Source: Nitrosotalea sp. | Lineage (GTDB): Archaea > Thermoproteota > Nitrososphaeria > Nitrososphaerales > Nitrosopumilaceae | DNA length: 63,091 nt | Direction of reading: 5' to 3' | Assembly (NCBI GenBank): GCA_029850515.1 | Contig: JARCRW010000029.1 | Span: 1-63,091 of the forward strand | Part shown: positions 1 through 63,091 of the stretch, piece after piece | Position numbering within the stretch: position 1 is the stretch's first letter | How the letters are laid out: each line of letters starts with the position of its first letter | The notes under the pieces: model-generated | The model's input: the letters and a program-made list of their open reading frames with translations, nothing else | What the model was told of the DNA's origin: nothing | Databases searched by the model: none | Position numbers and translations under genes: made by a program

Positions 1-153
1 TTTCCCATATATGTGGATTTAATAAAAAATTTTAGTAGGGGATTGTATTACTATGTTACCAGCAGATTTTATGATCCTGAATTTGCGGATATTGTAAAGC
101 ATAAACTCAAAAATACTGTAGAAGTACAAAATACGCTAAACTCCATGAACTGA
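1..153 (+). CDS. C-terminal fragment of an unidentified protein
   Basis: An open frame runs from the window edge to a TGA at 151-153 and gives 50 residues ending in VQNTLNSMN. It has no stop, looks polar and mixed, and contains no motif I recognise. Its start lies outside the window. It is followed after about 25 bases by the promoter of the next gene. The call rests only on an open frame at the edge. Confidence 0.45.
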   Translation, partial: FPIYVDLIKNFSRGLYYYVTSRFYDPEFADIVKHKLKNTVEVQNTLNSMN

Positions 154-177
154 TAACAACTATGAAACCTGTGATAA

Positions 178-190
178 TTATTAAATACTT
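178..190 (+). promoter_or_regulatory. TATA box of the 212-661 gene
   Basis: The A/T stretch TTATTAAATAC is centred about 26-28 bases before the ATG codons at 212 and 215. That is the archaeal TATA-to-start distance, so the transcript should be leaderless or nearly so. This spacing is why an internal ATG is preferred over the GTG at 206. Confidence 0.5.
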
Positions 191-211
191 CTAGAATGTC
201 AATGCGTGGTA

Positions 212-661
212 ATGATGAGTAAAACAATCCTAGCGACTGTTACAGCCGCAGTTCTGGTAGGTGCCTTTGTGGCATTTACACCACTGCAAGCATTTGCAGC
301 AACACAGGTCTTTACAAACCATGAGACAAATGTTTCATTTGGCCCTTATAATGTAGGACCAATTTGTGGCTCAAGCGATAATGTCTTTAGTGGAAAGTTT
401 AACTCCGATGTAACGGTTTGGGACAACAATAAAGCTGATTTTCAAATCAGCGAACACGGTGACCTTACAGACAGCACTACAGGTGCTCATGTGGGACAAG
501 TAAGTGCAGCAGAACATGAGAATTTCAATCCAGGTGGTTTACCAATCACATTCCAGGTAAACGAAGTAGTAACCTGTGATGGCAATGGCCCAGTATTGGG
601 TACTCCATTACACTTAGGTGCTACTGTAGACCAACAGGGTAACGTACACCTACACCAATAA
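212..661 (+). CDS. Small secreted protein of unknown function
   Basis: About 149 residues. Residues 1-30 form a clear Sec signal peptide: a Lys near the start, a hydrophobic core TVTAAVLVGAFVAF, then LQAFA-AT as a likely signal peptidase site. The mature part of about 120 residues is rich in Asn, Gly, Val and His, with one Cys in GPICGS and one in VVTCDGN that could form a disulphide, and it looks like a beta-sandwich. It ends in NVHLHQ. I recognise no family. The start is taken at ATG 212 (ATG 215 is equally possible) because the TATA box at 178-190 fits; a GTG at 206 is in frame. It is monocistronic and followed by a T-rich terminator. Secretion is inferred from the N-terminus and no function is claimed. 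Confidence 0.75.
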   Translation: MMSKTILATVTAAVLVGAFVAFTPLQAFAATQVFTNHETNVSFGPYNVGPICGSSDNVFSGKFNSDVTVWDNNKADFQISEHGDLTDSTTGAHVGQVSAAEHENFNPGGLPITFQVNEVVTCDGNGPVLGTPLHLGATVDQQGNVHLHQ

Positions 662-672
662 GTCACTCATAT

Positions 673-687
673 CTTTTTTATTTTTTT
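673..687 (+). terminator. T-rich archaeal terminator after the secreted protein gene
   Basis: Two T runs, TTTTTT and TTTTTTT, lie 12-26 bases after the stop codon at 661 with no strong hairpin before them. This is the usual archaeal termination signal. From here to the next repeat copy at 864 I see no other feature. Confidence 0.5.
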
Positions 688-863
688 ACACATTATTTTG
701 TAATACGAATGATTTCTACAGAGTCAAAAGTAGGTACATTTAGACATGTTTCACAATGACATGGACTAATGGTTGGACACATGTATTATCTAACCAGAGA
801 TTCAATTCCACCACCTAATTATTGACCTTTTTTCTCAATTGATTTCTTAAAATGAAATGGATA

Positions 864-913
864 GTTTAAGAGAGTTTAATACGACATTAAACTTTTGACA
901 TCGATTCAAAACG
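864..913 (+). repeat. Dispersed direct repeat, copy 1 (with 8-nt insertion)
   Basis: The first 34 bases (864-897) match copy 3 at all but one position. They contain the inverted repeat GTTTAAT-ACGAC-ATTAAAC (874-892) followed by TTTTG. An 8-base insertion (898-905) then separates this core from TCAAAACG (906-913), which in copy 3 follows TTTTG directly. It lies 40 bases before the methyltransferase gene. Copies 2 and 3 have the same orientation. Confidence 0.8.
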
Positions 914-952
914 CAAGTAAGAAATTGTAGAAATAATTTCAAGTTTGTAATA

Positions 953-1573
953 TTGAACTTGAGTAATATGTGGGATAACATATACGAAAAGGACAGTTCA
1001 TTTTTTGGTGAAAAGCCAAGTGACTTTGCCATGTCCTGTTATGATACCATGAAAGATGGATCTGAGACAATACTAGAGTTAGGTTGCGGTCAAGGGCGAG
1101 ATTCTTTATTTTTTGCATCAAAGGGAATTAAAGTAAAGGCATTAGATTACTCACGCCTTGCCATAGAGCAATTATCCAAACGTGCAAAGCAAACTGGTCT
1201 TTCTGTTGAGGCTTCTGTCTATGACGCTACAAGACCACTTCCGTTTAACGATAATGAATTTGATGCAGTATACTCACACATGCTTTTTAGTATGAAATTT
1301 AGTCGAGAACAGTTGAAATTCATTTTCAAAGAAATTAGGAGGGTTTTGAGAAACGATGGGTTTCATTTTTTTTCAGTAAGGAATTATAATGATAAATTCT
1401 ATGGGAAGGGAATTAAAGTAGATGATGAAATTTATGATATTAACGGATTTCAGATTAGATTTTTTACAACACAAGAAATAGAGAATCTCTCTGAGGGCTT
1501 CAAGATATTTGAAATCAAAGAAGATTATGAGGAACCTGTAACACTTTATCTTGTTACCTCAAGGAAATATTAG
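953..1573 (+). CDS. Class I SAM-dependent methyltransferase
   Basis: 206 residues. The N-terminal part carries the Rossmann motif I, LELGCGQGRDS, at about residues 41-51, the acidic motif II end in VKALDYS, and a motif IV-like stretch FDAVYSHMLF at about 102-111. The pattern is that of Methyltransf_25/TehB-like small-molecule methyltransferases; the substrate cannot be read from the sequence. The first start in frame is TTG 953, and ATG 968 (MWDNIYEK) is a plausible alternative because many members begin with W-D-xx-Y. It precedes a rhodanese gene by 36 bases, and the two are enclosed by repeat copies 1 and 2, so they may have moved together. A role in sulphur or metalloid chemistry is only suggested by the rhodanese neighbour. 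Confidence 0.8.
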   Translation: MNLSNMWDNIYEKDSSFFGEKPSDFAMSCYDTMKDGSETILELGCGQGRDSLFFASKGIKVKALDYSRLAIEQLSKRAKQTGLSVEASVYDATRPLPFNDNEFDAVYSHMLFSMKFSREQLKFIFKEIRRVLRNDGFHFFSVRNYNDKFYGKGIKVDDEIYDINGFQIRFFTTQEIENLSEGFKIFEIKEDYEEPVTLYLVTSRKY

Positions 1574-1609
1574 TAATTGTTGGATTATGTTTAAATTAAT
1601 TATCAAAGG

Positions 1610-1924
1610 ATGAATAGTATGGCAGAAATAATTAATGCGGAGAAACTTAAAGAACAAAAAGACGAATTTGTCATAATTGATGTTCGTGAATCAGACGAAC
1701 TTGCTGGAAGACAGATCGAAGGCTCAATAAACATCCCCTTAGGTCTTGCTATACGTAATGCAAGACAGGGAAAACTTGAACACCTGAAAGGTAAGAAAAT
1801 AGTCTGTCATTGTTCCGCAGGTTATAGAGGAAACATTGCCGCTGAAGAATTTTGTAAATGTGGTATCCAAGCAGTAAATCTTGAAGGCGGATTTGAGGCT
1901 TGGAGCAAGTTAAACCAAAAATGA
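1610..1924 (+). CDS. Single-domain rhodanese-like sulfurtransferase
   Basis: 104 residues, the size of a single rhodanese domain (GlpE/PspE type). The N-terminal strand is FVIIDVRESDEL, the usual D-V-R-E signature, followed by IEGSINIPLG. The active-site loop is CHCSAGYRG with the catalytic Cys in CSAGYR, a six-residue loop typical of sulphur-transferring rather than phosphatase-like members. It ends with the usual LEGGFEAW. It would move a sulfane sulphur from thiosulfate or a persulfide to a thiol acceptor in the cytoplasm. The start is ATG 1610, or ATG 1619 (MAEII). It follows the methyltransferase in the same direction and is bounded downstream by repeat copy 2. Confidence 0.9.
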   Translation: MNSMAEIINAEKLKEQKDEFVIIDVRESDELAGRQIEGSINIPLGLAIRNARQGKLEHLKGKKIVCHCSAGYRGNIAAEEFCKCGIQAVNLEGGFEAWSKLNQK

Positions 1925-1929
1925 GATGA

Positions 1930-1969
1930 GTTTAAGCGAGTTTAATACGGCATTAAACTTTTGTCAAAA
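1930..1969 (+). repeat. Dispersed direct repeat, copy 2
   Basis: A 40-base copy differing from the first 40 bases of copy 3 at a single position (GCGAG against GAGAG). It contains GTTTAATACGGCATTAAAC at 1940-1958, a 7-bp inverted repeat with a 5-nt loop, followed by TTTTGTCAAAA. It lies between the rhodanese gene and the convergent small membrane protein gene. Confidence 0.85.
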
Positions 1970-2030
1970 TAGATTTTGTTAAGTTAATGGATATGAAACC
2001 AACTCAATAAGCAGCCAAATCTTTTGCAGG

Positions 2031-2261
2031 TTATTTTCGATCTTTACTACGGATTAATTCCCACGCTACAAAAGCGACTAAACCTGCTAAAACTAGTTTA
2101 CCTTCTGTTGATTTTGGGAGCAAGTCCAATATTGACGATAAGATTTTTTCTTCTTTTGGGGCAAGGCTTAGATGAACTGGTTTTTCATTACCAAGAGCAG
2201 TAAGTAATTTACGATTATCCTTCATGCTCTCCTTTGCTACTTGTAATACCTCTTGGTTCAT
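2031..2261 (-). CDS. Small membrane-anchored protein next to Fic/Doc gene
   Basis: 76 residues. The N-terminal 50 are polar and helical (MNQEVLQVAKESMKDN, then LAPKEEKILSSILDLLP). Residues about 55-70, KLVLAGLVAFVAWELI, form one short membrane segment followed by a basic tail. Its ATG overlaps the TGA of the upstream Fic/Doc-like gene by four bases, so the two are translationally coupled. I recognise no family. Its position suggests a partner or antidote of the Fic/Doc protein, but antitoxins of Doc usually precede the toxin, so this is open. Confidence 0.65.
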   Translation of the reverse strand: MNQEVLQVAKESMKDNRKLLTALGNEKPVHLSLAPKEEKILSSILDLLPKSTEGKLVLAGLVAFVAWELIRSKDRK

Positions 2262-2665
2262 ATTTTCCTAATCCTCTTCGATACATATAAAATTATTTTA
2301 GCCATTGCATCCTCGTTTAATTTAGACCTCTCTTCTTGAACCTCTAGGAGTAATTTTCTAAGATATTCTTGCTCATTTTCATCATCAATTGCGAGCCTAA
2401 AACCATTCAATCTCAAAAGCGTATCTGCACATACGAAGGCAGTTCTTTTATTTCCACCACTAAAGGGCTGTGCCCATGATATTCCACCAAGGATGTAAGA
2501 TGCCTTCATTATGAGATTTTCTTGTTTGTTAACCATATTCAAAATATTTTTTAGTTCATCTCGATTGGCATTTACGGCTTCAAATGCGGTTGGGTTCTGC
2601 TCCAACCATTCTTGTATTATGCCCTTGTTAATCTCAATAACAAGTTCTATAGTGAGTTTGGTCAT
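2258..2665 (-). CDS. Fic/Doc-family protein with altered catalytic motif
   Basis: 135 residues, the length of Doc toxins (about 126). The Fic core is recognisable: a helical N-terminus, then SYILGGISWAQPFSGGNKRT at about residues 57-76. The family motif is HPFxDGNKR or HxFxNANKR. Here the catalytic His is Gln (AQPF) and the acidic/Asn position is Gly, while the GNKR anion-binding loop is kept. Fic enzymes transfer AMP or phosphate to proteins with that His as base, so this protein may be inactive or use a changed chemistry. It is the first gene of a two-gene unit read leftward and lies between repeat copies 2 and 3. No Phd-type antitoxin gene is seen upstream. Confidence 0.75.
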   Translation of the reverse strand: MTKLTIELVIEINKGIIQEWLEQNPTAFEAVNANRDELKNILNMVNKQENLIMKASYILGGISWAQPFSGGNKRTAFVCADTLLRLNGFRLAIDDENEQEYLRKLLLEVQEERSKLNEDAMAKIILYVSKRIRKI

Positions 2666-2676
2666 AGACTTGCTGC

Positions 2677-2718
2677 GTTTAAGAGAGTTTAATACGGCAT
2701 TAAACTTTTGTCAAAACG
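2677..2718 (+). repeat. Dispersed direct repeat, copy 3
   Basis: The fullest 42-base copy: a direct GTTTAAG/GTTTAAT half-repeat, then the hairpin-capable GTTTAATACGGCATTAAAC (2687-2705), then TTTTGTCAAAACG. It begins 12 bases upstream of the Fic/Doc start codon, so on the minus strand it could also overlap that gene's promoter. It is in the same orientation as copies 1 and 2. Confidence 0.85.
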
Positions 2719-2784
2719 GAATTCTAACTGGAAGTTGTTTCCTATGGAGAAGTGTTATGGCAAAAATCTTCAGTTTTTTATGGT

Positions 2785-3474
2785 TTAAAGATTGAACTCT
2801 GACTTGAAATTTTTATAAAATGTTTGTAGATTCTCTTTGACCATCCCAATCTTCTGCGGTATCTGTTTCTCAATTATGCTCGGATGGATGTATGTTGCCT
2901 TGCTTAGTTCTTCCTTTGATTTTTCTAACCAAAGTTTTATGATTGATTCATCTACCTCGAGATGGAACTGTATTCCAACTGCACTACCTATCTTTATTGC
3001 CTGATTCTGATAATGTGATGAATGTGCTAGCCTGATTGCATTCTTTGGCAGATCAAAAGTGTCACCATGCCAATGAAAAACAAGAAATGGGCTCTTTATT
3101 CCATTGAAGAGTTTTGACTGGGAAATATTGTCAAACTCAACGTCATTGTAGAATCCTATTTCTTTTCTGGGTCCCCTGTATACTCTAGCATCAAATGCTT
3201 TGGCGATAAGCTGTGACCCAAGACAAATGCCCAAAACCGGGATCTCTCTTTTTACCGAATCACGAATCAATAACATCTCTTGTTTTAGATATGGAAGATC
3301 ATCATTTGCACTCTCGGGGGCACCAAGTACTATTATGGCATCATATCTAGTCTCTGGAATTTTTTCATTTTTTGCAAGGATTATCTTTGTGTTAAACCCA
3401 TCTGCTTTGAGTAGATCTCCTAACGTCCCAATTCCTTCTATCTTTGTATTTTGGATTATAAGAAATTCTGACAT
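2785..3474 (-). CDS. Class I glutamine amidotransferase-like protein (GATase1)
   Basis: 229 residues, resembling stand-alone GMP-synthase-type GATase1 proteins. The catalytic triad is visible: the nucleophile elbow PVLGICLGSQLIAKAF with Cys at about 102, and IQFHLEVDE with His and Glu at about 171-173. These enzymes hydrolyse glutamine and pass ammonia to a partner; stand-alone members include gamma-glutamyl hydrolase or transpeptidase-like enzymes. No synthetase partner lies next to it, so the substrate is not assigned. ATG start at 3474 and free-standing transcription on the minus strand. It is divergent from the TOPRIM gene at 3519, with about 45 bases for both promoters. Confidence 0.85.
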   Translation of the reverse strand: MSEFLIIQNTKIEGIGTLGDLLKADGFNTKIILAKNEKIPETRYDAIIVLGAPESANDDLPYLKQEMLLIRDSVKREIPVLGICLGSQLIAKAFDARVYRGPRKEIGFYNDVEFDNISQSKLFNGIKSPFLVFHWHGDTFDLPKNAIRLAHSSHYQNQAIKIGSAVGIQFHLEVDESIIKLWLEKSKEELSKATYIHPSIIEKQIPQKIGMVKENLQTFYKNFKSEFNL

Positions 3475-3518
3475 GTGGGTCTGAAAATTGCTTAATAGTC
3501 TAGCTTGTAAATAAGTTT

Positions 3519-3893
3519 GTGAATTTTAAATCAGATGAAATCTACAGAATACAAGGTTTTGTAAAATCGCTCAATTCTGCACATCACAGCATAGTCGTTG
3601 TAGAAGGAAAACGCGATGAGGAAGCACTGAAAAAATTGGGGTTTTCTGGAAAGATATGTCAGTTTCACAGCTTCAAAGGCATCATAAAATTTGCTGATAG
3701 TATGCCCAAGTACAAAAGTCTCATACTGTTACTAGACTCTGACCAAAAGGGACGTTATCTTACAAAGAGGATAATCTCTCAACTTCAGCATAGGATGACA
3801 ATTGATCTCTCGTATAGAAAACAGCTTACCATTATCACAAAAGGCAGGATAAAAAATGTAGAAGATCTATCTGTATACGAATTTGAGGGTTAG
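3519..3893 (+). CDS. Small TOPRIM-domain protein
   Basis: 124 residues made almost only of a TOPRIM fold. The conserved Glu is in IVVVEGKRDEEAL (residues about 25-37), and the DxD pair is in LILLLDSDQKG at about 68-78. Both are needed for Mg2+ binding in TOPRIM nucleases and primases. Small archaeal TOPRIM proteins of this kind are related to the RNase M5/OLD nuclease group, and their exact role is unknown. The start is GTG 3519. It lies 77 bases upstream of dnaG, itself a TOPRIM protein, in the same direction. A joint role in primer or RNA-end processing is an inference from position only. Confidence 0.8.
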   Translation: MNFKSDEIYRIQGFVKSLNSAHHSIVVVEGKRDEEALKKLGFSGKICQFHSFKGIIKFADSMPKYKSLILLLDSDQKGRYLTKRIISQLQHRMTIDLSYRKQLTIITKGRIKNVEDLSVYEFEG

Positions 3894-3970
3894 CGTGAAG
3901 GAACAAGGAATAAGCACTTATATCATGCCGTTAGGAAAAATAATTGATCAAACATTAAGAGGATAATGAT

Positions 3971-5116
3971 TTGCCATATACAGGAATTGTCAAGTATCAC
4001 GTTAAGCTCAGCTTCGACGTCGATGGACTCGTTGAAAAAGCAGATATCATAGGTGCGATTTTCGGCCAGACAGAAGGTCTGCTTGGCCCCGAAATGAACC
4101 TGAATGAACTCCAGAAGGTGTCGAAGGTAGGACGAATAGAAGTCAATACTACGGCCTCGTCTACTCAAACAAAAGGAGATGCTCTGATTCCTATGAGTAC
4201 TGATATCAACACAGCCGCCCTTATTGCAGCTGCCATAGAAAGTATTGATAAAGTAGGCCCATTTCAAGCCAAATTCAAGTTAGATGCAATTGATGATGTA
4301 CGCACTGCTAAGAAAAAGGAGATTGTGGATAGGGCAAAGGATATCGTACAAAAATGGTCTACAAAAACAATCAGCGAAGGTGAGGAAATGCTCAAGGATG
4401 TATCTGATATTGGCTCTGCTGGGAAACTTGCATCATTTGGAAGGGAAAAACTCGCGTGTGGCTCAGGGGTATTTGACTCTCCATGGATAATTCTAGTTGA
4501 AGGTAGAGCAGATGTGATAAATCTATTACGAGCAGGTTTTGATAATGCGCTTGCAATAGAGGGTGCAAGAATTGATGAATCAATAAAATCATTATGTGAC
4601 TCAAAATCCAAAGTGGTTGCATTCCTTGACGGGGATAGAGCAGGTGGATTCATACTAAAAGAACTAAAATCTCTTGTTACTGTAGATGTGGTACACAGAG
4701 CACCAGAAGGTGTCGAAGTGGAAGAGCTAACTCCTATGCAGATTGCAGACATTCTCAAAGACACTGCCGAAGACATGAAAAAGGAGACTGCAAAACCAGT
4801 GCTCAAGGATTCAAAGGATGAACCAATTGCTAATGTTGTAAAGAAGGTATATCCGCAGCTCAATGAATCATTAGAAGCAATAGCTCTTGATGATGGTACA
4901 AATCAACTCTTCAAGGTACCAGTAAGCGAGGTTGTAGGAAAACTTGCTCCTGGCTCTGGTATCAAGTTTTTGATACTTGATGGGATCATAACACAAAGAC
5001 TAGTAGACTCTGCAAAACAAGCTGGAATTGGGTATTTGATTGGCCACAGAATGGCTAATCTCAAGTCCACTGATGGATTGATACTCAAAACATTTACAGA
5101 GCTTGGTGTTGCATAA
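3971..5116 (+). CDS. dnaG: Archaeal DnaG-like primase
   Basis: 381 residues, close to the usual archaeal length of about 400. The N-terminus KYHVKLSFDVDGLVEKADII is the archaeal DnaG signature. The TOPRIM domain spans about 170-255, with the catalytic Glu in ILVEGRADV and the DxD in VAFLDGDRAGG. The C-terminal part carries the helical archaeal extension. In archaea DnaG makes short RNA primers and also associates with the exosome in RNA decay and polyadenylation. It starts at TTG 3971, which gives the expected N-terminus, just after a TATA-like stretch near 3915. The riboflavin kinase gene begins five bases after its stop, so the two are probably co-transcribed. Confidence 0.95.
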   Translation: MPYTGIVKYHVKLSFDVDGLVEKADIIGAIFGQTEGLLGPEMNLNELQKVSKVGRIEVNTTASSTQTKGDALIPMSTDINTAALIAAAIESIDKVGPFQAKFKLDAIDDVRTAKKKEIVDRAKDIVQKWSTKTISEGEEMLKDVSDIGSAGKLASFGREKLACGSGVFDSPWIILVEGRADVINLLRAGFDNALAIEGARIDESIKSLCDSKSKVVAFLDGDRAGGFILKELKSLVTVDVVHRAPEGVEVEELTPMQIADILKDTAEDMKKETAKPVLKDSKDEPIANVVKKVYPQLNESLEAIALDDGTNQLFKVPVSEVVGKLAPGSGIKFLILDGIITQRLVDSAKQAGIGYLIGHRMANLKSTDGLILKTFTELGVA

Positions 5117-5121
5117 AATTA

Positions 5122-5817
5122 ATGCCAGAACTAAAGATTCAACATATTCTTACACTTGCAGAACTTTTTACCAAGGGCGCGCGTTATAATTTTGTTCCAA
5201 TAACTACATCTTCTCTTGGAAAGAGTATCAACAAGTCACAACAGGCTGCATCAAAACATCTCATGGAACTGGAAGCAAGTGGATATGTGGAAAGACTTCG
5301 AAGCGGACAAAAGGTCTCTGTTAGAATAACAACCAAGGGTCATTCTGAAATGATCAGGATATCTTCTGTGTTAAAATCAAGCCTCGAGTCAGTTCCCGCA
5401 CATTTGGAATTCAAGGGAATGATAATCTCTGGAATGGGCGAGGGCGCATATTACATGTCAATGAAGGGATACACAAAACAATTCAAGACAAAGCTTGGTT
5501 ATGTTCCATTTCCTGGAACATTGAATGTAAAACTAAAGGACAAGGAATCAATTGAAGCCAAGCGCTCACTTGATGCATATACTGCAATATTGGTAGATGG
5601 TTTCTCAGACGGTAAGAGGACATATGGATGGGTAAAATGCTATCCAGCAAAAATAAACGGCATCAATGCAGCACTGATTCTACTTGAACGTACTCATCAC
5701 GATGATTCCATAATTGAGCTGATCTCAGAGGAAAATATCAAAAAGGCAACAAAACTCTCTACCGGTTCAAAAGTTACAATACGGGTTCCAATAAGTGTAA
5801 AACCTGTCTTGGGTTAA
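5122..5817 (+). CDS. ribK: CTP-dependent riboflavin kinase with N-terminal winged helix
   Basis: 231 residues in two parts. Residues 1-85 form a winged-helix DNA-binding domain (QQAASKHLMELEASGYVERL). Residues about 95-231 form the archaeal RibK domain with GMGEGAYYMSMKGY and LGYVPFPGTLNVKL. RibK makes FMN from riboflavin using CTP rather than ATP. The winged-helix fusion is known in several archaea and suggests that the protein also regulates transcription in response to flavin. It ends on TAA 5815-5817, sharing two bases with the stop of the convergent FAD synthase gene, so both steps from riboflavin to FAD lie tail to tail. Confidence 0.93.
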   Translation: MPELKIQHILTLAELFTKGARYNFVPITTSSLGKSINKSQQAASKHLMELEASGYVERLRSGQKVSVRITTKGHSEMIRISSVLKSSLESVPAHLEFKGMIISGMGEGAYYMSMKGYTKQFKTKLGYVPFPGTLNVKLKDKESIEAKRSLDAYTAILVDGFSDGKRTYGWVKCYPAKINGINAALILLERTHHDDSIIELISEENIKKATKLSTGSKVTIRVPISVKPVLG

Positions 5818-6431
5818 ATTCCATAAATTGACTTGCCATAGTCATTTTCTATCTTTGAACTCTTGATGTCTGGTATTGGAGACTGGAGTCTTGCAATTGA
5901 TACATCGATTCCAATCTTTTTACATCCATCTATTATGAACTTCTCTTGATGTACCTGATCATAGCCTAGCGCAATGATATTTGGCTTGATAATCTCGACT
6001 GACTTGAATATGTTACCTTCGTATCCTACTATTGCATAGTCTACCATTGAAAGTGATCTTACCAAGTCCTTACGAAGTTCCATGTTGTGTAGCGGGATTC
6101 GATTCTTCATTTTTTGTGCGGTCTTGTCAGTTGCAATAACTACAACTAACACATTGCCAAGGGCCTTTGCTGCCCTGAGGGTATGGATATGTCCTGGATG
6201 AATTATGTCAAAAACTCCTCCAGCCAGTACAACCCGTATGGAATTTCTTCCAAATTCAGTGAGGGTTTTTTTATTATTTTCAATAAACCCATTTTTTACA
6301 AGATAGTCTATTTTTTCTTGGATGTAATCTGGGCTGAGGGAAAGCTTTTTTCGTATGATGTCAGTGGCAGTATCGCCTGAAAGTGATGCCACAAAAAAGG
6401 CCGTAATTATCTCTTTATCAAATGCATCCAA
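5814..6431 (-). CDS. ribL: FAD synthase (archaeal RibL) with N-terminal winged helix
   Basis: 205 residues. Residues 1-60 look like a small winged helix (IQEKIDYLVKNGFIENNKK). From about 67, RVVLAGGVFDIIHPGHIHTL gives the nucleotidyltransferase HxGH motif (HPGH). IIALGYDQ follows; the usual ISSTxxR-type end is replaced by IPDIKSSKIE. RibL adenylates FMN to FAD. Its stop overlaps that of ribK on the opposite strand. Both flavin enzymes here carry N-terminal helix-turn-helix regions, which is unusual as a pair. It is read leftward, 39 bases after dph5. Confidence 0.9.
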   Translation of the reverse strand: MDAFDKEIITAFFVASLSGDTATDIIRKKLSLSPDYIQEKIDYLVKNGFIENNKKTLTEFGRNSIRVVLAGGVFDIIHPGHIHTLRAAKALGNVLVVVIATDKTAQKMKNRIPLHNMELRKDLVRSLSMVDYAIVGYEGNIFKSVEIIKPNIIALGYDQVHQEKFIIDGCKKIGIDVSIARLQSPIPDIKSSKIENDYGKSIYGI

Positions 6432-6470
6432 ATCTTATCACTAGAGCGAAACTATTACAATTTGATTTAT

Positions 6471-7517
6471 CTATAAACTCTGTGTCCAGGGATCGATTCC
6501 TCTTGAGAGGCGTAATGCATCCATCAGCCCTTCTGCATATCCGATACTGAGTACTGCGAGTTCTTCTTGTCCGTCCTTTTGAAACTTTTCTGCATCATCA
6601 ATATACAGTTGAGCATTTTCTATGACTGGGCCAAGACTGGCATCATTTTTGAACATTTTTACGACTTCGTCTAATGCTTTTCTTGCCTTTGGGATATACT
6701 TTGAAAGCATCTGGTCTGATATTTTTTGAATCTTTGATGAATTGTCAAATGGTTCATCAAGACATTGGGAAAATATCTTGATTGCATCACTTTCTGTAAA
6801 GTGCAACCTTCCAGGAATGATGATGGTGTGTGGAGGCTTGCCAAAGTCTGTCTTGATAAGGGTTGATAATTTTCCTGAAATTATTTTTTGATTCTTTGCA
6901 CCAATCCTTGACGCAACTATTGCAAATGTAGATTGGTCTATGACATTTCTCTTTTGTCCTTTTTCTGTTTCCAATAAACTGGATAGCGCATCTTTTGGAT
7001 CCATAAAGAAATTTGAACTATTATCAAATTCTAAGATTAGCAAACTATGACTTCCCTTTATCATGTTCTCATAAATTGTATGGTATACTGTGGTTAGTGA
7101 TGGCATCTCCCTCATGATTGTCACAGGTCTTCCAATTTTGTAATGATGTAAACCGCATTCTCCAATCAAAGATGTGATTGCGGATGCATTATGGATTGTC
7201 TTTGTTTTAATCTTGTCCTTCTCTGCTCTTGTACGTAATTCAAGATGGGTCGTGGCCACATATGGATCTCCATAAGCAAGAAGTACTACATTTTTCTTTT
7301 TGGCAAGTGCCAGGATTGCCTTGCCGTCTTCTACCATCCATCTTGGAGCAATAGTCAGCTTTCCTTTAACCAGTTTTTTTATCTTTAACACTTCTGATTT
7401 TCCAATAGGACTAGTAAAATTCTCAAAAAATGTCATGTCTGCCTTTTTTAAAACCTGGACGGCATTCACACTTGTACCATCAAGCCCTGAAATGCCAAGA
7501 CCTACAAACCATAACAT
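6471..7517 (-). CDS. dphB: Diphthine synthase fused to a DUF357 domain
   Basis: 348 residues, about 85 longer than usual Dph5 (about 260). Residues 1-265 match the SAM-dependent tetrapyrrole-methylase fold: MLWFVGLGISGLDGTS, LLAYGDPYVATTHLEL, and HNASAITSLIGECGLHHYKIG. It trimethylates the modified His of elongation factor 2 on the way to diphthamide. Residues about 275-348 form a second domain with LYIDDAEKFQKDGQEELAVL and IGYAEGLMDALRL, the pattern of DUF357, normally a separate small archaeal protein. The fusion links DUF357 to Dph5 function. It is read leftward, 40 bases after lysK. Confidence 0.92.
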   Translation of the reverse strand: MLWFVGLGISGLDGTSVNAVQVLKKADMTFFENFTSPIGKSEVLKIKKLVKGKLTIAPRWMVEDGKAILALAKKKNVVLLAYGDPYVATTHLELRTRAEKDKIKTKTIHNASAITSLIGECGLHHYKIGRPVTIMREMPSLTTVYHTIYENMIKGSHSLLILEFDNSSNFFMDPKDALSSLLETEKGQKRNVIDQSTFAIVASRIGAKNQKIISGKLSTLIKTDFGKPPHTIIIPGRLHFTESDAIKIFSQCLDEPFDNSSKIQKISDQMLSKYIPKARKALDEVVKMFKNDASLGPVIENAQLYIDDAEKFQKDGQEELAVLSIGYAEGLMDALRLSRGIDPWTQSL

Positions 7518-7557
7518 TGTAAAAAAACTCCAGCTGCTCTATATTTTGAGCTTCGTT

Positions 7558-8700
7558 TTAGGACTTGATGGACGGATTTTTGAATTCGTGTAATCTTCGC
7601 AAGTGGGACAACATTCTCTTGAAAACTTCAATGCTTCTTAGAAACTCGTCCGTTGATACTCTTTCGTCAATTGTATGTGATGCGTGAGGATCTCCTGGTC
7701 CATATGTAACAACTGGTATGTTTAGCGAGTTTCCTATTATGTTCATGTCACCTGTGCCTGTCTTTCGAATTAGTTGCGGTCTTGCCTTTTCTACGTCCAT
7801 TATTCCCAATGTCAGCGCCCTTACAAGCGGAGAACTATGCGGCGCCTCAAAAGGTTCGGTCTCATCTATTACAGAATAAAATGCATTAACTCCTTGTTTT
7901 TTTGCAATCTCTTGAACTGTTGTTGCAATTCTTTCTCCGACCATTTTACAATTCATGTTTACTGGGATTCTGATATCCATTATTGCATCACACTCTAGTG
8001 GTGTTACATTGTGACTGCTGCCACCCTTGATTTCAGTAAGAGATGATGTAAGCATCATGCTCTTTGCTATGCCCTCTTGGTTCTGCTCTAGCGATTTTTT
8101 TAGCGCACTGGTAAATACATATGATTCCTCAATTGCATTTTTTGCAAGCCATGGTGCACTTGCATGTGCACTGTCGCCTACGTTTACCCTCAGGTTTATT
8201 GCAATTCTACCCTTGTATGCAATTGTAATATTTTTAATTCCACTTGGCTCTCCAAATATTGCGTAATCTATCTCTGGCTTTTGTTTTACCAGACTCTTGA
8301 TTCCTGTAGCATTTCCTTCTTCATCTACCACTGCTGCAAATGTTATTGTTCCATTGTTGTTGCCCTGGACTGATGCTGCTGCAAGGAGCATAGAAATTAA
8401 AGGTGCCTTGGCGTCAGATGCACCTCGTCCATAAATGAATCCGTTCTCATTTCTTACCTTTATCTTTCCTGGAACTGTATCCATATGCCCGCATAACATT
8501 ATTCTTGGATATCCAGAACCCTTTGTAGCGATAAGATTTCCAACATCATCTATACGAATATCCTCAAATCCAAAATCATCACACTTGTCTGCTAAAAATT
8601 CTGCGAGTGGTTTTTCTGAAAGAGATGGTGTGTAAATCCTCAGGGCCTTCTCTAGCACTTTTACTGAATACCTTGGTGTACTAGTTACTGACGAGTCCAA
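7558..8700 (-). CDS. lysK: [LysW]-lysine / [LysW]-ornithine hydrolase
   Basis: 380 residues, M20-family zinc peptidase. Metal-site motifs are MLCGHMDTVPG (His, Asp), GRGASDAKAPL (bridging Asp), and VVDEEGNATG (the catalytic and metal-binding Glu pair). A late TGTGDMNIIGN stretch matches the LysK/ArgE pattern. It releases lysine, and in archaea also ornithine, from the C-terminal glutamate of the carrier LysW. It begins three bases after the stop of lysX and is the last gene of the homocitrate synthase-lysW-lysX-lysK unit. Only one such hydrolase is seen, so it probably serves both the lysine and arginine branches. Confidence 0.93.
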   Translation of the reverse strand: MDSSVTSTPRYSVKVLEKALRIYTPSLSEKPLAEFLADKCDDFGFEDIRIDDVGNLIATKGSGYPRIMLCGHMDTVPGKIKVRNENGFIYGRGASDAKAPLISMLLAAASVQGNNNGTITFAAVVDEEGNATGIKSLVKQKPEIDYAIFGEPSGIKNITIAYKGRIAINLRVNVGDSAHASAPWLAKNAIEESYVFTSALKKSLEQNQEGIAKSMMLTSSLTEIKGGSSHNVTPLECDAIMDIRIPVNMNCKMVGERIATTVQEIAKKQGVNAFYSVIDETEPFEAPHSSPLVRALTLGIMDVEKARPQLIRKTGTGDMNIIGNSLNIPVVTYGPGDPHASHTIDERVSTDEFLRSIEVFKRMLSHLRRLHEFKNPSIKS

Positions 8701-8703
8701 TTC

Positions 8704-9552
8704 TTATTTTCCTAGATTTACTGCGTAATCAATCATCATTGCTGGTATATTTACGCCAGTAACTCTGACAGTATTTTTGTATTCCGTTGTATTGTTTACT
8801 TCGTGTACCACAAGACCATTTTCCTTACTTTCCATTAGATCTACTCCGACTATTTGCCCCTGAACTGCCTCTTTTGCCTTGATGCAGATATCTTCTAATT
8901 CTTTTGTGACTTTGAGTTCCTCCGCCCTGCCGCCAAGTGCCATGTTTGTCTTCCACTGATCTTCTCCCGAATAGCGATAAATTGCAGCAACTACTCTATC
9001 TCCTATTACAATTGCTCTAATGTCACGTGGAGGCCTGTTAACAAATTCTTCCAGGTAGTATACTTGATAAATTGGATACATACTCTCTCTGCTTTCTATT
9101 ATTGCCTCTGCCGATTCCTTGTCTTTTATCATGGCAATCATTCTTCCCCAACTACCCACGGTTGGTTTGATCACCATTGGATATCCTCTTTTGTCAAGAA
9201 GATCAAGTGCAGATTCTTGTGAAAACGCAACCGCACTAAATGGAGTTGGTATGCCTTTTTTCAGCAAAAGCATGTGAGTAAATAATTTGTTTCCTGCAAA
9301 GATGCTAGTATTCAAGGAATTGATCACGTTGACTCCTTTTCCTTCAAGTGCTGCAGTAGAATGAAGACTACGGTAATAACTCACACATCTCTGTATTACT
9401 ATACCATGATCTTCCTTACTTTTATCTAAATTAATGGATAAATTCTTACAGTCTACCATCTTTGTATTGATGCCTTTCTCCTTGGCAGCATCAAAGAGTG
9501 CTTTTTCTTCCCACCTGATGGTATCGTAGAGAATCGATAAACCTGAGCTCAC
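8704..9552 (-). CDS. lysX: LysW-alpha-aminoadipate ligase (ATP-grasp)
   Basis: 282 residues, ATP-grasp fold. The chain runs from LSILYDTIRWEEKAL through ERKD-type strands, GYPMVIKPTVGSWGRM (the phosphate-binding loop) and YYLEEFVNRPPRDIR, to VVHEVNNTTEYKN (metal site). It joins alpha-aminoadipate to the C-terminal residue of LysW. The substrate-specificity region reads DQWKTNMALGG. From memory of the LysX/ArgX literature, a Trp before xTN marks aminoadipate ligases, while the paralogue at 14528 has GGFKTN. The GTG start overlaps the lysW stop (GTGA), and lysK follows by three bases. The position after homocitrate synthase supports the lysine branch. Confidence 0.9.
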   Translation of the reverse strand: MSSGLSILYDTIRWEEKALFDAAKEKGINTKMVDCKNLSINLDKSKEDHGIVIQRCVSYYRSLHSTAALEGKGVNVINSLNTSIFAGNKLFTHMLLLKKGIPTPFSAVAFSQESALDLLDKRGYPMVIKPTVGSWGRMIAMIKDKESAEAIIESRESMYPIYQVYYLEEFVNRPPRDIRAIVIGDRVVAAIYRYSGEDQWKTNMALGGRAEELKVTKELEDICIKAKEAVQGQIVGVDLMESKENGLVVHEVNNTTEYKNTVRVTGVNIPAMMIDYAVNLGK

Positions 9553-9713
9553 TGGCCCCAGTCCTCACCAACAGATTGTGCTGGTTTTAACTCAAAGCCG
9601 GAGGATCCTTTGACAAGTTCAAAACTTGCACCGCAATCGGGACAGGTTACTATCTCTCCTTCCATCGAATCCTGTGGAGGGTTGATGTTTGCGTCACATT
9701 CTAAACATTTCAT
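9549..9713 (-). CDS. lysW: Amino-group carrier protein LysW, C-terminus ending in Gln
   Basis: 54 residues, exactly the size of known LysW. It has an N-terminal MKCLECD and a CPDCGASFEL zinc-ribbon half (four Cys), followed by an acidic linker. It ends GEDWGQ before TGA. Known LysW proteins end EDWGE, and the side chain of that last Glu carries the growing substrate; here the last codon is CAG. The start ATG lies one base after the homocitrate synthase stop, and the stop overlaps the lysX GTG, so the gene is tightly coupled within its operon. A sequencing error in CAG versus GAG is possible but there is no sign of it. Confidence 0.92.
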   Translation of the reverse strand: MKCLECDANINPPQDSMEGEIVTCPDCGASFELVKGSSGFELKPAQSVGEDWGQ

Positions 9714-9714
9714 A

Positions 9715-10905
9715 TTATTTTCCTGTTTTTACCTTCACTTCGGTGTCATTAATTATCTTTCGTTCAAGTCTGTCATCAAGTGGTATTTCAAGCAAATCTC
9801 CCATCCTGAGATTCTTCAGGCCAGCTGCCACTGCCTTTGCATGGGTTTCATTTTGTTCAAGACCTAATAACGACATCAAGTATGCCGCACCGTTTTTTCC
9901 TGCGAGTTCTCCAAAGACAATCCTTCTCCTGTTTCCTACTACCTTTGGCTCAATTGGCTCATATGCAGCGGGGTTTCTCAAAATAGCTGCTAGGTGTGTT
10001 CCAGCCTTGTGTTTGTAAGCAGTAGGTCCAACAATTGGCTTTGAATCGTAGGGTACAATTGTGGTATATTGTTCAATTAGCCTTGAGAGGTCCATGAGCA
10101 TGTCTAGTCTGAAATTATTTGGAGACTTGTACAGATATGTCAAAGCAACAGCTGTTTCCGCAAGTGCGGGTATTCCAGTCCTTTCTCCTATCCCATCGAT
10201 TGTTGTATGAATCTGGTCTGCGCCACCATCGCATCCTGCTAACGCATTTGCAAGCGCAAGTCCAATGTCATTATGACAGTGGACATCAAGTGGAGTTTTT
10301 ATTTCATCACGAATTGATTTTACAAAATTGTACATTCCGTTTGGTCTCATTATTCCTACAGTGTCTGGCAAACTGATCCTGTCAGCACCTGCATCAGAGA
10401 TTGCCTTGCAGACCTGCATTAGAAACTCTGGGTCTGCCCTACTACCGTCCTCCACTGTAAATCGCATCTTGAGGCCATGTGATTTGGCATATTCTACTGT
10501 TTCAACTGATCTTCGCAATGCTTCCTCTCTTGTTATTCTTAGCTTGTCCTTCATGTGAATTTCAGAAATACCAAGATATGTTGCCATCCATGTTGCATCG
10601 CAATCTATTGCAACATCTACATCTTCTTTTAATGCTCTAACATGTGCGACAATGTCTGCCTTCAATCCTTGCTTGATGATTGTCTTTGTTGCTTCTTTGT
10701 GATCTGGTGATACCACGGGTGATATCTCAATTTGGTCTACTCCAAAATAATCCAACATCCATGCAATCTGGATTCTTTGTTTGTTTGAAAAAGTAACACC
10801 AGGATGCTGTTCTCCCTCTCTTAGTGTACTGTCAAGTATTCTAATTTTCTTTGGTTTTACACCCATTTCGTTGTATTGGTATGCGTAATAGTTTGCGTCG
10901 TCCAT
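9715..10905 (-). CDS. Homocitrate synthase (LeuA-family)
   Basis: 396 residues. The DRE-TIM metallolyase motifs are clear: RILDSTLREGEQHPGV at about 23-38, LPDTVGIMRPNGMYN at about 178-192, and DVHCHNDIGLALANALAG at about 203-220 (the HxH metal site). It condenses 2-oxoglutarate with acetyl-CoA to homocitrate, the first step of the aminoadipate route to lysine. The family also holds isopropylmalate and citramalate synthases, but it lacks a long C-terminal regulatory domain and is followed at once by lysW and lysX, which settles the lysine role. A TATA-like box at 10932-10945 fits transcription from about 10912. Confidence 0.9.
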   Translation of the reverse strand: MDDANYYAYQYNEMGVKPKKIRILDSTLREGEQHPGVTFSNKQRIQIAWMLDYFGVDQIEISPVVSPDHKEATKTIIKQGLKADIVAHVRALKEDVDVAIDCDATWMATYLGISEIHMKDKLRITREEALRRSVETVEYAKSHGLKMRFTVEDGSRADPEFLMQVCKAISDAGADRISLPDTVGIMRPNGMYNFVKSIRDEIKTPLDVHCHNDIGLALANALAGCDGGADQIHTTIDGIGERTGIPALAETAVALTYLYKSPNNFRLDMLMDLSRLIEQYTTIVPYDSKPIVGPTAYKHKAGTHLAAILRNPAAYEPIEPKVVGNRRRIVFGELAGKNGAAYLMSLLGLEQNETHAKAVAAGLKNLRMGDLLEIPLDDRLERKIINDTEVKVKTGK

Positions 10906-10931
10906 TTCTCAATTTTTTACCTAGGTTTTAC

Positions 10932-10945
10932 AAATATAAACATAT
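10932..10945 (-). promoter_or_regulatory. TATA box of the homocitrate synthase-lysW-lysX-lysK unit
   Basis: On the minus strand the stretch reads ATATGTTTATATTT, centred about 33 bases before the start codon at 10905. An ATATTCGT word lies directly upstream (10942-10949) and again at 11014-11021. The gap 10906-11022 is the only sizeable one on this strand between lysM and lysK. Confidence 0.45.
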
Positions 10946-11022
10946 TCGTACAGAAATCGTCTAGTTTGGTTATTTTTGAAACGATTTTAGGCGATTTTCA
11001 GAATTACGTAACGATATTCGTT

Positions 11023-11442
11023 TTATGTGACTGTACGCAATATTATGACAGTGTTTGTATCAAACACACCTGGGACCTTTCGCAATTCATCAATGCATAC
11101 ATTGATGTCTGTAATTGTGGGTGCCTTGATTATTGTAGCAATGTCATACTGCCCTGTTATTTCAAATACTGTGTGAACTCCATGTAGTTTAGAAAGTTTT
11201 GCGGATACCTTTGATGTATCAGTTGATGAATCAACTGAGATCAAAATTATGGCACTTGTAGAATTTGCATCTCCTGTTTCGATTGTAAATTTTTTAATTA
11301 TTCCTCCATCTGTAAGATTCTTCACTCTTCTCCTTACTGCAGATTCTGATAGTCCAAGTTTTCCCCCAATTTCTACAAATGATTGTCTCGAGTCTTTTTT
11401 TAATATCTCAATTATTGTCTCGTCTGTTTTGTCTCTAGACAC
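11023..11442 (-). CDS. lysM: Lrp/AsnC-family regulator, LysM type
   Basis: 139 residues, the usual Lrp size. Residues 1-55 hold the helix-turn-helix: DETIIEILKKDSRQSFVEIG, then GLSESAVRRRVKNL. Residues 65-139 are the RAM ligand-binding domain (VHTVFEITGQYDIATIIKA). In Sulfolobus, LysM controls the lysW-lysX-lysY-lysZ genes in response to lysine. Here it is the last gene of lysY-lysZ-lysJ-lysM, overlapping lysJ by eight bases, and sits directly upstream of the homocitrate synthase promoter, so it could control both units. Its own site is not proven; see the repeated ATATTCGT words downstream. Confidence 0.88.
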   Translation of the reverse strand: MSRDKTDETIIEILKKDSRQSFVEIGGKLGLSESAVRRRVKNLTDGGIIKKFTIETGDANSTSAIILISVDSSTDTSKVSAKLSKLHGVHTVFEITGQYDIATIIKAPTITDINVCIDELRKVPGVFDTNTVIILRTVT

Positions 11443-12610
11443 TTCTTCGCTGCTCCTCCTTTGTTAGTATTACATCTAGAGTTTCTAAAGCTTTGTTTAT
11501 GTCAGACTCTGATATGACTAGAGGAGGTAACAATCGGAGTATGTTCTTGCCAGAATAAAGCAAGAGTAGATTATTTGCAATTCCGTCAAACAATATGTCC
11601 TTTACTTCGAACTTCATCTCAACACCGATCATCAAGCCCTTGCCTCTTATCTCCCTGATTATCTTGTGTTTTTCTTTCAGTCTCTCCAACCCATCCCTGA
11701 ATATCTTTCCATTCTTGTCCGCATTTTCAACTAGCTTGTCTTCTACGAGTGCATCAATTGCCCCAATTCCTGCTGCACATGACAATGGGTTGCCACCAAA
11801 TGTAGAAGATTGTTCTCCCTTGCTAATTGAAGCCAAGATGTCTGGTCTTACTAGTGTTGCACCCATTGGTACGCCTCCTGCAATACCCTTTGCAAGACAC
11901 ATTATGTCTGGTACTGTATCCCAATGTTGACTTGCCCACATCTTTCCAGTCCTTCCAAGGCCTGCCTGAATTTCGTCAAACACTAGAACAATTCCCTTTT
12001 CATCACATAATTTTCTGACTTGTTGTAAAAATCCATCTGGCGCAACATTGATTCCACTCTCTCCCTGGATTGGTTCCATGATCACCATTGCTGTGTCAGA
12101 ATCCACGGTATTTCGCAATGCTTCAATATCGCCAAATGACGAAAAACTCACCGAGTCAACAAGCGGTTCAAAGGCCTTGCGATATTTTTGATTGAATGTA
12201 ACTGACAATGCACCAAGTGATTTTCCATGGTATGAACCGTTCATTGCAACCATTTTTTTCTTTCCTGTAAACTTGCGTGCAAACTTGATTGCGGCTTCTA
12301 CTGCTTCTGTTCCACTATTGTTTAGGTAGACCTGACTTAGATTCTTTGGTGAAATTTTTATCAATTTTTCAAGAAATTCTTCTCGTGTCTTGTTGTAAAG
12401 TGAACTGTGTACTGTGATTATTTTATCAAGTTGATTTTTTATTGCCTTTACTACTCTGGGATTACAGTGACCGACCAATGCAACGCCATAGCCTCCCATG
12501 CAATCCAAGTATTCTTTTCCATTTATGTCCCATACATGAGCTCCTAGTCCACGTTCTATTGTTACGGGAAATCTCTGATAGATATTTCCCATGAATTGAT
12601 CTTCTGTCAT
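11435..12610 (-). CDS. lysJ: [LysW]-aminoadipate semialdehyde/glutamate semialdehyde transaminase
   Basis: 391 residues, class III PLP-dependent aminotransferase of the acetylornithine group. Visible motifs are YLNNSGTEAVEAAIKFAR, VLVFDEIQAGLGRTG (the Asp that binds the PLP ring N), and MCLAKGIAGGVPMGA with the PLP Lys in AKG. It uses glutamate to aminate the LysW-bound semialdehyde, giving LysW-lysine or LysW-ornithine. The start overlaps the lysZ stop by four bases and its end overlaps lysM. Only one copy is present, consistent with a dual lysine/arginine role. Confidence 0.93.
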   Translation of the reverse strand: MTEDQFMGNIYQRFPVTIERGLGAHVWDINGKEYLDCMGGYGVALVGHCNPRVVKAIKNQLDKIITVHSSLYNKTREEFLEKLIKISPKNLSQVYLNNSGTEAVEAAIKFARKFTGKKKMVAMNGSYHGKSLGALSVTFNQKYRKAFEPLVDSVSFSSFGDIEALRNTVDSDTAMVIMEPIQGESGINVAPDGFLQQVRKLCDEKGIVLVFDEIQAGLGRTGKMWASQHWDTVPDIMCLAKGIAGGVPMGATLVRPDILASISKGEQSSTFGGNPLSCAAGIGAIDALVEDKLVENADKNGKIFRDGLERLKEKHKIIREIRGKGLMIGVEMKFEVKDILFDGIANNLLLLYSGKNILRLLPPLVISESDINKALETLDVILTKEEQRRSV

Positions 12611-13407
12611 CTTGATATCACCGTACAGTTATGGTGAGCAATTGCTGCAGATATTGGGTTTTCCTTTTTGCCATTTGCAATAAGTGCCTCCTTGACGCCC
12701 ATTTCTAATGCTTCTGTTGCAGCAAGAATCTTTTTTTCCATGCCAAATCCAATCTTTGGCAGGATCTCTTTTGCCTCTACCAATGACAGTTTTTCGACCA
12801 GCTTTTCTTCCATGAGTAAACCGTCTACATTTGTAAGAAATAGTATCTTATCAGACTGCATCTTGCCTGCTACATATGCAGCTGCCCTGTCTCCGTCAAC
12901 GTTGAGAAAATCACACTCTTCACTGATTGCGATGGGGGATATCACTGGAACATACCCTTGGTCTAATATGGACTGAATCAACCCCGTATTGATATTTTGT
13001 ATCTTTCCAGTATAGCCACCATCTATTACCATCTTGCGACCCTTTTCATTCATTACCATTAATTTCTTTTTTCGTTCAGCTTGAATTATCTTGCCATCTA
13101 TTCCTGAGAGGCCAACTGCATTGATTCCATGTTTTTGGAGCATGCCTACTATCATCTTGTTTATTTTTCCTGACATGACCATCGTAAATATCTCTACAGT
13201 CTCTTTATCGGTAAACCTACTCTTGATTCCTCCTGGAGATACAATGAATTTTTGTTCTTTTCCCAATGCTTCTGAAATTTTCGTTACCTCTTTTCCTCCA
13301 CCATGTACCAAAATGAGTTTTTCCTTCTCTGAGACTTTTTTTATATCTGCTATTGTAGTAGGATGAAGACCATCTACCACACTTCCTCCTATCTTTATTG
13401 TAATCAT
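12607..13407 (-). CDS. lysZ: [LysW]-aminoadipate/[LysW]-glutamate kinase
   Basis: 266 residues, amino-acid kinase family, like N-acetylglutamate kinase. It begins ITIKIGGSVVDGL and contains LILVHGGGKEVTKI (nucleotide and substrate glycines), VGLSGIDGKII, and NVDGDRAAAYVAGKM. It phosphorylates the free carboxylate of the LysW-bound substrate. lysY lies four bases upstream and lysJ overlaps its end by four bases. The single copy should act on both LysW-aminoadipate and LysW-glutamate. Confidence 0.93.
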   Translation of the reverse strand: MITIKIGGSVVDGLHPTTIADIKKVSEKEKLILVHGGGKEVTKISEALGKEQKFIVSPGGIKSRFTDKETVEIFTMVMSGKINKMIVGMLQKHGINAVGLSGIDGKIIQAERKKKLMVMNEKGRKMVIDGGYTGKIQNINTGLIQSILDQGYVPVISPIAISEECDFLNVDGDRAAAYVAGKMQSDKILFLTNVDGLLMEEKLVEKLSLVEAKEILPKIGFGMEKKILAATEALEMGVKEALIANGKKENPISAAIAHHNCTVISR

Positions 13408-13411
13408 TTTT

Positions 13412-14464
13412 TTACACAGGAGTTAGCGGGGTATACGCGATTCCTTCCATCTCGTTGAATCCTGCCATGACATTCATGTTTTGGATTGCAGAGCCTGCTG
13501 CACCCTTCATGAGGTTATCTGATGCTGAAAGAACTACAATTCTGTTATTGTCTTCATCAATGTCAAATCCTACATCACAAAAGTTTGAACCGACAACAAA
13601 CTTTGGATCTGGGAATTTGTAAAACCCTTTCTTGTCACGGATTAATCTGATGAATTTTTCATTTTGGTATTGTTCACGATACATCTTCCATAACTCCATC
13701 TCGGTTACCGGTTGTTTGAGAAAGACATGGTTTGTGCAAAGAATTCCTCTTACAATATCTACTGCATGTGGGCTCATTGATACCTTGATCTTGGTTCCTG
13801 CTGCTTGGCTTAGCTCTTGCTCTATCTCTCCGGTATGTCTGTGTTTTGCTGGTTTGTATGGTCTGATTACGCCTGATCTCATTGCATGATGTGTACCTGA
13901 GACAGTTCCTGCACCTGCACCCGATGAACCAATTTTTGAATCAACTACAATGTGTTCTGTATCAATAATGTTCTTTTTGATCAGTGGGTATAATCCAAGA
14001 ATTGATGTTACTGCCATGCATCCTGGGCATGATACGATCTGTGATTTTTTTATCTCTTCTCTGTGAAGTTCTGGAACTCCAAAGACTGATTTTTCTAGCA
14101 ATTCTGGGTGTGGATGTTGCCAACCATACCACTTGTCATAATCTGCAGGATTGTGCAACCTATAGTCTGCACTAAGATCAATTACTTTCATTCCTCTGTC
14201 ATAGAGTGCCTTTACAATATCTACTGCAGTTCCATGTGGTACTGCAGTAAACACCAGATCACACTTGTCTGTTAGTTTATCATAATCAAGTTCTGAAAAT
14301 GTCAAGTCTGTAAATCCCTTCAAGCTTGGCTGGATTCTAGAAATATACTCTCCAACATATTGTCTTGAAGTTACCATGGAGATCTCTGCATGTGGGTGAC
14401 TTACAAGTAGTCTGAGAATTTCTCCACCGACATACCCTGATGCTCCTACTACACCTACTTTCAT
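13412..14464 (-). CDS. lysY: [LysW]-aminoadipyl/glutamyl phosphate reductase
   Basis: 350 residues, ArgC-like NADPH-dependent semialdehyde dehydrogenase. The Rossmann start is MKVGVVGASGYVGGEILRLL. The catalytic Cys lies in VSCPGCMAVTSILGLYP, and the conserved His is in the GTHHAMRSGV and HRHTGEIEQEL regions. It reduces the acyl phosphate made by LysZ to the LysW-bound semialdehyde. It has its own TATA box at 14488-14500 and leads lysY-lysZ-lysJ-lysM. The 63-base gap from argX separates it from the argG-lysW-argX unit. Confidence 0.94.
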   Translation of the reverse strand: MKVGVVGASGYVGGEILRLLVSHPHAEISMVTSRQYVGEYISRIQPSLKGFTDLTFSELDYDKLTDKCDLVFTAVPHGTAVDIVKALYDRGMKVIDLSADYRLHNPADYDKWYGWQHPHPELLEKSVFGVPELHREEIKKSQIVSCPGCMAVTSILGLYPLIKKNIIDTEHIVVDSKIGSSGAGAGTVSGTHHAMRSGVIRPYKPAKHRHTGEIEQELSQAAGTKIKVSMSPHAVDIVRGILCTNHVFLKQPVTEMELWKMYREQYQNEKFIRLIRDKKGFYKFPDPKFVVGSNFCDVGFDIDEDNNRIVVLSASDNLMKGAAGSAIQNMNVMAGFNEMEGIAYTPLTPV

Positions 14465-14487
14465 CGATACTCTCTTACCATGATATA

Positions 14488-14500
14488 GTATAATTTAAAC
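14488..14500 (-). promoter_or_regulatory. TATA box of lysY-lysZ-lysJ-lysM
   Basis: On the minus strand GTTTAAATTATAC is centred about 30 bases before the lysY ATG at 14464, implying a leaderless or very short leader. It lies in the 63-base gap after argX and marks the break between the two transcription units. Confidence 0.6.
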
Positions 14501-14527
14501 TCTAAAATTTTTTTCAACTTTTGGAAT

Positions 14528-15385
14528 TTATCGCTTGGCGTAACTTATTGCATAGTCGATCATTTCTTTTGGTATGTTTCTTTTGGCAACTTTTGCAAGT
14601 CCCTTAAACTCAACTGTGTTATTTACTTCATGTACCACAAATCCACGTTTTTCGTCTTCCATCACATCAATTCCCAATATTCCGCCTCCTACTGCTTTGG
14701 ATGCCTTCATGCAAATGTCTTCCAAGTCCTTTGTAATTTCACATGCAATTGGTTCTGCACCAAGGGCAATGTTTGTCTTAAAGCCACCTGTAGATGTTCT
14801 GTACATTGCCGCGATCAGCTGATCTCCCACTGATATAGCTCGTATGTCTCTTGGGGGACGTTCCACGACTTCTTGTAAATAGTAAATCCTGTCCAATGGC
14901 CCATCATTTAGTTCTCTTACCTCTATTATTGCATCTGCAGTCTCTCTATTTCTTAAGGGCACAACACCTCTTCCCCAACTTCCTATGATTGGCTTTATCA
15001 CGAGGGGATAGCCGTCTTTTTCCAATGTCTCTATTGCAGCTTCGGATGAAAATGTAAAGTATGTTTTTGGAGTGGGTACGTTGTGTTTTTTTAACAACAA
15101 TGATGTTAACATCTTGTTTCCACAATTATTTGCAACCTCCATCCTGTTAATTACTGGTATATCTAAAAATTCCAAGGCTGCTGTAAAATGAAGACCACGA
15201 AAGTAACTAACGCATCTTTCTAAAACGACATCTCCGAAATCATAATTATTTTTCTTACTTTCAGTGGTAAACTGAGTAGTTTTAGCATCGATCATCTTCG
15301 TATCATGTCCAAGCTCGATTGCTTTTTGTTCGAGCATCTTTTCCTCTAGTCTTACTCTATCGAACACAATTCGAACTTTGGGCAT
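14528..15385 (-). CDS. argX: LysW-glutamate ligase (ATP-grasp), arginine branch
   Basis: 285 residues and clearly paralogous to the ligase at 8704. It has VRIVFDRVRLEEKML, GYPLVIKPIIGSWGRGV, YYLQEVVERPPRDIR and VVHEVNNTVEFKG. The specificity region reads TSTGGFKTNIALG, with Phe where the other paralogue has Trp. I recall GF-x-TN as the ArgX (glutamate-selecting) signature. It follows directly after a second lysW and argG, which supports the arginine branch: it would attach glutamate to LysW as the first step to ornithine. The assignment of ArgX versus LysX rests on context plus this motif. Confidence 0.85.
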   Translation of the reverse strand: MPKVRIVFDRVRLEEKMLEQKAIELGHDTKMIDAKTTQFTTESKKNNYDFGDVVLERCVSYFRGLHFTAALEFLDIPVINRMEVANNCGNKMLTSLLLKKHNVPTPKTYFTFSSEAAIETLEKDGYPLVIKPIIGSWGRGVVPLRNRETADAIIEVRELNDGPLDRIYYLQEVVERPPRDIRAISVGDQLIAAMYRTSTGGFKTNIALGAEPIACEITKDLEDICMKASKAVGGGILGIDVMEDEKRGFVVHEVNNTVEFKGLAKVAKRNIPKEMIDYAISYAKR

Positions 15386-15553
15386 TTACTCTCCCCAATC
15401 TTCGCCAACTTTCTCAGCATGCTTTAATTCACATACGCCACCATTCTTAGAAGCAATCTCAAAATCTGCCCCACAATCAGGACATGAGACTATCTCTCCA
15501 ACACTTGCGTCGTCTGGAATTTTTATTATTGCATCACATTCTGGACAATTCAT
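15386..15553 (-). CDS. lysW: Amino-group carrier protein LysW, second copy
   Basis: 55 residues from ATG 15553. It begins MNCPECDAIIKIPDD, has CPDCGADFEI, and ends in the canonical GEDWGE, whose last Glu is the attachment site. A GTG at 15568 is in frame and would overlap the argG stop, but the ATG is preceded by GAGGTGA at a good distance and matches the start of other LysW proteins. The stop is immediately followed by the argX ATG with no gap. This copy should carry glutamate for arginine synthesis; compare the Gln-ending copy at 9549. Confidence 0.92.
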   Translation of the reverse strand: MNCPECDAIIKIPDDASVGEIVSCPDCGADFEIASKNGGVCELKHAEKVGEDWGE

Positions 15554-15564
15554 TCTTTGATCAT

Positions 15565-16755
15565 TCACCTCTTTTTTAGTAATTTATTAGCTTCTGTTGA
15601 TTGAAGTCCCCATAGCTCAACGAATCCTTTTCCAAGAGTCTGATCGAAAGTTGAACCAGCTCCATATGTTGCCAGATCATGGCTATACAATGAATATTCT
15701 GATTTTCTTCCAACAACTCTGAGGCTTCCTTTGAACATTTTGAGCTTGACAGTTCCGCTAACCCTCTTTTGTGTAGCATTGATAAACATATCTAAATCTG
15801 ATTTTAGCGGATCTTGCCACAGTCCAGAATATGCAAGCCATGACCATTCTGCATCAACCATTGCCTTGAACTTTAACTCGTGTTTTGTCAAAACCATTTT
15901 TTCAAGATCAGTATGTGCCTCAATAATGCATGTAGCACCAGGTGTCTCATAGACTTCCCTTGATTTTATACCTACTACTCTGTCTTCGATGTGGTCTACA
16001 ATTCCGACTCCGTTTGCACCTGCTTTTTTGTTGATGTATTTGATTAGTTCAATTGATTTCATACGTTTTCCATCAACTGTAACGGGTATTCCATTTTCAA
16101 ATTTTATTTCTAAATATTGTGGATTCTCTGGCAAATTTTTTGTCTTGACCCAGATGAATGCATCATCCGGTGGCTCTGAAAATGCATCTTCCATGTCTCC
16201 ACCTTCAATTGCTCTTCCCCACAAGTTTTGATCAATACTGAATCTTTTTGCGGCGGTATCGATTGGTATGTTGTGTTTTTGTGCATATTTCAATTCTACA
16301 TCTCTCGTGAGATTGAGATCACGTATTGGTGCAATGATTGGAAGATTAGAACCTGAACGATACGTGACATCAAATCTTACTTGATCATTTCCTTTTCCTG
16401 TACAGCCATGTGCAAGTACTGATGCGTTTTCTTTTTCTGCAACTTCTACTACTTTTTGCGCAATCAATGGACGTGCAAGTGCCGTTGCAAGGCAATATTT
16501 TTTTTGGTATAAGGCATTTGCCTTGATGGCTGGAAAAATAAAACTGTCTACAAACTCTTGTCGTGCATCAATGTTGTAATGCTTTAAAACACCAAGACTT
16601 TTCGCCTTGGCTGAAATTTTTTTTAAATTATCCTCTTGGCCAACATCGACTGTAACTGTTATCACGTCAAGATTGTGTTTTTCTTGAAGATATTTTATCA
16701 CGACAGAAGTATCAAGTCCGCCTGAGAAAGCTAGAACTGCCTTTCCTTTCATCAT
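15565..16755 (-). CDS. argG: Argininosuccinate synthase
   Basis: 396 residues, full family length. The N-type ATP-pyrophosphatase P-loop is VLAFSGGLDTSVVIKYL at about residues 7-23. Family stretches LAHGCTGKGNDQVRF and WGRAIEGGDMEDAF follow, and it ends FVELWGLQS. It joins citrulline and aspartate using ATP. No argH or ornithine carbamoyltransferase lies in the window. It leads the argG-lysW-argX unit. The first of two ATG codons (ATGATG) is taken, with a TATA-like stretch at 16783-16795 about 30 bases upstream. Confidence 0.96.
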   Translation of the reverse strand: MMKGKAVLAFSGGLDTSVVIKYLQEKHNLDVITVTVDVGQEDNLKKISAKAKSLGVLKHYNIDARQEFVDSFIFPAIKANALYQKKYCLATALARPLIAQKVVEVAEKENASVLAHGCTGKGNDQVRFDVTYRSGSNLPIIAPIRDLNLTRDVELKYAQKHNIPIDTAAKRFSIDQNLWGRAIEGGDMEDAFSEPPDDAFIWVKTKNLPENPQYLEIKFENGIPVTVDGKRMKSIELIKYINKKAGANGVGIVDHIEDRVVGIKSREVYETPGATCIIEAHTDLEKMVLTKHELKFKAMVDAEWSWLAYSGLWQDPLKSDLDMFINATQKRVSGTVKLKMFKGSLRVVGRKSEYSLYSHDLATYGAGSTFDQTLGKGFVELWGLQSTEANKLLKKR

Positions 16756-16910
16756 CGAGGTTTTCTGTGATCAGAATTTAGCATTTATCTTTTATGATCA
16801 GTAATCGATCTAGTTTTTATTTTTTAAAAAATAATGAAATCGGTTTTACTATTTGTGAGATAAGGTAAGTTAGTCCAAGCTAAAATTCGATCACTATTTA
16901 AGATAAATAT

Positions 16911-16925
16911 TATAACGACGTTATA
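16911..16925. promoter_or_regulatory. Perfect 15-bp palindrome upstream of ABC transporter genes
   Basis: TATAACGACGTTATA is symmetric around its central base. It lies just after the TATA-like TTTAAGATAAATATT (16897-16911), at or just before the expected transcription start. That is where an archaeal repressor would block initiation. It is a candidate operator; the regulator is unknown. Confidence 0.45.
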
Positions 16926-16976
16926 TGATAATTGTTCCCCGTTCGGGCCATGAGTTACTTGGGAGAATTATATCAT
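16925..16976 (+). promoter_or_regulatory. Candidate structured 5' leader reaching into the start codon
   Basis: The arm ATGATAATTGTTCCCC (16925-16940) can pair, with small bulges, with GGGAGAATTATATCAT (16961-16976), which includes the first bases of the ATG at 16975. A CCC-GTTC-GGG mini-hairpin starts in the 5' arm. If the transcript begins near 16925, as the TATA position suggests, the leader would be one hairpin hiding the start codon. No known riboswitch class was recognised. Confidence 0.35.
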
Positions 16977-17751
16977 GACAAAACTTCAGGCCAAAAATAT
17001 TGTAAAACATTTTGATCATAATGGAAATTCTGTTGTTGCATTAGATGGTATTAATCTAAAAGTGGAAGAAGGTGATTTCATATGCATAGTTGGTCCATCG
17101 GGATGCGGAAAATCTACATTCTTGAATATTATAGCGGGCCTTGAAAAGCCAGACTCGGGAGAGATTCTGTTAAATGACAAACCTATCTCTGATCCTGGAC
17201 CTGATAGGACTATGGTTTTCCAAGAGGGCGCGCTCTTCCCCTGGCTCAAAGTAATTGATAATGTAGAATTTGGACTAAAAATGGCAGGTATTCCAAAAGA
17301 TGAACGCAGAGATATATCTGAGAGATATCTTGACATGATGCAGCTTACTAAATTTGCAGACTCGTATACGTACCAACTATCGACCGGAATGAAGCAAAGG
17401 GTTGCAATAGCGAGGGCACTTGCAATGGATCCTGAAATTCTTTTGATGGATGAGCCTTTTGCAGCACTTGATTCCCAGACCAGGGATCTGCTATTGGTTG
17501 AATTGCAATTGATCTGGGAGAGGACAAAAAAGACTATAATATTTGTAACACACAACATTTCAGAATCTGTAATACTTGGAAATAAAGTTGAGATCTTCAA
17601 AAACCGACCTTCTAAAATCAAAAAGGAAATTCTAATCGATTATAGGAGACCGCGACTTGCAGAGGACGTAAACCTTCAAAAATATTACCATGAAATTCTC
17701 CAAGAATTAAAATCAGAAGTAATGGCACGCTCAAGGGATGATTTAAAATGA
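16975..17751 (+). CDS. ABC transporter ATP-binding protein, NitT/TauT type
   Basis: 258 residues. Walker A is VGPSGCGKSTFLNIIAGL at about 41-58. The Q-loop follows in MVFQEGALFPWLKV, the signature is LSTGMKQRVAIARALA, Walker B is ILLMDEPFAALDSQT, and the switch His is in FVTHNISES. The FQEGALFPW stretch is typical of the nitrate/sulfonate/taurine group (TauB/SsuB/ThiZ). The signature Thr (LSTGM, not LSGGM) is common in that group. It couples ATP hydrolysis to import with the permease encoded next, with a four-base overlap. The substrate is unknown because no binding protein gene is adjacent. Confidence 0.92.
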   Translation: MTKLQAKNIVKHFDHNGNSVVALDGINLKVEEGDFICIVGPSGCGKSTFLNIIAGLEKPDSGEILLNDKPISDPGPDRTMVFQEGALFPWLKVIDNVEFGLKMAGIPKDERRDISERYLDMMQLTKFADSYTYQLSTGMKQRVAIARALAMDPEILLMDEPFAALDSQTRDLLLVELQLIWERTKKTIIFVTHNISESVILGNKVEIFKNRPSKIKKEILIDYRRPRLAEDVNLQKYYHEILQELKSEVMARSRDDLK

Positions 17752-18509
17752 AAACAAAAATTTTCTATAAGCAAATTTTATTTTACGTAGGAATTATCGT
17801 GGCTTGGCAAGTCATATTTATGACACATGTTATACCTTCACAAGATCTTCCATCTCCATTACAGGTAGGACAATTATTGTTCAAGGAAGCTGTAAATGGG
17901 AGTCTACTATACGCGATTGGAACCAGTATGTGGAGGCTAGTTGTTGGCTTGATTATTGCCATTGTGGGGGGTTTGATTTTGGGAATCTTTATGGCCAAAA
18001 TAGAGGTAGCCAATCAGACAATAGGTTCTCTCATGTTGGGGTTACAATCAATTCCTTCTGTTGCTTGGGTACCTCTTGCACTTCTGTGGTTTGGTCCTAC
18101 TGATGCAGGTACCATTTTTGTAGTAGTAGCAGGTGCTCTATTTGCAATCTCGATCAATACTCATTCTGGAATAAAGAACATTCCTCCAACTTACATTGCA
18201 GCAGGAAGAAATATGGGAGCAAGTGGTTTACAGCTTATCACAAACGTGATGATTCCTGCAGCACTTCCTTATCTGATCTCTGGTTTCAAACAAGGATGGG
18301 CATATGCCTGGAGAGGCGTCATTGCGGCAGAAATAATATTTTCTATTGCAGGACTTGGATTTTTACTAAATTTTGGTAAACACGATAATGACATCTCTCA
18401 AGTTACTGGCATTCTTATAATTATAATGATAATTGGAATTCTAGTTGATGGTTTTGTATTCAAAAAACTTGAAGCCAAAATCTTAGTACGTTGGGGACTG
18501 CTTAAATAA
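17748..18509 (+). CDS. ABC transporter permease, NitT/TauT type
   Basis: 253 residues with about six membrane segments (for example LFYVGIIVAWQVIFM at 11-25 and VGLIIAIVGGLILGIFM at 66-82). The cytoplasmic EAA loop reads AAGRNMGASGLQLITNVMIP, the coupling site to the ATPase. It is the SsuC/TauC/ThiX-like BPD_transp_1 domain. Translation is coupled to the ATPase gene (ATGA overlap). Substrates of this family include nitrate, taurine, bicarbonate and thiamine precursors. None can be chosen from the sequence, and the binding protein must be encoded elsewhere. Confidence 0.92.
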   Translation: MKTKIFYKQILFYVGIIVAWQVIFMTHVIPSQDLPSPLQVGQLLFKEAVNGSLLYAIGTSMWRLVVGLIIAIVGGLILGIFMAKIEVANQTIGSLMLGLQSIPSVAWVPLALLWFGPTDAGTIFVVVAGALFAISINTHSGIKNIPPTYIAAGRNMGASGLQLITNVMIPAALPYLISGFKQGWAYAWRGVIAAEIIFSIAGLGFLLNFGKHDNDISQVTGILIIIMIIGILVDGFVFKKLEAKILVRWGLLK

Positions 18510-18517
18510 TTTTTATT

Positions 18518-19567
18518 CTAATCTCTTTTCTTCCAGATTACAATGCTGACTATGACAGCTGAAATTGGTATTACTATCAAAAGATAATTTCTGAAATCGC
18601 CCGTTGGTGATGGTGAATCAGATTGGTCAAATCCTGAAATTGTCAGATATGATGTAGATCTTGGGTGCAGAGACAGGGCTACATGCCAATATCCATTCGA
18701 GTCTTTACTCTGTACAAATTCTACTGGCTTGTTATTTGACAGCACTGAAAATTTCTCTGAACCTGATTCTTCTGGAAACATGAAATTTACAAACCCAGTG
18801 TCTGGAAATGGATATCTGACAGTTGCAGTAATACTGTGTATTGAATTATCAAACTTAACATCAGTAACAGAACCTGAAGTCAGGTATGTGAAATTGTATG
18901 GCTTGCCGTCTTTGATGATTGATACAGGCAGTGAAGGATCATCTCCTACCACAAAACAACTGTAAAAACTCACCATTGCAGCATGTTGGGGATCTGGGTA
19001 CATGGAAAATGCAATCTTTTGTCCTGGATCTATCTTATCAATTGTCTCAACACTCTTGCCAACATCCAAAAACTTGCCATCTTTTCCATATATTGCAGCA
19101 TATACCTTTATTCCATAAGCTGGTAAGGTGTCATTATTTACAATAAAACCTGTTTCATGGCCATCAACGTGTTTTCTTAATGTCTTGTCATAGATTATTT
19201 CAATATCTGTAAAATTGTGATCTGTCACAACAAAACTAACCTGAGGTTTTTCCAGAGTTGCATTTTTTCCTTCAACTTGAAGTATCTTGAGATTAAATGG
19301 AATATCCTTTTGAGAATTCACAGTTGATAAAATATATTTTTCTGATATAGTCTTGTCATTATCTTTTACATTGATTGTGATTGTCGGAATTATTGCCTTG
19401 GCTTCAGTATTTTTTACTGCACCAATTACTGTATAAGTTCCATTTATATCGTAAAATCCCTTGAATTCATTATCTGGGATCCATACATTAGCAGATGCAG
19501 GATGAGTAGCAACAAATCCTAAACCGATCATTACTGTAAATATGGACACTATGACAAACAATTGCAT
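18518..19567 (-). CDS. Cell-surface protein with signal peptide and C-terminal anchor
   Basis: 349 residues. The signal peptide is at 1-26 (VIVSIFTVMIGLGFVATHPASA). A large extracellular beta-rich part follows with many Asn-x-Ser/Thr sites (NGT, NFT, NDT). Residues about 325-345 (YLLIVIPISAVIVSIVIW) form a membrane anchor followed by KKRD. It faces the ABC genes tail to tail, eight bases apart. The domain around GAVKNTEAKAIIPTITINVK resembles the FxLYD-like interaction domains of archaeal surface proteins, but I cannot name a family with confidence. Confidence 0.75.
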   Translation of the reverse strand: MQLFVIVSIFTVMIGLGFVATHPASANVWIPDNEFKGFYDINGTYTVIGAVKNTEAKAIIPTITINVKDNDKTISEKYILSTVNSQKDIPFNLKILQVEGKNATLEKPQVSFVVTDHNFTDIEIIYDKTLRKHVDGHETGFIVNNDTLPAYGIKVYAAIYGKDGKFLDVGKSVETIDKIDPGQKIAFSMYPDPQHAAMVSFYSCFVVGDDPSLPVSIIKDGKPYNFTYLTSGSVTDVKFDNSIHSITATVRYPFPDTGFVNFMFPEESGSEKFSVLSNNKPVEFVQSKDSNGYWHVALSLHPRSTSYLTISGFDQSDSPSPTGDFRNYLLIVIPISAVIVSIVIWKKRD

Positions 19568-19662
19568 TTGATGACGTTCAGCTAAGAGTCAATCTTTAAT
19601 TTTAATCTAGGTGTTAATTCTCATGTCTGTTACTTGTGATGCGAAAATTTTTGTTTACTTGA

Positions 19663-20418
19663 TTATCTTAGTCTATGTAAGAGATCCAATGCACCTGCAA
19701 AGTCATTTGGAGAGCTAATCAGTACATTTCCTGCAATCCTGTCTACCTGCTTTACAAATCCTACAATATCTTTGCTATATTCTGACCAGTCAAGATTTAG
19801 CATTTGAGCAGATTTCGTGTTTTTCTCAGATGATAGCAACACGCATGGGATTATCTTGAATCCTTGAGGTTTTAGTATGTCCACCATTCTAGTGACCTGA
19901 TTGATAGAACTTATGACTTGAGTGACAAATCCCTTTGGCTGGGCTTCTATTTTTTTGTGCATCTTTTCAAAATCAGGATTACTTGAGACTGAGAGAAACA
20001 TGTCGATTCTTTTTCCAAAGCCTTGTTCGTTAAACTGTTTTACTATGTCACTCGGAACCAGTCCTGAATCTTTTGGACCTGATGGCGGAGTATCTCCCTT
20101 GAGGACCAGAACTCCGTTTAGATTCAATAAAATGGCATCACATATTGTCTGTGTAATTGAGGTAAGATTTCTGTCACGAACACGTATGCTTGCAGTGATT
20201 CGTATCTTACTGTTAGAATTTCGTATGAAAAATCCAGCTGTAATTGGTGAAACCCTGGGAATTCCAAGAACTGAATCCGTCAGATGAATTCCATCGCTTG
20301 TCTGACCAATCTTGATAGCTCTCTCCTTTAGTCTTTCAACAGATTCTGAGAGCTGGTCATGAGACAATACTGTATCTTGGATAACTTTTGGAGGATTAAT
20401 CTCATAAATTATGGTCAT
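19663..20418 (-). CDS. Methylenetetrahydrofolate reductase-like protein
   Basis: 251 residues, TIM-barrel MetF-like fold. It starts with YEINPPKV (the family's E-x-x-P-P), has IRITASIRVRDRNLTSITQT, then LNGVLVLKGDTPPSGPKD, which corresponds to the GDPP region of MetF, and ends in SPNDFAGALDLL. It is shorter than bacterial MetF (about 290). It should reduce methylene-THF (or a related C1 carrier) to methyl-THF, the methyl donor for the divergent metH genes. About 100 bases separate the two start codons, so control may be shared. The FAD site cannot be confirmed by eye. Confidence 0.75.
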   Translation of the reverse strand: MTIIYEINPPKVIQDTVLSHDQLSESVERLKERAIKIGQTSDGIHLTDSVLGIPRVSPITAGFFIRNSNSKIRITASIRVRDRNLTSITQTICDAILLNLNGVLVLKGDTPPSGPKDSGLVPSDIVKQFNEQGFGKRIDMFLSVSSNPDFEKMHKKIEAQPKGFVTQVISSINQVTRMVDILKPQGFKIIPCVLLSSEKNTKSAQMLNLDWSEYSKDIVGFVKQVDRIAGNVLISSPNDFAGALDLLHRLR

Positions 20419-20518
20419 AATTGACTGTCCTGACTACTTGATTATAACCTTTGAAGGGAATTTACATCATATCAAAACAAAACAGAATTAAATCGATGAT
20501 AATCTATCTGAGTTGTAA

Positions 20519-21481
20519 TTGACTGAAAAAATACATCTAGATGTTTTGATGAAAAATAAAGTTGTGCTCTTTGATGGTGCAATGGGTACTGAAATCCAAA
20601 AACTAAATCCTAAACCCGAGGACTTTCCAGACGGTAAGGATGGATTCAATGATGGACTCTCGTTTACGAGACCCGAGTGGATAAAAAAGATCCACCGTTC
20701 ATACCTACAAGCTGGAGCAGACTGTATTGAGACCAATACATTTGGTTCGAACAAGCTAAAGCTAGATGAGTATGGATATGGAGACCAGACATTAGATTTT
20801 AACAAAAAAATAGCACAACTTGCAGTTGATGTAGTACAAGAATTTACCGATAAACCGCGATATGTGATAGGTTCTATGGGACCAACAGGTTTTCTTCCAA
20901 GCTCAAACGATCCATCTCTTGGACAAATAAAACTTGATGAAATTCGAGATGCATTTGAAATCCAAGCAGAGGGTCTCATCATTGGTGGGGTAGATGCCTT
21001 GTTGATTGAAACAAGCCAGGACATCTTGGAGGTAAAGCTTGCAATTGAAGCATGTCATAACGCATTTAAAAAAACTGGCAAGAAGGTTCCTATAATTGCA
21101 AATGTAACATTAGACAAGTATGGAAAAATGCTCCTTGGTACAAACATCCAAGCTGCCTATACTACAGTATCGGAGATGGGAATTGACGCGTTTGGACTGA
21201 ACTGTTCTACTGGTCCTAATGAAATGATTCCAAGTGTGCAATGGTTAAACGAGCAAAATTCCTTGCCATTGCTTGTTGTACCAAATGCTGGAATGCCTGA
21301 AAATCAGGGGGGCAGAGCAGTCTACAAGATGGAGCCAAAAGATATGGCACGTGTAATGGCTGATTTTTTGGATCAATACCACAATGTGAGAATAATTGGA
21401 GGATGCTGCGGCACAACTGTTGACCATATTTCACTTCTACGTAAAGTAATTGACGAAAAGGCCGCAGAGAATAACCGCTAG
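20519..21481 (+). CDS. metH: Methionine synthase, homocysteine-binding subunit (MetH N-terminal half)
   Basis: 320 residues, equal to the first module of MetH. VVLFDGAMGTEIQKLNPKPE is the typical start, followed by AGADCIETNTFGSN. The zinc ligands are in FGLNCSTGP and IGGCCGTT. It binds and activates homocysteine. In most bacteria this module is fused to the rest of MetH; here it is a separate gene, and the other modules follow after 26 bases. The TTG start at 20519 gives the expected N-terminus. It lies divergent from the MetF-like gene. Confidence 0.93.
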   Translation: MTEKIHLDVLMKNKVVLFDGAMGTEIQKLNPKPEDFPDGKDGFNDGLSFTRPEWIKKIHRSYLQAGADCIETNTFGSNKLKLDEYGYGDQTLDFNKKIAQLAVDVVQEFTDKPRYVIGSMGPTGFLPSSNDPSLGQIKLDEIRDAFEIQAEGLIIGGVDALLIETSQDILEVKLAIEACHNAFKKTGKKVPIIANVTLDKYGKMLLGTNIQAAYTTVSEMGIDAFGLNCSTGPNEMIPSVQWLNEQNSLPLLVVPNAGMPENQGGRAVYKMEPKDMARVMADFLDQYHNVRIIGGCCGTTVDHISLLRKVIDEKAAENNR

Positions 21482-21507
21482 GTATTTAGAAAAAGTACTA
21501 GAGAACG

Positions 21508-24015
21508 ATGTTGTTGAACATTCCACGAGTAAGTTCTGCGTTAAAGGCGGTTGAACTGGCACAAAATCCTCCACCATTGATAATTGGAGAGAGGCTAAAT
21601 GCGCAAGGATCTAAAAAAGCAAAGGAGTGCGTCCTAAATGATAATTTTGAAGAATTGGTAAAACTTGCACGAGATCAGGTCGAAGATGGGGCGCACTGTC
21701 TTGATGTCTGTGTTGCAACAACAGAACGCTCAGATGAACTTGAATTCATGAAAAAACTTGTAAAACTATTAAGCTTAGAAATTGACGCACCACTAGTAAT
21801 TGATTCCACGGAACCAAAAGTGATTGCTGCTACACTGGAACAAATTCCTGGAAAACCCATCATAAATTCGATAAACTTGGAGGGTGATGGAAGCAGGTTT
21901 CATTTGCTTGCACCTTTGATGGTAAAGTATGGGGTTCCAGCAGTTGCCATGTGCATTGGACCAAAAGGGATGGCAAAGACTCCACAGGAAAAACTAGAAA
22001 CTGCAGAACTCTTGGTTATGACTGGTAAGAAATATGGTCTGACTGAAGAGCATTTTATTTTTGATGTACTCACATTTACCTTGGCCACTGGAGAGGCCGA
22101 ATTTTTAGATGCGGGAAAAAATACGCTAGAAGGAATACGTCTTGTCAAGGAAAGATTTCCAAATTCATTTACAACTCTTGGATTGAGTAATGTCAGTTTT
22201 GGTCTTGCTCCACATGCAAGAAAGACTCTCAATGCTGTATTTTTGTATCATGCAGTAAAATGTGGATTAGACACGGTTATCATCAATCCTAAAGATGTCA
22301 TACCTTACACCGAGATTGATGAGAAGGAAAAGAAACTTGCGGAAGATCTAATATTTAACAAGCACCAAAATGCACTTGCCGATTTTATTTCATATTTTGA
22401 AAATACAAAAGGAACGGTCCAGGCATCTGGTAAGAAAGTAGATGTGGATCCAACTTGGCCTGCGGGAAAGAGGGCAAACTTTAGAATTGTAAATAGACTC
22501 CGTGATGGAATAGAAAATGACGTAGTAAGTGCAATCGCAGAAAAAATTACTACCAAATTTAGTCTAGTAGAAAAAGATGGTAAACTCGAAATTGATGCCC
22601 CTAGGGACCTGACCCACAAGGCTGCTATTGTGACACTAAATGAGGATCTCTTGCCTGCAATGAAGGAAGTTGGTGACAAGTTTGGCTCAGGAGAACTGAT
22701 TCTACCGTTTGTGCTCAAGTCTGCAGAATGTATGAAGGCATCTGTTGTAGAGCTTGAGAAATATCTACTAAAGGAAGAGGGATCAACCAAAGGAAAACTA
22801 GTTCTTGGAACAGTCTATGGCGATGTACATGATATTGGAAAAAATCTTGTAAAAACCATCTTTGAAAACAATGGATATGCCGTATATGATCTTGGAAAGC
22901 AGGTACCAATGCAAAAATTCCTTGAAAAAATTGAAGAGGTAGATGCTGATGCTATAGGGCTTTCTGCACTGTTGGTATCTACATCAAAACAGATGCAGTA
23001 TTTTGTAGAGCATGCAAGAAAGAACAACATGAAAATTCCTGTTCTCTGTGGAGGTGCTGCAATCAACACCAATTACATAAACCGTGTTGCAAAAGAGGGA
23101 GGAATTTACATGCCAGGTGTCTTTTACTGCAAGACTATGTTTGACGGACTAAAAATTATGGATACTCTAGTTTCGCCAGAAAAACAAAAGTTTGTGCAAG
23201 ACTGGCAAGAAAAAATTGAGAAATGGAAAGAGCCTATTTTTGAAAAAACTGAAGTGTCTGAGTTTGATCATAGTGAAATTGTTCCTGTAACGCCGCCTGT
23301 ATGTACGCAACTAAATCATGTCATACGATTGGAATCAAAAGATGTCGACCTTAACGAAGTCTGGAAATATCTGAACAAAAAATCATTGTTTGTATTATCT
23401 TGGGGAGTTCGAGGACAATCTGCCAAAGACTCTGAGCAAGAGCATGAGATGTTGTTCCAAGAATGGAAAAAGAAGATACTTGATGAAAAACTGTTTGAAC
23501 CAAGCGCAGTATATGGATACTTTGTCTGTCATAACACCGATGGGAAAATGATTGTAGACCATCCAAACGGAGAGAAATTATTATTTGATTTTCCACGTTC
23601 TTCCAAATCAAAACATCTTTGTCTTACCGACTATTTTGGAAAAGACGATGTCGTTGCATTTCAGGCAGTTACTGTGGGAACAAAGGTATCTGACTTGATA
23701 GAGAAATGGAACAAAGAAGATCGATATACTGATGCTTATTATCTTCATGGAATCGCAGTGGAGACAGCAGAAGCAATGGCAGAGTGGATAAACCACAAAA
23801 TTAGAGAAGATCTCAAGATTGGAGAAAAGCGAGGACTACGTTACAGTTGGGGGTATCCAAGCTGCCCTGATGTATCACAACATCATATTGTATGGAAACT
23901 TTTGGAGCCACAAAAATCTGGCATGACTCTTACAGAGGCAGGCCAAATAATTCCTGAGCAATCAACTGCGGCTATTGTAGTACATCATCCAGAAGCAGAA
24001 TATTTTGTTCTCTAG
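21508..24015 (+). CDS. metH: Methionine synthase, methyltetrahydrofolate/cobalamin/activation modules
   Basis: 835 residues. The pterin-binding domain is at about 20-290 (ERLNAQGSKKAKEC). The cobalamin cap and Rossmann domain lie at about 390-560, with the cobalt-ligating VYGDVHDIGKNLVK at about 435-448 and IGLSALLVSTSKQM. The SAM-activation domain is at about 610-835, with LRYSWGYPSCPDVSQHH. Together with the preceding gene it makes a complete B12-dependent MetH, split at the boundary between the homocysteine and folate modules. The activation domain implies reductive repair of oxidised cobalamin, which suits an aerobic ammonia oxidiser. Confidence 0.94.
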   Translation: MLLNIPRVSSALKAVELAQNPPPLIIGERLNAQGSKKAKECVLNDNFEELVKLARDQVEDGAHCLDVCVATTERSDELEFMKKLVKLLSLEIDAPLVIDSTEPKVIAATLEQIPGKPIINSINLEGDGSRFHLLAPLMVKYGVPAVAMCIGPKGMAKTPQEKLETAELLVMTGKKYGLTEEHFIFDVLTFTLATGEAEFLDAGKNTLEGIRLVKERFPNSFTTLGLSNVSFGLAPHARKTLNAVFLYHAVKCGLDTVIINPKDVIPYTEIDEKEKKLAEDLIFNKHQNALADFISYFENTKGTVQASGKKVDVDPTWPAGKRANFRIVNRLRDGIENDVVSAIAEKITTKFSLVEKDGKLEIDAPRDLTHKAAIVTLNEDLLPAMKEVGDKFGSGELILPFVLKSAECMKASVVELEKYLLKEEGSTKGKLVLGTVYGDVHDIGKNLVKTIFENNGYAVYDLGKQVPMQKFLEKIEEVDADAIGLSALLVSTSKQMQYFVEHARKNNMKIPVLCGGAAINTNYINRVAKEGGIYMPGVFYCKTMFDGLKIMDTLVSPEKQKFVQDWQEKIEKWKEPIFEKTEVSEFDHSEIVPVTPPVCTQLNHVIRLESKDVDLNEVWKYLNKKSLFVLSWGVRGQSAKDSEQEHEMLFQEWKKKILDEKLFEPSAVYGYFVCHNTDGKMIVDHPNGEKLLFDFPRSSKSKHLCLTDYFGKDDVVAFQAVTVGTKVSDLIEKWNKEDRYTDAYYLHGIAVETAEAMAEWINHKIREDLKIGEKRGLRYSWGYPSCPDVSQHHIVWKLLEPQKSGMTLTEAGQIIPEQSTAAIVVHHPEAEYFVL

Positions 24016-24044
24016 TGATATAATGCGTGAAATGATAAAAGACA

Positions 24045-24620
24045 ATGATGAATCATGGGAATGATGAAACATTGGATGCCATAAGTCTAAAACAGATATT
24101 GTCTAGCGACATCATGGCAGAACCACAAGATGATTCTAAAAGCAAACTTGCCGCAGTCATGATAATTGTCTTTGGAAGTGAACCTATGGTACTGATGACT
24201 GAGAGATCTAAAACAATGAATCACCATGCAGGTGAAATATCTTTTCCTGGTGGAACTTGGGAAAAAAGAGATGGAGATTTACTTGGAACTGCAATCCGGG
24301 AGACAAGGGAGGAATTGGGACTGGAAATTTCAAAATCAATGGTAATCGGGCAACTCAAGCCAGTAACAACTCTGAACTCAGGCTTTAAGATAATTCCATT
24401 TATTACGATATTGGACGAGTTGCCGAAAATTTTGACAAGTTCTGAAATTGCTTCAGTTCTTAGAATACCACTGCTTCCACTTCTGAAAACAATTGAAAAT
24501 GATAAGGATCCATTACATCAGTCAATCATGGAAATGTATGCTTTCAAGTTTGATAATCACTTGATCTGGGGTGCGTCTGCAAGAATGCTAAAACAAATTC
24601 ATGACAAGATATTATCCTAA
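24045..24620 (+). CDS. Nudix hydrolase, CoA-pyrophosphatase-like
   Basis: 191 residues. The Nudix box is GTAIRETREELGLE (REx2EE core at about 86-93), preceded by HHAGEISFPGGTWEKRDGD. The longer spacing before the box and the SFPGG stretch are typical of the CoA/acyl-CoA pyrophosphatase group (NudL/Pcd1). It probably clears oxidised CoA or related nucleotides; other diphosphate substrates are possible. It follows metH by about 30 bases in the same direction. ATG 24045 (or the second ATG 24048) starts the frame. Confidence 0.85.
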   Translation: MMNHGNDETLDAISLKQILSSDIMAEPQDDSKSKLAAVMIIVFGSEPMVLMTERSKTMNHHAGEISFPGGTWEKRDGDLLGTAIRETREELGLEISKSMVIGQLKPVTTLNSGFKIIPFITILDELPKILTSSEIASVLRIPLLPLLKTIENDKDPLHQSIMEMYAFKFDNHLIWGASARMLKQIHDKILS

Positions 24621-24674
24621 TCCCGTCTATGTATCTGAGATTCATTTAAAAAGAGGCTAAAATGTCAAATTTTT

Positions 24675-24833
24675 ATGGCTGCCCGCAAGTCAACTCCAAG
24701 AAAGAACAGGTTGATGAAAAAAGTAAAACAGAATTCATCTGTACCAGCTTGGATAATTGTTAGGACAAAACGAAGAGTGAGAACTAATCCTAAGAAGAGA
24801 CAGTGGCGCAGAACCGATGTGAGTGTAGGATAA
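24675..24833 (+). CDS. rpl39e: 50S ribosomal protein eL39
   Basis: 52 residues, almost all basic. It begins MAARKSTPRKNRLMKKVKQN, continues SSVPAWIIVRTKRRVRTNPK and ends RQWRRTDVSVG. This is the full eL39 pattern, including the conserved P-x-W-x-x-x-R-T and RRxWRR-like end. The protein threads through the peptide exit tunnel of archaeal and eukaryotic ribosomes. The gene sits one base before the eL31 ATG, the usual archaeal eL39-eL31 pair. Confidence 0.96.
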   Translation: MAARKSTPRKNRLMKKVKQNSSVPAWIIVRTKRRVRTNPKKRQWRRTDVSVG

Positions 24834-24834
24834 A

Positions 24835-25323
24835 ATGTCTACTGAAGCCATAGAAAGAATTTACACTATTAATCTCGGCAAAGTACTCTTGTCACCAAAT
24901 AACCAAAGGGCAAAGAGAGCAATCAACATGATAAGAGAGTTTGCTACCAAACATATGAAGTCAGAAAATGTAAAGATTGAGGAAGAAATCAGTCACTTGG
25001 TTTGGGCGCGAGGAATCAGACACCCACCAAGAAAAATTCGCGTAAAGATTACAAAAGATGATGGCAATGTTATTGTATCAAAATATCAAGAAGAAAAAAA
25101 GACAGAAGAAGCCTCGAAAAAATCAGACAAGAAATCTGATGGCAAAAAGAAAGGTGACAAGAAATCTGGCGGCAAGTTAAAGAAAGAAGAAAAGAAACCA
25201 GAAGAGAAACCAAAACTAGAGGAAAAGAAACCAGAAGAGATACAAAAAAAGGCTGAAGAGAAACCAAAACAGGAAGAAAAGAAAACTGAATCCAAGGCAG
25301 AAAAAAAGTCAAAGAAAGAGTAG
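24835..25323 (+). CDS. rpl31e: 50S ribosomal protein eL31 with long Lys/Glu-rich tail
   Basis: 162 residues. Residues 1-85 are a normal eL31: IERIYTINLGKVLLSPNNQR, AINMIREFATKHMK, and VWARGIRHPPRKIRVKITKD. From about 86 the chain is only Lys, Glu, Pro, Ser and Asp in short repeats (KKPEEKPKLEEKKPEEIQKK), about 77 residues that standard archaeal eL31 (about 90 residues) lacks. eL31 sits at the exit-tunnel rim, so the tail would reach the zone where nascent chains meet chaperones or the Sec machinery. The tail's DNA is purine-rich and low-complexity, so its length may vary between strains. Confidence 0.94.
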   Translation: MSTEAIERIYTINLGKVLLSPNNQRAKRAINMIREFATKHMKSENVKIEEEISHLVWARGIRHPPRKIRVKITKDDGNVIVSKYQEEKKTEEASKKSDKKSDGKKKGDKKSGGKLKKEEKKPEEKPKLEEKKPEEIQKKAEEKPKQEEKKTESKAEKKSKKE

Positions 25324-25380
25324 ATTCTAAATTTTAATTTACTATATTTGTATTAAACCAGATTATTTTTTATCTGAATC

Positions 25381-26334
25381 TTATTCTATTTGATCTAAAT
25401 TAAGATCAATTTTCACACTTGCATCAGGCTCATCCCAATCCAGCACATTGTCTTTTGGTATGAAGCCAAGTGGGTCGTACTTGTCAAAGCGTGTCTCGCC
25501 TTCAATTGAAGTGAGCAGAACAACTTTGGAACTTTCCCCTGCTGTGATTGACATGCTTACTCTTGTACTATCATCTCCAAAAATCCCGCTTATTGTATTT
25601 ACCATTGAATTCAAAACTCCGACTGGGATTTTGTTTCCTCCTACTACGTACATTAATGCGCTTTTGATGCTATTTGGTGATGCATCTTCGTATAACATCT
25701 TGATAGAATCTCTAAGTGAAGTCTCCACATCTGAAATGTCCTTGCTAGTTGAAAGTATACTTGTTTCAAGTGGTAATGATGAATTCTTTAGGGTGGATAT
25801 TACATGCAACAAGGCAGAATTTGTGATTCTATTGCATGCATCTGGAGTAAGATCTGGGTTGCTCTCAAGTAATGCATCATTGTCTATTATTACCGTGCAA
25901 TCTGAATTTGTCTTCAACCTCTTCAGAGAAACCCCTGAAAAGAATATCCTGTCTTTTTCAAACTTGAATGGCATGATTCCAAAGGAGAGTGTACTCTTTC
26001 CTGATTCTTTGCTAATCTGGGATACTATGGGTGCAAGTGCGGCGCCTGATTTTCCTGCCAAGTTGGCAATGACCATTACTGTTGAATATGCACTAATTTT
26101 CTCTTCAATAGAGTCTCTTGCACCCAATGAAACACCTCTTATGAGATATGCTGACGGATTCAAAATAGGGCTAGTATCGATCAAAATCTTTGAGGCGTCA
26201 TGGTTGAGATCTCTTGCATCATGACTTATCAGGAGGCAGTCATGGCCTAATTTTTCCTTGATGTTGACAGCAAGCTTGCATCCTGCACCTCCTAAACCTA
26301 TAATTAAAACTGGATCTTTCATCTGAAACTCCAT
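25381..26334 (-). CDS. Divergent FtsZ/tubulin-superfamily protein
   Basis: 317 residues. The N-terminal glycine-rich VLIIGLGGAGCKLAVNIKEK (residues 9-28) matches the FtsZ G1 region. The tubulin signature loop, usually GGGTGTG, is here NLAGKSGAALAPIVSQ at about 91-106, so most glycines are lost. TVIIDNDALLESN corresponds to FtsZ's IPNDRLL stretch. The catalytic T7 loop (NxDFADV) cannot be found. From the thaumarchaeal literature, FtsZ homologues of this group are known to be degenerate and division is by the Cdv/ESCRT system. It probably binds nucleotide weakly or not at all. The start may be ATG 26322 (MKDPV). Confidence 0.82.
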   Translation of the reverse strand: MEFQMKDPVLIIGLGGAGCKLAVNIKEKLGHDCLLISHDARDLNHDASKILIDTSPILNPSAYLIRGVSLGARDSIEEKISAYSTVMVIANLAGKSGAALAPIVSQISKESGKSTLSFGIMPFKFEKDRIFFSGVSLKRLKTNSDCTVIIDNDALLESNPDLTPDACNRITNSALLHVISTLKNSSLPLETSILSTSKDISDVETSLRDSIKMLYEDASPNSIKSALMYVVGGNKIPVGVLNSMVNTISGIFGDDSTRVSMSITAGESSKVVLLTSIEGETRFDKYDPLGFIPKDNVLDWDEPDASVKIDLNLDQIE

Positions 26335-26408
26335 GACTCCCTTTTGCTTACAAAATTGATTAAAAAACTTTGTTGCTTAGTTTTGATCTAAGATCGGATC
26401 TAAAATAT

Positions 26409-27677
26409 TTAGCTCACTATGGTACCATACAGACCATTTGGAGCTGCTCCGTCTATTTTCACAATGACCTTTTTCCCTAGTCTGACCTTGTCATCTATAA
26501 CTATCTGCTTGTATGCAAAATTTCTCCCCTTTGTAATGCCGTCTGATACCTCATCAAACAAGACCTCTCCCTCCCACCCTATCCATTCTTCGTTTCTTTG
26601 CTGGGAGATCTCTTTTGCCGTATCAAAGACTATCTTACTTCTACGCTTGACCTCAACAACATCCATCTGTTCCATCTGGGCAGCCTTAGTACCAGGCCTT
26701 GCACTATATCTTGAGAGATTTACAACATCTGGTCTTGTCTCATTTATCAAATCAACCGTTCTGGCAAAGTCTTCTTCTGTCTCTGTAGGAAAACCTACTA
26801 TGATATCAGTAGCAATGGTAAATCTATCGAATCTCTCTCTAAATGCAGAATTTACATCATAGAATATCTTTGAGGTGTGTAGTCTTTTCATGTCTTTTAG
26901 GACTTTGTCACTACCGCTCTGGACTGGGATGTGAAGAAACTTGAAGACTCGATCATTTGCAAAACTCTCCAAGAGGTTACCCTTGATGCGTGGGAGGTAC
27001 ATGGGATTCATCATTCCAACGCGTATCATGAAATCATGTTCTATGTCTGAGACATTTTGTACTAGTTCAGGTAGGCTTGAACCAATATCCAAGCCGTAAC
27101 AACCATTATCAGTTGAGGTAAGCCATATTTCTACACAACCATCTTTGATTTCATCTTGTACTTGTCTTACAATGTCTCCTACTCTATAACTCTGTAAATC
27201 TCCTTTGGCTATCTTTGTCTGACAAAATGTGCACTCGCTCATGCAGCCGCTTGCTATCTCTATGATTCCCACTGCTGGATTCAGTCTAATTTTTGGAAGT
27301 CCTATCTTACTGACATCCGTGTCGGCAAGCTCTATCTTTCTTATTCCATTTAATGTGGAATTTATGACATCCAAAGTCTTTCCCAAGGAATTTGGCCCAA
27401 GCAAGCTTGCTTTTGAACTGAATTTTTCTACTGTTGACTGTTCTGCTTTAGGAAGGCAACCTGCTACAACAAGTGGATTTGATTTTAGTTTTTTTATCCT
27501 ATGTATCATCTTGTGTGCGGTAACATCTTTTACAGAACAAGTAACTATCACACTAAGATCAGAGTCATTTTCATTTTCTGCAAGAGTATGTCCTCCATTT
27601 ACAACTAGGCCTGATATCATTTCTGAATCTGCAAAACTTGCAGAACAACCATATGCCTCTACCCAGATCTTTGCCAT
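26409..27677 (-). CDS. tRNA-t6A37 methylthiotransferase (e-MtaB type)
   Basis: 422 residues with the three domains of the MiaB family. The N-terminal UPF0004 domain holds the auxiliary-cluster Cys in EAYGCSAS, VTCSVKD and VAGCLPKAE. The radical-SAM domain has IASGCMSECTFCQTKIAKG (the CxxxCxxC cluster). The C-terminal TRAM-like domain has GWEGEVLFDEV. The archaeal/eukaryotic CDKAL1-like group adds a methylthio group to t6A37 of ANN-decoding tRNAs. It begins three bases after the fumarase stop on the same strand, so the two are co-transcribed. Confidence 0.93.
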   Translation of the reverse strand: MAKIWVEAYGCSASFADSEMISGLVVNGGHTLAENENDSDLSVIVTCSVKDVTAHKMIHRIKKLKSNPLVVAGCLPKAEQSTVEKFSSKASLLGPNSLGKTLDVINSTLNGIRKIELADTDVSKIGLPKIRLNPAVGIIEIASGCMSECTFCQTKIAKGDLQSYRVGDIVRQVQDEIKDGCVEIWLTSTDNGCYGLDIGSSLPELVQNVSDIEHDFMIRVGMMNPMYLPRIKGNLLESFANDRVFKFLHIPVQSGSDKVLKDMKRLHTSKIFYDVNSAFRERFDRFTIATDIIVGFPTETEEDFARTVDLINETRPDVVNLSRYSARPGTKAAQMEQMDVVEVKRRSKIVFDTAKEISQQRNEEWIGWEGEVLFDEVSDGITKGRNFAYKQIVIDDKVRLGKKVIVKIDGAAPNGLYGTIVS

Positions 27678-27680
27678 TGT

Positions 27681-29081
27681 TTATCCAAGTAGAGCCTTTA
27701 CTTCTTTTTCAGTCAACAATCCCTTTGAGATTACAAGTTGTCTGATTGTTTTTCCTGTCTTGAGGGATTCCTTGAATAAATCTGCAGATACTTGATATCC
27801 AATCTTTGGAGTAAGAAGTGTTACTATGACTGGACTATTTTCTATGTATTGACTAAGCTTTGTCTTGTTTGCAGTTAAGCCACCGATTAAATTCTTTGAA
27901 AATATTGGGACAAAATTTCTTAACATGTCCATGGAATCAAGAACTGATTTTAGCATTACAGGAAGCATCACATTGAGTTCGAACTGCCCTGCCTGTGCCG
28001 CAAGCGCAACAGTGGAATCTTTTCCAATTATGTCAAAACATACCATGTTCATACATTCAGCAAGTGATGGGTTTACCTTGCCTGGCATAATTGAAGATCC
28101 TGCGTGTACTGCAGGAATTCCAATCTCAGATAGGCCTGCAACAGGTCCTGACGCCATCAACCTGATATCGTTTGATATTCTTCCAAGTTCTAGAGCGAGA
28201 TTTCTCAGGGTAGATGAAACTCTTGCAACTGCAAATCTGCTTTCAAGTCCAAATTGCATATCTTGTTCTGGTTTGAGTGGAAGTTTTGATATCTTGCCAA
28301 GCTCTGATATTGCAAGCAATCTGTATCCCTTTGGAGTGTTTGCACCAGAGCCTACTGCAGTTCCTCCAAGTGCAACATGTTCTAGATCTTTTTTCGATTC
28401 AAAGATTGCATCACGAGCCTTTGCAATTGCTGTGGCATATGCTGCAAATTCACTTCCAAGAGTTACAGGAAGTGCATCCATCAAATGAGTTCTTCCAATT
28501 TTTTGATAACTTGAAAATTCTTTTGCTTTCTTGGTTAATGTCTTTAATAACTCGTCAATTGCTGGTATTACTTGGTTTACATCAAATAAAATTGCGACAT
28601 GCATTGCAGTTGGAAATGTATCATTACTTGACTGTGACATGTTTACATGATCATTTGGATGTATGACTTCGTAATTTCCTTTCTGCTCTCCAATTATTTC
28701 AAGTGCAATGTTTGCTATTACCTCGTTTGTGTTCATGTTAAATGCTGTTCCTGCACCAGAATTGATTGCCTCTACCAGAAACTGATCAAGATGTTTTCCT
28801 GACAGGACTTGATCACAGGCCTTGAGTATCGCATTTCCTCTTTTGGCGTCGAGTGCTTTTACTTTCATGTTTGCAATTGCTGCCGATCTCTTGATCATGA
28901 CAAATGCCATGACAAGATATGGGTGGGATTTCTGTCCACTTACGTGGTATTGTTTTATTGCTCTTGCTGTAAATGCACCATAGTATGCTTCTATTGGAAT
29001 TTCCACTTTGCCCAAAGAATCAGAATCAGTTCTAAACTTCACGCCAAAACTAAAATTAATTTTCCTAATATGCATTCGCAT
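27681..29081 (-). CDS. fumC: Class II fumarate hydratase (fumarase/aspartase family)
   Basis: 466 residues. Family signatures are present: HPNDHVNMSQSSNDTFPTAM (about 147-166), GRTHLMDALPVTLGSEF, and GSSIMPGKVNPSLAECMNMV near 325-344, with the catalytic Ser loop. SQSSNDTFPTAMH favours fumarase over aspartase, which has GQSTNDVYPT. It hydrates fumarate to malate in the TCA cycle. The N-terminus from ATG 29081 has 13 extra residues; a GTG at 29042 (VKFRTDSDSLG) matches the family's usual start better. The gene is divergent from nirK. Confidence 0.85.
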   Translation of the reverse strand: MRMHIRKINFSFGVKFRTDSDSLGKVEIPIEAYYGAFTARAIKQYHVSGQKSHPYLVMAFVMIKRSAAIANMKVKALDAKRGNAILKACDQVLSGKHLDQFLVEAINSGAGTAFNMNTNEVIANIALEIIGEQKGNYEVIHPNDHVNMSQSSNDTFPTAMHVAILFDVNQVIPAIDELLKTLTKKAKEFSSYQKIGRTHLMDALPVTLGSEFAAYATAIAKARDAIFESKKDLEHVALGGTAVGSGANTPKGYRLLAISELGKISKLPLKPEQDMQFGLESRFAVARVSSTLRNLALELGRISNDIRLMASGPVAGLSEIGIPAVHAGSSIMPGKVNPSLAECMNMVCFDIIGKDSTVALAAQAGQFELNVMLPVMLKSVLDSMDMLRNFVPIFSKNLIGGLTANKTKLSQYIENSPVIVTLLTPKIGYQVSADLFKESLKTGKTIRQLVISKGLLTEKEVKALLG

Positions 29082-29148
29082 TTTTTAGAATTAAGAGTGG
29101 CTGGAAATCGCAAGATTCTGTGAATTTCTTAAGAAAATCCCCAATAAG

Positions 29149-29160
29149 TTAATATATTTA
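29149..29160 (+). promoter_or_regulatory. TATA box of nirK
   Basis: TTAATATATTTA is centred about 26 bases before the nirK ATG at 29180, predicting a leaderless transcript. The strong A/T match fits the high expression known for nirK in ammonia-oxidising archaea. Confidence 0.6.
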
Positions 29161-29179
29161 GATTTTATCATTCGAAACG

Positions 29180-30517
29180 ATGAACAGACGATACAGTATG
29201 ATGTCTATTGCCGCAGTAGTGGCAGTAGCAGGATTATTGTTCGCAAGCACATATTCACAGACTCAGATGACTGCATCAAGTCAGAGTGTACCTAGTGCAC
29301 CGGCACAGGCCTCGGTTAAGGCAGTAGATGACATGGGTGGTATCCAATTACAAATGCCAAGTGCATTTGCACAGATACCATTAGATCAAATTGATAATTT
29401 GACTGCCCAGGGACGTCATGTAGTAGATGTAAAGTTGGTAGCTCAAAGCACTACTTTGCCTATTATGGGCGGTGGAAAATATTACGCATTGACCTTTAAT
29501 GGTCAAGTCCCAGGACCAACTGTAAGAGTTACACAAGGCGATATCGTCAGAGTAACCCTCACTGTACCATCGACTGAATCAACCCCACACTCCATAGATA
29601 TGCACGCAGGTCAACTTAGTGCAACAAACTTTGGAGCTGTTAAGATTGGTCAATCCAACACTTATGCATTCATAGCTGAGACTCCTGGTGCATTCAAGTA
29701 CCACTGTGAAGGAGTTAACCTTGCATCAATGGACCAACATGTGTTGTCCGGTATGTACGGAGTAACAATCGTTGATCCATTAAATGGTTACAATCCATTG
29801 ATAGTAGACAAGACAGATACCCAAGGTGGTAAAGTCGTAGTCGTACATCATAGATATGAAGCTGCCGCAAAAGAATTTGTCTTAGAGTACAACCAATTGT
29901 ACTTGAACGCAGATGGTAGCTATGACCAAACAGCAATGTTCCTTCACAATACAACACAAACTGTTGTAAACGGAATGGCATTTGGTTACACACCAAACTC
30001 AGATATCAACAAGCTGATAAAGGGTGATCCAAACAAGAATGTCTTCCCAGTGCAACCTTGGAATGATCCATCATTAAAACAATATCAGGGACATCCATTA
30101 TTTGTAGACCTTGACACACACTACAGACTCTTTGTAGTGAACCAAGGAAACATGCCAGTCTTCTTCCACATTGTAGGAGGACAGCTTGCTCGTGTAGTAC
30201 AAGGCAACCATGTTCAAGCTCAAGGAGCTCAGACTTGGTTGATTGGTGGCTCACAGGATGCAATCATTGATGTTGTCTTTGATAGTCCAGGTGCATATGT
30301 AGCAGTCAATCATGACTATGCAGCAATCTTTACAGGTGCGGCCACAGTATTTGTCGCAGGTGACCCATTCAACTTGGGATATCATCCAGGCGATATGGCA
30401 AACCCATCTGACGCAGTACCTCCAGTAGGTGTAGATTCTATTCCACAAAAGGAACTAGTTCACTGTCTATGTACTGACGATCAAGCAGCTGCAATTGCGC
30501 AATCATTGAGCGGGTAA
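29180..30517 (+). CDS. nirK: NirK-type two-domain multicopper oxidase
   Basis: 445 residues. Residues 1-24 form a signal or anchor (MMSIAAVVAVAGLLFAST). Two cupredoxin domains follow. Copper ligands are His137 and His141 in PHSIDMHAG, His175-Cys176 in KYHCEG, His187 in DQHVLSG and Met192 in GMYG. Together these are the type 1 Cys-His-His-Met set and type 2 histidines of copper nitrite reductases. The second domain has FFHIVGGQLARVV. The C-terminus carries CLCTDDQAA, a Cys pair seen in some thaumarchaeal forms. It acts outside the membrane and is linked to nitrite/NO chemistry during ammonia oxidation. Codon use is regular and preferred, suggesting strong expression. Confidence 0.9.
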   Translation: MNRRYSMMSIAAVVAVAGLLFASTYSQTQMTASSQSVPSAPAQASVKAVDDMGGIQLQMPSAFAQIPLDQIDNLTAQGRHVVDVKLVAQSTTLPIMGGGKYYALTFNGQVPGPTVRVTQGDIVRVTLTVPSTESTPHSIDMHAGQLSATNFGAVKIGQSNTYAFIAETPGAFKYHCEGVNLASMDQHVLSGMYGVTIVDPLNGYNPLIVDKTDTQGGKVVVVHHRYEAAAKEFVLEYNQLYLNADGSYDQTAMFLHNTTQTVVNGMAFGYTPNSDINKLIKGDPNKNVFPVQPWNDPSLKQYQGHPLFVDLDTHYRLFVVNQGNMPVFFHIVGGQLARVVQGNHVQAQGAQTWLIGGSQDAIIDVVFDSPGAYVAVNHDYAAIFTGAATVFVAGDPFNLGYHPGDMANPSDAVPPVGVDSIPQKELVHCLCTDDQAAAIAQSLSG

Positions 30518-30523
30518 ATCCCC

Positions 30524-30549
30524 AAATCTTTCTCTTTTTGTTTTTAATT
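30524..30549 (+). terminator. T-rich terminator after nirK
   Basis: C- and T-rich stretches (TCTTTCTCTTTTTG, then TTTTTAATTTT) follow the nirK stop within 30 bases without a clear hairpin, the common archaeal termination pattern. Confidence 0.45.
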
Positions 30550-30853
30550 TTACGATAGTTATTCTGTATTGATCATGTCCAACTACTTGCAGTTGTCACA
30601 TTCCAAGTTAGATTGGATGAGCGTTTTTCACATGGTTCTCAACTATGATTAATGGGATTTGAATTAGAGATATGGCGGTACAACCAATTGGGGTGTTCTG
30701 GATTATGTTCATTGAGTTGTCTGTAGTTCTGGTCAAGATGATCTCTTGGAGATTGCAACTGACATTCCACGTTGTACTATTTTTTCATATACTTTGATAG
30801 CGAAAAAAATTATCTTGGCAATGATTATATTCTGTCACTAGCGGCTTTCTTTC
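30550..30853 (+). other. Gene-poor gap between nirK and serA, with one tiny hydrophobic frame
   Basis: About 300 bases without a convincing gene. A 41-codon frame from ATG 30672 to TGA 30797 would encode a hydrophobic peptide (GVFWIMFIELSVVLVKMI in its middle), but it has no good ribosome site and may be chance. No tRNA, repeat or clear hairpin was seen. The end of the gap must hold the serA promoter. Confidence 0.4.
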
Positions 30854-31786
30854 ATGTCTATGGACCAATCTGTCTTGATCTGTGATCAGGTGGCACCAAT
30901 TCTAAATGATATATTACAAAAAAATGGATTAAAAATAACATACGAGCCAGAAATTACACCAGATCAAATAAACGAAAAAATTTCTAATTTTGATATAGTT
31001 ATAGTAAGAAGCAGAACAAAGATCACAAAAGAAATGATTGATCGTACCACCAAGTGCAAAATAATTGCACGTGTGGGAGTAGGTCTTGATAATATTGATG
31101 TTGATGCAGCCAAGACAAAAGGCATACGGGTTATCAATGCAGTCGAGGGTGCAATGAATGCTGTTGCAGAACTTGTTCTGGGGCTGATGCTTTCAATGGC
31201 AAGAGAAGTACCGAGGGCAGACAGAGAGATACGAAATGGCAAGTGGCTCAAAAAAGAACTCATGGGAAGTGAACTTTCTGGAAAATATCTTGGCATAGTT
31301 GGTTTGGGAAATATTGGAAAAAGACTTGCAAAACTTGCAAGGGGATTGAATATGAATATTATTGGATTTGATGTGATGCCAATCGCAGACGATTTTGTAC
31401 GTGATGTGGGGTTGATTAAAGCGGATATTGATACTCTGCTCTCAAGTGCAGATTATGTTTCATTTCATGTTCCGCTCACTGATACCACTCATCACTTGGT
31501 AAACGCTAAAAGAATTTCTACTATGAAAAAGACAGCATACATAATAAACACATCAAGGGGTGAGATCATTGACGAAGATGCATTGTATGATGCACTCAAG
31601 GAAGGTAGGATTGCAGGCGCTGCACTTGATGTATTTGAAAAAGAACCTGCAGTTGGAAATAAACTGACATTACTTCCAAATATTATATGCACTCCACATA
31701 TTGGTGCTCAAACAAAAGAAGCGCAGACACTTGCTGCAAATGTCATAGGCGAAAAAATAATCATGATTCTTCGCGGCGTTATCTAG
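30854..31786 (+). CDS. serA: D-3-phosphoglycerate dehydrogenase-like 2-hydroxyacid dehydrogenase
   Basis: 310 residues, the short form without ACT or intervening domains. The NAD site is LGIVGLGNIGKRLAKLARGL at about 144-163. The catalytic set is present: the Arg in IINTSRGEIIDEDAL, the Glu in DVFEKEPA, and the His in CTPHIGAQT. MNAVAELVLGLML is the family's N-terminal pattern. It should oxidise 3-phosphoglycerate towards serine; other 2-hydroxyacids cannot be excluded. The start is ATG 30854 or ATG 30860. Monocistronic. Confidence 0.88.
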   Translation: MSMDQSVLICDQVAPILNDILQKNGLKITYEPEITPDQINEKISNFDIVIVRSRTKITKEMIDRTTKCKIIARVGVGLDNIDVDAAKTKGIRVINAVEGAMNAVAELVLGLMLSMAREVPRADREIRNGKWLKKELMGSELSGKYLGIVGLGNIGKRLAKLARGLNMNIIGFDVMPIADDFVRDVGLIKADIDTLLSSADYVSFHVPLTDTTHHLVNAKRISTMKKTAYIINTSRGEIIDEDALYDALKEGRIAGAALDVFEKEPAVGNKLTLLPNIICTPHIGAQTKEAQTLAANVIGEKIIMILRGVI

Positions 31787-31915
31787 TTAATCAAATCGAG
31801 ACTGCTAACACCTTATTTTTGATTTTGATTGCACCTTTTACTTTGGCATCTACAATCATACTAGTACTTGTTGTAATTGCATCTTCTACCAGAAAGCCCA
31901 ATTAAAAAGTAAAAC

Positions 31916-32542
31916 CTAGACTTGGATGATTCCCTTTTGAATCAGATATTCTATTGACATGCCAAACTCATTGTCTGAGATGGAATCATTTGACCACCAT
32001 TTGACATTATTTTTGAACCATTGTGGTACGTATGTTTGATTTGTAGGGTTGTAATTTGGAACATTGAGTATGTTGTTGTTTATCAATTCACGAATTACTC
32101 CTGCATACACCTTGTCAGTAGGAGATCCTTGTTCCAATGTCTTTACAAGTGATTTGAACTCAATCGGTATGGCAATTTTACCAGTATCTATTAGATCAAA
32201 AGAAACACTGGCAGTAGAGTTGGAATATTCTGCATCAATGCGATAGGTTCCGGGATTGAATGTTGTCTTGTAAAATGGAAATGGTGAAGTAATTGTATTG
32301 TTTAATTTGTATATTGGCAAGTTAATAGGTGCACTTGTCTTGTTTGAACTATCTGTGATATGTATGGTTATACTGTTGCTGACAAGTTCTGAAACCTGCA
32401 CGTTGATTGAAAGAAAGTCCCCATATTCGTAAGCATGTTTGCTTGTAGATATCTCAAGTGAGGGAACTGCAAAACTATACTGTGTACCAAGTACTAATGC
32501 CCCAATCATGACAAATATCAAAATCTGTCTTGACCATTTCAT
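31916..32542 (-). CDS. Secreted protein with C-terminal WFKNNVKWW repeat module
   Basis: 208 residues. Residues 1-25 are a signal peptide (ILIFVMIGALVLGTQYSFA). A beta-sandwich domain follows (YEYGDFLSINVQVSEL), similar to the macroglobulin-like domains of thaumarchaeal surface proteins. The last 40 residues hold VPQWFKNNVKWWSNDSIS and FGMSIEYLIQKGIIQV, a module seen again and again at the ends of secreted proteins in this phylum. It is divergent from eL15. Function unknown; a cell-surface location is inferred. Confidence 0.78.
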   Translation of the reverse strand: MKWSRQILIFVMIGALVLGTQYSFAVPSLEISTSKHAYEYGDFLSINVQVSELVSNSITIHITDSSNKTSAPINLPIYKLNNTITSPFPFYKTTFNPGTYRIDAEYSNSTASVSFDLIDTGKIAIPIEFKSLVKTLEQGSPTDKVYAGVIRELINNNILNVPNYNPTNQTYVPQWFKNNVKWWSNDSISDNEFGMSIEYLIQKGIIQV

Positions 32543-32650
32543 AAAAACTAGGAAAAATTAATTTCATAAATAGGCTTCCTTGACATTTGATTTATTTTGC
32601 AAGCAAAACCCTGCCTAATTTTCTAACAGAATATAAAGGGTAAATCTGTA

Positions 32651-33118
32651 GTGCCGAGTATGCCTAGCCAACAGGACCAAATCTGGATCAAGATGTGGAA
32701 AGAAAATTCTCCAGAGCTTAGGGCAAAGGCCATACAATGGAGAAAAGAAAATGCTCTAGTACGTGTGGATAGACCAAGCAGGATCCAAAGGGCACGAAGA
32801 CTGGGATACAAGGCAAAACAAGGAATTGTTGTAGTAAGAATGCGTGTAGGTAAGGGCAACATGCGCAAAAAAAGGCCAGTTGCAGGAAGAAGACCAAAAC
32901 ACTTGGGTGTACTTCGAATCAAGCCTGCCCTTAGCATGCAAAGAGTTGCAGAGCGCAGAGTGTTGGAGAGATTTCCAAACATGGATCTTCTTGGCTCATA
33001 CTATGTACATCAAGATGGTTTGTATCTTTGGTACGAAGTAATACTTGCAGATATCGCACATCCGAGAATAATAAAAGACAAAGAAATTCGCGGCAAACTT
33101 GCTACTCTGAAAAATTGA
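32651..33118 (+). CDS. rpl15e: 50S ribosomal protein eL15
   Basis: 155 residues, close to the archaeal length. WRKENALVRVDRPSRIQRAR and LGYKAKQGIVVVRMRVGKG are the family core, followed by GRRPKHLGVLRIKP and VLERFPNMDLLGSYYVHQDG. It belongs to the large subunit. The GTG start at 32651 is followed three codons later by ATG 32660, which is also possible. The next gene overlaps its stop by four bases. Confidence 0.95.
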   Translation: MPSMPSQQDQIWIKMWKENSPELRAKAIQWRKENALVRVDRPSRIQRARRLGYKAKQGIVVVRMRVGKGNMRKKRPVAGRRPKHLGVLRIKPALSMQRVAERRVLERFPNMDLLGSYYVHQDGLYLWYEVILADIAHPRIIKDKEIRGKLATLKN

Positions 33119-33612
33119 GATCTCAAATTTTCTTATCATGTGTGATTTTACTAGGTATGTTAACAATACCAGCTTTTGCACAAGTCTCAATTCCAAAAAC
33201 CCTTGACCACCCTGGCATAAAATGGGACTGGAAAATAAAAGCGGAAAATTATACCTTTGATGTTATTACAGTATCAAATTATGACATGCAAAATGTAACC
33301 TTTAACGAGATGAACAAGGAACTTGTCTTTCTTGGTAACAGCACACATTCTGGAAACATTGCTGAAATTCAGATACCCACCAATTTGATAGGTGGAAAAC
33401 TCACAGTAACACAAGATGGAAAGCCAATCTCTTCTATAGTGATTCCTGGAACTGACAGCTCCACAATAATGCTGAAATTTAATCAGACTGGCATGACCAA
33501 TACAAGTGTCATTGGAACTACGTATCTTCCAGAATTTTCAAATGTCGCTTTGCTTGTAATGGTGTTGTCAATTTCAATGGTCTTGTTAATACCCAAGATT
33601 AAAAAATTCTAA
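33115..33612 (+). CDS. Exported protein with PEF-like C-terminal sorting signal
   Basis: 165 residues from the TTG at 33115, whose TTGA overlaps the eL15 stop. This start is chosen because it gives a clean signal peptide, LRSQIFLSCVILLGMLTIPA-FAQ. The mature part has several N-glycosylation-type sites (NYT, NVT, NST). It ends with TTYLPEFSNVALLVMVLSIS plus a basic tail: a PEF motif, a membrane segment and lysines. This is the layout of archaeosortase-recognised PEF/PEFG-CTERM proteins. The protein at 55667 has the same ending. Its last bases overlap the convergent gene at 33609. Confidence 0.75.
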   Translation: MRSQIFLSCVILLGMLTIPAFAQVSIPKTLDHPGIKWDWKIKAENYTFDVITVSNYDMQNVTFNEMNKELVFLGNSTHSGNIAEIQIPTNLIGGKLTVTQDGKPISSIVIPGTDSSTIMLKFNQTGMTNTSVIGTTYLPEFSNVALLVMVLSISMVLLIPKIKKF

Positions 33613-34298
33613 AATCCATTGTTATAGTCTTCCCACATGTTTGCTCTTGTTGTAAGCTTGTTCATCTGATAAAATATTCCACCTACAATACCTGCTTGGT
33701 AAAATGCATATAGGTAAACTTGAGAATGTGTCGGGTCTGAGTGGGTAAAGGTGAGTGCAAGCATGGAAAAGAAGATGTATGTTCCAACAAATGTAAATAT
33801 CTTACTAAATATTCCCTCCATCCCAACTATTCTCCTTGTTGCTGCTGCCATCATTGTTATGCTTGATATTATCAAAAATGTCAGTCCTCCGTTTGTCTGA
33901 ATAAACTCTGTTGCCCATGGAATCAAGCCGTCTGTAAAGATTGACTTGTGTGATGGTTGTGCGCCCCCATGAAGTGCAAAAGATACTGCTGTAAAAATTG
34001 CCCCCATCATGAATAAAAACAAAAATACCTTGAAGAATGCCCGTTTTAGTGGGCTGCGAGATTCTGAAGGGTGCATTACCCTGTCAGTCATTTTCAGACC
34101 ATATAGAAAACCAATCCCAAAGGATGGTGCAAACATCAAGTCGATAATTAAAGGACTCTGTCTTATCATTTTGTCAATATCTGGCCCCAATATGAGATAT
34201 GAGACAAGTGCTAGTGACGCTGCTCCTAAAAATATTGCAATGTCTATTGAACTTCTGTTCTTCTTCAATTCCAATAGGTCTATTCCCCAATCATCCAA
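33609..34298 (-). CDS. Multi-pass membrane protein of unknown function
   Basis: 229 residues with about six membrane segments (IAIFLGAASLALVSYLILG, MFAPSFGIGFLYGL, VFLFLFMMGAIFTAVSFAL, GLTFLIISSITMMAAAT, FVGTYIFFSMLALTF, AGIVGGIFYQM). The loops carry HGGAQPSHKS and THSDPTHSQVY, so His/Ser-rich loops face one side. I recognise no family. It overlaps the convergent exported-protein gene by four bases. Confidence 0.7.
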   Translation of the reverse strand: MDDWGIDLLELKKNRSSIDIAIFLGAASLALVSYLILGPDIDKMIRQSPLIIDLMFAPSFGIGFLYGLKMTDRVMHPSESRSPLKRAFFKVFLFLFMMGAIFTAVSFALHGGAQPSHKSIFTDGLIPWATEFIQTNGGLTFLIISSITMMAAATRRIVGMEGIFSKIFTFVGTYIFFSMLALTFTHSDPTHSQVYLYAFYQAGIVGGIFYQMNKLTTRANMWEDYNNGF

Positions 34299-34403
34299 CT
34301 TGATATTGCTGTAAAATTATGAATTAAAGAAGGAAATCAAAAGGATTTTGCCTTTCTTATCAACTCATTTTGCCTTTTATTTGGGACCTGTTCATCTTGT
34401 ACC

Positions 34404-34616
34404 ATGAAAGCAAAAATTGTACTCGTGATCACTGGCATTGTAGTTTTTACATTTGGGATAATCTTCTACCTACAAGGAAATTCCATGGTTGGCCCTACTT
34501 CATCGTTCATGTATTCAAATCCGAAATGGATTGTAAACGGTCAATGGATTGCCGTTGGTGGTGCATTGATTTTGGCTGCAGGCCTTGGAATCAGCTTACG
34601 ACGCCCAAAGTCATAG
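34404..34616 (+). CDS. Small two-helix membrane protein
   Basis: 70 residues. Two membrane helices, KIVLVITGIVVFTFGIIFYL (about 4-23) and WIAVGGALILAAGLGISL (about 48-65), are linked by a short polar loop, followed by RRPKS. No family recognised. Its 3' end overlaps the convergent RAM-domain gene by 26 bases, so one of the two ends may be regulated by antisense transcription. Confidence 0.6.
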   Translation: MKAKIVLVITGIVVFTFGIIFYLQGNSMVGPTSSFMYSNPKWIVNGQWIAVGGALILAAGLGISLRRPKS

Positions 34617-34821
34617 TGGATCTAACCCTGGCTAATTGACGAATCTTTTTTGTAATTAGATTGTCCATCTGAGATTCAGTATCGGTTTCAGCTTCTACTA
34701 CGATGTCGTAATCGCCGTATACTACCTTTGCATCCTTTACCTTGTCTATTTTCTTCAATTTTTCAACAATTTCGTTTTCGGAACCAAGCTCGCAACCGAT
34801 CAAAACGTATGCCTTTTCCAT
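34591..34821 (-). CDS. Stand-alone Lrp/AsnC ligand-binding (RAM) domain protein
   Basis: 76 residues, only the RAM half of an Lrp regulator: AYVLIGCELGSENEIVEKLK, VKDAKVVYGDYDIVVEAETD, then a helix and VRSTMTLGVV. There is no helix-turn-helix. Such proteins are common in archaea and probably form ring-like oligomers that bind amino acids or modulate full Lrp proteins. A paralogue is at 37134. Read leftward with a short 5' region. Confidence 0.85.
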   Translation of the reverse strand: MEKAYVLIGCELGSENEIVEKLKKIDKVKDAKVVYGDYDIVVEAETDTESQMDNLITKKIRQLARVRSTMTLGVVS

Positions 34822-34942
34822 ACTATATCAAATCATGACACAAGCTTAAATCCTTATTCCATGCATTTGATGCGCTTCTTCCTAAATTCTGTATCATGGT
34901 TCAACTTGGATCTTCCATAATTGGTATTAGCCATGGAATTAA

Positions 34943-35230
34943 ATGGCAGTCTTGAAACGTTATTTCATGGGATTGTTTGGAAAATCAAAGCCCAAAGATG
35001 ATAAAATTGAACAAATGAGGGTATTGCTTGATAACTTTCAGTTTGCCGACTTGCAGATTTTTTGCACTGAAATACTTGGAACCAAGCCGGCAATGGACCA
35101 GGAACACCTGTCAAGTATAGAACTGCTTGATTTCATATGGGATCAATACCACAAGGGAAAAATGCAATTTTCTCAGATAAAGGAATTTGCACTAAAACAT
35201 GAAATAGTTGCAGAAAGCTTTTTTGAATAA
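34943..35230 (+). CDS. Small conserved-looking acidic protein, unknown
   Basis: 95 residues from ATG 34943, or 87 from ATG 34967 (MGLFGKSKPKDD), which looks more natural. It is helical and acidic, with DNFQFADLQIFCTEIL and QFSQIKEFALKHEIVAESFF. No membrane segment, no motif recognised. It abuts the convergent thioredoxin-NHL gene (five bases between stops). Confidence 0.6.
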   Translation: MAVLKRYFMGLFGKSKPKDDKIEQMRVLLDNFQFADLQIFCTEILGTKPAMDQEHLSSIELLDFIWDQYHKGKMQFSQIKEFALKHEIVAESFFE

Positions 35231-35234
35231 ATTT

Positions 35235-36725
35235 TTAAATTTGTATATCTAATGTCTTAAGAATATTTGTCATGAGATCATAGACCCGTATTAGATGGTT
35301 ATTGGTATCTGTAATGTACAACTTGTCTTGATACCATTTGACATCGCTTGGCTCGTATAGTTCTAGCGTATCGCAGCTTGGATCATCTAATCTACATATC
35401 GTACTCATACCTTGCTTTCCAATTAATGTCCTGACAGAATCGTTATCTTGATCAATTACTCTAATTGAAGAATTGTAAGTATCAGCAACAAATATCTTGT
35501 TTGTAATTGCACACAATCCTAGTGGGTGCTGGAATAATGACTCGCCAGTTTTGCCGTCTTTGTATCCGAATGCAAATAATCCATGACCCACAATGGTTCT
35601 AACATATTGCGTCTTGAGATCTATCTCTCGGACAGATGATGTTTCACTGTCTACAAAGTATAACATGTCATCATGAATGAAAATTCCACTTGGCTGTGCA
35701 AGCTGCGCCTGCATCCTATTGCCATCTATGATATCTTCTTGACCGTTCCCTGCAAAAGGCCTTGTCAAATCTGTATTGATATCATATGTCCATATCTGAT
35801 GATTTCCTGCCATTGCAATAAAGACCAAGTCATCTTTTACTGCAACATCCCATGGAGATGAAATAGAAATCTCCTTCCCTATGCCACCAGATGATCTCCA
35901 TGGACCTTGTTTACCTGTTCCAACAAGTGTAGTCACTTGGTTGTTTTGTAGGTCTATTTTTCGTAATGCATGATTTTCTGTATCTGCAACAAAGATGAGA
36001 TCATCTTTCCATGCAACTCCTTGGGGTCTGAAAAATGTCGCATCTGTAAATTTGCCATCTTCTAGTCCTATCTTGCCACTCCCAATGATGTGCAATATCT
36101 TGCCTGAAAGATCTGTGATAATGACTCGATTATGGTTCGAGTCTGATATGGCAATCTTATCTTTTGATATTGATATCTTGCCTGGAAAAGATAATGTTGT
36201 ATTGCTCTTCTTGATAGTTTTCACAATCTTGATTGGTTCTCTTGCCAGCGTGTGAGACTTTTCATGCTTTTCCAAAAGGACATCAATTGTATCTTCTATC
36301 ATCTCTTTTTGACCCTCTCCGGACTGCCTGTATGCTATGATCCCATTAGGATCAATTATGGCAATTGTAGGCCAACCATTGATTCCAAACTTGTTCCAGA
36401 CTGTCATTTTCTCATCTACCAGTACTGGGTGCGATATCTCATATCTTGCTACTGCTTGTTCGATATTTTTCCTGTCTTGCTCATTGAAGAATTTTGCAGA
36501 ATGTACTCCTATGAATACAACTGGCATGTCTCTGTATTTTTTTTCAAGCTCTGCAAGTATGGGTAGTGTATGCATGCAATTTATGCAACAATAGGTCCAA
36601 AAGTCTAATACTATTACATGGCCCCTGAGTTTTTCAAGCGAAATCGGTTCTTTTGTGTTGACCCAATTAAATTCTGGGGGAAATTCTGGTGCCTTGGTAA
36701 CTTTGGAAAATATATCGTCAAACAT
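35235..36725 (-). CDS. Thioredoxin-like protein with NHL-repeat beta-propeller
   Basis: 496 residues. Residues 1-150 are a thioredoxin fold with a TlpA-like active site, LDFWTYCCINCMHTLP (the CxxC is CINC, at about 51-54). From about 175 to 490 come NHL-type propeller blades with repeated signatures (FRPQGVAWKDDLIFVADTEN, LAQPSGIFIHDDMLYFVDSE, HPLGLCAITNKIFVADTYNS). The arrangement is that of NHLRC2-like proteins in bacteria, archaea and animals. It has no signal peptide, so it is probably cytoplasmic. A redox role is likely; the partner is unknown. Confidence 0.9.
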   Translation of the reverse strand: MFDDIFSKVTKAPEFPPEFNWVNTKEPISLEKLRGHVIVLDFWTYCCINCMHTLPILAELEKKYRDMPVVFIGVHSAKFFNEQDRKNIEQAVARYEISHPVLVDEKMTVWNKFGINGWPTIAIIDPNGIIAYRQSGEGQKEMIEDTIDVLLEKHEKSHTLAREPIKIVKTIKKSNTTLSFPGKISISKDKIAISDSNHNRVIITDLSGKILHIIGSGKIGLEDGKFTDATFFRPQGVAWKDDLIFVADTENHALRKIDLQNNQVTTLVGTGKQGPWRSSGGIGKEISISSPWDVAVKDDLVFIAMAGNHQIWTYDINTDLTRPFAGNGQEDIIDGNRMQAQLAQPSGIFIHDDMLYFVDSETSSVREIDLKTQYVRTIVGHGLFAFGYKDGKTGESLFQHPLGLCAITNKIFVADTYNSSIRVIDQDNDSVRTLIGKQGMSTICRLDDPSCDTLELYEPSDVKWYQDKLYITDTNNHLIRVYDLMTNILKTLDIQI

Positions 36726-36826
36726 GAATATACAAATTTAAGATTTTGATTATTTAACCGCTCTTCAATAATATTGTCATTCTTAATACGATAATCTTAT
36801 TAATCTACCACATCTTTCCGTTAACA

Positions 36827-37117
36827 TTGGATCTTTTTAAAAAGAAATTCAAATGTGAACAATGTGATGCCAAGTTTACAGTTTATGATGATCTGATAAA
36901 ACACGCCCGTCATGATCATCATCATGACATTATCAAATGTGACACATGTGGAAAAGAGTTTATCCATGAACAGGATAGACTCCACCACTCAAGAGAGGAA
37001 CACCAGAAGAAAATGGAGGGACGCATTCACAAAAGTGAACACAAACATGAAAACAAGTCCCCTTCTCCGCAAGATGAAGTTGATGCTCACACAAGAAATT
37101 TTGGAGATAATCTATAA
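36827..37117 (+). CDS. Two-finger C2H2 zinc-finger protein
   Basis: 96 residues from TTG 36827. The first finger has FKCEQCDAKFTVYDDLIKHA ending in HDHH (Cys-x2-Cys, His-x3-5-His). The second has IKCDTCGKEFIHEQDRLHHS ending in EEH. A basic and acidic tail follows (HKSEHKHENKS). Classic C2H2 fingers are rare in archaea but do occur in small thaumarchaeal proteins. It may bind nucleic acid; the target is unknown. Monocistronic. Confidence 0.82.
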   Translation: MDLFKKKFKCEQCDAKFTVYDDLIKHARHDHHHDIIKCDTCGKEFIHEQDRLHHSREEHQKKMEGRIHKSEHKHENKSPSPQDEVDAHTRNFGDNL

Positions 37118-37133
37118 ATCGTGATGTAAACGT

Positions 37134-37391
37134 CTATTCTGACTGGAGCATAAGTACGCTAGTGACTGGTCTTAGGCCTAAAATTTTTGAACGTACCGTC
37201 TCGTTTAACTCTCCCTCTGTCTTGGTTTCAATTTTTACTATTACATCATATACTCCATGTGTTGCCTGTACTTCTTTGACACCGCGTAATTTCTGTAGCG
37301 ATTTGACGACTTGTTGTTCTTTTCCAAGATGGCAGTTTATGAGAACAAATGTTTCTTGCACGTCTTTATCTTTGTAATCATTGTATTTCAA
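37134..37391 (-). CDS. Stand-alone Lrp/AsnC ligand-binding (RAM) domain protein
   Basis: 85 residues. It has TFVLINCHLGKEQQVVKSLQ, VKEVQATHGVYDVIVKIETK, and a closing LRPVTSVLMLQSE, a RAM domain without helix-turn-helix. It is similar in plan to the protein at 34591 but with a different N-terminus (MKYNDYKDKD). It lies convergent to the zinc-finger gene and divergent from the START-like gene at 37450. Confidence 0.85.
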   Translation of the reverse strand: MKYNDYKDKDVQETFVLINCHLGKEQQVVKSLQKLRGVKEVQATHGVYDVIVKIETKTEGELNETVRSKILGLRPVTSVLMLQSE

Positions 37392-37449
37392 TGACGTAGA
37401 TTGCAGTGTGTACTAACTAGACTTTAACTCCAGTTTGCTATATTGATGC

Positions 37450-37917
37450 ATGATTCGTATTGTATCAAAAGTAATGATAAATTCCTCTGCTAAAAAAGTC
37501 TGGAGTGTAGTATCTGCAATTGAAAGGGATCCATATTTTTGGAAAGGTCTCGAAAGAGTACGAAATACGTCACACGGTAGAAATATGTTTACTCGGGAGG
37601 TAATATTGAGTAATTCTGATAAATGCTATCAAAAAGTTACTCTTTTTCCTATTGAAGGTATTCATATCAAGTGGACTGGGGGTTCAATAATTGGCATAAA
37701 AGACATTTTGATAACGCAAATTGGAAATCAAACCCTTTTGGAAGTTGAGATGAACTATGAGATAAAAGGAATTGCACAACTTCGTTCCAGACGTATTTCA
37801 GAGGAATTGCGAAGTGAATCTGAACTGGCATTACAGTTGATAAAAGAAGACATTGAACAAATTGAACCCTTTCAGATCACAGACAGAAAACAATGGGTGG
37901 ATTTGATTCGTGAGTAA
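37450..37917 (+). CDS. SRPBCC (START-like) family protein
   Basis: 155 residues. IRIVSKVMINSSAKKVWSVV is the usual first strand and helix of the SRPBCC cavity fold. YFWKGLERVRNTS, IHIKWTGGSIIGIKDILITQ and the long C-terminal helix EELRSESELALQLIKEDIEQ complete it. These proteins bind hydrophobic ligands, and no ligand can be inferred. It overlaps the following TFB gene by eight bases, so the two are translationally linked, an uncommon pairing. Confidence 0.78.
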   Translation: MIRIVSKVMINSSAKKVWSVVSAIERDPYFWKGLERVRNTSHGRNMFTREVILSNSDKCYQKVTLFPIEGIHIKWTGGSIIGIKDILITQIGNQTLLEVEMNYEIKGIAQLRSRRISEELRSESELALQLIKEDIEQIEPFQITDRKQWVDLIRE

Positions 37918-38905
37918 ACACAAACAAGTACTGGTAAAACCAGAACTGGGAGTTTCTGTAAACAGTCCGCAGAAAATAAGCGAATCTTTTCCAAAGTGCA
38001 CTACACCTAATTGTAAAGGATGGCCAATAGTGACTGATAATGTTTCAGGCGAGATCCTTTGTGGTTCATGCGGACTAGTTTTAGAAGAAAAATCTCTAGA
38101 AACTATTTCACCATATGTGCATGACTCGACAGATTATATGACAAAAAAAAGTTCTGGAATGGGCAATTCTTTGACAATGTTTGATATGAACATGACCACC
38201 ATAATCTCAGACAGGGATAGCCTTGGAAATTCTCTTTCCAGGACCACCAAGAATGACTTTCATCGCCTAAAAATGCTGAACACTAGGAGTATTACCTCTG
38301 GAAACAAAACACTACGGTCTGCCCTTTTATTTCTAAACATGTTGCAGATGAAATTGGGGATGCCAGACTCTGTGGCAGAAAATTCTGCACATCTGTACAG
38401 AAAAGCAATGCGCGCCAGAATGACTGTTGGACGAAAATCAAAAAATCTAATGTGTGCATGCGTTTATGCGTCTTGCAAACAAGGCGGAATACCAAGATCC
38501 ATTCTTGAGATATCTCTTACAAGTAATATGGGAAGAAAAGAAATTGCGAGAACATATAGAAGTCTGATTGAAAAATTTGATCTATCCATAGTTCCTTTCA
38601 GCTCTAAAGAATTTCTGGCAAGGATTGCAAATGAGGCACAAATCAGTGAAAAATCCAAAAGAAATGCCTTGGAAATACTCTGTACAGCTGAGGAAACTGG
38701 TCTTGCACGTGGTAAACACCCAAAAGCATTGGCGGCGGCATCACTCTATTTGGCATGTGTTCTAAATACTGAACAAAAGACGCAAGCAGAGATAACTAGG
38801 GCTTCAGGTGTTACTTCTACTACAATACGCGCAAGATATTATGATCTAAAAAAATTATATCTAGAGTCCAAAGACAAGATGGTTTGTAAAAACTTGGCAA
38901 AATAA
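37910..38905 (+). CDS. tfb: Transcription initiation factor B (TFB)
   Basis: 331 residues, archaeal TFIIB homologue. The N-terminal zinc ribbon reads CTTPNCKGWPIV then ILCGSCGLVLEE; the first Cys pair is spaced C-x4-C instead of C-x2-C. The B-finger/linker is in GMGNSLTMFDMNMTT. Two cyclin-like repeats follow: LFLNMLQMKLGMPDSVAEN to YRSLIEKFDL, and FLARIANEAQISEKSKR to SGVTSTTIRARYYDLKK. It bridges TBP and RNA polymerase and sets the start site. The GTG start overlaps the START-like gene. A second TFB is at 58803. Confidence 0.93.
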   Translation: MSKHKQVLVKPELGVSVNSPQKISESFPKCTTPNCKGWPIVTDNVSGEILCGSCGLVLEEKSLETISPYVHDSTDYMTKKSSGMGNSLTMFDMNMTTIISDRDSLGNSLSRTTKNDFHRLKMLNTRSITSGNKTLRSALLFLNMLQMKLGMPDSVAENSAHLYRKAMRARMTVGRKSKNLMCACVYASCKQGGIPRSILEISLTSNMGRKEIARTYRSLIEKFDLSIVPFSSKEFLARIANEAQISEKSKRNALEILCTAEETGLARGKHPKALAAASLYLACVLNTEQKTQAEITRASGVTSTTIRARYYDLKKLYLESKDKMVCKNLAK

Positions 38906-38919
38906 ATAAGAAATATGTT

Positions 38920-39030
38920 ATGTCTTCTCTAGATGATAAAATCCATAGAGTTGAAGAAACCGTGCTCATTACAGTCATTGTAATTCATACTACATTCCTC
39001 CTGATGGATATGGGGGGGTCGTTTGCATGA
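38920..39030 (+). CDS. Possible 36-residue membrane peptide
   Basis: An ATG-TGA frame 15 bases after the TFB stop encodes 36 residues. It has a polar start (MSSLDDKIHRVEE) and then a single membrane-like stretch TVLITVIVIHTTFLLMDMGG. The split into a charged head and hydrophobic tail is more than expected by chance, but there is no family and no clear ribosome site. Listed as possible only. Confidence 0.3.
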   Translation: MSSLDDKIHRVEETVLITVIVIHTTFLLMDMGGSFA

Positions 39031-39152
39031 TCTCTTATAGTGAATCATTTTATTAAAAATACAATTAACATTGTTACGTCAGATTTATCAATGTGCTTCA
39101 TATGACAAGCCGGTACAAATCTTAAAAGCTCATCAATACATACTAAAAGGAG

Positions 39153-39683
39153 TTGAGCGCAAGTAAAAAAACATCCACAATCACATTCCGTCTTGATGAA
39201 AATATTATCAAAAGATTACGTAACGAGTCTGGACATAGGCAAGTAAGTACTAATACGCTTGTAAATCAGGCACTAAAACAGTTTCTGGATTGGGGCATGT
39301 ACGAGTCCACGGTTGGATTTGTAATAATAAACAAACAGGTTTTTGTCCACGTTTTTAACAAATTTGACCAAAAAGAAATAGTCGATATTGCCACTCGTGT
39401 TGGCAAAGATGAGGTAAAAAACATGGCATTATTTATGAACGGCAGAATTGATATCCAGTCCTTTTTGGCGTGGTTTGAGTTGCGAATGATAAACTCGTCG
39501 GTTCAAGTAAGCCACATTCATGAAGATGGCGGCTTTCATAGATATGTCATGAAACATGAATTGGGAAAAAACTGGTCTGCATACCACAAGACAATTCTTG
39601 AATTGATATTTGAGGAAGTCTTCAATAGAAAAATTGACATAAAAATTGACAAGACAATGATCTCATTTGAATTCTCTGAATGA
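39153..39683 (+). CDS. Ribbon-helix-helix protein with extra C-terminal domain
   Basis: 176 residues from TTG 39153, preceded by GGAG. Residues 5-50 form a ribbon-helix-helix DNA-binding unit: STITFRLDENIIKRLRNESG, then STNTLVNQALKQFLDW. Residues 55-176 form an alpha/beta domain (FDQKEIVDIATRVGKDEVKN, VMKHELGKNWSAYHKTILEL) that I do not recognise and that probably mediates dimerisation or sensing. It appears to be a regulator; the targets are unknown. Confidence 0.75.
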   Translation: MSASKKTSTITFRLDENIIKRLRNESGHRQVSTNTLVNQALKQFLDWGMYESTVGFVIINKQVFVHVFNKFDQKEIVDIATRVGKDEVKNMALFMNGRIDIQSFLAWFELRMINSSVQVSHIHEDGGFHRYVMKHELGKNWSAYHKTILELIFEEVFNRKIDIKIDKTMISFEFSE

Positions 39684-39692
39684 AAGATAGTT

Positions 39693-40388
39693 TTAGCCAT
39701 TGACAAACTTGGCTTCATACACTTTTTTTGCATATTGTATTGATATGGAATCTAAATGCTCTGTCACTGCAAGACCTCTCAAACTGAATACGTCATTCTC
39801 AACTTGAGATATTAATTCAGATGGTATCTCTACTACTGCCTTGTATACACTACCATATTCTGTAGGACAAGTGACTGTTAGATGCGTTCCGTCTGAAACA
39901 CCCAGGCAATCGCTGTATGTGTATTTGGCATCTGTACTGGGACGTTGTGTATCAGTATGCTGGATATCTATACGAGGTGTTTTCTTGACTGGCTCGATCA
40001 CACCTGAATGCTCTGAAGGGATAATCACTTGGATTTGAGATGATCTGGAACTTGAAACAGACTCTGGGTTGCTCATGCCTAATATGCCCAAAAGCATGAT
40101 TGCTACAATTAATCCGGAAATAACAAGTATATTTCTGTGATTCTCGTTGTAAGGATTCTTCTTTGGATTCTTTGGTTTTGTAAGGCTGTCATAACTTTGA
40201 ATTGTAGCAACTGTTCTTTGTGCATTAACTATTTTGTATGGTTCAAGATGTATGTGGTGAGAATGAAATTCCACAATAGTTTTTTCGCTGCATGTTCGGC
40301 ATATTTTTTGTATGGCCTTTCTACATTCTGTACATGTAGACCATTTGATGAGATCTCCCCCACATGTTCTGCATGATTTATCTGGCAT
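39693..40388 (-). CDS. Membrane protein with N-terminal zinc ribbons
   Basis: 231 residues. Residues 1-40 hold Cys pairs CRTCGG, CTECRK and CRTCSEK (C-x2-C spacing) and then HSHHIHLEP. Residues about 84-102 (ILVISGLIVAIMLLGILGM) form one membrane segment. The remaining 125 residues would be outside, with DCLGVSDGTHLTVTCPTEYG containing two Cys. It overlaps the upstream gene (40378-41445) by 11 bases, so the pair is coupled. The zinc part in the cytoplasm and the outer domain suggest signalling across the membrane, as an inference. Confidence 0.7.
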   Translation of the reverse strand: MPDKSCRTCGGDLIKWSTCTECRKAIQKICRTCSEKTIVEFHSHHIHLEPYKIVNAQRTVATIQSYDSLTKPKNPKKNPYNENHRNILVISGLIVAIMLLGILGMSNPESVSSSRSSQIQVIIPSEHSGVIEPVKKTPRIDIQHTDTQRPSTDAKYTYSDCLGVSDGTHLTVTCPTEYGSVYKAVVEIPSELISQVENDVFSLRGLAVTEHLDSISIQYAKKVYEAKFVNG

Positions 40389-41445
40389 TTGCTTTGCCCC
40401 TGGATATTTTTACAAATATTACAACACCTGCCATTATCGCAGCAGCTATGATTGATAATCCCATTATGATGTTATTCCAAATGGGGTTATTTTGAGGAGG
40501 TTGAAATGTGGAATTGTTTTGTGTGGGGTTGATTATAGAAGTATTTTGGCTAACTTGCAATGAAACATTGTCTTGTTCTCTAATCGTGTTGGTATTGACA
40601 TGTGGCTGAATTTCTGGTTGTGACACATTTTGATCTGTAGTATTTTTTTGTATAGTGTTTGTAGGACTAACTGTAGAGTTTTGATATGTTGGTAATTTGT
40701 AATCAGGGCCTGATATGCCCATCTGATGTGGCAGTTTACCTATGACTGCAAGTGCTTGCCTTATCTGTTCATCAGTCCAGCTTCGCGCCTTGAGTTCTGC
40801 ATAAAACTGAGCTTGACTGATTGTTCCATTTTGATATTCTTTTAAAATGGTGTCACCATTGTCTGCGATTGGGGCCTCAGATGGAGGTATTCCAGGCGTA
40901 ACTAGGAATGGAATTATATTTGTAGTATAATTTTGCTCAGAATCACTTTCAAGTACCCATCCAAGTTTGATTTGGTACGTGCCTGTAGGCTCATCTTTTG
41001 TGTTACAGAGGGTGGAAAACCTCTCCAATGTCTTTCCATTTGATATTACATCACACACTGAATTTTCAAAACCATTGAGAAAAACAGGCTTTGAATTGTT
41101 TATACTGGGCAATGAAAATGTGATGACTCTGTCAGCAAAATCATGATTTACTGCATCATCATATGTGTAGATTGGGAAACAGTCTTGTCCTCCACAATTA
41201 CTTGTCAAAGTAGTGCCAAAGGGCTGTGAAAATGGAAGATAAATGTAAAGATCAGGATATGGATAACTTGTTTTTGATATGTCTGGAATGTGGGACACGG
41301 TTATAGTTATCTTGGTTCCAGGCGGTCCAGAATTTGGAGATATTGTAACATATGGGCTGCCGAGTGTACCAAGATCTGATGCCCACACTGCATTACATAA
41401 TGGTATAATTGCAATCAATATCAACAGTAGCACTATTTTTTTCAA
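40378..41445 (-). CDS. Secreted/anchored protein with SHOCT-like motif
   Basis: 355 residues. The signal peptide is at 1-22 (IVLLLILIAIIPLCNAVWA-S). An Ig-like part begins VTISPNSGPPGTKITITVSH, the start of many archaeal IPT/Ig domains. A SHOCT-like helix pair (TILKEYQNGTISQAQFYAEL) is at about 200-219. A Thr/Asn/Gln-rich linker follows, and then an anchor (IIMGLSIIAAAIMAGVVIFV) and a basic tail. It is the first gene of a pair with the zinc-ribbon membrane protein. No specific function is known. Confidence 0.72.
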   Translation of the reverse strand: MKKIVLLLILIAIIPLCNAVWASDLGTLGSPYVTISPNSGPPGTKITITVSHIPDISKTSYPYPDLYIYLPFSQPFGTTLTSNCGGQDCFPIYTYDDAVNHDFADRVITFSLPSINNSKPVFLNGFENSVCDVISNGKTLERFSTLCNTKDEPTGTYQIKLGWVLESDSEQNYTTNIIPFLVTPGIPPSEAPIADNGDTILKEYQNGTISQAQFYAELKARSWTDEQIRQALAVIGKLPHQMGISGPDYKLPTYQNSTVSPTNTIQKNTTDQNVSQPEIQPHVNTNTIREQDNVSLQVSQNTSIINPTQNNSTFQPPQNNPIWNNIIMGLSIIAAAIMAGVVIFVKISRGKANAR

Positions 41446-41621
41446 TTATGAACAACGCTAAAATTAATAATTAATAAGACTTGAGTTGAATTTGTCAGTA
41501 ACATCTACTGTGGTATGATTCTAGATGATTGTTCTATAAAATATATTTTTAAATTTTGAAAAATAGAATACTGCACAATGATATTCTTTCTAAGAATATG
41601 CACTGTTTTCTAAGGTCTTGA

Positions 41622-42821
41622 TTAAAATCCAGCAGCTATTGGGTCGGATGGCTTGATTATCTCACGTAATAGTATGGTTGCATATGATCCTCTTGAGAGG
41701 GTAAACTCAACATATGGTTCCTTTATTGAAAAATCATTGCATGATATGACTGCCTGCCTGAATCCTCCCTCCGTACTTGCTTCTTGCATCTCTTTTACAA
41801 AAAACTCTTTTGGAGTTATCTGTTGATCTACAAGTATTTGTGATATGAAACTGTCAAATCGATTCTTTTTTGAATATGAGTAACCTGTAAGTGGAACTGC
41901 TAATCTTTGCTTTGGATCATTTTGGTATCTTCCAAGGTTATCGTCTTTGTCAAAACACACATCTCCTTGTTGTGGTTGCATCATATCCTCTCCAAACTCA
42001 TATGCCTTTGATATTGTTTGGTTGTACACAAATGACTGGAATGCCTCTACAAAAAACCTTCGCAATTGTATTGGTATTGCACGAAGAGCCTTGAATGAAT
42101 CGCCATGATTTATCATTTCATTTAATACAATTCTTTCAATGTCCATTTGTGGAGGAACTTGGTCAAAGACTTTGGCATAGTTTGACTTGTCCTTGAGCAT
42201 TTCACGTATCTTGTTGTTATGTACCAAATCATATTCTGAAGTAAAGGAAAGCAAAGTCTCCACAGCATAATCAAAATTTTTTTGCAAAATGGCTTTTCCT
42301 ATTAGATGAGATACTGGTCTCTTACTTCCAAATCTTTGGTATCCGAAAAAATTTAGAATCTTATCATGGTCTGTAAACTGAGAGACTTTTGCAAAGTCTG
42401 CATCCTCTATTTTTATTTTGAAATGGTTTCCAACCATGTCTTTTTTTGTAAGGGGTTTCTGAACAAGACCAATTTTTTCAAGCGTATATCTATTTGTAAT
42501 CAAGGTATCTGCAGATCTTCCTGTTGTCATATCGCATACGTATTGCTCAGTTGTAGCATTTGCATCCTTGAGGCCAAGAGCCTTGAGTCTCAAGCCATAT
42601 TTTGTAAAAATATCTGATAGCGCATGGTTTGTGTCTATGCCATGTTTTTTTAGCTTGTACACTGCGTAACTTCCTGAAGATGAAATCTTGTCAAGTGCCT
42701 TGTCTCGCAATATTTCGGAGACAAAAAACTGTTCTGGAGACGATTTGATCTTACCTCCTGTACACTCTGTCTTGGTACAATAAGTAGAAATTCCAATCAG
42801 TTTGTCTATGTTGGGAACCAC
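41622..42821 (-). CDS. truD: tRNA pseudouridine synthase D
   Basis: 399 residues. The catalytic Asp is in LKALGLKDANATTEQYV (KDxxA) at about 76-92. YQRFGSKRPVSHLIG matches the TruD motif with YQRFG, and NHGDSFKALRAIPIQLRRFF is the usual TRUD insertion-domain part. It makes pseudouridine in tRNA (position 13 in bacteria and related sites in archaea). The GTG start lies three bases after the stop of the beta-propeller gene, so they share a transcript. Confidence 0.93.
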   Translation of the reverse strand: MVPNIDKLIGISTYCTKTECTGGKIKSSPEQFFVSEILRDKALDKISSSGSYAVYKLKKHGIDTNHALSDIFTKYGLRLKALGLKDANATTEQYVCDMTTGRSADTLITNRYTLEKIGLVQKPLTKKDMVGNHFKIKIEDADFAKVSQFTDHDKILNFFGYQRFGSKRPVSHLIGKAILQKNFDYAVETLLSFTSEYDLVHNNKIREMLKDKSNYAKVFDQVPPQMDIERIVLNEMINHGDSFKALRAIPIQLRRFFVEAFQSFVYNQTISKAYEFGEDMMQPQQGDVCFDKDDNLGRYQNDPKQRLAVPLTGYSYSKKNRFDSFISQILVDQQITPKEFFVKEMQEASTEGGFRQAVISCNDFSIKEPYVEFTLSRGSYATILLREIIKPSDPIAAGF

Positions 42822-42824
42822 TTC

Positions 42825-44375
42825 TTACTCTAATGTAACACTGATGTACTTTGATACTGTAATATCTTGATATCTTGCACCTATCAAGACCTGGTATGTC
42901 CCTGGCATGGCAAAATTGTCTGCTGCTATCCTGACCTTGACGGTCTGTGGTGTATCTACTGTGACTCTAGTTTGTTGTGGTGTAACTGAGATGGTTTGAG
43001 GTCCTGCAGTGTTTGCTGTGATTATGGACACTGGAGTGCTGAGCTGCTCTTGTGGGTTGATGTTGAACAAAACTGTTGCGTTTTGTCCATGATGTATGGT
43101 GATTGCAGCATCAGATGTAGTTACGTTGATTGGAAGCGCGACACTAGGATCTAAAACTCCAATGTTATTTTCAACCCATTCTGTAAACCATACCTTGTTG
43201 TGGTCTACTGTAAAGTCCAGTAACTGGGCCACTCCACAGTCTGGCAAGGTTCCACAATCTGACCAATTGGGATTCTTGGATGGAATTACATACTCTACAA
43301 GGGACTGGGCTGATGGATCGTATACTCCCAAACTGTTCGCAACTTGTTCGTTGAACCATAATCTTCCCTCGTCATCAAAGTGATCCCAATATGGTCTTGA
43401 TATTGGTGTCTTGATGAGTCCTGATGCATTACCATATGCAGATGCCGGTGGAGGGGAAGTTGTATGCTTTGTAAATTTTTTACTTACCGGATCAAAATCA
43501 AAAAAGTAACTACTTGCAGTGTCCATTATCCATAACTTTCCTGAAGAATCAATTGTTATTCCATTTGGTGCTTGGATGTCTTGGGGCAAAGGATATTGGG
43601 TAAAGTTACCTGTTTTCTGGTCATAGCTTACAAGATTTCCTCCCTGTTGATATATCCAAATTGTATACCATATTTTTCCGGAAGCGTCCGTGACCATTGA
43701 ACTTGTAAAGTTATCATTGCCAGGGGATGGAATACTGGTCATGCCCATGTCCGGACCTATATGATCTGTAGAAAATACTCCAATCTGTCTTCCAGTAAAG
43801 TCATTGATGTAAGCATTTTTACCATCAATTAGTAACATTTGTGGGAAAGACCCATCTGATGAGTTACTCTTTGGGAATATGAATCTCTGATAGCTCTTGT
43901 CTGATGGATTGAATTTCCAGACCAGACTATGTTGCGAGTCTGTAATCCATATGTTTCCGTCTTGTGCAGTGCCAAGTCCCCACATCATGGATTTTTCTCC
44001 ACTTTGCCATTGTGGATTGGTAAATTCCTGGAATGATTTTGAAGATGGGTCAAACTTGCCCAAGTTTCCTGTGTTTGATTCTGTAAACCAAACGCTGCCA
44101 GATGAGTCTACCATTATTGCAAGCGGTTGGGTACATGCTGTGGGTATCTTGAATTCTGTTATGTACTTGTTTGATTTGGCTGGACCTGTCTCACAAAATG
44201 TTGGTCTGTCCTTGTCTTTGTAATTGTCTGCCGGTGTACCGGTGATTGTTCTCTCTGTAGTAGTATTAACCTGGTTTGCGACCCGACCACCTCCTAGAAA
44301 TGCAACACTTACTGTGGAAACGATGAAAATTGCCATAAATGATAGTGCAAGAAGCTTTTTGGTATTTTTGTTCAT
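42825..44375 (-). CDS. Membrane-anchored streptogramin lyase-like beta-propeller
   Basis: 516 residues. Residues 7-27 are a signal anchor (LLALSFMAIFIVSTVSVAFL). Residues about 70-420 form a Vgb-type propeller with repeated AIMVDSSGSVWFTESNTGNL, GNIWITDSQHSLVWKFNPS and GLIKTPISRPYWDHFDDEGR-type blades. A C-terminal Ig-like beta domain follows (TVKVRIAADNFAMPGTYQVL). The Vgb lyase activity is not expected; many archaeal surface proteins use the same fold for binding. A TATA box at 44400-44412 gives it its own promoter, and truD follows. Confidence 0.82.
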   Translation of the reverse strand: MNKNTKKLLALSFMAIFIVSTVSVAFLGGGRVANQVNTTTERTITGTPADNYKDKDRPTFCETGPAKSNKYITEFKIPTACTQPLAIMVDSSGSVWFTESNTGNLGKFDPSSKSFQEFTNPQWQSGEKSMMWGLGTAQDGNIWITDSQHSLVWKFNPSDKSYQRFIFPKSNSSDGSFPQMLLIDGKNAYINDFTGRQIGVFSTDHIGPDMGMTSIPSPGNDNFTSSMVTDASGKIWYTIWIYQQGGNLVSYDQKTGNFTQYPLPQDIQAPNGITIDSSGKLWIMDTASSYFFDFDPVSKKFTKHTTSPPPASAYGNASGLIKTPISRPYWDHFDDEGRLWFNEQVANSLGVYDPSAQSLVEYVIPSKNPNWSDCGTLPDCGVAQLLDFTVDHNKVWFTEWVENNIGVLDPSVALPINVTTSDAAITIHHGQNATVLFNINPQEQLSTPVSIITANTAGPQTISVTPQQTRVTVDTPQTVKVRIAADNFAMPGTYQVLIGARYQDITVSKYISVTLE

Positions 44376-44399
44376 AAAATCTTGGCTGTTTTTACCTTG

Positions 44400-44412
44400 T
44401 TATATTTTATAC
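44400..44412 (-). promoter_or_regulatory. TATA box of the beta-propeller-truD unit
   Basis: On the minus strand GTATAAAATATAA is centred about 31 bases before the start at 44375. It separates this unit from the tubulin-like operon upstream. Confidence 0.5.
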
Positions 44413-44443
44413 GTAAAATTTTGTGAGTGATGGCTCTTGGAGG

Positions 44444-44989
44444 TTATTTTCTCTTGATTGATAAGGTTTTTTGAACTTCATTTATACTACTTAGAAATTT
44501 CTGTTTGGCTTCATACTCATCTGTTACCTTGATTGTTATTTCTGAGGCTGCGAACATTACATCCTTGACAAGTATTGGTGGGGATAGTCCCAAAAGCTCG
44601 CCTAGTATTGCAAGTATGTTATTAAAAATTGCGTTATTTTTGTAGTGAAAGACCGTGTTACCGTCTGCAATCTTTGGGTTTGGCTCTAGAGGGATGACAA
44701 GGTCATGCGAAGTAAATTCTGTTATGAATGATGCAATGTCTTCTTTTACTTTTGTACTGAGATCCTCTTTTTGTGCAATTAGCTTCTCTTTTGCCTTTTC
44801 CAAATCTACTGAAGCATCATAGTAATCCTGACCTATCATTTTTGCAAACGTGGATTCTGTTGGACTCTTCAGAGGAATCTCATGAATCCTGAAATTTACT
44901 GTTGCAAGCTCATCTTCTGTATCTTTTAGTTGTGACCTGTTTTCTCTGATGCGGGATGCAACCTGCTCTAGAAAGGCAAAGTCGGCCAT
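44444..44989 (-). CDS. Coiled-coil protein encoded with the tubulin-like protein
   Basis: 181 residues. Residues 5-45 (FLEQVASRIRENRSQLKDTE) and 70-100 (ASVDLEKAKEKLIAQKEDLS) have heptad-like charged helices. The centre, AIFNNILAILGELLGLSPPI, is hydrophobic. The end, FLSSINEVQKTLSIKRK, is again helical and basic. There is no signal peptide. It begins two bases after the tubulin-like stop and must be co-translated with it, so it is a candidate polymer-binding or regulating partner. I know of no family; it resembles no known tubulin cofactor by motif. Confidence 0.72.
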   Translation of the reverse strand: MADFAFLEQVASRIRENRSQLKDTEDELATVNFRIHEIPLKSPTESTFAKMIGQDYYDASVDLEKAKEKLIAQKEDLSTKVKEDIASFITEFTSHDLVIPLEPNPKIADGNTVFHYKNNAIFNNILAILGELLGLSPPILVKDVMFAASEITIKVTDEYEAKQKFLSSINEVQKTLSIKRK

Positions 44990-44991
44990 TT

Positions 44992-46380
44992 CTAGCTAAA
45001 CTCATGGACTACGTCCATAAGGCTTGCCTTGAATTCTTCAGTAGACAATCCCCACTTGCCATATTCGTCTTTGAATGCATCCCATGAAGCTTCTGCTTCA
45101 CTTGCAATCTCCAAGATCTTTGTTCCGATTGCTTTTGTATTGACAAGTATTGTGACATTTGCCTGTTCGGTTTCTAAAATTGGAATCTTGATAAATATCA
45201 TTCTTGATTCCTCAATGTGGAATCTGTCTTTTATTATGTTCTTTAGGACATCTCTTTCTTTTGCTTCAAAGTCTCCTTTTACCTTTACAAGTACACAACA
45301 GGAATCCTTTGGTCCTCCCTTATCTCTTATGTCGTTTTCATCAATATCAAACAGTACTGCATCTTCTTTCTTGTTGATGTGTTCTACAATTCCCTCCATT
45401 GTGTTGTGTTTGGTACTTGTCATCAAATCAGAACTCCACTGCCTCTCTTCAGGAATAATTGGAATTACCCACGTAACTGCAAATCTTGGTCTCTTTGTTG
45501 CAAGCCATGTTCTGTAGTTCGACATGTCCCATTCTGTCTCTCTTGCAAAAGATGCAATAAACATAGAAATTGCATTTGCTGCAATCAAGTTCATTCCTCG
45601 ATAGTCCTTCCAGCCTACCTCGTGTTCCTTTGGAAGGTCGTCTATTATTGAGGATATTTTTTCTAGTCTCTTTTCATGTTTTTGTGCAAGCTCTCTTAGT
45701 CTTTTATTTGAAAATAATATGGAACAATCACTGTATTTTATCTGGTGTTCAAGATTCATTACTATGTTAATTGCAGATGCCTCTAGAATTACTGGATCCC
45801 ATCCAAATTCTGGCAATAATCCAAATGATGCAATTGTTGCATGCTCTTTTGTGTCCTTTTTGATGTATTGCATAAATGCACTTGCAAATGAAGCACCTGT
45901 GCCTCCTCCCATTGCAAATGGAATTGTAAAACCTCTTACTGGTTCTGGGGAAAGACTTGCAAGCTGTTTTTGCATGTCATATTTTGTACTTACTTCTTTG
46001 ATGAATCTCGTACGGCCCTCTGCCCAATTTCTTGCAGCACCACCTGCACCTGAAATTACATGCTTGTCTCTTAGGGCAAACAGGTCTGGATATGATTGTA
46101 AAATCAAATTGGCAGCTCTTGGGTCTAGATCAATTAAAAGTGCTCTTGGAATGAGCGGAATCTCATTTCCTCCATAAGCGTTTGGAAATCGTAAAATTGT
46201 ACTTCCATATCTCTTGAGTATGCGGGACTCGTCCTTTTCTCCCTTTAATGTTGGCTTTAGCGGATCTGCTCCGACATCAATCAATAGTCTTCTATATGCT
46301 TCTGCCCCAAGACCAATCCCGCAATGACCGAAACATGTCATTATAACCGGCGCTGGTGGTAGTGGGGCAAATTTTGACAA
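44992..46380 (-). CDS. Artubulin-like protein (eukaryotic tubulin-type)
   Basis: 462 residues, the length of eukaryotic tubulin (about 450) and longer than FtsZ. GHCGIGLGAEAYRRL at 18-32 parallels tubulin's GQCGNQIG. PRALLIDLDP at 78-87 parallels PRAVFVDLEP. SGAGGAARNWAEG at 110-122 parallels beta-tubulin SGAGNNWAKG. The signature loop is GGGTGAS at 158-164. YSDCSILFSNKRLREL parallels tubulin's SDCAFMVDNEAIYDI, and DMSNYRTWL at 285-293 parallels DLTEFQTNL with Asn at the catalytic Glu position. Archaeal tubulins of this kind (artubulins) are known from a few Nitrosoarchaeum genomes. It should bind GTP and polymerise. It is the first gene of a two-gene unit. Confidence 0.85.
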   Translation of the reverse strand: MSKFAPLPPAPVIMTCFGHCGIGLGAEAYRRLLIDVGADPLKPTLKGEKDESRILKRYGSTILRFPNAYGGNEIPLIPRALLIDLDPRAANLILQSYPDLFALRDKHVISGAGGAARNWAEGRTRFIKEVSTKYDMQKQLASLSPEPVRGFTIPFAMGGGTGASFASAFMQYIKKDTKEHATIASFGLLPEFGWDPVILEASAINIVMNLEHQIKYSDCSILFSNKRLRELAQKHEKRLEKISSIIDDLPKEHEVGWKDYRGMNLIAANAISMFIASFARETEWDMSNYRTWLATKRPRFAVTWVIPIIPEERQWSSDLMTSTKHNTMEGIVEHINKKEDAVLFDIDENDIRDKGGPKDSCCVLVKVKGDFEAKERDVLKNIIKDRFHIEESRMIFIKIPILETEQANVTILVNTKAIGTKILEIASEAEASWDAFKDEYGKWGLSTEEFKASLMDVVHEFS

Positions 46381-46536
46381 ATCTAATCACTATTTGAAAC
46401 TAGAACTTGTCTCTTTAATGGTATAGTCCAAGATTGTACAGTCCATGCTTGATTGTTGTAGACATGATGTTGTTTTTGTTCCACTTTTAATCCTAAAAAT
46501 AGACTAATCTTTTTGAATTTAAGATTTAAGAATGAT

Positions 46537-46836
46537 TTATTCTTCTTCTGTTAGGGCTTGTTTGAGTACACGAAATTCTTCTATTGATATTTGTCCTTCT
46601 GCAAGTCTGATTCGTAGAAGATCTACAGATGTATCTTTTTTGGGTTGGGCTGTGACTTGAGGTTGTTCTATTTCTGTACTATTGTGCGATTCTATCAAAT
46701 CCTGGATGTATCTATAGTCTGACATGACAATTGGTTCATCACTTTTTACAGTCTCCATTATTTCTCGTAATCTCTTTGGATTTCCTCTACCTGATGCAAG
46801 CAAACCCTTGATTGTTTTTAGCATATCTTCTGACAT
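46537..46836 (-). CDS. Small SHOCT-domain protein
   Basis: 99 residues. Residues 1-50 form a helical module (MSEDMLKTIKGLLASGRGN, then KSDEPIVMSDYRYIQDLI) that is also found at the start of the membrane protein at 57807. Residues 68-97 form a SHOCT motif (DLLRIRLAEGQISIEEFRVL). SHOCT units are oligomerisation or binding helices in many proteins. It begins one base after the TPR gene's stop, so the two are one operon. Confidence 0.75.
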   Translation of the reverse strand: MSEDMLKTIKGLLASGRGNPKRLREIMETVKSDEPIVMSDYRYIQDLIESHNSTEIEQPQVTAQPKKDTSVDLLRIRLAEGQISIEEFRVLKQALTEEE

Positions 46837-46837
46837 T

Positions 46838-47647
46838 TTATTTCACTATTGTCTTAAATCTGGGATCCCCTTTTATCTTATCGAATGACGAGTCTTTGAT
46901 AGCCCAATTCTTTATGGTTTTACCGTAATGGGATATTGCCTGTGCAAGAAGGACAAGGGCATCATCATTTTGTCCCATCTGTGCTTTACTTCTTGCCTTT
47001 GCATAAATTATTGTGCCATTTTTTGGAAACTCTTTTAGTATTTTATCAAAGATTATGATTGCTTCCTCATGTCTGCCAATTTCTGACAGCTCCGTAGCCT
47101 TGTAGAATGTGGCCTCGTTATTTTCTGGCTCCTTCTCTAAAATTTTATCAAAGTATGATAATGCCTCTTCATGTTTTTTTTGTTTGCCCAATACTAACCC
47201 CTTGTAATGCATTGCTTGCATATTTTCAGGTTCTTTGTCAAGTACCTTGTTCAGACAATCTATGGCAGCATCATATTTTTCAAGCCTAATTGACGCAATT
47301 CCTTTGTTGTATAATGCTGGGATATATTCTGGATCATTTGTCAATGCCTTATCATAATATGTAACTGCTTTTTCGAACTGTTGCAACTCTGCAAAATGGT
47401 TCCCTAGATTGTTTAGTGCGTCTACATGGTTGGGATCATATTCAATTATTTTTTCAAAGCATGATACTGCGTCCTTGTTTTTCTTTAGCTTCAAAAGAGA
47501 CATTCCTTTGTTGTATAACGCATCTACATTTTTTGGGTCTTGTTTTAATGCCTTGTCAAAAAATGATATTGCATCTTTGTGCTTTTCAAGCTTGGCGTAG
47601 GTTATTCCTTCTAGAACCATTCTTTCCATTTGACTTTTTTCACTCAT
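46838..47647 (-). CDS. Tetratricopeptide-repeat protein
   Basis: 269 residues made almost only of TPR units of 34 residues, about six in number: ISFFDKALKQDPKNVDALYN, VSCFEKIIEYDPNHVDALNN, VTYYDKALTNDPEYIPALYN, and further units to about residue 220. The C-terminal 50 residues form a different tail (IKNWAIKDSSFDKIKGDPRF) similar to the end of other archaeal TPR proteins. TPRs bind other proteins and no catalytic domain is present. The SHOCT gene follows in the same unit. Confidence 0.92.
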   Translation of the reverse strand: MSEKSQMERMVLEGITYAKLEKHKDAISFFDKALKQDPKNVDALYNKGMSLLKLKKNKDAVSCFEKIIEYDPNHVDALNNLGNHFAELQQFEKAVTYYDKALTNDPEYIPALYNKGIASIRLEKYDAAIDCLNKVLDKEPENMQAMHYKGLVLGKQKKHEEALSYFDKILEKEPENNEATFYKATELSEIGRHEEAIIIFDKILKEFPKNGTIIYAKARSKAQMGQNDDALVLLAQAISHYGKTIKNWAIKDSSFDKIKGDPRFKTIVK

Positions 47648-47764
47648 TTGTATACCCTAGAAAATATCCAAGGTGTCTTGTTTAATGTTTTTTGATGGAA
47701 TCATACGAGTGGACAAATCTATGACCTTTCAAACAAAATAACTTCTCTTATGACTATGATGAGG

Positions 47765-49048
47765 TCATCTACTTGATGGCTCTTGCATTGCTTCAGGAAA
47801 TGCCTTTTTGATGTATCTTGAAAGGACTGGATACTGGATTATTAGAGAAGCCAATACTACTCCAAATGTGATTGTCTTTAGTATCTCTTTTACATTGCTT
47901 TCAGGAAGGGTTGCAACTAGTGCTACTGAAAGTGCTCCTCTCATACCGCCAATCATGACAATGTGTCTCCATGTACCCAATGTCTTTTCTTTTGTAAATC
48001 TGTGTGTTACGGCAAGTATTGGATATGTGGATGCGGCTCTTGCTGCTAATACAATTATGACTGCAAGTGCAATTAGGGGAAGATTTTGTCCTATTCGAAC
48101 AATGTCCATGCTCAATCCAAGATACAAAAATGCAACAGAGTTTGCAAAAAACGCAATCATCTCCCAAAAGTTAGTTGTATATGCCCTTACTTTCTCACTG
48201 ATTATGTGGGGCTTTCTCATGATTACTCCAAACCATAGTCCTGCAGCAGCTGCTGCAACCAGACCTGAAAGGCCAAGTGAATTTGCGATTACAACTGCAC
48301 CAAAAAGAACTGCTACTGAAAGTGCTGTCTCAGAAAATGGCTCTTCTAGTAATCGGTGTAAAAATTGTGAACCTGCTGCAAGGCCAATTCCTATGCCAAT
48401 GCCGCCAAAAAATACTAGTGTAAAATGCCCGATTGTTTCTAAAATGTTGACATTAATTTCTGCTGAAGTGCTTGGAGAAAGTAATGATCCCTGTGCTATT
48501 GATACCGCAATAATTGAAGAAAATATGATTGCACCAGCCGCATCATTAAAACTAGCTTCTGATTCCATAAGTGTTGCAAGTTGGACTGGAACCTTCATCC
48601 TCTTGAAAACTTCAATTACTATTGCTGCATCTGTTGGAGCGATTAACGCAGCAAATGCGAAAGCAACAATTGTTGGAAGTCCTGCAAGATATGAAAGTAA
48701 AAGTCCCCCAACTATGGTAGCAACTCCAACTCCTACTGTGGATAATAACAACGCCGACACTCTGATCGTTTTAAACTGTTCACGATCTATTCTCATCATT
48801 GCTTCAAAAATTAGAGGTGGGATTACAAAGTACAGGATTAGTTTTGGATCTACCTTGAATCCTGAAATGTTTGGAATTCCATGGCCTGTAAAATCTACGA
48901 TTGATATTGAAATTCCAATTCCAACCAGAATCATGGTGTAGGGAATTCTTACCTTTGTTGCAATCAGAGAAGCAAGAAATATTGTCAAAAGAAATACTGG
49001 AATGACATATTCACTTGATAAAAGATGACCCAGACTTAACTCTGCCAT
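47765..49048 (-). CDS. Na+/H+ antiporter, CPA1 family
   Basis: 427 residues with about twelve membrane segments. The unwound helix region holds APTDAAIVIEVFKR and ESEASFNDAAGAIIFSS, with the FND ion-binding Asp of CPA1 exchangers. GGMRGALSVALV near the C-terminus is the family's conserved Arg site. It exchanges protons for Na+ or K+ and controls cytoplasmic pH. It is read leftward, apparently alone, with the small membrane protein at 49107 upstream on the same strand. Confidence 0.92.
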   Translation of the reverse strand: MAELSLGHLLSSEYVIPVFLLTIFLASLIATKVRIPYTMILVGIGISISIVDFTGHGIPNISGFKVDPKLILYFVIPPLIFEAMMRIDREQFKTIRVSALLLSTVGVGVATIVGGLLLSYLAGLPTIVAFAFAALIAPTDAAIVIEVFKRMKVPVQLATLMESEASFNDAAGAIIFSSIIAVSIAQGSLLSPSTSAEINVNILETIGHFTLVFFGGIGIGIGLAAGSQFLHRLLEEPFSETALSVAVLFGAVVIANSLGLSGLVAAAAAGLWFGVIMRKPHIISEKVRAYTTNFWEMIAFFANSVAFLYLGLSMDIVRIGQNLPLIALAVIIVLAARAASTYPILAVTHRFTKEKTLGTWRHIVMIGGMRGALSVALVATLPESNVKEILKTITFGVVLASLIIQYPVLSRYIKKAFPEAMQEPSSR

Positions 49049-49106
49049 CTTTAGACATTTGCTGTCAAATTATAAAAATCGTTGCTCAATATAGTGTGAT
49101 TTCTGA

Positions 49107-49349
49107 TTATTTTCGTCTGTCCATCATTTTTTGTCTGTTCTTTCGTAGAATATGAAATCCCAAAAATATCCCAAGCGATATGTTTACCATCCCAAGTGCA
49201 GTCAAAATAAAGTTTGGTTTGGTAAATACAATCAGTCCCATGAATATGCCCCAAAACCCTGCAATGAAAAACATGACTGTGATGATTCCTAATCTGCGAT
49301 TGGATGGATTGCCCATTAGCGATTTTGTTTTTATGACATTATTAAACAT
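49107..49349 (-). CDS. Small two-helix membrane protein
   Basis: 80 residues. Membrane helices GIITVMFFIAGFWGIFMGLI (about 21-40) and ILTALGMVNISLGIFLGFHI (about 48-67) are followed by a strongly basic tail (LRKNRQKMMDRRK). No family recognised. ATG 49316 (MGNPSNRR) is a possible shorter start. It precedes the antiporter gene by about 60 bases on the same strand and could be transcribed with it. Confidence 0.6.
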   Translation of the reverse strand: MFNNVIKTKSLMGNPSNRRLGIITVMFFIAGFWGIFMGLIVFTKPNFILTALGMVNISLGIFLGFHILRKNRQKMMDRRK

Positions 49350-49392
49350 TGAGCGAATTGCATTCTAAATTATAAAAATATGGAAAACCTGT

Positions 49393-51879
49393 CTAGGAAA
49401 ATTCTTTTCTTACGCTCTGAACGAATCTTGCATGAATTCTTATCCTCTCCAAAGTCTGTGCAAGCTTCATCTCGGTTCCGGAAACATGATGTTTCACAAA
49501 AAAGTTTTTGATCTCTTTTTCTTTTGCAAAATCAGCTTCAATTGAAACACTACCGATTATTCTGTTAAGAAGTGGGTTTCCTACCCCGAATCTTGATACA
49601 ATTCCCTTCCAGTTTTGTTTTATCCATGGCAAGACGAGTTCTTTGCCTTGTGGATTTGTAACCATTCTTGCAATTGGCTGAAATAGGTTTTGTGTTCTTA
49701 CCTCTTTTGATAGTGTAAACAAGAGCGTCTTTGATAATAGTTTTCTATCCTGAAAGTTTGCAAGTGAGCTAAGTAGTCTGACCATTTCTTCCTGTGTTTG
49801 TGCCTTGCGATACATACCAAGCATTTTTTGATATGTGGACGAGTCTCCCGTCCATGCTATCACTGAATATGTGGGACCGCGAAGATCTGGATTTAGCTTT
49901 CCGGTCTTTAACAAATTGTCAAATCTTGATCTTGCTTCTATGACTATATCTTGATCCTCAAGTCTTCCAAGTGAGCTGATTACCTGTGCACGCAAAAGTG
50001 CACTTGTTGACTTTTCTCCGTTGATTGGATCCCACCCAAGTTTTGCAAATACCTTGTTAAAGAAATCAAGATTGAATTTTTTTATCTCATCCCAAAACTC
50101 TTCTTTTGATAATAATACATAGAAAAAGTTCAGGCTAGATATTATGTCTGATAATACCACATAGTCATCCTCATCTTCATAATGTCTCACAATGTCAAGA
50201 TAGTCCCTAAATGATATCTGATTTGATATGCAAAGTGCAAAGAGATCGTGATGAATACTCCAACGGTCCACATTTGATATTGTTTTTTCTTCAACTTGCT
50301 TTGCTAGTGCATAAAGGGCATCTTTGTCATATTTTACTCGATAAAATCCCTTTTGGCCGTCATTTACCTTAAACCAGTCTTCCTTGTAAGGAATGGTGAT
50401 AGGTCCCTTCATTAGTTTGGTAGTTATCCTGTCTCCAGTTCTAACAGAGAGTGGAATAATCCAGTTTCCTGGCTTTGTTTTACCATTATTTTCCAAAAGG
50501 AATCTGCTCTGAGATAATATCAATTTTGAGTCCTTTGTTTTGGCTTCAATTACTGGATATCCTACCTGTCTTACCCACGTGTTCATCATTTGTCGTACTG
50601 GTTGTCTTGATATTGATCCAAGCGAGTTCCACAGATCTTCTGTTGTTGCATTTGCATATTCGTGTTTTTTCAGGTAGCTATGCAATCCTTTTCTAAAATT
50701 GTCATCTCCAATAAAGTTCTCTAACATCATAAGTACACAGCCTCCCTTGTTGTAACTGATCTCATCAAATATTTGTCGCACATCCGCGGGACTTTTTACT
50801 GGTACATCAATTGGATGTGATGATTTTAGAGAATCAAGACTCAAGCCTCCTGTCATTTCTGAAATGAGGAACTGGTCCCAAAAATCCCACTCGGGATATA
50901 GTGCATCAACTGCCTTTGTTGCCATGAATGTGGCAAAACTTTCATTGAGCCATAGATCATTCCACCACTTCATTGTAACCAAGTTGCCAAACCACTGGTG
51001 TGCTATCTCATGTGCAATTACTTCAGCAATGTGTTGTTTTGTTTCAGTAGATGATGTCTTTGGATCATAAAGCAGTATAGTCTCTCTGAATGTGATTGCA
51101 CCCCAGTTTTCCATTGCGCCTGACGCAAAATCAGGTATTGCAATCATGTCGAGCTTGGGTAGTGGATATGTAATCTTGAAATATTTTTCAAAATACGACA
51201 AGAATTGTTTTGTAAACTCTAATGAAAGTTTTCCTTGCTGTTTCTTTCCTTGTGTAGTTATTACTCTGATCAGAGTCTTACCAGACTTGGTTGAAATGGA
51301 CTCAAATTCTCCAACTGCAAGATAGAGAAGGTATGTGGACATGACTGGAGTAGTGTCAAACTTGTACAGGATCTTTTGATCTTCTGTTTTCTTTGATATT
51401 ATGGGCATGTTTGAGATTGCAGTGTGGTGCTTGTCAACTAAAAGTGAGACATCAAACGTTGCCTTGGCTTCTGGCTCGTCCCAACATGGAAATGCTCTTC
51501 GTGCATCGGCTGCCTCAAACTGAGTGGTTGCAAGGTGTTTTTCTTTTCCTTTGTACTTGTATTTGCTTCTGTAAAACCCAACAAGCTTGTCATTTAACTG
51601 TCCTGTGAAATCAATTGAAAGTACTGCCTTGCCAGATATTTTTTGAGAAAACACGAGTGTGAGTTCTTCGGTCTTTTCATCCAGTCTTGGCTTTGGTTTA
51701 ATCTCTATTCCATTCCAAGATATCTTACATTGTTTTATCTCAAGTTCTGCAGCATGCAACACAATTTTGTTTGTAGGTCTTGATATGGTGATTGATATTT
51801 TTTCTCTTCCTCTGAATGTAAATTTCTTAAAGTCAGGCTCAAATTCTAGATTATAATTTGTTGGAAAGACGGCCTTCAC
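49393..51879 (-). CDS. M1-family zinc aminopeptidase (tricorn factor F2/F3-like)
   Basis: 828 residues, the size of archaeal F2/F3 aminopeptidases (about 780). GAMENWG is at 254-260 (N-terminal recognition), HEIAH at 290-294 with the third zinc ligand in WLNESFATF near 313, and the catalytic Tyr region is in IFDEISYNKGGCVLMML. The C-terminal ERAP1-like helical domain spans about 480-828. It trims N-terminal residues from peptides made by the proteasome in the cytoplasm. No tricorn gene is near. Confidence 0.95.
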   Translation of the reverse strand: MKAVFPTNYNLEFEPDFKKFTFRGREKISITISRPTNKIVLHAAELEIKQCKISWNGIEIKPKPRLDEKTEELTLVFSQKISGKAVLSIDFTGQLNDKLVGFYRSKYKYKGKEKHLATTQFEAADARRAFPCWDEPEAKATFDVSLLVDKHHTAISNMPIISKKTEDQKILYKFDTTPVMSTYLLYLAVGEFESISTKSGKTLIRVITTQGKKQQGKLSLEFTKQFLSYFEKYFKITYPLPKLDMIAIPDFASGAMENWGAITFRETILLYDPKTSSTETKQHIAEVIAHEIAHQWFGNLVTMKWWNDLWLNESFATFMATKAVDALYPEWDFWDQFLISEMTGGLSLDSLKSSHPIDVPVKSPADVRQIFDEISYNKGGCVLMMLENFIGDDNFRKGLHSYLKKHEYANATTEDLWNSLGSISRQPVRQMMNTWVRQVGYPVIEAKTKDSKLILSQSRFLLENNGKTKPGNWIIPLSVRTGDRITTKLMKGPITIPYKEDWFKVNDGQKGFYRVKYDKDALYALAKQVEEKTISNVDRWSIHHDLFALCISNQISFRDYLDIVRHYEDEDDYVVLSDIISSLNFFYVLLSKEEFWDEIKKFNLDFFNKVFAKLGWDPINGEKSTSALLRAQVISSLGRLEDQDIVIEARSRFDNLLKTGKLNPDLRGPTYSVIAWTGDSSTYQKMLGMYRKAQTQEEMVRLLSSLANFQDRKLLSKTLLFTLSKEVRTQNLFQPIARMVTNPQGKELVLPWIKQNWKGIVSRFGVGNPLLNRIIGSVSIEADFAKEKEIKNFFVKHHVSGTEMKLAQTLERIRIHARFVQSVRKEFS

Positions 51880-51914
51880 AAGATTTTTGTTCTAATATAC
51901 ACGTAATATACTTT

Positions 51915-52412
51915 CTAGTGCAGAATTCGGACTAGCCAATGTATGAAATGCACGCCAAAAAATACTATTGCAACTGCTTTTACCGTCTTACCTGTTGTCA
52001 TTGCAATGGAATATTTCGCAATATTGTATTTCTTGGTTCCAGCTATTATTGATACGACATCACCAAGTATGGGGATCCACGGGGACAGAAAAATTATTGT
52101 AAACCAACCGTATTTTGTCATCATGTTGATGCTTTTTTGTTCATATTTTTCTTCTGGAATCTTTCTAAGTTTTTTTAACAGCCTTCCATTGTATCCGATA
52201 TAATACGCGATATAGCCACCAATTATAGAACCCACTACCAACACCAAAAACACATCAAATACATTTGCTCTACTCAGCAACAAAGCTGAGATGGTAATCT
52301 CTGTTGGAATTGGGATAAAACTTGAAAACATTCCATTGAAAAAAAGCCCCAACAAACCGTATTTTATGAATATTGTATTATGCAATAGGGAATGTGTGAT
52401 CTCATCTAGCAT
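51915..52412 (-). CDS. DedA/VTT-family membrane protein
   Basis: 165 residues. FFNGMFSSFIPIPTEITISA is the family's entry loop (F-x-E-x3-P). VFDVFLVLVVGSIIGGYIAY is followed by NG-R-x-L, and WFTIIFLSPWIPILGDVVSI holds the second re-entrant loop with the conserved Pro-Gly-Asp positions. These VTT/SNARE-associated proteins act as lipid scramblases or flippases. It is shorter than bacterial DedA (about 200). Read leftward after the aminopeptidase region. Confidence 0.8.
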   Translation of the reverse strand: MLDEITHSLLHNTIFIKYGLLGLFFNGMFSSFIPIPTEITISALLLSRANVFDVFLVLVVGSIIGGYIAYYIGYNGRLLKKLRKIPEEKYEQKSINMMTKYGWFTIIFLSPWIPILGDVVSIIAGTKKYNIAKYSIAMTTGKTVKAVAIVFFGVHFIHWLVRILH

Positions 52413-52427
52413 TGCCTAAACTTCATT

Positions 52428-52709
52428 CTAGCTCATTTTAAATGAATTGCCATATTTTACATCATGATCATAAATTGCATTACCTATTTTTTTAAGAAGT
52501 TTTGTTTTGGATTTTTGTGCTTTCTTGTCATGGCTGTAATCTTTTTTTTCTATCAAATCATGTAGGCGTTCAAGATCTGTCCTTGATAATGCGTTGATTC
52601 CTCTTGTAAATATAATGTCTAAGAGTTGAAGTCTTTCAAGATCATCATTGTTGTCTTGCACAATGACCGTATCTCTATCTTTAATATTTGTCTTACATAA
52701 AGACAACAC
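52428..52709 (-). CDS. Small acidic/basic protein of unknown function
   Basis: Up to 93 residues from GTG 52709, but that codon abuts the opposite ATG at 52710 and leaves no room for a promoter. A GTG at 52661 (VQDNNDDLERLQLLD) is the more likely start and would give 77 residues. LQLLDIIFTRGINALSRTDL looks helical. No family recognised. Confidence 0.55.
   Translation of the reverse strand: MLSLCKTNIKDRDTVIVQDNNDDLERLQLLDIIFTRGINALSRTDLERLHDLIEKKDYSHDKKAQKSKTKLLKKIGNAIYDHDVKYGNSFKMS
52680..52689 (+). promoter_or_regulatory. TATA box of the DUF167 gene
   Basis: TTTAATATTT is centred 26 bases before ATG 52710, the spacing for a leaderless transcript. It lies inside the longest version of the opposite gene, which argues for that gene's shorter start. 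Confidence 0.55.
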
Positions 52710-52922
52710 ATGTTCTACAGAGTATCTGTGTCATTTCACAAGGATTATCTTACAATAAAAAATGATTTCATCGAAATTGGTATAATGGAAAAGCCTGTGA
52801 AAGGTAAGGCAAATGCTGTGATAGTAAAACAGATTGCAAAACATCTTGGGGTATCAAAATCTAAAGTGAGAATAGTTGCAGGAGAAAAATCTCAGGATAA
52901 GATAATCGAAGTGATACCATAA
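52710..52922 (+). CDS. DUF167 (YggU-type) protein
   Basis: 70 residues, a full DUF167 domain. KPVKGKANAVIVKQIAKHLG has the family's G-K-A-N-x-x-(V/L) motif, and KSKVRIVAGEKSQDKIIEV has the closing V-x-G-x-x-S/K-R/D-x-K. The role is unknown, though the family is widespread and often near RNA genes. ATG start with a well-placed TATA box. The exported protein gene follows after 40 bases. Confidence 0.88.
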   Translation: MFYRVSVSFHKDYLTIKNDFIEIGIMEKPVKGKANAVIVKQIAKHLGVSKSKVRIVAGEKSQDKIIEVIP

Positions 52923-52963
52923 TTTACCAAACCCTAAAAAACAAGTCAAATCCAGTTTATCAT

Positions 52964-53362
52964 GTGAACACATCTGCAATTTTGATAATTTTTGTCATCG
53001 CGATTGTATCTATGATGGCGCATCCTGGGTATTCTCAACTTACCAAGTCTGGTGCTACACTTGAAAATGGTATCTGGTATACTACAGTTGGAAAGCAAGT
53101 ACAGATTACAACAGATGTTACTAACGGACAAAACAAGGCACAGCCATTTGCGTACCTTGTACAAATTGAAAACCAAGATGGGGTTGTGTGTTCTTTATCA
53201 TGGATCACGGGTACACTTGATGTAGGCCAGTCTCTTAGTCCATCCCAGTCGTGGATACCTACTACGTCTGGAACATATACTGCACAGATTTTTGTATGGA
53301 CAAGTGTAGGAAATCCTGATGCGCTATCTCCCCCACTTGTAATGAAAATTATTGTGTCATAG
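52964..53362 (+). CDS. Small exported beta-sandwich protein
   Basis: 132 residues from GTG 52964. The signal peptide is SAILIIFVIAIVSMMAHPGYS-Q. The mature part is a single Ig-like beta domain: WYTTVGKQVQITTDVTNGQN, FAYLVQIENQDGVVCSLSW, and SGTYTAQIFVWTSVGNPDAL. This is the CARDB/DUF-type fold often seen in thaumarchaeal surface proteins. Unknown function. Confidence 0.75.
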   Translation: MNTSAILIIFVIAIVSMMAHPGYSQLTKSGATLENGIWYTTVGKQVQITTDVTNGQNKAQPFAYLVQIENQDGVVCSLSWITGTLDVGQSLSPSQSWIPTTSGTYTAQIFVWTSVGNPDALSPPLVMKIIVS

Positions 53363-53417
53363 GTTGAACAGTGCCTAGATTAGCATCAGTTATAATTTAG
53401 AAATTTACAGCCTATGT

Positions 53418-53753
53418 ATGGATGTTAGGAGAAGAATTCCAGTTTATCTTATGATTGGGGCAGCATTTGTCTTTACGCTCTATTTTTTTGTCTCTCCATT
53501 CATTTATCCGTCAGATCAAGGTGGTCAAGTACCTGTCTTTAACCAAAGTCCTGATTCAGTTTCAACACTGGCAAGTGATGTTGATGCATGTGTAGCAACC
53601 CCTACTTCAGATTGTGATCAAGAAATGTTACAGATAAAAAATTATTGTAATAGTAACAGGGGCCAAAACATTTCTATTTGCTCTGATGTTAGGGTGCAAG
53701 AATATATTGACAGCAGGGGACTTGAGCGTCCAACAATAAACACTGGAAGCTGA
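53418..53753 (+). CDS. Small membrane-anchored protein with Cys-rich outer part
   Basis: 111 residues. Residues 8-28 (VYLMIGAAFVFTLYFFVSPF) form an anchor. The outside part carries four Cys (DACVATPTSDCDQ, NYCNSNRG, SICSDVR), which could form two disulphides. No family recognised. It faces the next gene tail to tail with three bases between stops. Confidence 0.68.
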   Translation: MDVRRRIPVYLMIGAAFVFTLYFFVSPFIYPSDQGGQVPVFNQSPDSVSTLASDVDACVATPTSDCDQEMLQIKNYCNSNRGQNISICSDVRVQEYIDSRGLERPTINTGS

Positions 53754-53756
53754 TTG

Positions 53757-54167
53757 TTATTTCTGAGCTTCTTGCATGAATCTTTCCATGTTCTGCTTCA
53801 CTAGGGGAATTATCTTTTTTGTTATGATCTGGTGAAAGTCGTCTGCATCAGGATCAAATGACAGTAAAAGTACATGTGCAAGTCTCCTGTTTTCATCAGC
53901 AATTGGTATTGTGGCCCTGATAATTTTTGTATAATGTGAACTTGCATAAGAAATCCTTCCAAGTAGGTACTCCCATCTGAGTCTGGTGTACTGTCTTGTG
54001 GCTGCAGTTATTGCATACTGTGCTCTCTCTTCTGGTTTCATTACAGGGGTTAGGCCTGCCCTCTCCGATGCACCCTCTAACGTTCCGTCTCCATCTGCAA
54101 TCCCTGCAAATCTTATCTTCTTGTCTAACGCTACTACGTTTTTACAAAAATCATCAAAAAATGCCAT
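53757..54167 (-). CDS. Small soluble protein, probably lineage-specific
   Basis: 136 residues without membrane segments. It begins FFDDFCKNVVALDKKIRFAG and continues PEERAQYAITAATRQYTRLR and KIIRATIPIADENRRLAHVL. The layout resembles a sensor-like alpha/beta fold (V-A-L-D-x-x-I-R-F-A-G is like the start of a PAS/GAF-type domain) but I cannot name the family. The two genes upstream on this strand encode small proteins of other kinds. Confidence 0.68.
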   Translation of the reverse strand: MAFFDDFCKNVVALDKKIRFAGIADGDGTLEGASERAGLTPVMKPEERAQYAITAATRQYTRLRWEYLLGRISYASSHYTKIIRATIPIADENRRLAHVLLLSFDPDADDFHQIITKKIIPLVKQNMERFMQEAQK

Positions 54168-54217
54168 TCAATATGGAGTATCAGCTATGCTATATTTGCT
54201 TTCTGGGAAATTTCTCT

Positions 54218-54430
54218 TCACACGTTGTCTTGTTTTATGCTAGCAGGCATTACTTTTTGAAAGATGAAATTACACAACAGCATAAATCCAATCCATATCA
54301 AGATCATAAGGACAGGTGTATAGTGCCCTATGCATTGATTGCAGATAAACTTGTTCAAAAGAAACACGATGATGCCTCCAACAAGAGCACCGGTTGCATA
54401 ATCCAATAGCCTCCACCAGAAATATTTCAT
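54218..54430 (-). CDS. Small two-helix membrane protein
   Basis: 70 residues. LLDYATGALVGGIIVFLLNK and HYTPVLMILIWIGFMLLCNF form two membrane helices around a short loop with Cys (FICNQCIGH). No family recognised. Read leftward before the soluble protein gene at 53757. Confidence 0.6.
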   Translation of the reverse strand: MKYFWWRLLDYATGALVGGIIVFLLNKFICNQCIGHYTPVLMILIWIGFMLLCNFIFQKVMPASIKQDNV

Positions 54431-54479
54431 TTGTTCTATGTTTACATGTCTGAAATATAAGATTGATTTTACTTGTTTG

Positions 54480-54869
54480 CTAGGAAAAATATCGCCTGAT
54501 ATTTTCCACTTCGATCTTTATCCATTCGCAAAAGATACTCCAAACAGCATCTGGTGTAGAGTCATACTGGAAGAAAGTAAACATCACTGCAGTGGAGTTA
54601 TTGTGCAAGGAAATTATTCTCATGTATGCGGGTGTCATGCTCTCTTCGGTAGGTCCTGCATAGATGTCAATCAAACCTGCCTTTTGATTTGTGTCAAATC
54701 TAATGAATGCCTCTCCGATCGGTGTTAGAACCTTGTATTTGTCATCAACGAATGTTAGTTTCTTGACAAACTTTGTAGCCCATTTTGGGATATTTTCAAT
54801 ATTTGATAAAAACTCGAATACTTTGTCTATTGGTGCGCTTACCACACAAGTCTCAGTTACAGAATTCAA
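54480..54869 (-). CDS. SRPBCC (START-like) family protein
   Basis: 129 residues. VTETCVVSAPIDKVFEFLSN is the classic first strand and helix of polyketide-cyclase-like SRPBCC proteins. KWATKFVKKLTFVDDKYKVL and a long C-terminal helix (WSIFCEWIKIEVENIRRYF) complete the fold. It would bind a small hydrophobic ligand. It is divergent from the thioesterase gene at 54963. Another SRPBCC gene is at 37450. Confidence 0.78.
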   Translation of the reverse strand: MNSVTETCVVSAPIDKVFEFLSNIENIPKWATKFVKKLTFVDDKYKVLTPIGEAFIRFDTNQKAGLIDIYAGPTEESMTPAYMRIISLHNNSTAVMFTFFQYDSTPDAVWSIFCEWIKIEVENIRRYFS

Positions 54870-54962
54870 TGTCTAGTCTCAAAATGTCTATTAATTAAAT
54901 GGTGTTTTGTTAGCAAACAAAAGAATGACTCATAAATCCACGGCTTGATTTATTGCAATAGC

Positions 54963-55436
54963 ATGTCTCTAAAACCAAAGAGTGCGGAGGAGTCAAGAGC
55001 AGAGATGACCGTTAGAATGTTTCCATCTGATGCAAACCCTGCAGGAAATGTATTTGGTGGTGAAATACTGAGACAAATTGACTTGATAGCAGGTCTTGTA
55101 GCTCAGAGACACTGCAAGAAAAATGCTGTAACTGCATCAATTGACAGGGTCAACTTTTTAAAACCGGTTCTAGTTGGAAATGCACTGATACTAAATGCCA
55201 GACTAAACTATGTATCTCATTCTTCGATGGAAATTGAAATAAAAGTAGAGGCCGAAAATCTATTTACTGGAACTAGAACTCTTACAAATACTGCATATGT
55301 TACTTCTGTTGCATTAGACGAGGCTGGCAGGCCAACAGATGTACCTCCACTTTTGATTGTCACAGAAGACGACAAGAAGAGGTTTACAGAGGGGGAGCAA
55401 AGAATGTTGCAGAGAAAAAGAGAACGAAAACACTAG
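54963..55436 (+). CDS. Acyl-CoA thioesterase, hotdog fold (YciA/BFIT type)
   Basis: 157 residues from ATG 54963; an upstream TTG at 54945 is in frame. The hotdog core is visible: VRMFPSDANPAGNVFGGEIL, DLIAGLVAQRHC, ASIDRVNFLKPVLVGNALIL, and SHSSMEIEIKVEAENLFTG. NPAGNVFGG carries the catalytic Asn/Asp-type loop of this thioesterase group. It hydrolyses acyl-CoA; chain-length preference is unknown. The last residues are basic (RMLQRKRERKH). Confidence 0.88.
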   Translation: MSLKPKSAEESRAEMTVRMFPSDANPAGNVFGGEILRQIDLIAGLVAQRHCKKNAVTASIDRVNFLKPVLVGNALILNARLNYVSHSSMEIEIKVEAENLFTGTRTLTNTAYVTSVALDEAGRPTDVPPLLIVTEDDKKRFTEGEQRMLQRKRERKH

Positions 55437-55666
55437 TACATGATTGATTTGTTGAAATAAAACCAGGGGCGTAACTTGATGCTGATTTTCCCTGAAAAAA
55501 CCATGTTGTAGACATGTCTTGCAAAAAATAAATCACCAACAACCGGTTTTCTAAATTCAATTCTCTGCGTTGAATGTGCCACTGACTAAAGATCATCTTA
55601 ATTTTCACAAGTCAATCTTGTTGACAAGATGTATATGATTAAGTATTTTCATTAATATCGATAGAA

Positions 55667-56566
55667 ATGACTTTATCTTGTGACATTAGACAGTGCGGCA
55701 TTACTTTAAAAATAAAATCTGTGTTGTCTTTTGTGGTACTTGTTAGTGCATCTGCATTTTTCTTGGCGCTTTCATCTGCTGCGGCTGCACCTCTTTCACC
55801 GCCAACAGAAGCACAGATTGTGGTAAAAATAGACAAGGACCAATATAATCTAGGTGACATCATGGTAGTCTCAGGTGAGGTCAAAAGCATTGTAACTAAC
55901 ATACCGATAACCATTCAGATACTTGACCCTGACAATAACTTGGTTCATGTAGAACAGATACTGGTGGCAGCAGATGGAAGGTTTTCATTACCAATAAAAA
56001 TAGAAGGTCCACTATGGAATCTGCCTGGCAAGTATTCTCTTGTTGTACAATATGGATTCAAACACGTTTCTGCTATTGTAAATTTCCAATTTGAACAGGC
56101 CAATGTTGCTACAGAAGGTGTATTCAATGTAAAAGATCTTTCCAGTGGACAAAACTTTGATCTTAATTATACTATTACTGGAAGTCAAGTCGAAAGCATA
56201 GTTATTGATAAACAAGATATTGCACTTGTTGCACAAATAGATTCAAAAAATTCTGGTATGATGCACCTCAAGATACCTAGATTGTTACTTGATGCAAAAA
56301 AACCCAGCAACGCCGATGAATCATTCCTGGTCTTTGTTAATGGTGATGAGATAACCTCATTTAAGGAGACGGCTTCTGATTATGACTATAGGGTGTTAGA
56401 TATTCCGATTGTAAATGGCGACTCTGAAATTGAAATTATTGGAACTACGGTAATACCAGAATTTGAAAATGTATCTAGTCTGGTACTGGTCTTGTCGGTT
56501 GGATTGGTAACAATATTTACAGTATTGACGCAGACACGAATTAATCTCAAACCCTCGAATCTGTAA
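55667..56566 (+). CDS. Exported protein with PEF-like C-terminal sorting signal
   Basis: 299 residues. A signal peptide at about 17-42 (VLSFVVLVSASAFFLALSSA) follows a 16-residue polar leader that may mean a later start. Ig-like beta domains follow (DQYNLGDIMVVSGEVKS, then WNLPGKYSLVVQYGFKHVSA). The end reads IIGTTVIPEFENVSSLVLVL then a membrane stretch and a polar tail. This matches the end of the protein at 33115 (GTT-x2-PEF-x-NV-x2-LV). It is probably anchored or processed by an archaeosortase. Confidence 0.76.
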   Translation: MTLSCDIRQCGITLKIKSVLSFVVLVSASAFFLALSSAAAAPLSPPTEAQIVVKIDKDQYNLGDIMVVSGEVKSIVTNIPITIQILDPDNNLVHVEQILVAADGRFSLPIKIEGPLWNLPGKYSLVVQYGFKHVSAIVNFQFEQANVATEGVFNVKDLSSGQNFDLNYTITGSQVESIVIDKQDIALVAQIDSKNSGMMHLKIPRLLLDAKKPSNADESFLVFVNGDEITSFKETASDYDYRVLDIPIVNGDSEIEIIGTTVIPEFENVSSLVLVLSVGLVTIFTVLTQTRINLKPSNL

Positions 56567-56601
56567 ATAGTTCTCTGATTGTATCTTGAGCAAAAATAGA
56601 T

Positions 56602-57240
56602 TTAGTGTTTTTCGTGATCATCTATGGTGTACAACGCAGCACTTTTTGCAGCCATTTCTGCAATTTTTTTATTTTGTGAACTTCCTATTATTATTACGTC
56701 ATTTTGTTCAGGCGATAATTTCTCCATGATGAGTGAATGTATCTTTTGATCATTTCGCATCAAATCCTCATCAGTTCCTGGTAAAACAAGTCTCTCGTTT
56801 TTACAGATGAGGGTAGTTGCTCCAACTGCACCTGCCTTGATTGCAGCATCACGTTGTTCAATTCCACTTTTTATGTTATGCGCCATACTCTTTAGAAGTA
56901 CGGCATGATTGAATTTTCCCAAGGCGACTGAGCACTTGGTAATGTCAGTCTCTCTTGGAATTAAGATGTGTAATTTGGTGTAAAGTGTCTCTCCCTTGTT
57001 TGTAAGCCACATGCCTGCATTAGAATTTTCAACAAGGCCATGCATCTTTAGGTGCTTTACTAGTGTCTTGATAGAGCCTTCCCCAAGTTCAAGTTCTTGC
57101 ATCATGATCGATCTACTTATCCTATTGTTATCTGACATCATCTGCATTGTCTTGAAGACATGGACCGGATCGAAACTAAGCATTCTGCTTGGAGCATGTC
57201 TTTGTGCTACCTTGGAGAGCAGATGTATTACTTGATGCAT
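56602..57240 (-). CDS. Winged-helix regulator with DUF4443-like C-terminal domain
   Basis: 212 residues. Residues 1-95 form a winged helix (SRSIMMQELELGEGSIKTLV, then HGLVENSNAGMWLTNKGETL). Residues 105-205 form a separate alpha/beta domain (GIEQRDAAIKAGAVGATTLI, QNDVIIIGSSQNKKIAEMAA) that matches what I know of the archaeal DUF4443 family. It looks like a ligand-sensing repressor. The start is ATG 57240. Divergent from the CbtB-like gene about 100 bases away. Confidence 0.78.
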   Translation of the reverse strand: MHQVIHLLSKVAQRHAPSRMLSFDPVHVFKTMQMMSDNNRISRSIMMQELELGEGSIKTLVKHLKMHGLVENSNAGMWLTNKGETLYTKLHILIPRETDITKCSVALGKFNHAVLLKSMAHNIKSGIEQRDAAIKAGAVGATTLICKNERLVLPGTDEDLMRNDQKIHSLIMEKLSPEQNDVIIIGSSQNKKIAEMAAKSAALYTIDDHEKH

Positions 57241-57306
57241 GTTGTCAAATGTCTATTGCTCCATTATTAGATTTTAGTATCTTGAATTGGATAAACCATC
57301 CAATTG

Positions 57307-57318
57307 TTTAAATAATCA
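57307..57318 (+). promoter_or_regulatory. TATA box of the CbtB-like gene
   Basis: TTTAAATAATCA is centred about 28 bases before the ATG at 57340, fitting a leaderless transcript. It lies in the divergent gap with the winged-helix gene, so that protein could control it. Confidence 0.5.
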
Positions 57319-57339
57319 TATTATGAGACGAAAATAGAA

Positions 57340-57567
57340 ATGGTTAACACATCACAAATCACAAAGACAAAACACGCAGTTCCAATCATTGCCGCAGTAG
57401 CTCTATTTGCAATATTTGGAATGGGCTACTTTGTAGTGGGCTTTGACCAAGGACAGATCTTTAGCATATTTGAGGGGCAGTCTGCATATGCACAAATGAA
57501 TGGTGTGGGATTCATGCACGAATATACTCATGACATGCGACACGCATCTGGATTTCCGTGCCACTAG
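57340..57567 (+). CDS. CbtB-like small metal-transport membrane protein
   Basis: 75 residues. One membrane helix at about 14-35 (VPIIAAVALFAIFGMGYFVV) is followed by an outside tail ending HEYTHDMRHASGFPCH. That His-rich end, with HDxRH and FPCH, is the signature of CbtB, the small subunit of the CbtAB cobalt transporter. No cbtA gene follows, so it is an orphan here. Cobalt supply would fit the B12-dependent MetH in this window. The presence of QSAYAQ suggests the tail is outside. Confidence 0.82.
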   Translation: MVNTSQITKTKHAVPIIAAVALFAIFGMGYFVVGFDQGQIFSIFEGQSAYAQMNGVGFMHEYTHDMRHASGFPCH

Positions 57568-57571
57568 CGGT

Positions 57572-57597
57572 TTTTTAGTGAACTTTTTTATTTTTCT
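57572..57597 (+). terminator. T-rich terminator after the CbtB-like gene
   Basis: TTTTTTAG, then CTTTTTTATTTTTC, follow the stop within 30 bases: several T runs of five or more, the typical archaeal terminator, with no strong hairpin. Confidence 0.5.
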
Positions 57598-57725
57598 CTT
57601 GTCTTAACTATAATTTCACTTCAAAAAAATTGTACGAGTTTTCTAGTATTACATTGGGTGTAGCTCATTCAAAATGAAAAAACACGAACATAAGACATGG
57701 TATCACATATGAAATCCATTCAACT

Positions 57726-57771
57726 AAAAGGGGACTCAGATCTTCCATTGGTGGTCTGACCGACCCCTTTT
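57726..57771. terminator. Strong hairpin between convergent genes (bidirectional terminator or small RNA)
   Basis: AAAAGGGG (57726-57733) pairs perfectly with CCCCTTTT (57764-57771), and an inner CAGATC/GGTCTG stem (57737-57742 with 57752-57757) lies within. T-rich sequence follows on the plus strand and A/T-rich on both sides. Its place between the CbtB-like gene and the convergent gene at 57807 fits a bidirectional terminator. It is unusual for an archaeon and could be a small structured RNA. Confidence 0.5.
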
Positions 57772-57806
57772 AATTTAGAGAATCTGAACTTTTGCTATAT
57801 TCCACG

Positions 57807-58610
57807 CTATGGATAGCAATCAAATGTGCCTGGAGGTGGATTTTTTATCCTTTCCTGAAAGTCCACGGCAGCATATTTCTGATCCACTGTATATGGAATG
57901 AATCCGAAGATTGGTGCGCTGACGGAAGTTGTTATGGTTGCCTTGGCTGGATCAAATGTGGTATTTTCTTGTCCGATCTTAGTTACCGCTTGTTTGTTTA
58001 TGGCAAATATCCCATTTAATATTGCAGCTGATTTTGGTGATAATGTAGAACCTCCAACTGTAGCTTTCTCTATAATGTCTGAATTGTAAAATGCATCTAT
58101 TTCATACTTGGTAAATGTAGCAGGAAAATATGATGGATTGCATGCATCGGTTTGTATGCTAAGCTCAGTATCTGAGATTGCTACCTGCTGACCATGATGA
58201 GGGCGAAATTGCAAACTATCTACTGCATATATGTCCAGTCCAACATATGCTATGATTGTGATTGCAACAATAATGCCTATTGAGGCATATTTTTTGGTAG
58301 ACATTCTCTTAACAGATTTTGTCTCTACCTGTGTTGGAATTTCAGGACTTGGAACTGTATTGTCTGACACATTTTCTGGTTTAGCATCTGTATTGTCTGA
58401 CACATTTTCTGGTTTAACATCTGTGATATTGTCACTTGAGACTTGACTGGATTGAGGTTGATTTTCTGTCAAATTTTCTATGTATTGATGATCCTCAAAA
58501 GAGACTGGTTCGCCATTTTTGACTGCAATCAGAATATTTTGTAATCTTTCGATATCACCTTTCTGAGATTTTATCAACTCCTCAATTTTATTGGCAAGAT
58601 CTTCTGACAT
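57807..58610 (-). CDS. Membrane protein sharing an N-terminal module with the SHOCT protein
   Basis: 267 residues. Residues 1-52 (IEELIKSQKGDIERLQNILI, VKNGEPVSFEDHQYIENL) match the module starting the SHOCT protein at 46537. An Asn/Ser/Pro-rich linker follows with an 11-residue tandem repeat (DVKPENVSDNT, DAKPENVSDNT). One membrane segment is at about 110-128 (IGIIVAITIIAYVGLDIYA), and then an outer beta-rich domain with two Cys. The role is unknown. The module may be a docking part. Confidence 0.75.
   Translation of the reverse strand: MSEDLANKIEELIKSQKGDIERLQNILIAVKNGEPVSFEDHQYIENLTENQPQSSQVSSDNITDVKPENVSDNTDAKPENVSDNTVPSPEIPTQVETKSVKRMSTKKYASIGIIVAITIIAYVGLDIYAVDSLQFRPHHGQQVAISDTELSIQTDACNPSYFPATFTKYEIDAFYNSDIIEKATVGGSTLSPKSAAILNGIFAINKQAVTKIGQENTTFDPAKATITTSVSAPIFGFIPYTVDQKYAAVDFQERIKNPPPGTFDCYP
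58355..58420 (-). repeat. Tandem 33-bp duplication inside the membrane protein gene
   Basis: Two adjacent 33-base units (58355-58387 and 58388-58420) appear identical except for one base and encode the 11-residue linker repeat. In-frame units of this kind often vary in number between strains. Confidence 0.8.
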
Positions 58611-58802
58611 TCATTCAAAAATAATTTGTTCTTAATTTAAAGCAAGTGGATGTATGTGTAACTAATTTGTAAAAAACCAGATGATGAAAAATTCTAGGGG
58701 ACATATGATCTTGGAGCTAAAGACTTAGCTGGACCTACTGCAAAATAACCCTAGTATTGTTTGCAAATTACTAATTAGTCAAATCAGACCTATTATACCC
58801 AA

Positions 58803-59723
58803 TTGCAAGATGAGATATTTGAAAAATGTACTCTCAAAATCTGCCCAAAAGGACCTATTGTGACTGATAACAATACTGGAGAGATTCTTTGCGCAAGTTG
58901 TGGCCAGGTCTTGATAGATAAAATAGACAACATGGGGCCTGAATCTCGCTCATTTGACACTGAACAGTTCATTGACAAAAGCAGGGTTGGAGCCCGATCA
59001 AGCCTTGCTGTATCTGACATGGGTCTTGCAACTATCATAGGAAGCCAAGACAAGGACGCTGCAGGGAATTCTTTGTCTGGATATATGAAAAATACATTCA
59101 ACCGACTCCGACTCTGGGATAGCAGAAGCAAGTCAAAAGGGAGTGACTCTAATCTAAGACAGGCGTTTACACTACTTCATACTATGAAGTCACATCTCTC
59201 ACTTCCTGATACTGTAGTAGAGGAAACTGCATACATTTACAGAAAGGCTTTTGCCAAGAAACTAACTCGGGGCAGGGGAATATCTTCAATACTTTATGCT
59301 GCACTATATGCTGCCTGTCGAAAGACTGGTACCCCAAGGACTCTACGCGATATTGCAAAAGCTGGAAATGTCAGAAGAGGTGATCTTGCTGCCGCATACC
59401 GTACGATGGTAAAAAGCCTGAACATTCAACTAAAGCCATTTGATCCTGTAGAGTTTGTGACTAGAATTTGTAGTACAATTGGTGTGGATGAGAGTACAAA
59501 AAGAAGTGCACTTGATTTATTATTAAAAGCAGAAGATGCGGGTTTTTCAACAGGAAAAAATCCCATGTCACTAGTTTCAGCTGCAGTCTACCTGGCAACC
59601 TGCTCTGGTGGAGAAAAAAAGACACAAATAGAAATTGCAAAGGCCTGTGGAGTGAGCAATGTCTCAGTAAGAAACCTGACCAAGCAATTCCGAAATACAC
59701 TAGGCCTTGAATCTGAAAAGTAG
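58803..59723 (+). CDS. tfb: Transcription initiation factor B (TFB), second copy
   Basis: 306 residues from TTG 58803. The zinc ribbon is CTLKICPKGPIV then EILCASCGQVL, with the same C-x4-C first pair as the TFB at 37910. Two cyclin repeats follow: FTLLHTMKSHLSLPDTVVEE to YRTMVKSLNIQL, and FVTRICSTIGVDESTKR to CGVSNVSVRNLTKQF. It recruits RNA polymerase with TBP. Several TFB copies are normal in thaumarchaea and may select different promoters. Overall it is as long and complete as the first copy, so both are probably active. Confidence 0.92.
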   Translation: MQDEIFEKCTLKICPKGPIVTDNNTGEILCASCGQVLIDKIDNMGPESRSFDTEQFIDKSRVGARSSLAVSDMGLATIIGSQDKDAAGNSLSGYMKNTFNRLRLWDSRSKSKGSDSNLRQAFTLLHTMKSHLSLPDTVVEETAYIYRKAFAKKLTRGRGISSILYAALYAACRKTGTPRTLRDIAKAGNVRRGDLAAAYRTMVKSLNIQLKPFDPVEFVTRICSTIGVDESTKRSALDLLLKAEDAGFSTGKNPMSLVSAAVYLATCSGGEKKTQIEIAKACGVSNVSVRNLTKQFRNTLGLESEK

Positions 59724-59737
59724 GATGACTACAAATG

Positions 59738-60034
59738 TTAGTATCTTATCTTGATCTCTTGGGCAATCTCTAGGAATTTTTGCATTTCTTGGTAAAACTT
59801 GATTCCTTTTTCTGTAATGACAAAATTACGACTTTTCTTGTCTGTCCTCGATTCTATTAGTCCAAAGTCTATTAGCTTTTGGCATTTTTCCATTGCTGTA
59901 TAGTGTGATAGGTTGGCTATTCGTGCAATTGAGGATATTATCGTACCTTGCATTCCACAGTCCATTGTAACTTGTAATATCTCTGAAATTACTCCAATCT
60001 CTGATCTGTATTGTTGTTTCATACTTACTGCCAT
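59738..60034 (-). CDS. Winged-helix regulator, small
   Basis: About 98 residues from ATG 60034 (MAVSMKQQYRSEIG); a frame open to ATG 60097 would add 21 unlikely residues. A winged helix fills the chain: ISEILQVTMDCGMQGTIISS, NLSHYTAMEKCQKLIDFGLI, and NFVITEKGIKFYQEMQKFLE. It is of the small archaeal single-domain winged-helix type. It is divergent from a MarR gene across an operator-like palindrome. Confidence 0.75.
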   Translation of the reverse strand: MAVSMKQQYRSEIGVISEILQVTMDCGMQGTIISSIARIANLSHYTAMEKCQKLIDFGLIESRTDKKSRNFVITEKGIKFYQEMQKFLEIAQEIKIRY

Positions 60035-60107
60035 TAGATTGTCACTCCTACAGTTGGTGTTGCAAAATTTGTTTTCATGTATTGTTTGGTAGAACAAGGT
60101 CTATATA

Positions 60108-60127
60108 ATCATTAGGAAACTAATGAT
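60108..60127 (+). promoter_or_regulatory. Palindromic operator over the MarR start codon
   Basis: ATCATTAGGAAACTAATGAT is a perfect inverted repeat with 8-base arms and a 4-base centre. It directly follows a TATA-like TATATAA (60103-60108) and includes the ATG at 60123. ATTAGGAA occurs twice (60111-60118 and 60126-60133). MarR proteins bind such sites of about 20 bp, so autoregulation is likely. Confidence 0.6.
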
Positions 60128-60617
60128 TAGGAATCAAATGAAAAAATTTGATTATGAAAACAGTGTGGGATTTGTTGTATATTCTGCATCGAAGATGATG
60201 CAGAAAGCATTTGATTTGGAACTACGACACAAAATAGGAATAAACCTGGCCCAGTCTAAGGTCATATTTGCATTGTACATGCAATCTGGCCCAACTCAAC
60301 GAGAAATTGCTGACAGAATTGGAGTTGAAAGTCCTACGCTTGTACCAATAATTGATAAACTAGAAGAGGATGGATATGTGAAAAGAAAACCCGACACCCA
60401 AGACAGGAGGATAAAAAGGATCTACGTTACCCCCAAGACTGATTCATTGTGGGACTCGATGCAGGAATGCGTAACACAGATCAAAAAAATCTCAACAAAA
60501 GATCTTTCAGAACAAGAGATAAAGTCTGCACTTGTCACCGTGAAAAAAATAACGGAAAACTTGGCTGTTTATCTTGATGATTCCACGTTACCATCTCTCA
60601 AAAAAACTAAAGATTGA
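60123..60617 (+). CDS. MarR-family transcriptional regulator
   Basis: 164 residues, usual for MarR (about 145-160). GPTQREIADRIGVESPTLVP is the recognition helix-turn-helix at about 60-79. LEEDGYVKRKPDTQDRRIKR is the wing with the conserved D-x-R-x-x motif at about 82-101. The ends are helical for dimerisation. It has the DRR signature of ligand- or oxidant-responsive repressors. A perfect palindrome overlaps its start codon. The downstream membrane peptide gene is about 110 bases away and may be a target. Confidence 0.88.
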   Translation: MIRNQMKKFDYENSVGFVVYSASKMMQKAFDLELRHKIGINLAQSKVIFALYMQSGPTQREIADRIGVESPTLVPIIDKLEEDGYVKRKPDTQDRRIKRIYVTPKTDSLWDSMQECVTQIKKISTKDLSEQEIKSALVTVKKITENLAVYLDDSTLPSLKKTKD

Positions 60618-60724
60618 AAACGTAGGTATCAGGCGTTTGAATAGTCTCTATATTCACAAAAAAGAGTCAAAGAACAGGGGTCTGTAACTAATTCATATTT
60701 ACTAGTGGCACTAATTATGGTATA

Positions 60725-60898
60725 ATGGCAATACTGAAAACAATTGGACGAGTTCTGGTACTAATCGTAAGCGGAATTGCCATAGTGGTTGTTGGTGGAT
60801 TCATGATGGGGGCAGTTGCCAAGTTGTACCTGCCAGGACGAAAAAAGGACAGACAAGAACCACCTGAAAAATTTTATGAACGCAAAAAAACAGATTAA
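60725..60898 (+). CDS. Small membrane protein with basic tail
   Basis: 57 residues from ATG 60725. One long membrane segment at about 7-33 (GRVLVLIVSGIAIVVVGGFM) is followed by LPGRKKDRQEPPEKFYERKK. It is too short for standard gene finders but has good codon structure and a clear one-helix, basic-tail design. No family. It follows the MarR gene in the same direction. Confidence 0.55.
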   Translation: MAILKTIGRVLVLIVSGIAIVVVGGFMMGAVAKLYLPGRKKDRQEPPEKFYERKKTD

Positions 60899-60926
60899 TA
60901 TTAAACCCAGAAATTTTTGAATAAAG

Positions 60927-61580
60927 ATGACACAAACAAATACTGATTTGCAGATATCTAAATTACAATCACTAAAGTATTTTACTCCTACCAGATCTAT
61001 TGGGGATGCCAACTCTCTCTTACCACAGGTATCAGAGATTGTAGAAAAATATGTAACGGCACTGATGCCTTGGAAGAAAGATAATGGTACTCTACAACAT
61101 GCATCAGACTCACTTTGGGACTTGGCTAGAATTGAAGCAATGAGATCAGGCCGTACAAACACTTGGGACTTGGCCTGGAATTCTGCCTGGAAAGAAGCAA
61201 GTCAGTCTGCACGTGATAATTATGGATGGTATGGAAGTGAATTTGTTTCAGGCGAAACTGTAAGAGATGCAGCAAGAGATGCTGCAAAATATGCCGCAAG
61301 ATATGCAGCATTTGAATCAGTCAAGGAAAAACTTGGTGGAAATAATCCGTTTGAATACGTGATAGAATTGTATTCGATGGGTCTCAAACCCACATACTTT
61401 AGAAAAGTAGAGGAACAAGAAAAATTTGTCGTAGATTTTCCATTATACCTTGATGGAAAAAATATACTAGGATGTTATTTGCATGGAGACAAGGAGATGT
61501 CATTTACACACCAGTGGATTGATTATTGCACAAACTTGAAACCCGTAAGCAATCCTGAATCTAAGCGATCGTTTGCATAA
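60927..61580 (+). CDS. Protein with Ala/Trp/Arg-rich helical repeats
   Basis: 217 residues. The middle, about 66-140, has repeated short helices: DLARIEAMRSGR, DLAWNSAWKEASQSARDNYG, and VRDAARDAAKYAARYAAFES. Aromatic and Ala residues repeat at about four-residue intervals, as in an amphipathic coil. The C-terminal part, FVVDFPLYLDGKNILGCYLH, is mixed. No signal peptide. I recognise no family. Directly downstream of the small membrane protein gene. Confidence 0.7.
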   Translation: MTQTNTDLQISKLQSLKYFTPTRSIGDANSLLPQVSEIVEKYVTALMPWKKDNGTLQHASDSLWDLARIEAMRSGRTNTWDLAWNSAWKEASQSARDNYGWYGSEFVSGETVRDAARDAAKYAARYAAFESVKEKLGGNNPFEYVIELYSMGLKPTYFRKVEEQEKFVVDFPLYLDGKNILGCYLHGDKEMSFTHQWIDYCTNLKPVSNPESKRSFA

Positions 61581-61623
61581 AAGATACGCATCTCTTAAGT
61601 ATCACAATTTTTTATAAAATACC

Positions 61624-61737
61624 ATGTGCGAAATGATTGATGAAATTGAAATCGAACATCTAAGAATGGCATTATCTAGAGCAAGAAAAGAGATGCAAGA
61701 ATCTGTACAAAAGAAACCACTTGCTGCAGTTGCCTAA
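61624..61737 (+). CDS. Possible 37-residue acidic helical peptide
   Basis: An ATG-TAA frame encodes 37 residues: MCEMIDEIEIEHLRMALSRA, then RKEMQESVQKKPLAAVA. It is strongly helical and charged. It overlaps the stop of the convergent gene at 61734 by four bases. No family. Coding is likely given the regular third positions but not proven. Confidence 0.4.
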   Translation: MCEMIDEIEIEHLRMALSRARKEMQESVQKKPLAAVA

Positions 61738-61985
61738 TAATTCCACTCGCTAGAGATGCCGTTCCAAAGTGAACGATATGGCTTGGCATCTTTTGAGATC
61801 TCTTCTTTTATCCTGTGTTCTATTGAAAAGTACATGTTCTCAAGTGCATCTACGCCACCATCTGCAAACAATTCCTGGCCTATCTCTCTTATTCTGTCCT
61901 CCTTGGAAGAATAATTAGATGCGTTTGAATTTTGAATGCAATATGTTATGAGATCGTACAATTCTTCCTCAAGATACGCATCCAA
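61734..61985 (-). CDS. Small acidic protein of unknown function
   Basis: 83 residues. It begins MDAYLEEELYDLITYCIQNS and continues RIREIGQELFADGGVDALEN and MYFSIEHRIKEEISKDAKP. It is acidic and helical with no motif. The pattern with I-R-E-I-G-Q and a final W-N-G suggests a conserved thaumarchaeal protein. It overlaps the small frame at 61624 tail to tail. Confidence 0.65.
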   Translation of the reverse strand: MDAYLEEELYDLITYCIQNSNASNYSSKEDRIREIGQELFADGGVDALENMYFSIEHRIKEEISKDAKPYRSLWNGISSEWNY

Positions 61986-62104
61986 TGATATCTAGACTAT
62001 ATTTACAGTATAAAAGTTCTTGATTATTTTTGTAGTATGATTGGGGTTAATCCCCTTTTGATCTTTTGTCTCAGTACCGATCCAGGTTTAAAAATTAGTC
62101 TATC

Positions 62105-63091
62105 ATGTACTCAAAATTCCAAAGGTATAACAAGACATGCCTACCAAGTATATTCATAGTCCAAAATTCTGTTCAATTAAAAATATTGGAGGCGTATACT
62201 CGTGATGTAGGTAGAGGTGTTACACGCATTGATTATGAATCTATGGATGCCCTTGGAGCATCAACTGGTGACATTCTAGAAATCACGGGAAAGCGAAGAT
62301 CTGTAGCACGATGTCTTCCACTATATCCATCTGATGAAGGAAAAGGAATTATCAGAGTAGATGGACTTGGAAGAAACAACACGGGTGTAGGAATTGGCGA
62401 TACTGTGACTGTGAGAAAGATAAAGACTGTACCTGCAGAAAAAGTCATAGTTGCTCCTCTTGATTCTATACCTCCAATTGACGAAAGATATCTCACTGAT
62501 TCTCTAGAAAACATTCCGCTTGTAAAAGGTGACAATATAATGGTACCATACTTTGGTGGTAGACTGACATTCCAAGTAGTTGGAATAACTCCTGCATCTG
62601 ATGCAGTGCTTGTAACTCCAAAGACTGAATTTCATATAGCTGAAAAAGGTGAAAGTTTGCGTGGAGTACCACAGGTGTCATATGAGGACATTGGAGGAAT
62701 GTCTGACGAGATAAGAAAAGTCAGAGAGATGATCGAGTTACCAATGAGGCATCCGGAAATATTTGAAAAATTGGGAGTTGAGGCTCCAAAAGGTGTATTG
62801 CTATATGGTGTACCTGGAACTGGGAAAACATTACTTGCAAAAGCAGTTGCAAATGAAACCAATGCCCACTTTATCAGTATATCAGGTCCTGAGATAATGA
62901 GCAAGTTTTACGGAGAAAGTGAAGCTAGACTGCGTGAAATATTCAAGGAGGCAAAAGAAAAAGCACCATCCATCATCTTTGTGGATGAGATTGATTCAAT
63001 TGCACCAAAACGAGAAGAGGTCACAGGAGAAGTAGAAAGAAGGGTTGTATCACAAATGTTGTCGTTAATGGATGGCCTTGAGGGTAGGGGC
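62105..63091 (+). CDS. cdc48: Cdc48/VCP-type AAA ATPase (5' part, runs off window)
   Basis: At least 329 residues before the window edge. The double-psi N domain is [40 protein letters not shown] and [20 protein letters not shown]. The first ATPase domain has Walker [15 protein letters not shown] near 62808 and Walker [11 protein letters not shown] near 62974. Cdc48 unfolds proteins with ATP and feeds the proteasome. The start is unclear: ATG 62105 is the only in-frame ATG before the conserved N-terminus but adds about 22 odd residues and lies close to a TATA-like stretch at 62087-62095. Confidence 0.93.

Follow-up and report, generated by a model that had tools for sequence, protein, structure and literature searches.

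An archaeal LysW-type amino-group carrier with an encoded C-terminal Gln

The window, by which we mean the whole 63,091-nucleotide stretch of DNA analysed here, is close to Candidatus Nitrosotalea by comparison with named relatives and encodes two amino-group carriers together with their pathway enzymes. A homocitrate synthase-like gene is followed by lysW, lysX and lysK; upstream lie argG, argW, argX, lysY, lysZ, lysJ and a gene for an Lrp-type regulator. The features are as follows.

7558-8700, minus strand: lysK, M20-family [LysW]-lysine hydrolase and candidate deamidase (TIGR01902, 260 bits, cut-off 163.1; 5xoy, E = 1e-44)
8704-9552, minus strand: lysX, ATP-grasp ligase (TIGR02144, 344 bits, cut-off 275.6; similar to 3vpd and 5k2m)
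9549-9713, minus strand: lysW, carrier ending in EDWGQ (last codon CAG, stop TGA; NF041070 and PF21344)
9715-10905, minus strand: homocitrate synthase-like gene upstream of lysW, assigned by position
11023-11442, minus strand: Lrp-type regulator within the cluster, kept in most relatives
11435-12610, minus strand: lysJ/argD aminotransferase (TIGR00707, 430 bits, cut-off 410)
12607-13407, minus strand: lysZ, [LysW]-aminoadipate/glutamate kinase (NF010662, 297 bits, cut-off 194)
13412-14464, minus strand: lysY/argC reductase, common to both pathways (TIGR01850, 427 bits)
14528-15385, minus strand: argX, ligase adjoining argW (49% identity to lysX)
15386-15568, minus strand: argW, second carrier, ending in EDWGE (NF041070, 88 bits)
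15565-16755, minus strand: argG, argininosuccinate synthase, upstream of argW (named from sequence and neighbours; gene order kept across families)

The product of the gene at 9715-10905 falls short of the curated cut-offs of the models for LysS and isopropylmalate synthase alike, and position alone assigns its substrate.

Translation of 9549-9713 yields a LysW of 54 residues, MKCLECDANINPPQDSMEGEIVTCPDCGASFELVKGSSGFELKPAQSVGEDWGQ, that ends in EDWGQ, as the preliminary description had read it, and the second copy at 15386 is an ArgW ending in EDWGE. The LysW matches NF041070 with 83.3 bits (cut-off 75) as far as profile position 57 of 57, and the Pfam zinc-ribbon model for LysW, PF21344, also matches. 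Like the LysW and ArgW carriers of T. thermophilus, Sulfolobus, T. kodakarensis and Natrinema, it has the Zn-ribbon domain, fits the carrier profile over its full length, bears the EDWG tail and shares an operon with the same partners (LysX/ArgX, LysZ, LysY, LysJ and LysK). Unlike theirs, which end in a Glu ligated through its gamma-carboxyl, it has Gln encoded last (CAG-TGA); the LysW sequences of three solved structures (3vpb, 3wwl and 5k2m) all end in EDWGE. The product of 9549-9713 is a carrier of the LysW/ArgW type in which, as encoded, Gln replaces the substrate-bearing Glu.

The GTG start of lysX overlaps the lysW stop as CA-GTG-A (window 9549-9552). We rejected the idea that this overlap imposes Gln, because GAG-TGA preserves the GTG start and is used by two genomes (G119 and G275), and because Gln ends also occur at loci without the overlap. 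Read-through past the stop to lengthen LysW is not favoured either, as TGA, TAA and TAG are all seen after Gln. The lysW stop is TGA in all 31 rows compared from the family that we label f1.

The Gln end is widespread. Of 300 genomes searched from the class, 211 contain EDWGQ followed by a stop and none matches the reversed-pattern control, and every sampled genome of the window's genus has the Gln codon, with one match per genome. The preliminary description had allowed that the Gln might be a sequencing error, or that relatives might all carry Glu at this locus. Conservation across the class shows that it is not a sequencing error, and the same-genus genomes dispose of the second possibility. 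Nor is the Gln end a peculiarity of one lysW, since it recurs in lysW and argW across many lineages. Within the class, matches are confined to families f1, f2 and f3; the pattern search of the 300 genomes found none in the sampled families f4-f22. Gln-ended carriers include records of Nitrosopumilus, Nitrosopelagicus, Nitrosotenuis, Nitrososphaera, Nitrosocosmicus and Nitrosocaldus (G118), all of them ammonia oxidizers; genus names for our group codes are partly deduced from near-identical sequences, and G111, G129 and G135 were placed as Nitrosocosmicus by carrier identity to named records. Phylum-wide, the pattern was also found in families f29, f30, f35, f53 and f56, and a Gln-ended LysW adjoining LysX was confirmed in the last four. 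The f29 match (G338) has no recognisable LysW at the matched place, and the LysW of that genome ends in Glu. At L257-L283, in f30, f35, f53 and f56, the Gln-ended LysW lies outside the ammonia-oxidizer families, and sisters from its own genus or family end in Glu.

Lineages differ in which carrier bears Gln. LysW and ArgW end in Gln and Glu, respectively, in most of f1 and in g26 and g23; both end in Gln in g15, g28, g25, g46 and g48, and Nitrososphaera-type genomes likewise have two Gln-ended carriers. Both end in Glu in G119, G275, G165 and the sampled families f4-f20. The paralogue states are reversed, with LysW Glu and ArgW Gln, in g30 and G204; loci L124, L165/L166 and L163/L164, of G148, G203 and G204 respectively, show this reversal. 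A fixed code of Gln for lysine and Glu for arginine was rejected on the reversal in g30 and G204 (f3), the two Gln ends of g28 and g15 and the two Glu ends of G165. Sister genomes are also split, G428 having Gln and G393 Glu, and G420 and G440 having Gln and G366, G400 and G445 Glu. Our survey of non-haloarchaeal archaea comprised 307 LysW/ArgW ORFs, 219 of them distinct (140 Gln, 79 Glu, a ratio biased by loci that were picked by the Gln pattern). Among these 307 ORFs there was no third C-terminal residue, an absence that is unbiased in the loci found by whole-protein search.

On a tree of LysX/ArgX (129 rows), other classes of the phylum included, the state switches between Glu and Gln at least 14 times, and nine independent Glu/Gln pairs lie on well-supported branches; this is a quick tree with some long branches, and the figure of 14 changes belongs to it. 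In each of the 14 changes C and G are exchanged at the first position of the terminal codon, while the second base is unchanged and the third is A or G only, so that CAG, CAA, GAG and GAA are the only last codons over all rows. Given this restriction and the occurrence of Glu and Gln only, a side chain with a gamma-carbonyl appears to be needed at the terminal residue. Within f1, the terminal lysW codon changed twice at its first base, versus ten changes at the third base of the Gly codon before it. LysW keeps Gln and ArgW keeps Glu there, and changes are far rarer than at neutral sites, which suggests that selection holds the two states and that Gln and Glu are not freely exchangeable.

In several genomes the only carrier ends in Gln. 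Each of the closed Nitrosocosmicus-type genomes G111, G129 and G135 encodes a single LysW, Gln-ended, and one full-length carrier, likewise ending in Gln, was found in G325, G428 (both closed) and six g78 genomes. Where no other carrier exists, a Gln-ended one cannot be redundant. G111 and G129 (L117 and L118) have lost argW, so that argG abuts argX, and have kept both argX and lysX; one Gln-ended LysW must therefore serve both ligases. ArgJ was absent from all 13 genomes tested, and LysA from the window's genome and from G046, G325, G353, G428, G318, G332 and G404. All five Nitrososphaeraceae tested (G111, G129, G135, G143 and G162) encode a LysA-like decarboxylase, which matched with an E of about 1e-70 but stayed under the curated cut-off; it was not found in the genomes tested from Nitrosotalea or Nitrosopumilus. 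For the Nitrososphaeraceae, the arginine argument is therefore stronger than the lysine one.

The ligases show no matching change. Among 1235 column/residue states of LysX/ArgX, none tracks the Glu or Gln end (the best does so in about four of the nine independent pairs), and co-varying ligase residues were rejected on this ground; the comparison rests on nine pairs, and a small or varied adaptation could escape it. The GSWGR motif, which serves tail recognition, is kept beside Gln and Glu carriers alike. Ligases that had come to face a different chemical group should share some change. Most simply read, LysX and ArgX seem to meet the same end, Glu, in Gln lineages too.

We lean towards a model in which the Gln-ended LysW is a working carrier and its Gln a pro-form, converted to Glu by deamidation ahead of loading, with LysK as a possible agent. 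The carrier would serve lysine synthesis and, in certain lineages, that of arginine as well. Once LysW has been translated, hydrolysis of the gamma-amide at its C-terminal Gln would give Glu, to which LysX (or ArgX) would then ligate aminoadipate (or glutamate) by the known chemistry. Deamidation is the step we infer; LysK as its agent is less certain, but would be the most economical choice. LysK normally frees lysine or ornithine by cutting the amide that joins the amine of either to the terminal gamma-carbonyl of LysW. Binding of the LysW tail and hydrolysis of the LysW-gamma-Glu-NH-R bond are both within its existing repertoire; to release NH3 from LysW-Gln it would cleave that very bond, with the smallest leaving group. 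All 23 genomes examined encode LysK, and its metal and catalytic motifs are 97-100% intact beside Gln carriers. By profile and intact motifs, the LysK of the window is an ordinary member of the LysK/ArgE-DapE group of M20 hydrolases, for which LysW-Gln deamidase activity would be new. However, LysK is known to release amino acids, not ammonia, and M20 enzymes usually hold the departing amino acid by its carboxylate. As a ubiquitous enzyme, LysK also fails to account for the high frequency of Gln in ammonia oxidizers and its absence from the sampled families f4-f22.

The case for a pro-form draws on the conservation of Gln, its place on the sole carrier of some genomes, the restriction to Glu and Gln, the unchanged ligases and the finding that an E54A change in Natrinema ArgW is non-functional, causing arginine auxotrophy and showing the terminal side chain to be essential (PMC10433800). 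The separate states of f1, which are not freely exchangeable, argue against it. LysK is suggested by its presence and intact motifs and by the precedent of Dop, which deamidates Pup-Gln and also cleaves Pup off its substrates (PMC8599861); one enzyme can thus carry out both deamidation and conjugate removal, a pairing that the proposed role of LysK would mirror. The parallel with actinobacterial pupylation, drawn in the preliminary description, holds in its logic, as Pup is a small protein ligated through the gamma-carboxyl of a C-terminal Glu that is encoded as Gln or Glu according to species. It does not extend to the machinery: Pup is unrelated to LysW, and its enzymes are glutamine-synthetase-like and without a homologue in the Gln-type genomes tested (PF03136 in 0 of 17, with a positive control that worked).

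Alternatively, a dedicated amidase encoded outside the operon could deamidate LysW-Gln, with LysK uninvolved. This would draw on all of the evidence for deamidation, and a separate enzyme would account for Gln being common in some clades only. As candidates, Dop/PafA was rejected on the absence of PF03136, and CheD because it is patchy, missing from 12 of the 17 genomes, among them the closed sole-carrier genomes G111, G129, G135, G325 and G428. Among the genes sought in the sampled operons there was no additional conserved hydrolase, and we consider a dedicated amidase unlikely.

The Gln-ended carrier might also be used without prior deamidation. LysX and ArgX could act on Gln directly, for example by phosphorylating the amide oxygen to give an amidine-linked or transamidated carrier; phosphorylation of this kind has been proposed for Dop acting on Pup-Gln (PMC8599861). 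The known reaction requires a carboxylate, however, ligases beside Gln and Glu carriers are not consistently different, and an amidine product would presumably demand matching changes in LysZ, LysY, LysJ and LysK, which makes direct use of Gln improbable. A linkage to the alpha-carboxylate of the terminal residue, leaving the side chain nearly irrelevant, has a model in RimK-family relatives, which make alpha linkages. Such a linkage is very unlikely, since other end residues would then be expected where only Glu and Gln are seen, the E54A carrier is non-functional, and a gamma linkage is reported for the carriers of T. thermophilus, S. acidocaldarius and T. kodakarensis (as cited in PMC10433800). 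Loading without deamidation by one of these routes, direct handling of Gln or alpha-carboxyl attachment, would be of a type not described before, and we think it distinctly unlikely. Indirect synthesis of Gln-tRNA is established in archaea, where tRNA-Gln is charged with Glu first and amidated later, and a minor, working form of LysW might receive Glu at CAG in this way; this is extremely unlikely, as most of the carrier would be left idle and both CAG and CAA are in use. That the Gln copy is a non-carrier (a decoy or regulator) while the Glu copy serves both pathways would fit the Glu-ended ArgW of the window, but is largely refuted by the Nitrosocosmicus-type and several other genomes whose only carrier ends in Gln, and by the two Gln-ended carriers of Nitrososphaera-type genomes, and we give it next to no credence.

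The Gln-ended form is a variant of a known carrier system. The string EDWGQ was not found in the open-access literature (subscription papers lay outside the search), nor was an open-access paper found that links LysW and lysine biosynthesis with ammonia-oxidizing archaea. For Nitrosopumilus maritimus, a metabolic model takes in an added LysW route, in passages that make no remark on the carrier end (PMC6038301).

The C-terminal Glu is usually treated as essential and invariant in amino-group carrier proteins. Marine and soil ammonia-oxidizing archaea, a large and abundant group, instead encode Gln, as do other archaea here and there; this has come about repeatedly, apparently under selection, and extends to genomes with no other carrier. 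Either a maturation step in a basic amino-acid pathway has been missed, or these archaea use a new ligase chemistry or load the carrier in some undescribed way. If Gln is a pro-form, LysW would provide a second, unrelated case of the logic known from Pup, and if it is deamidated, ammonia would be a product of carrier maturation in organisms that oxidize ammonia.
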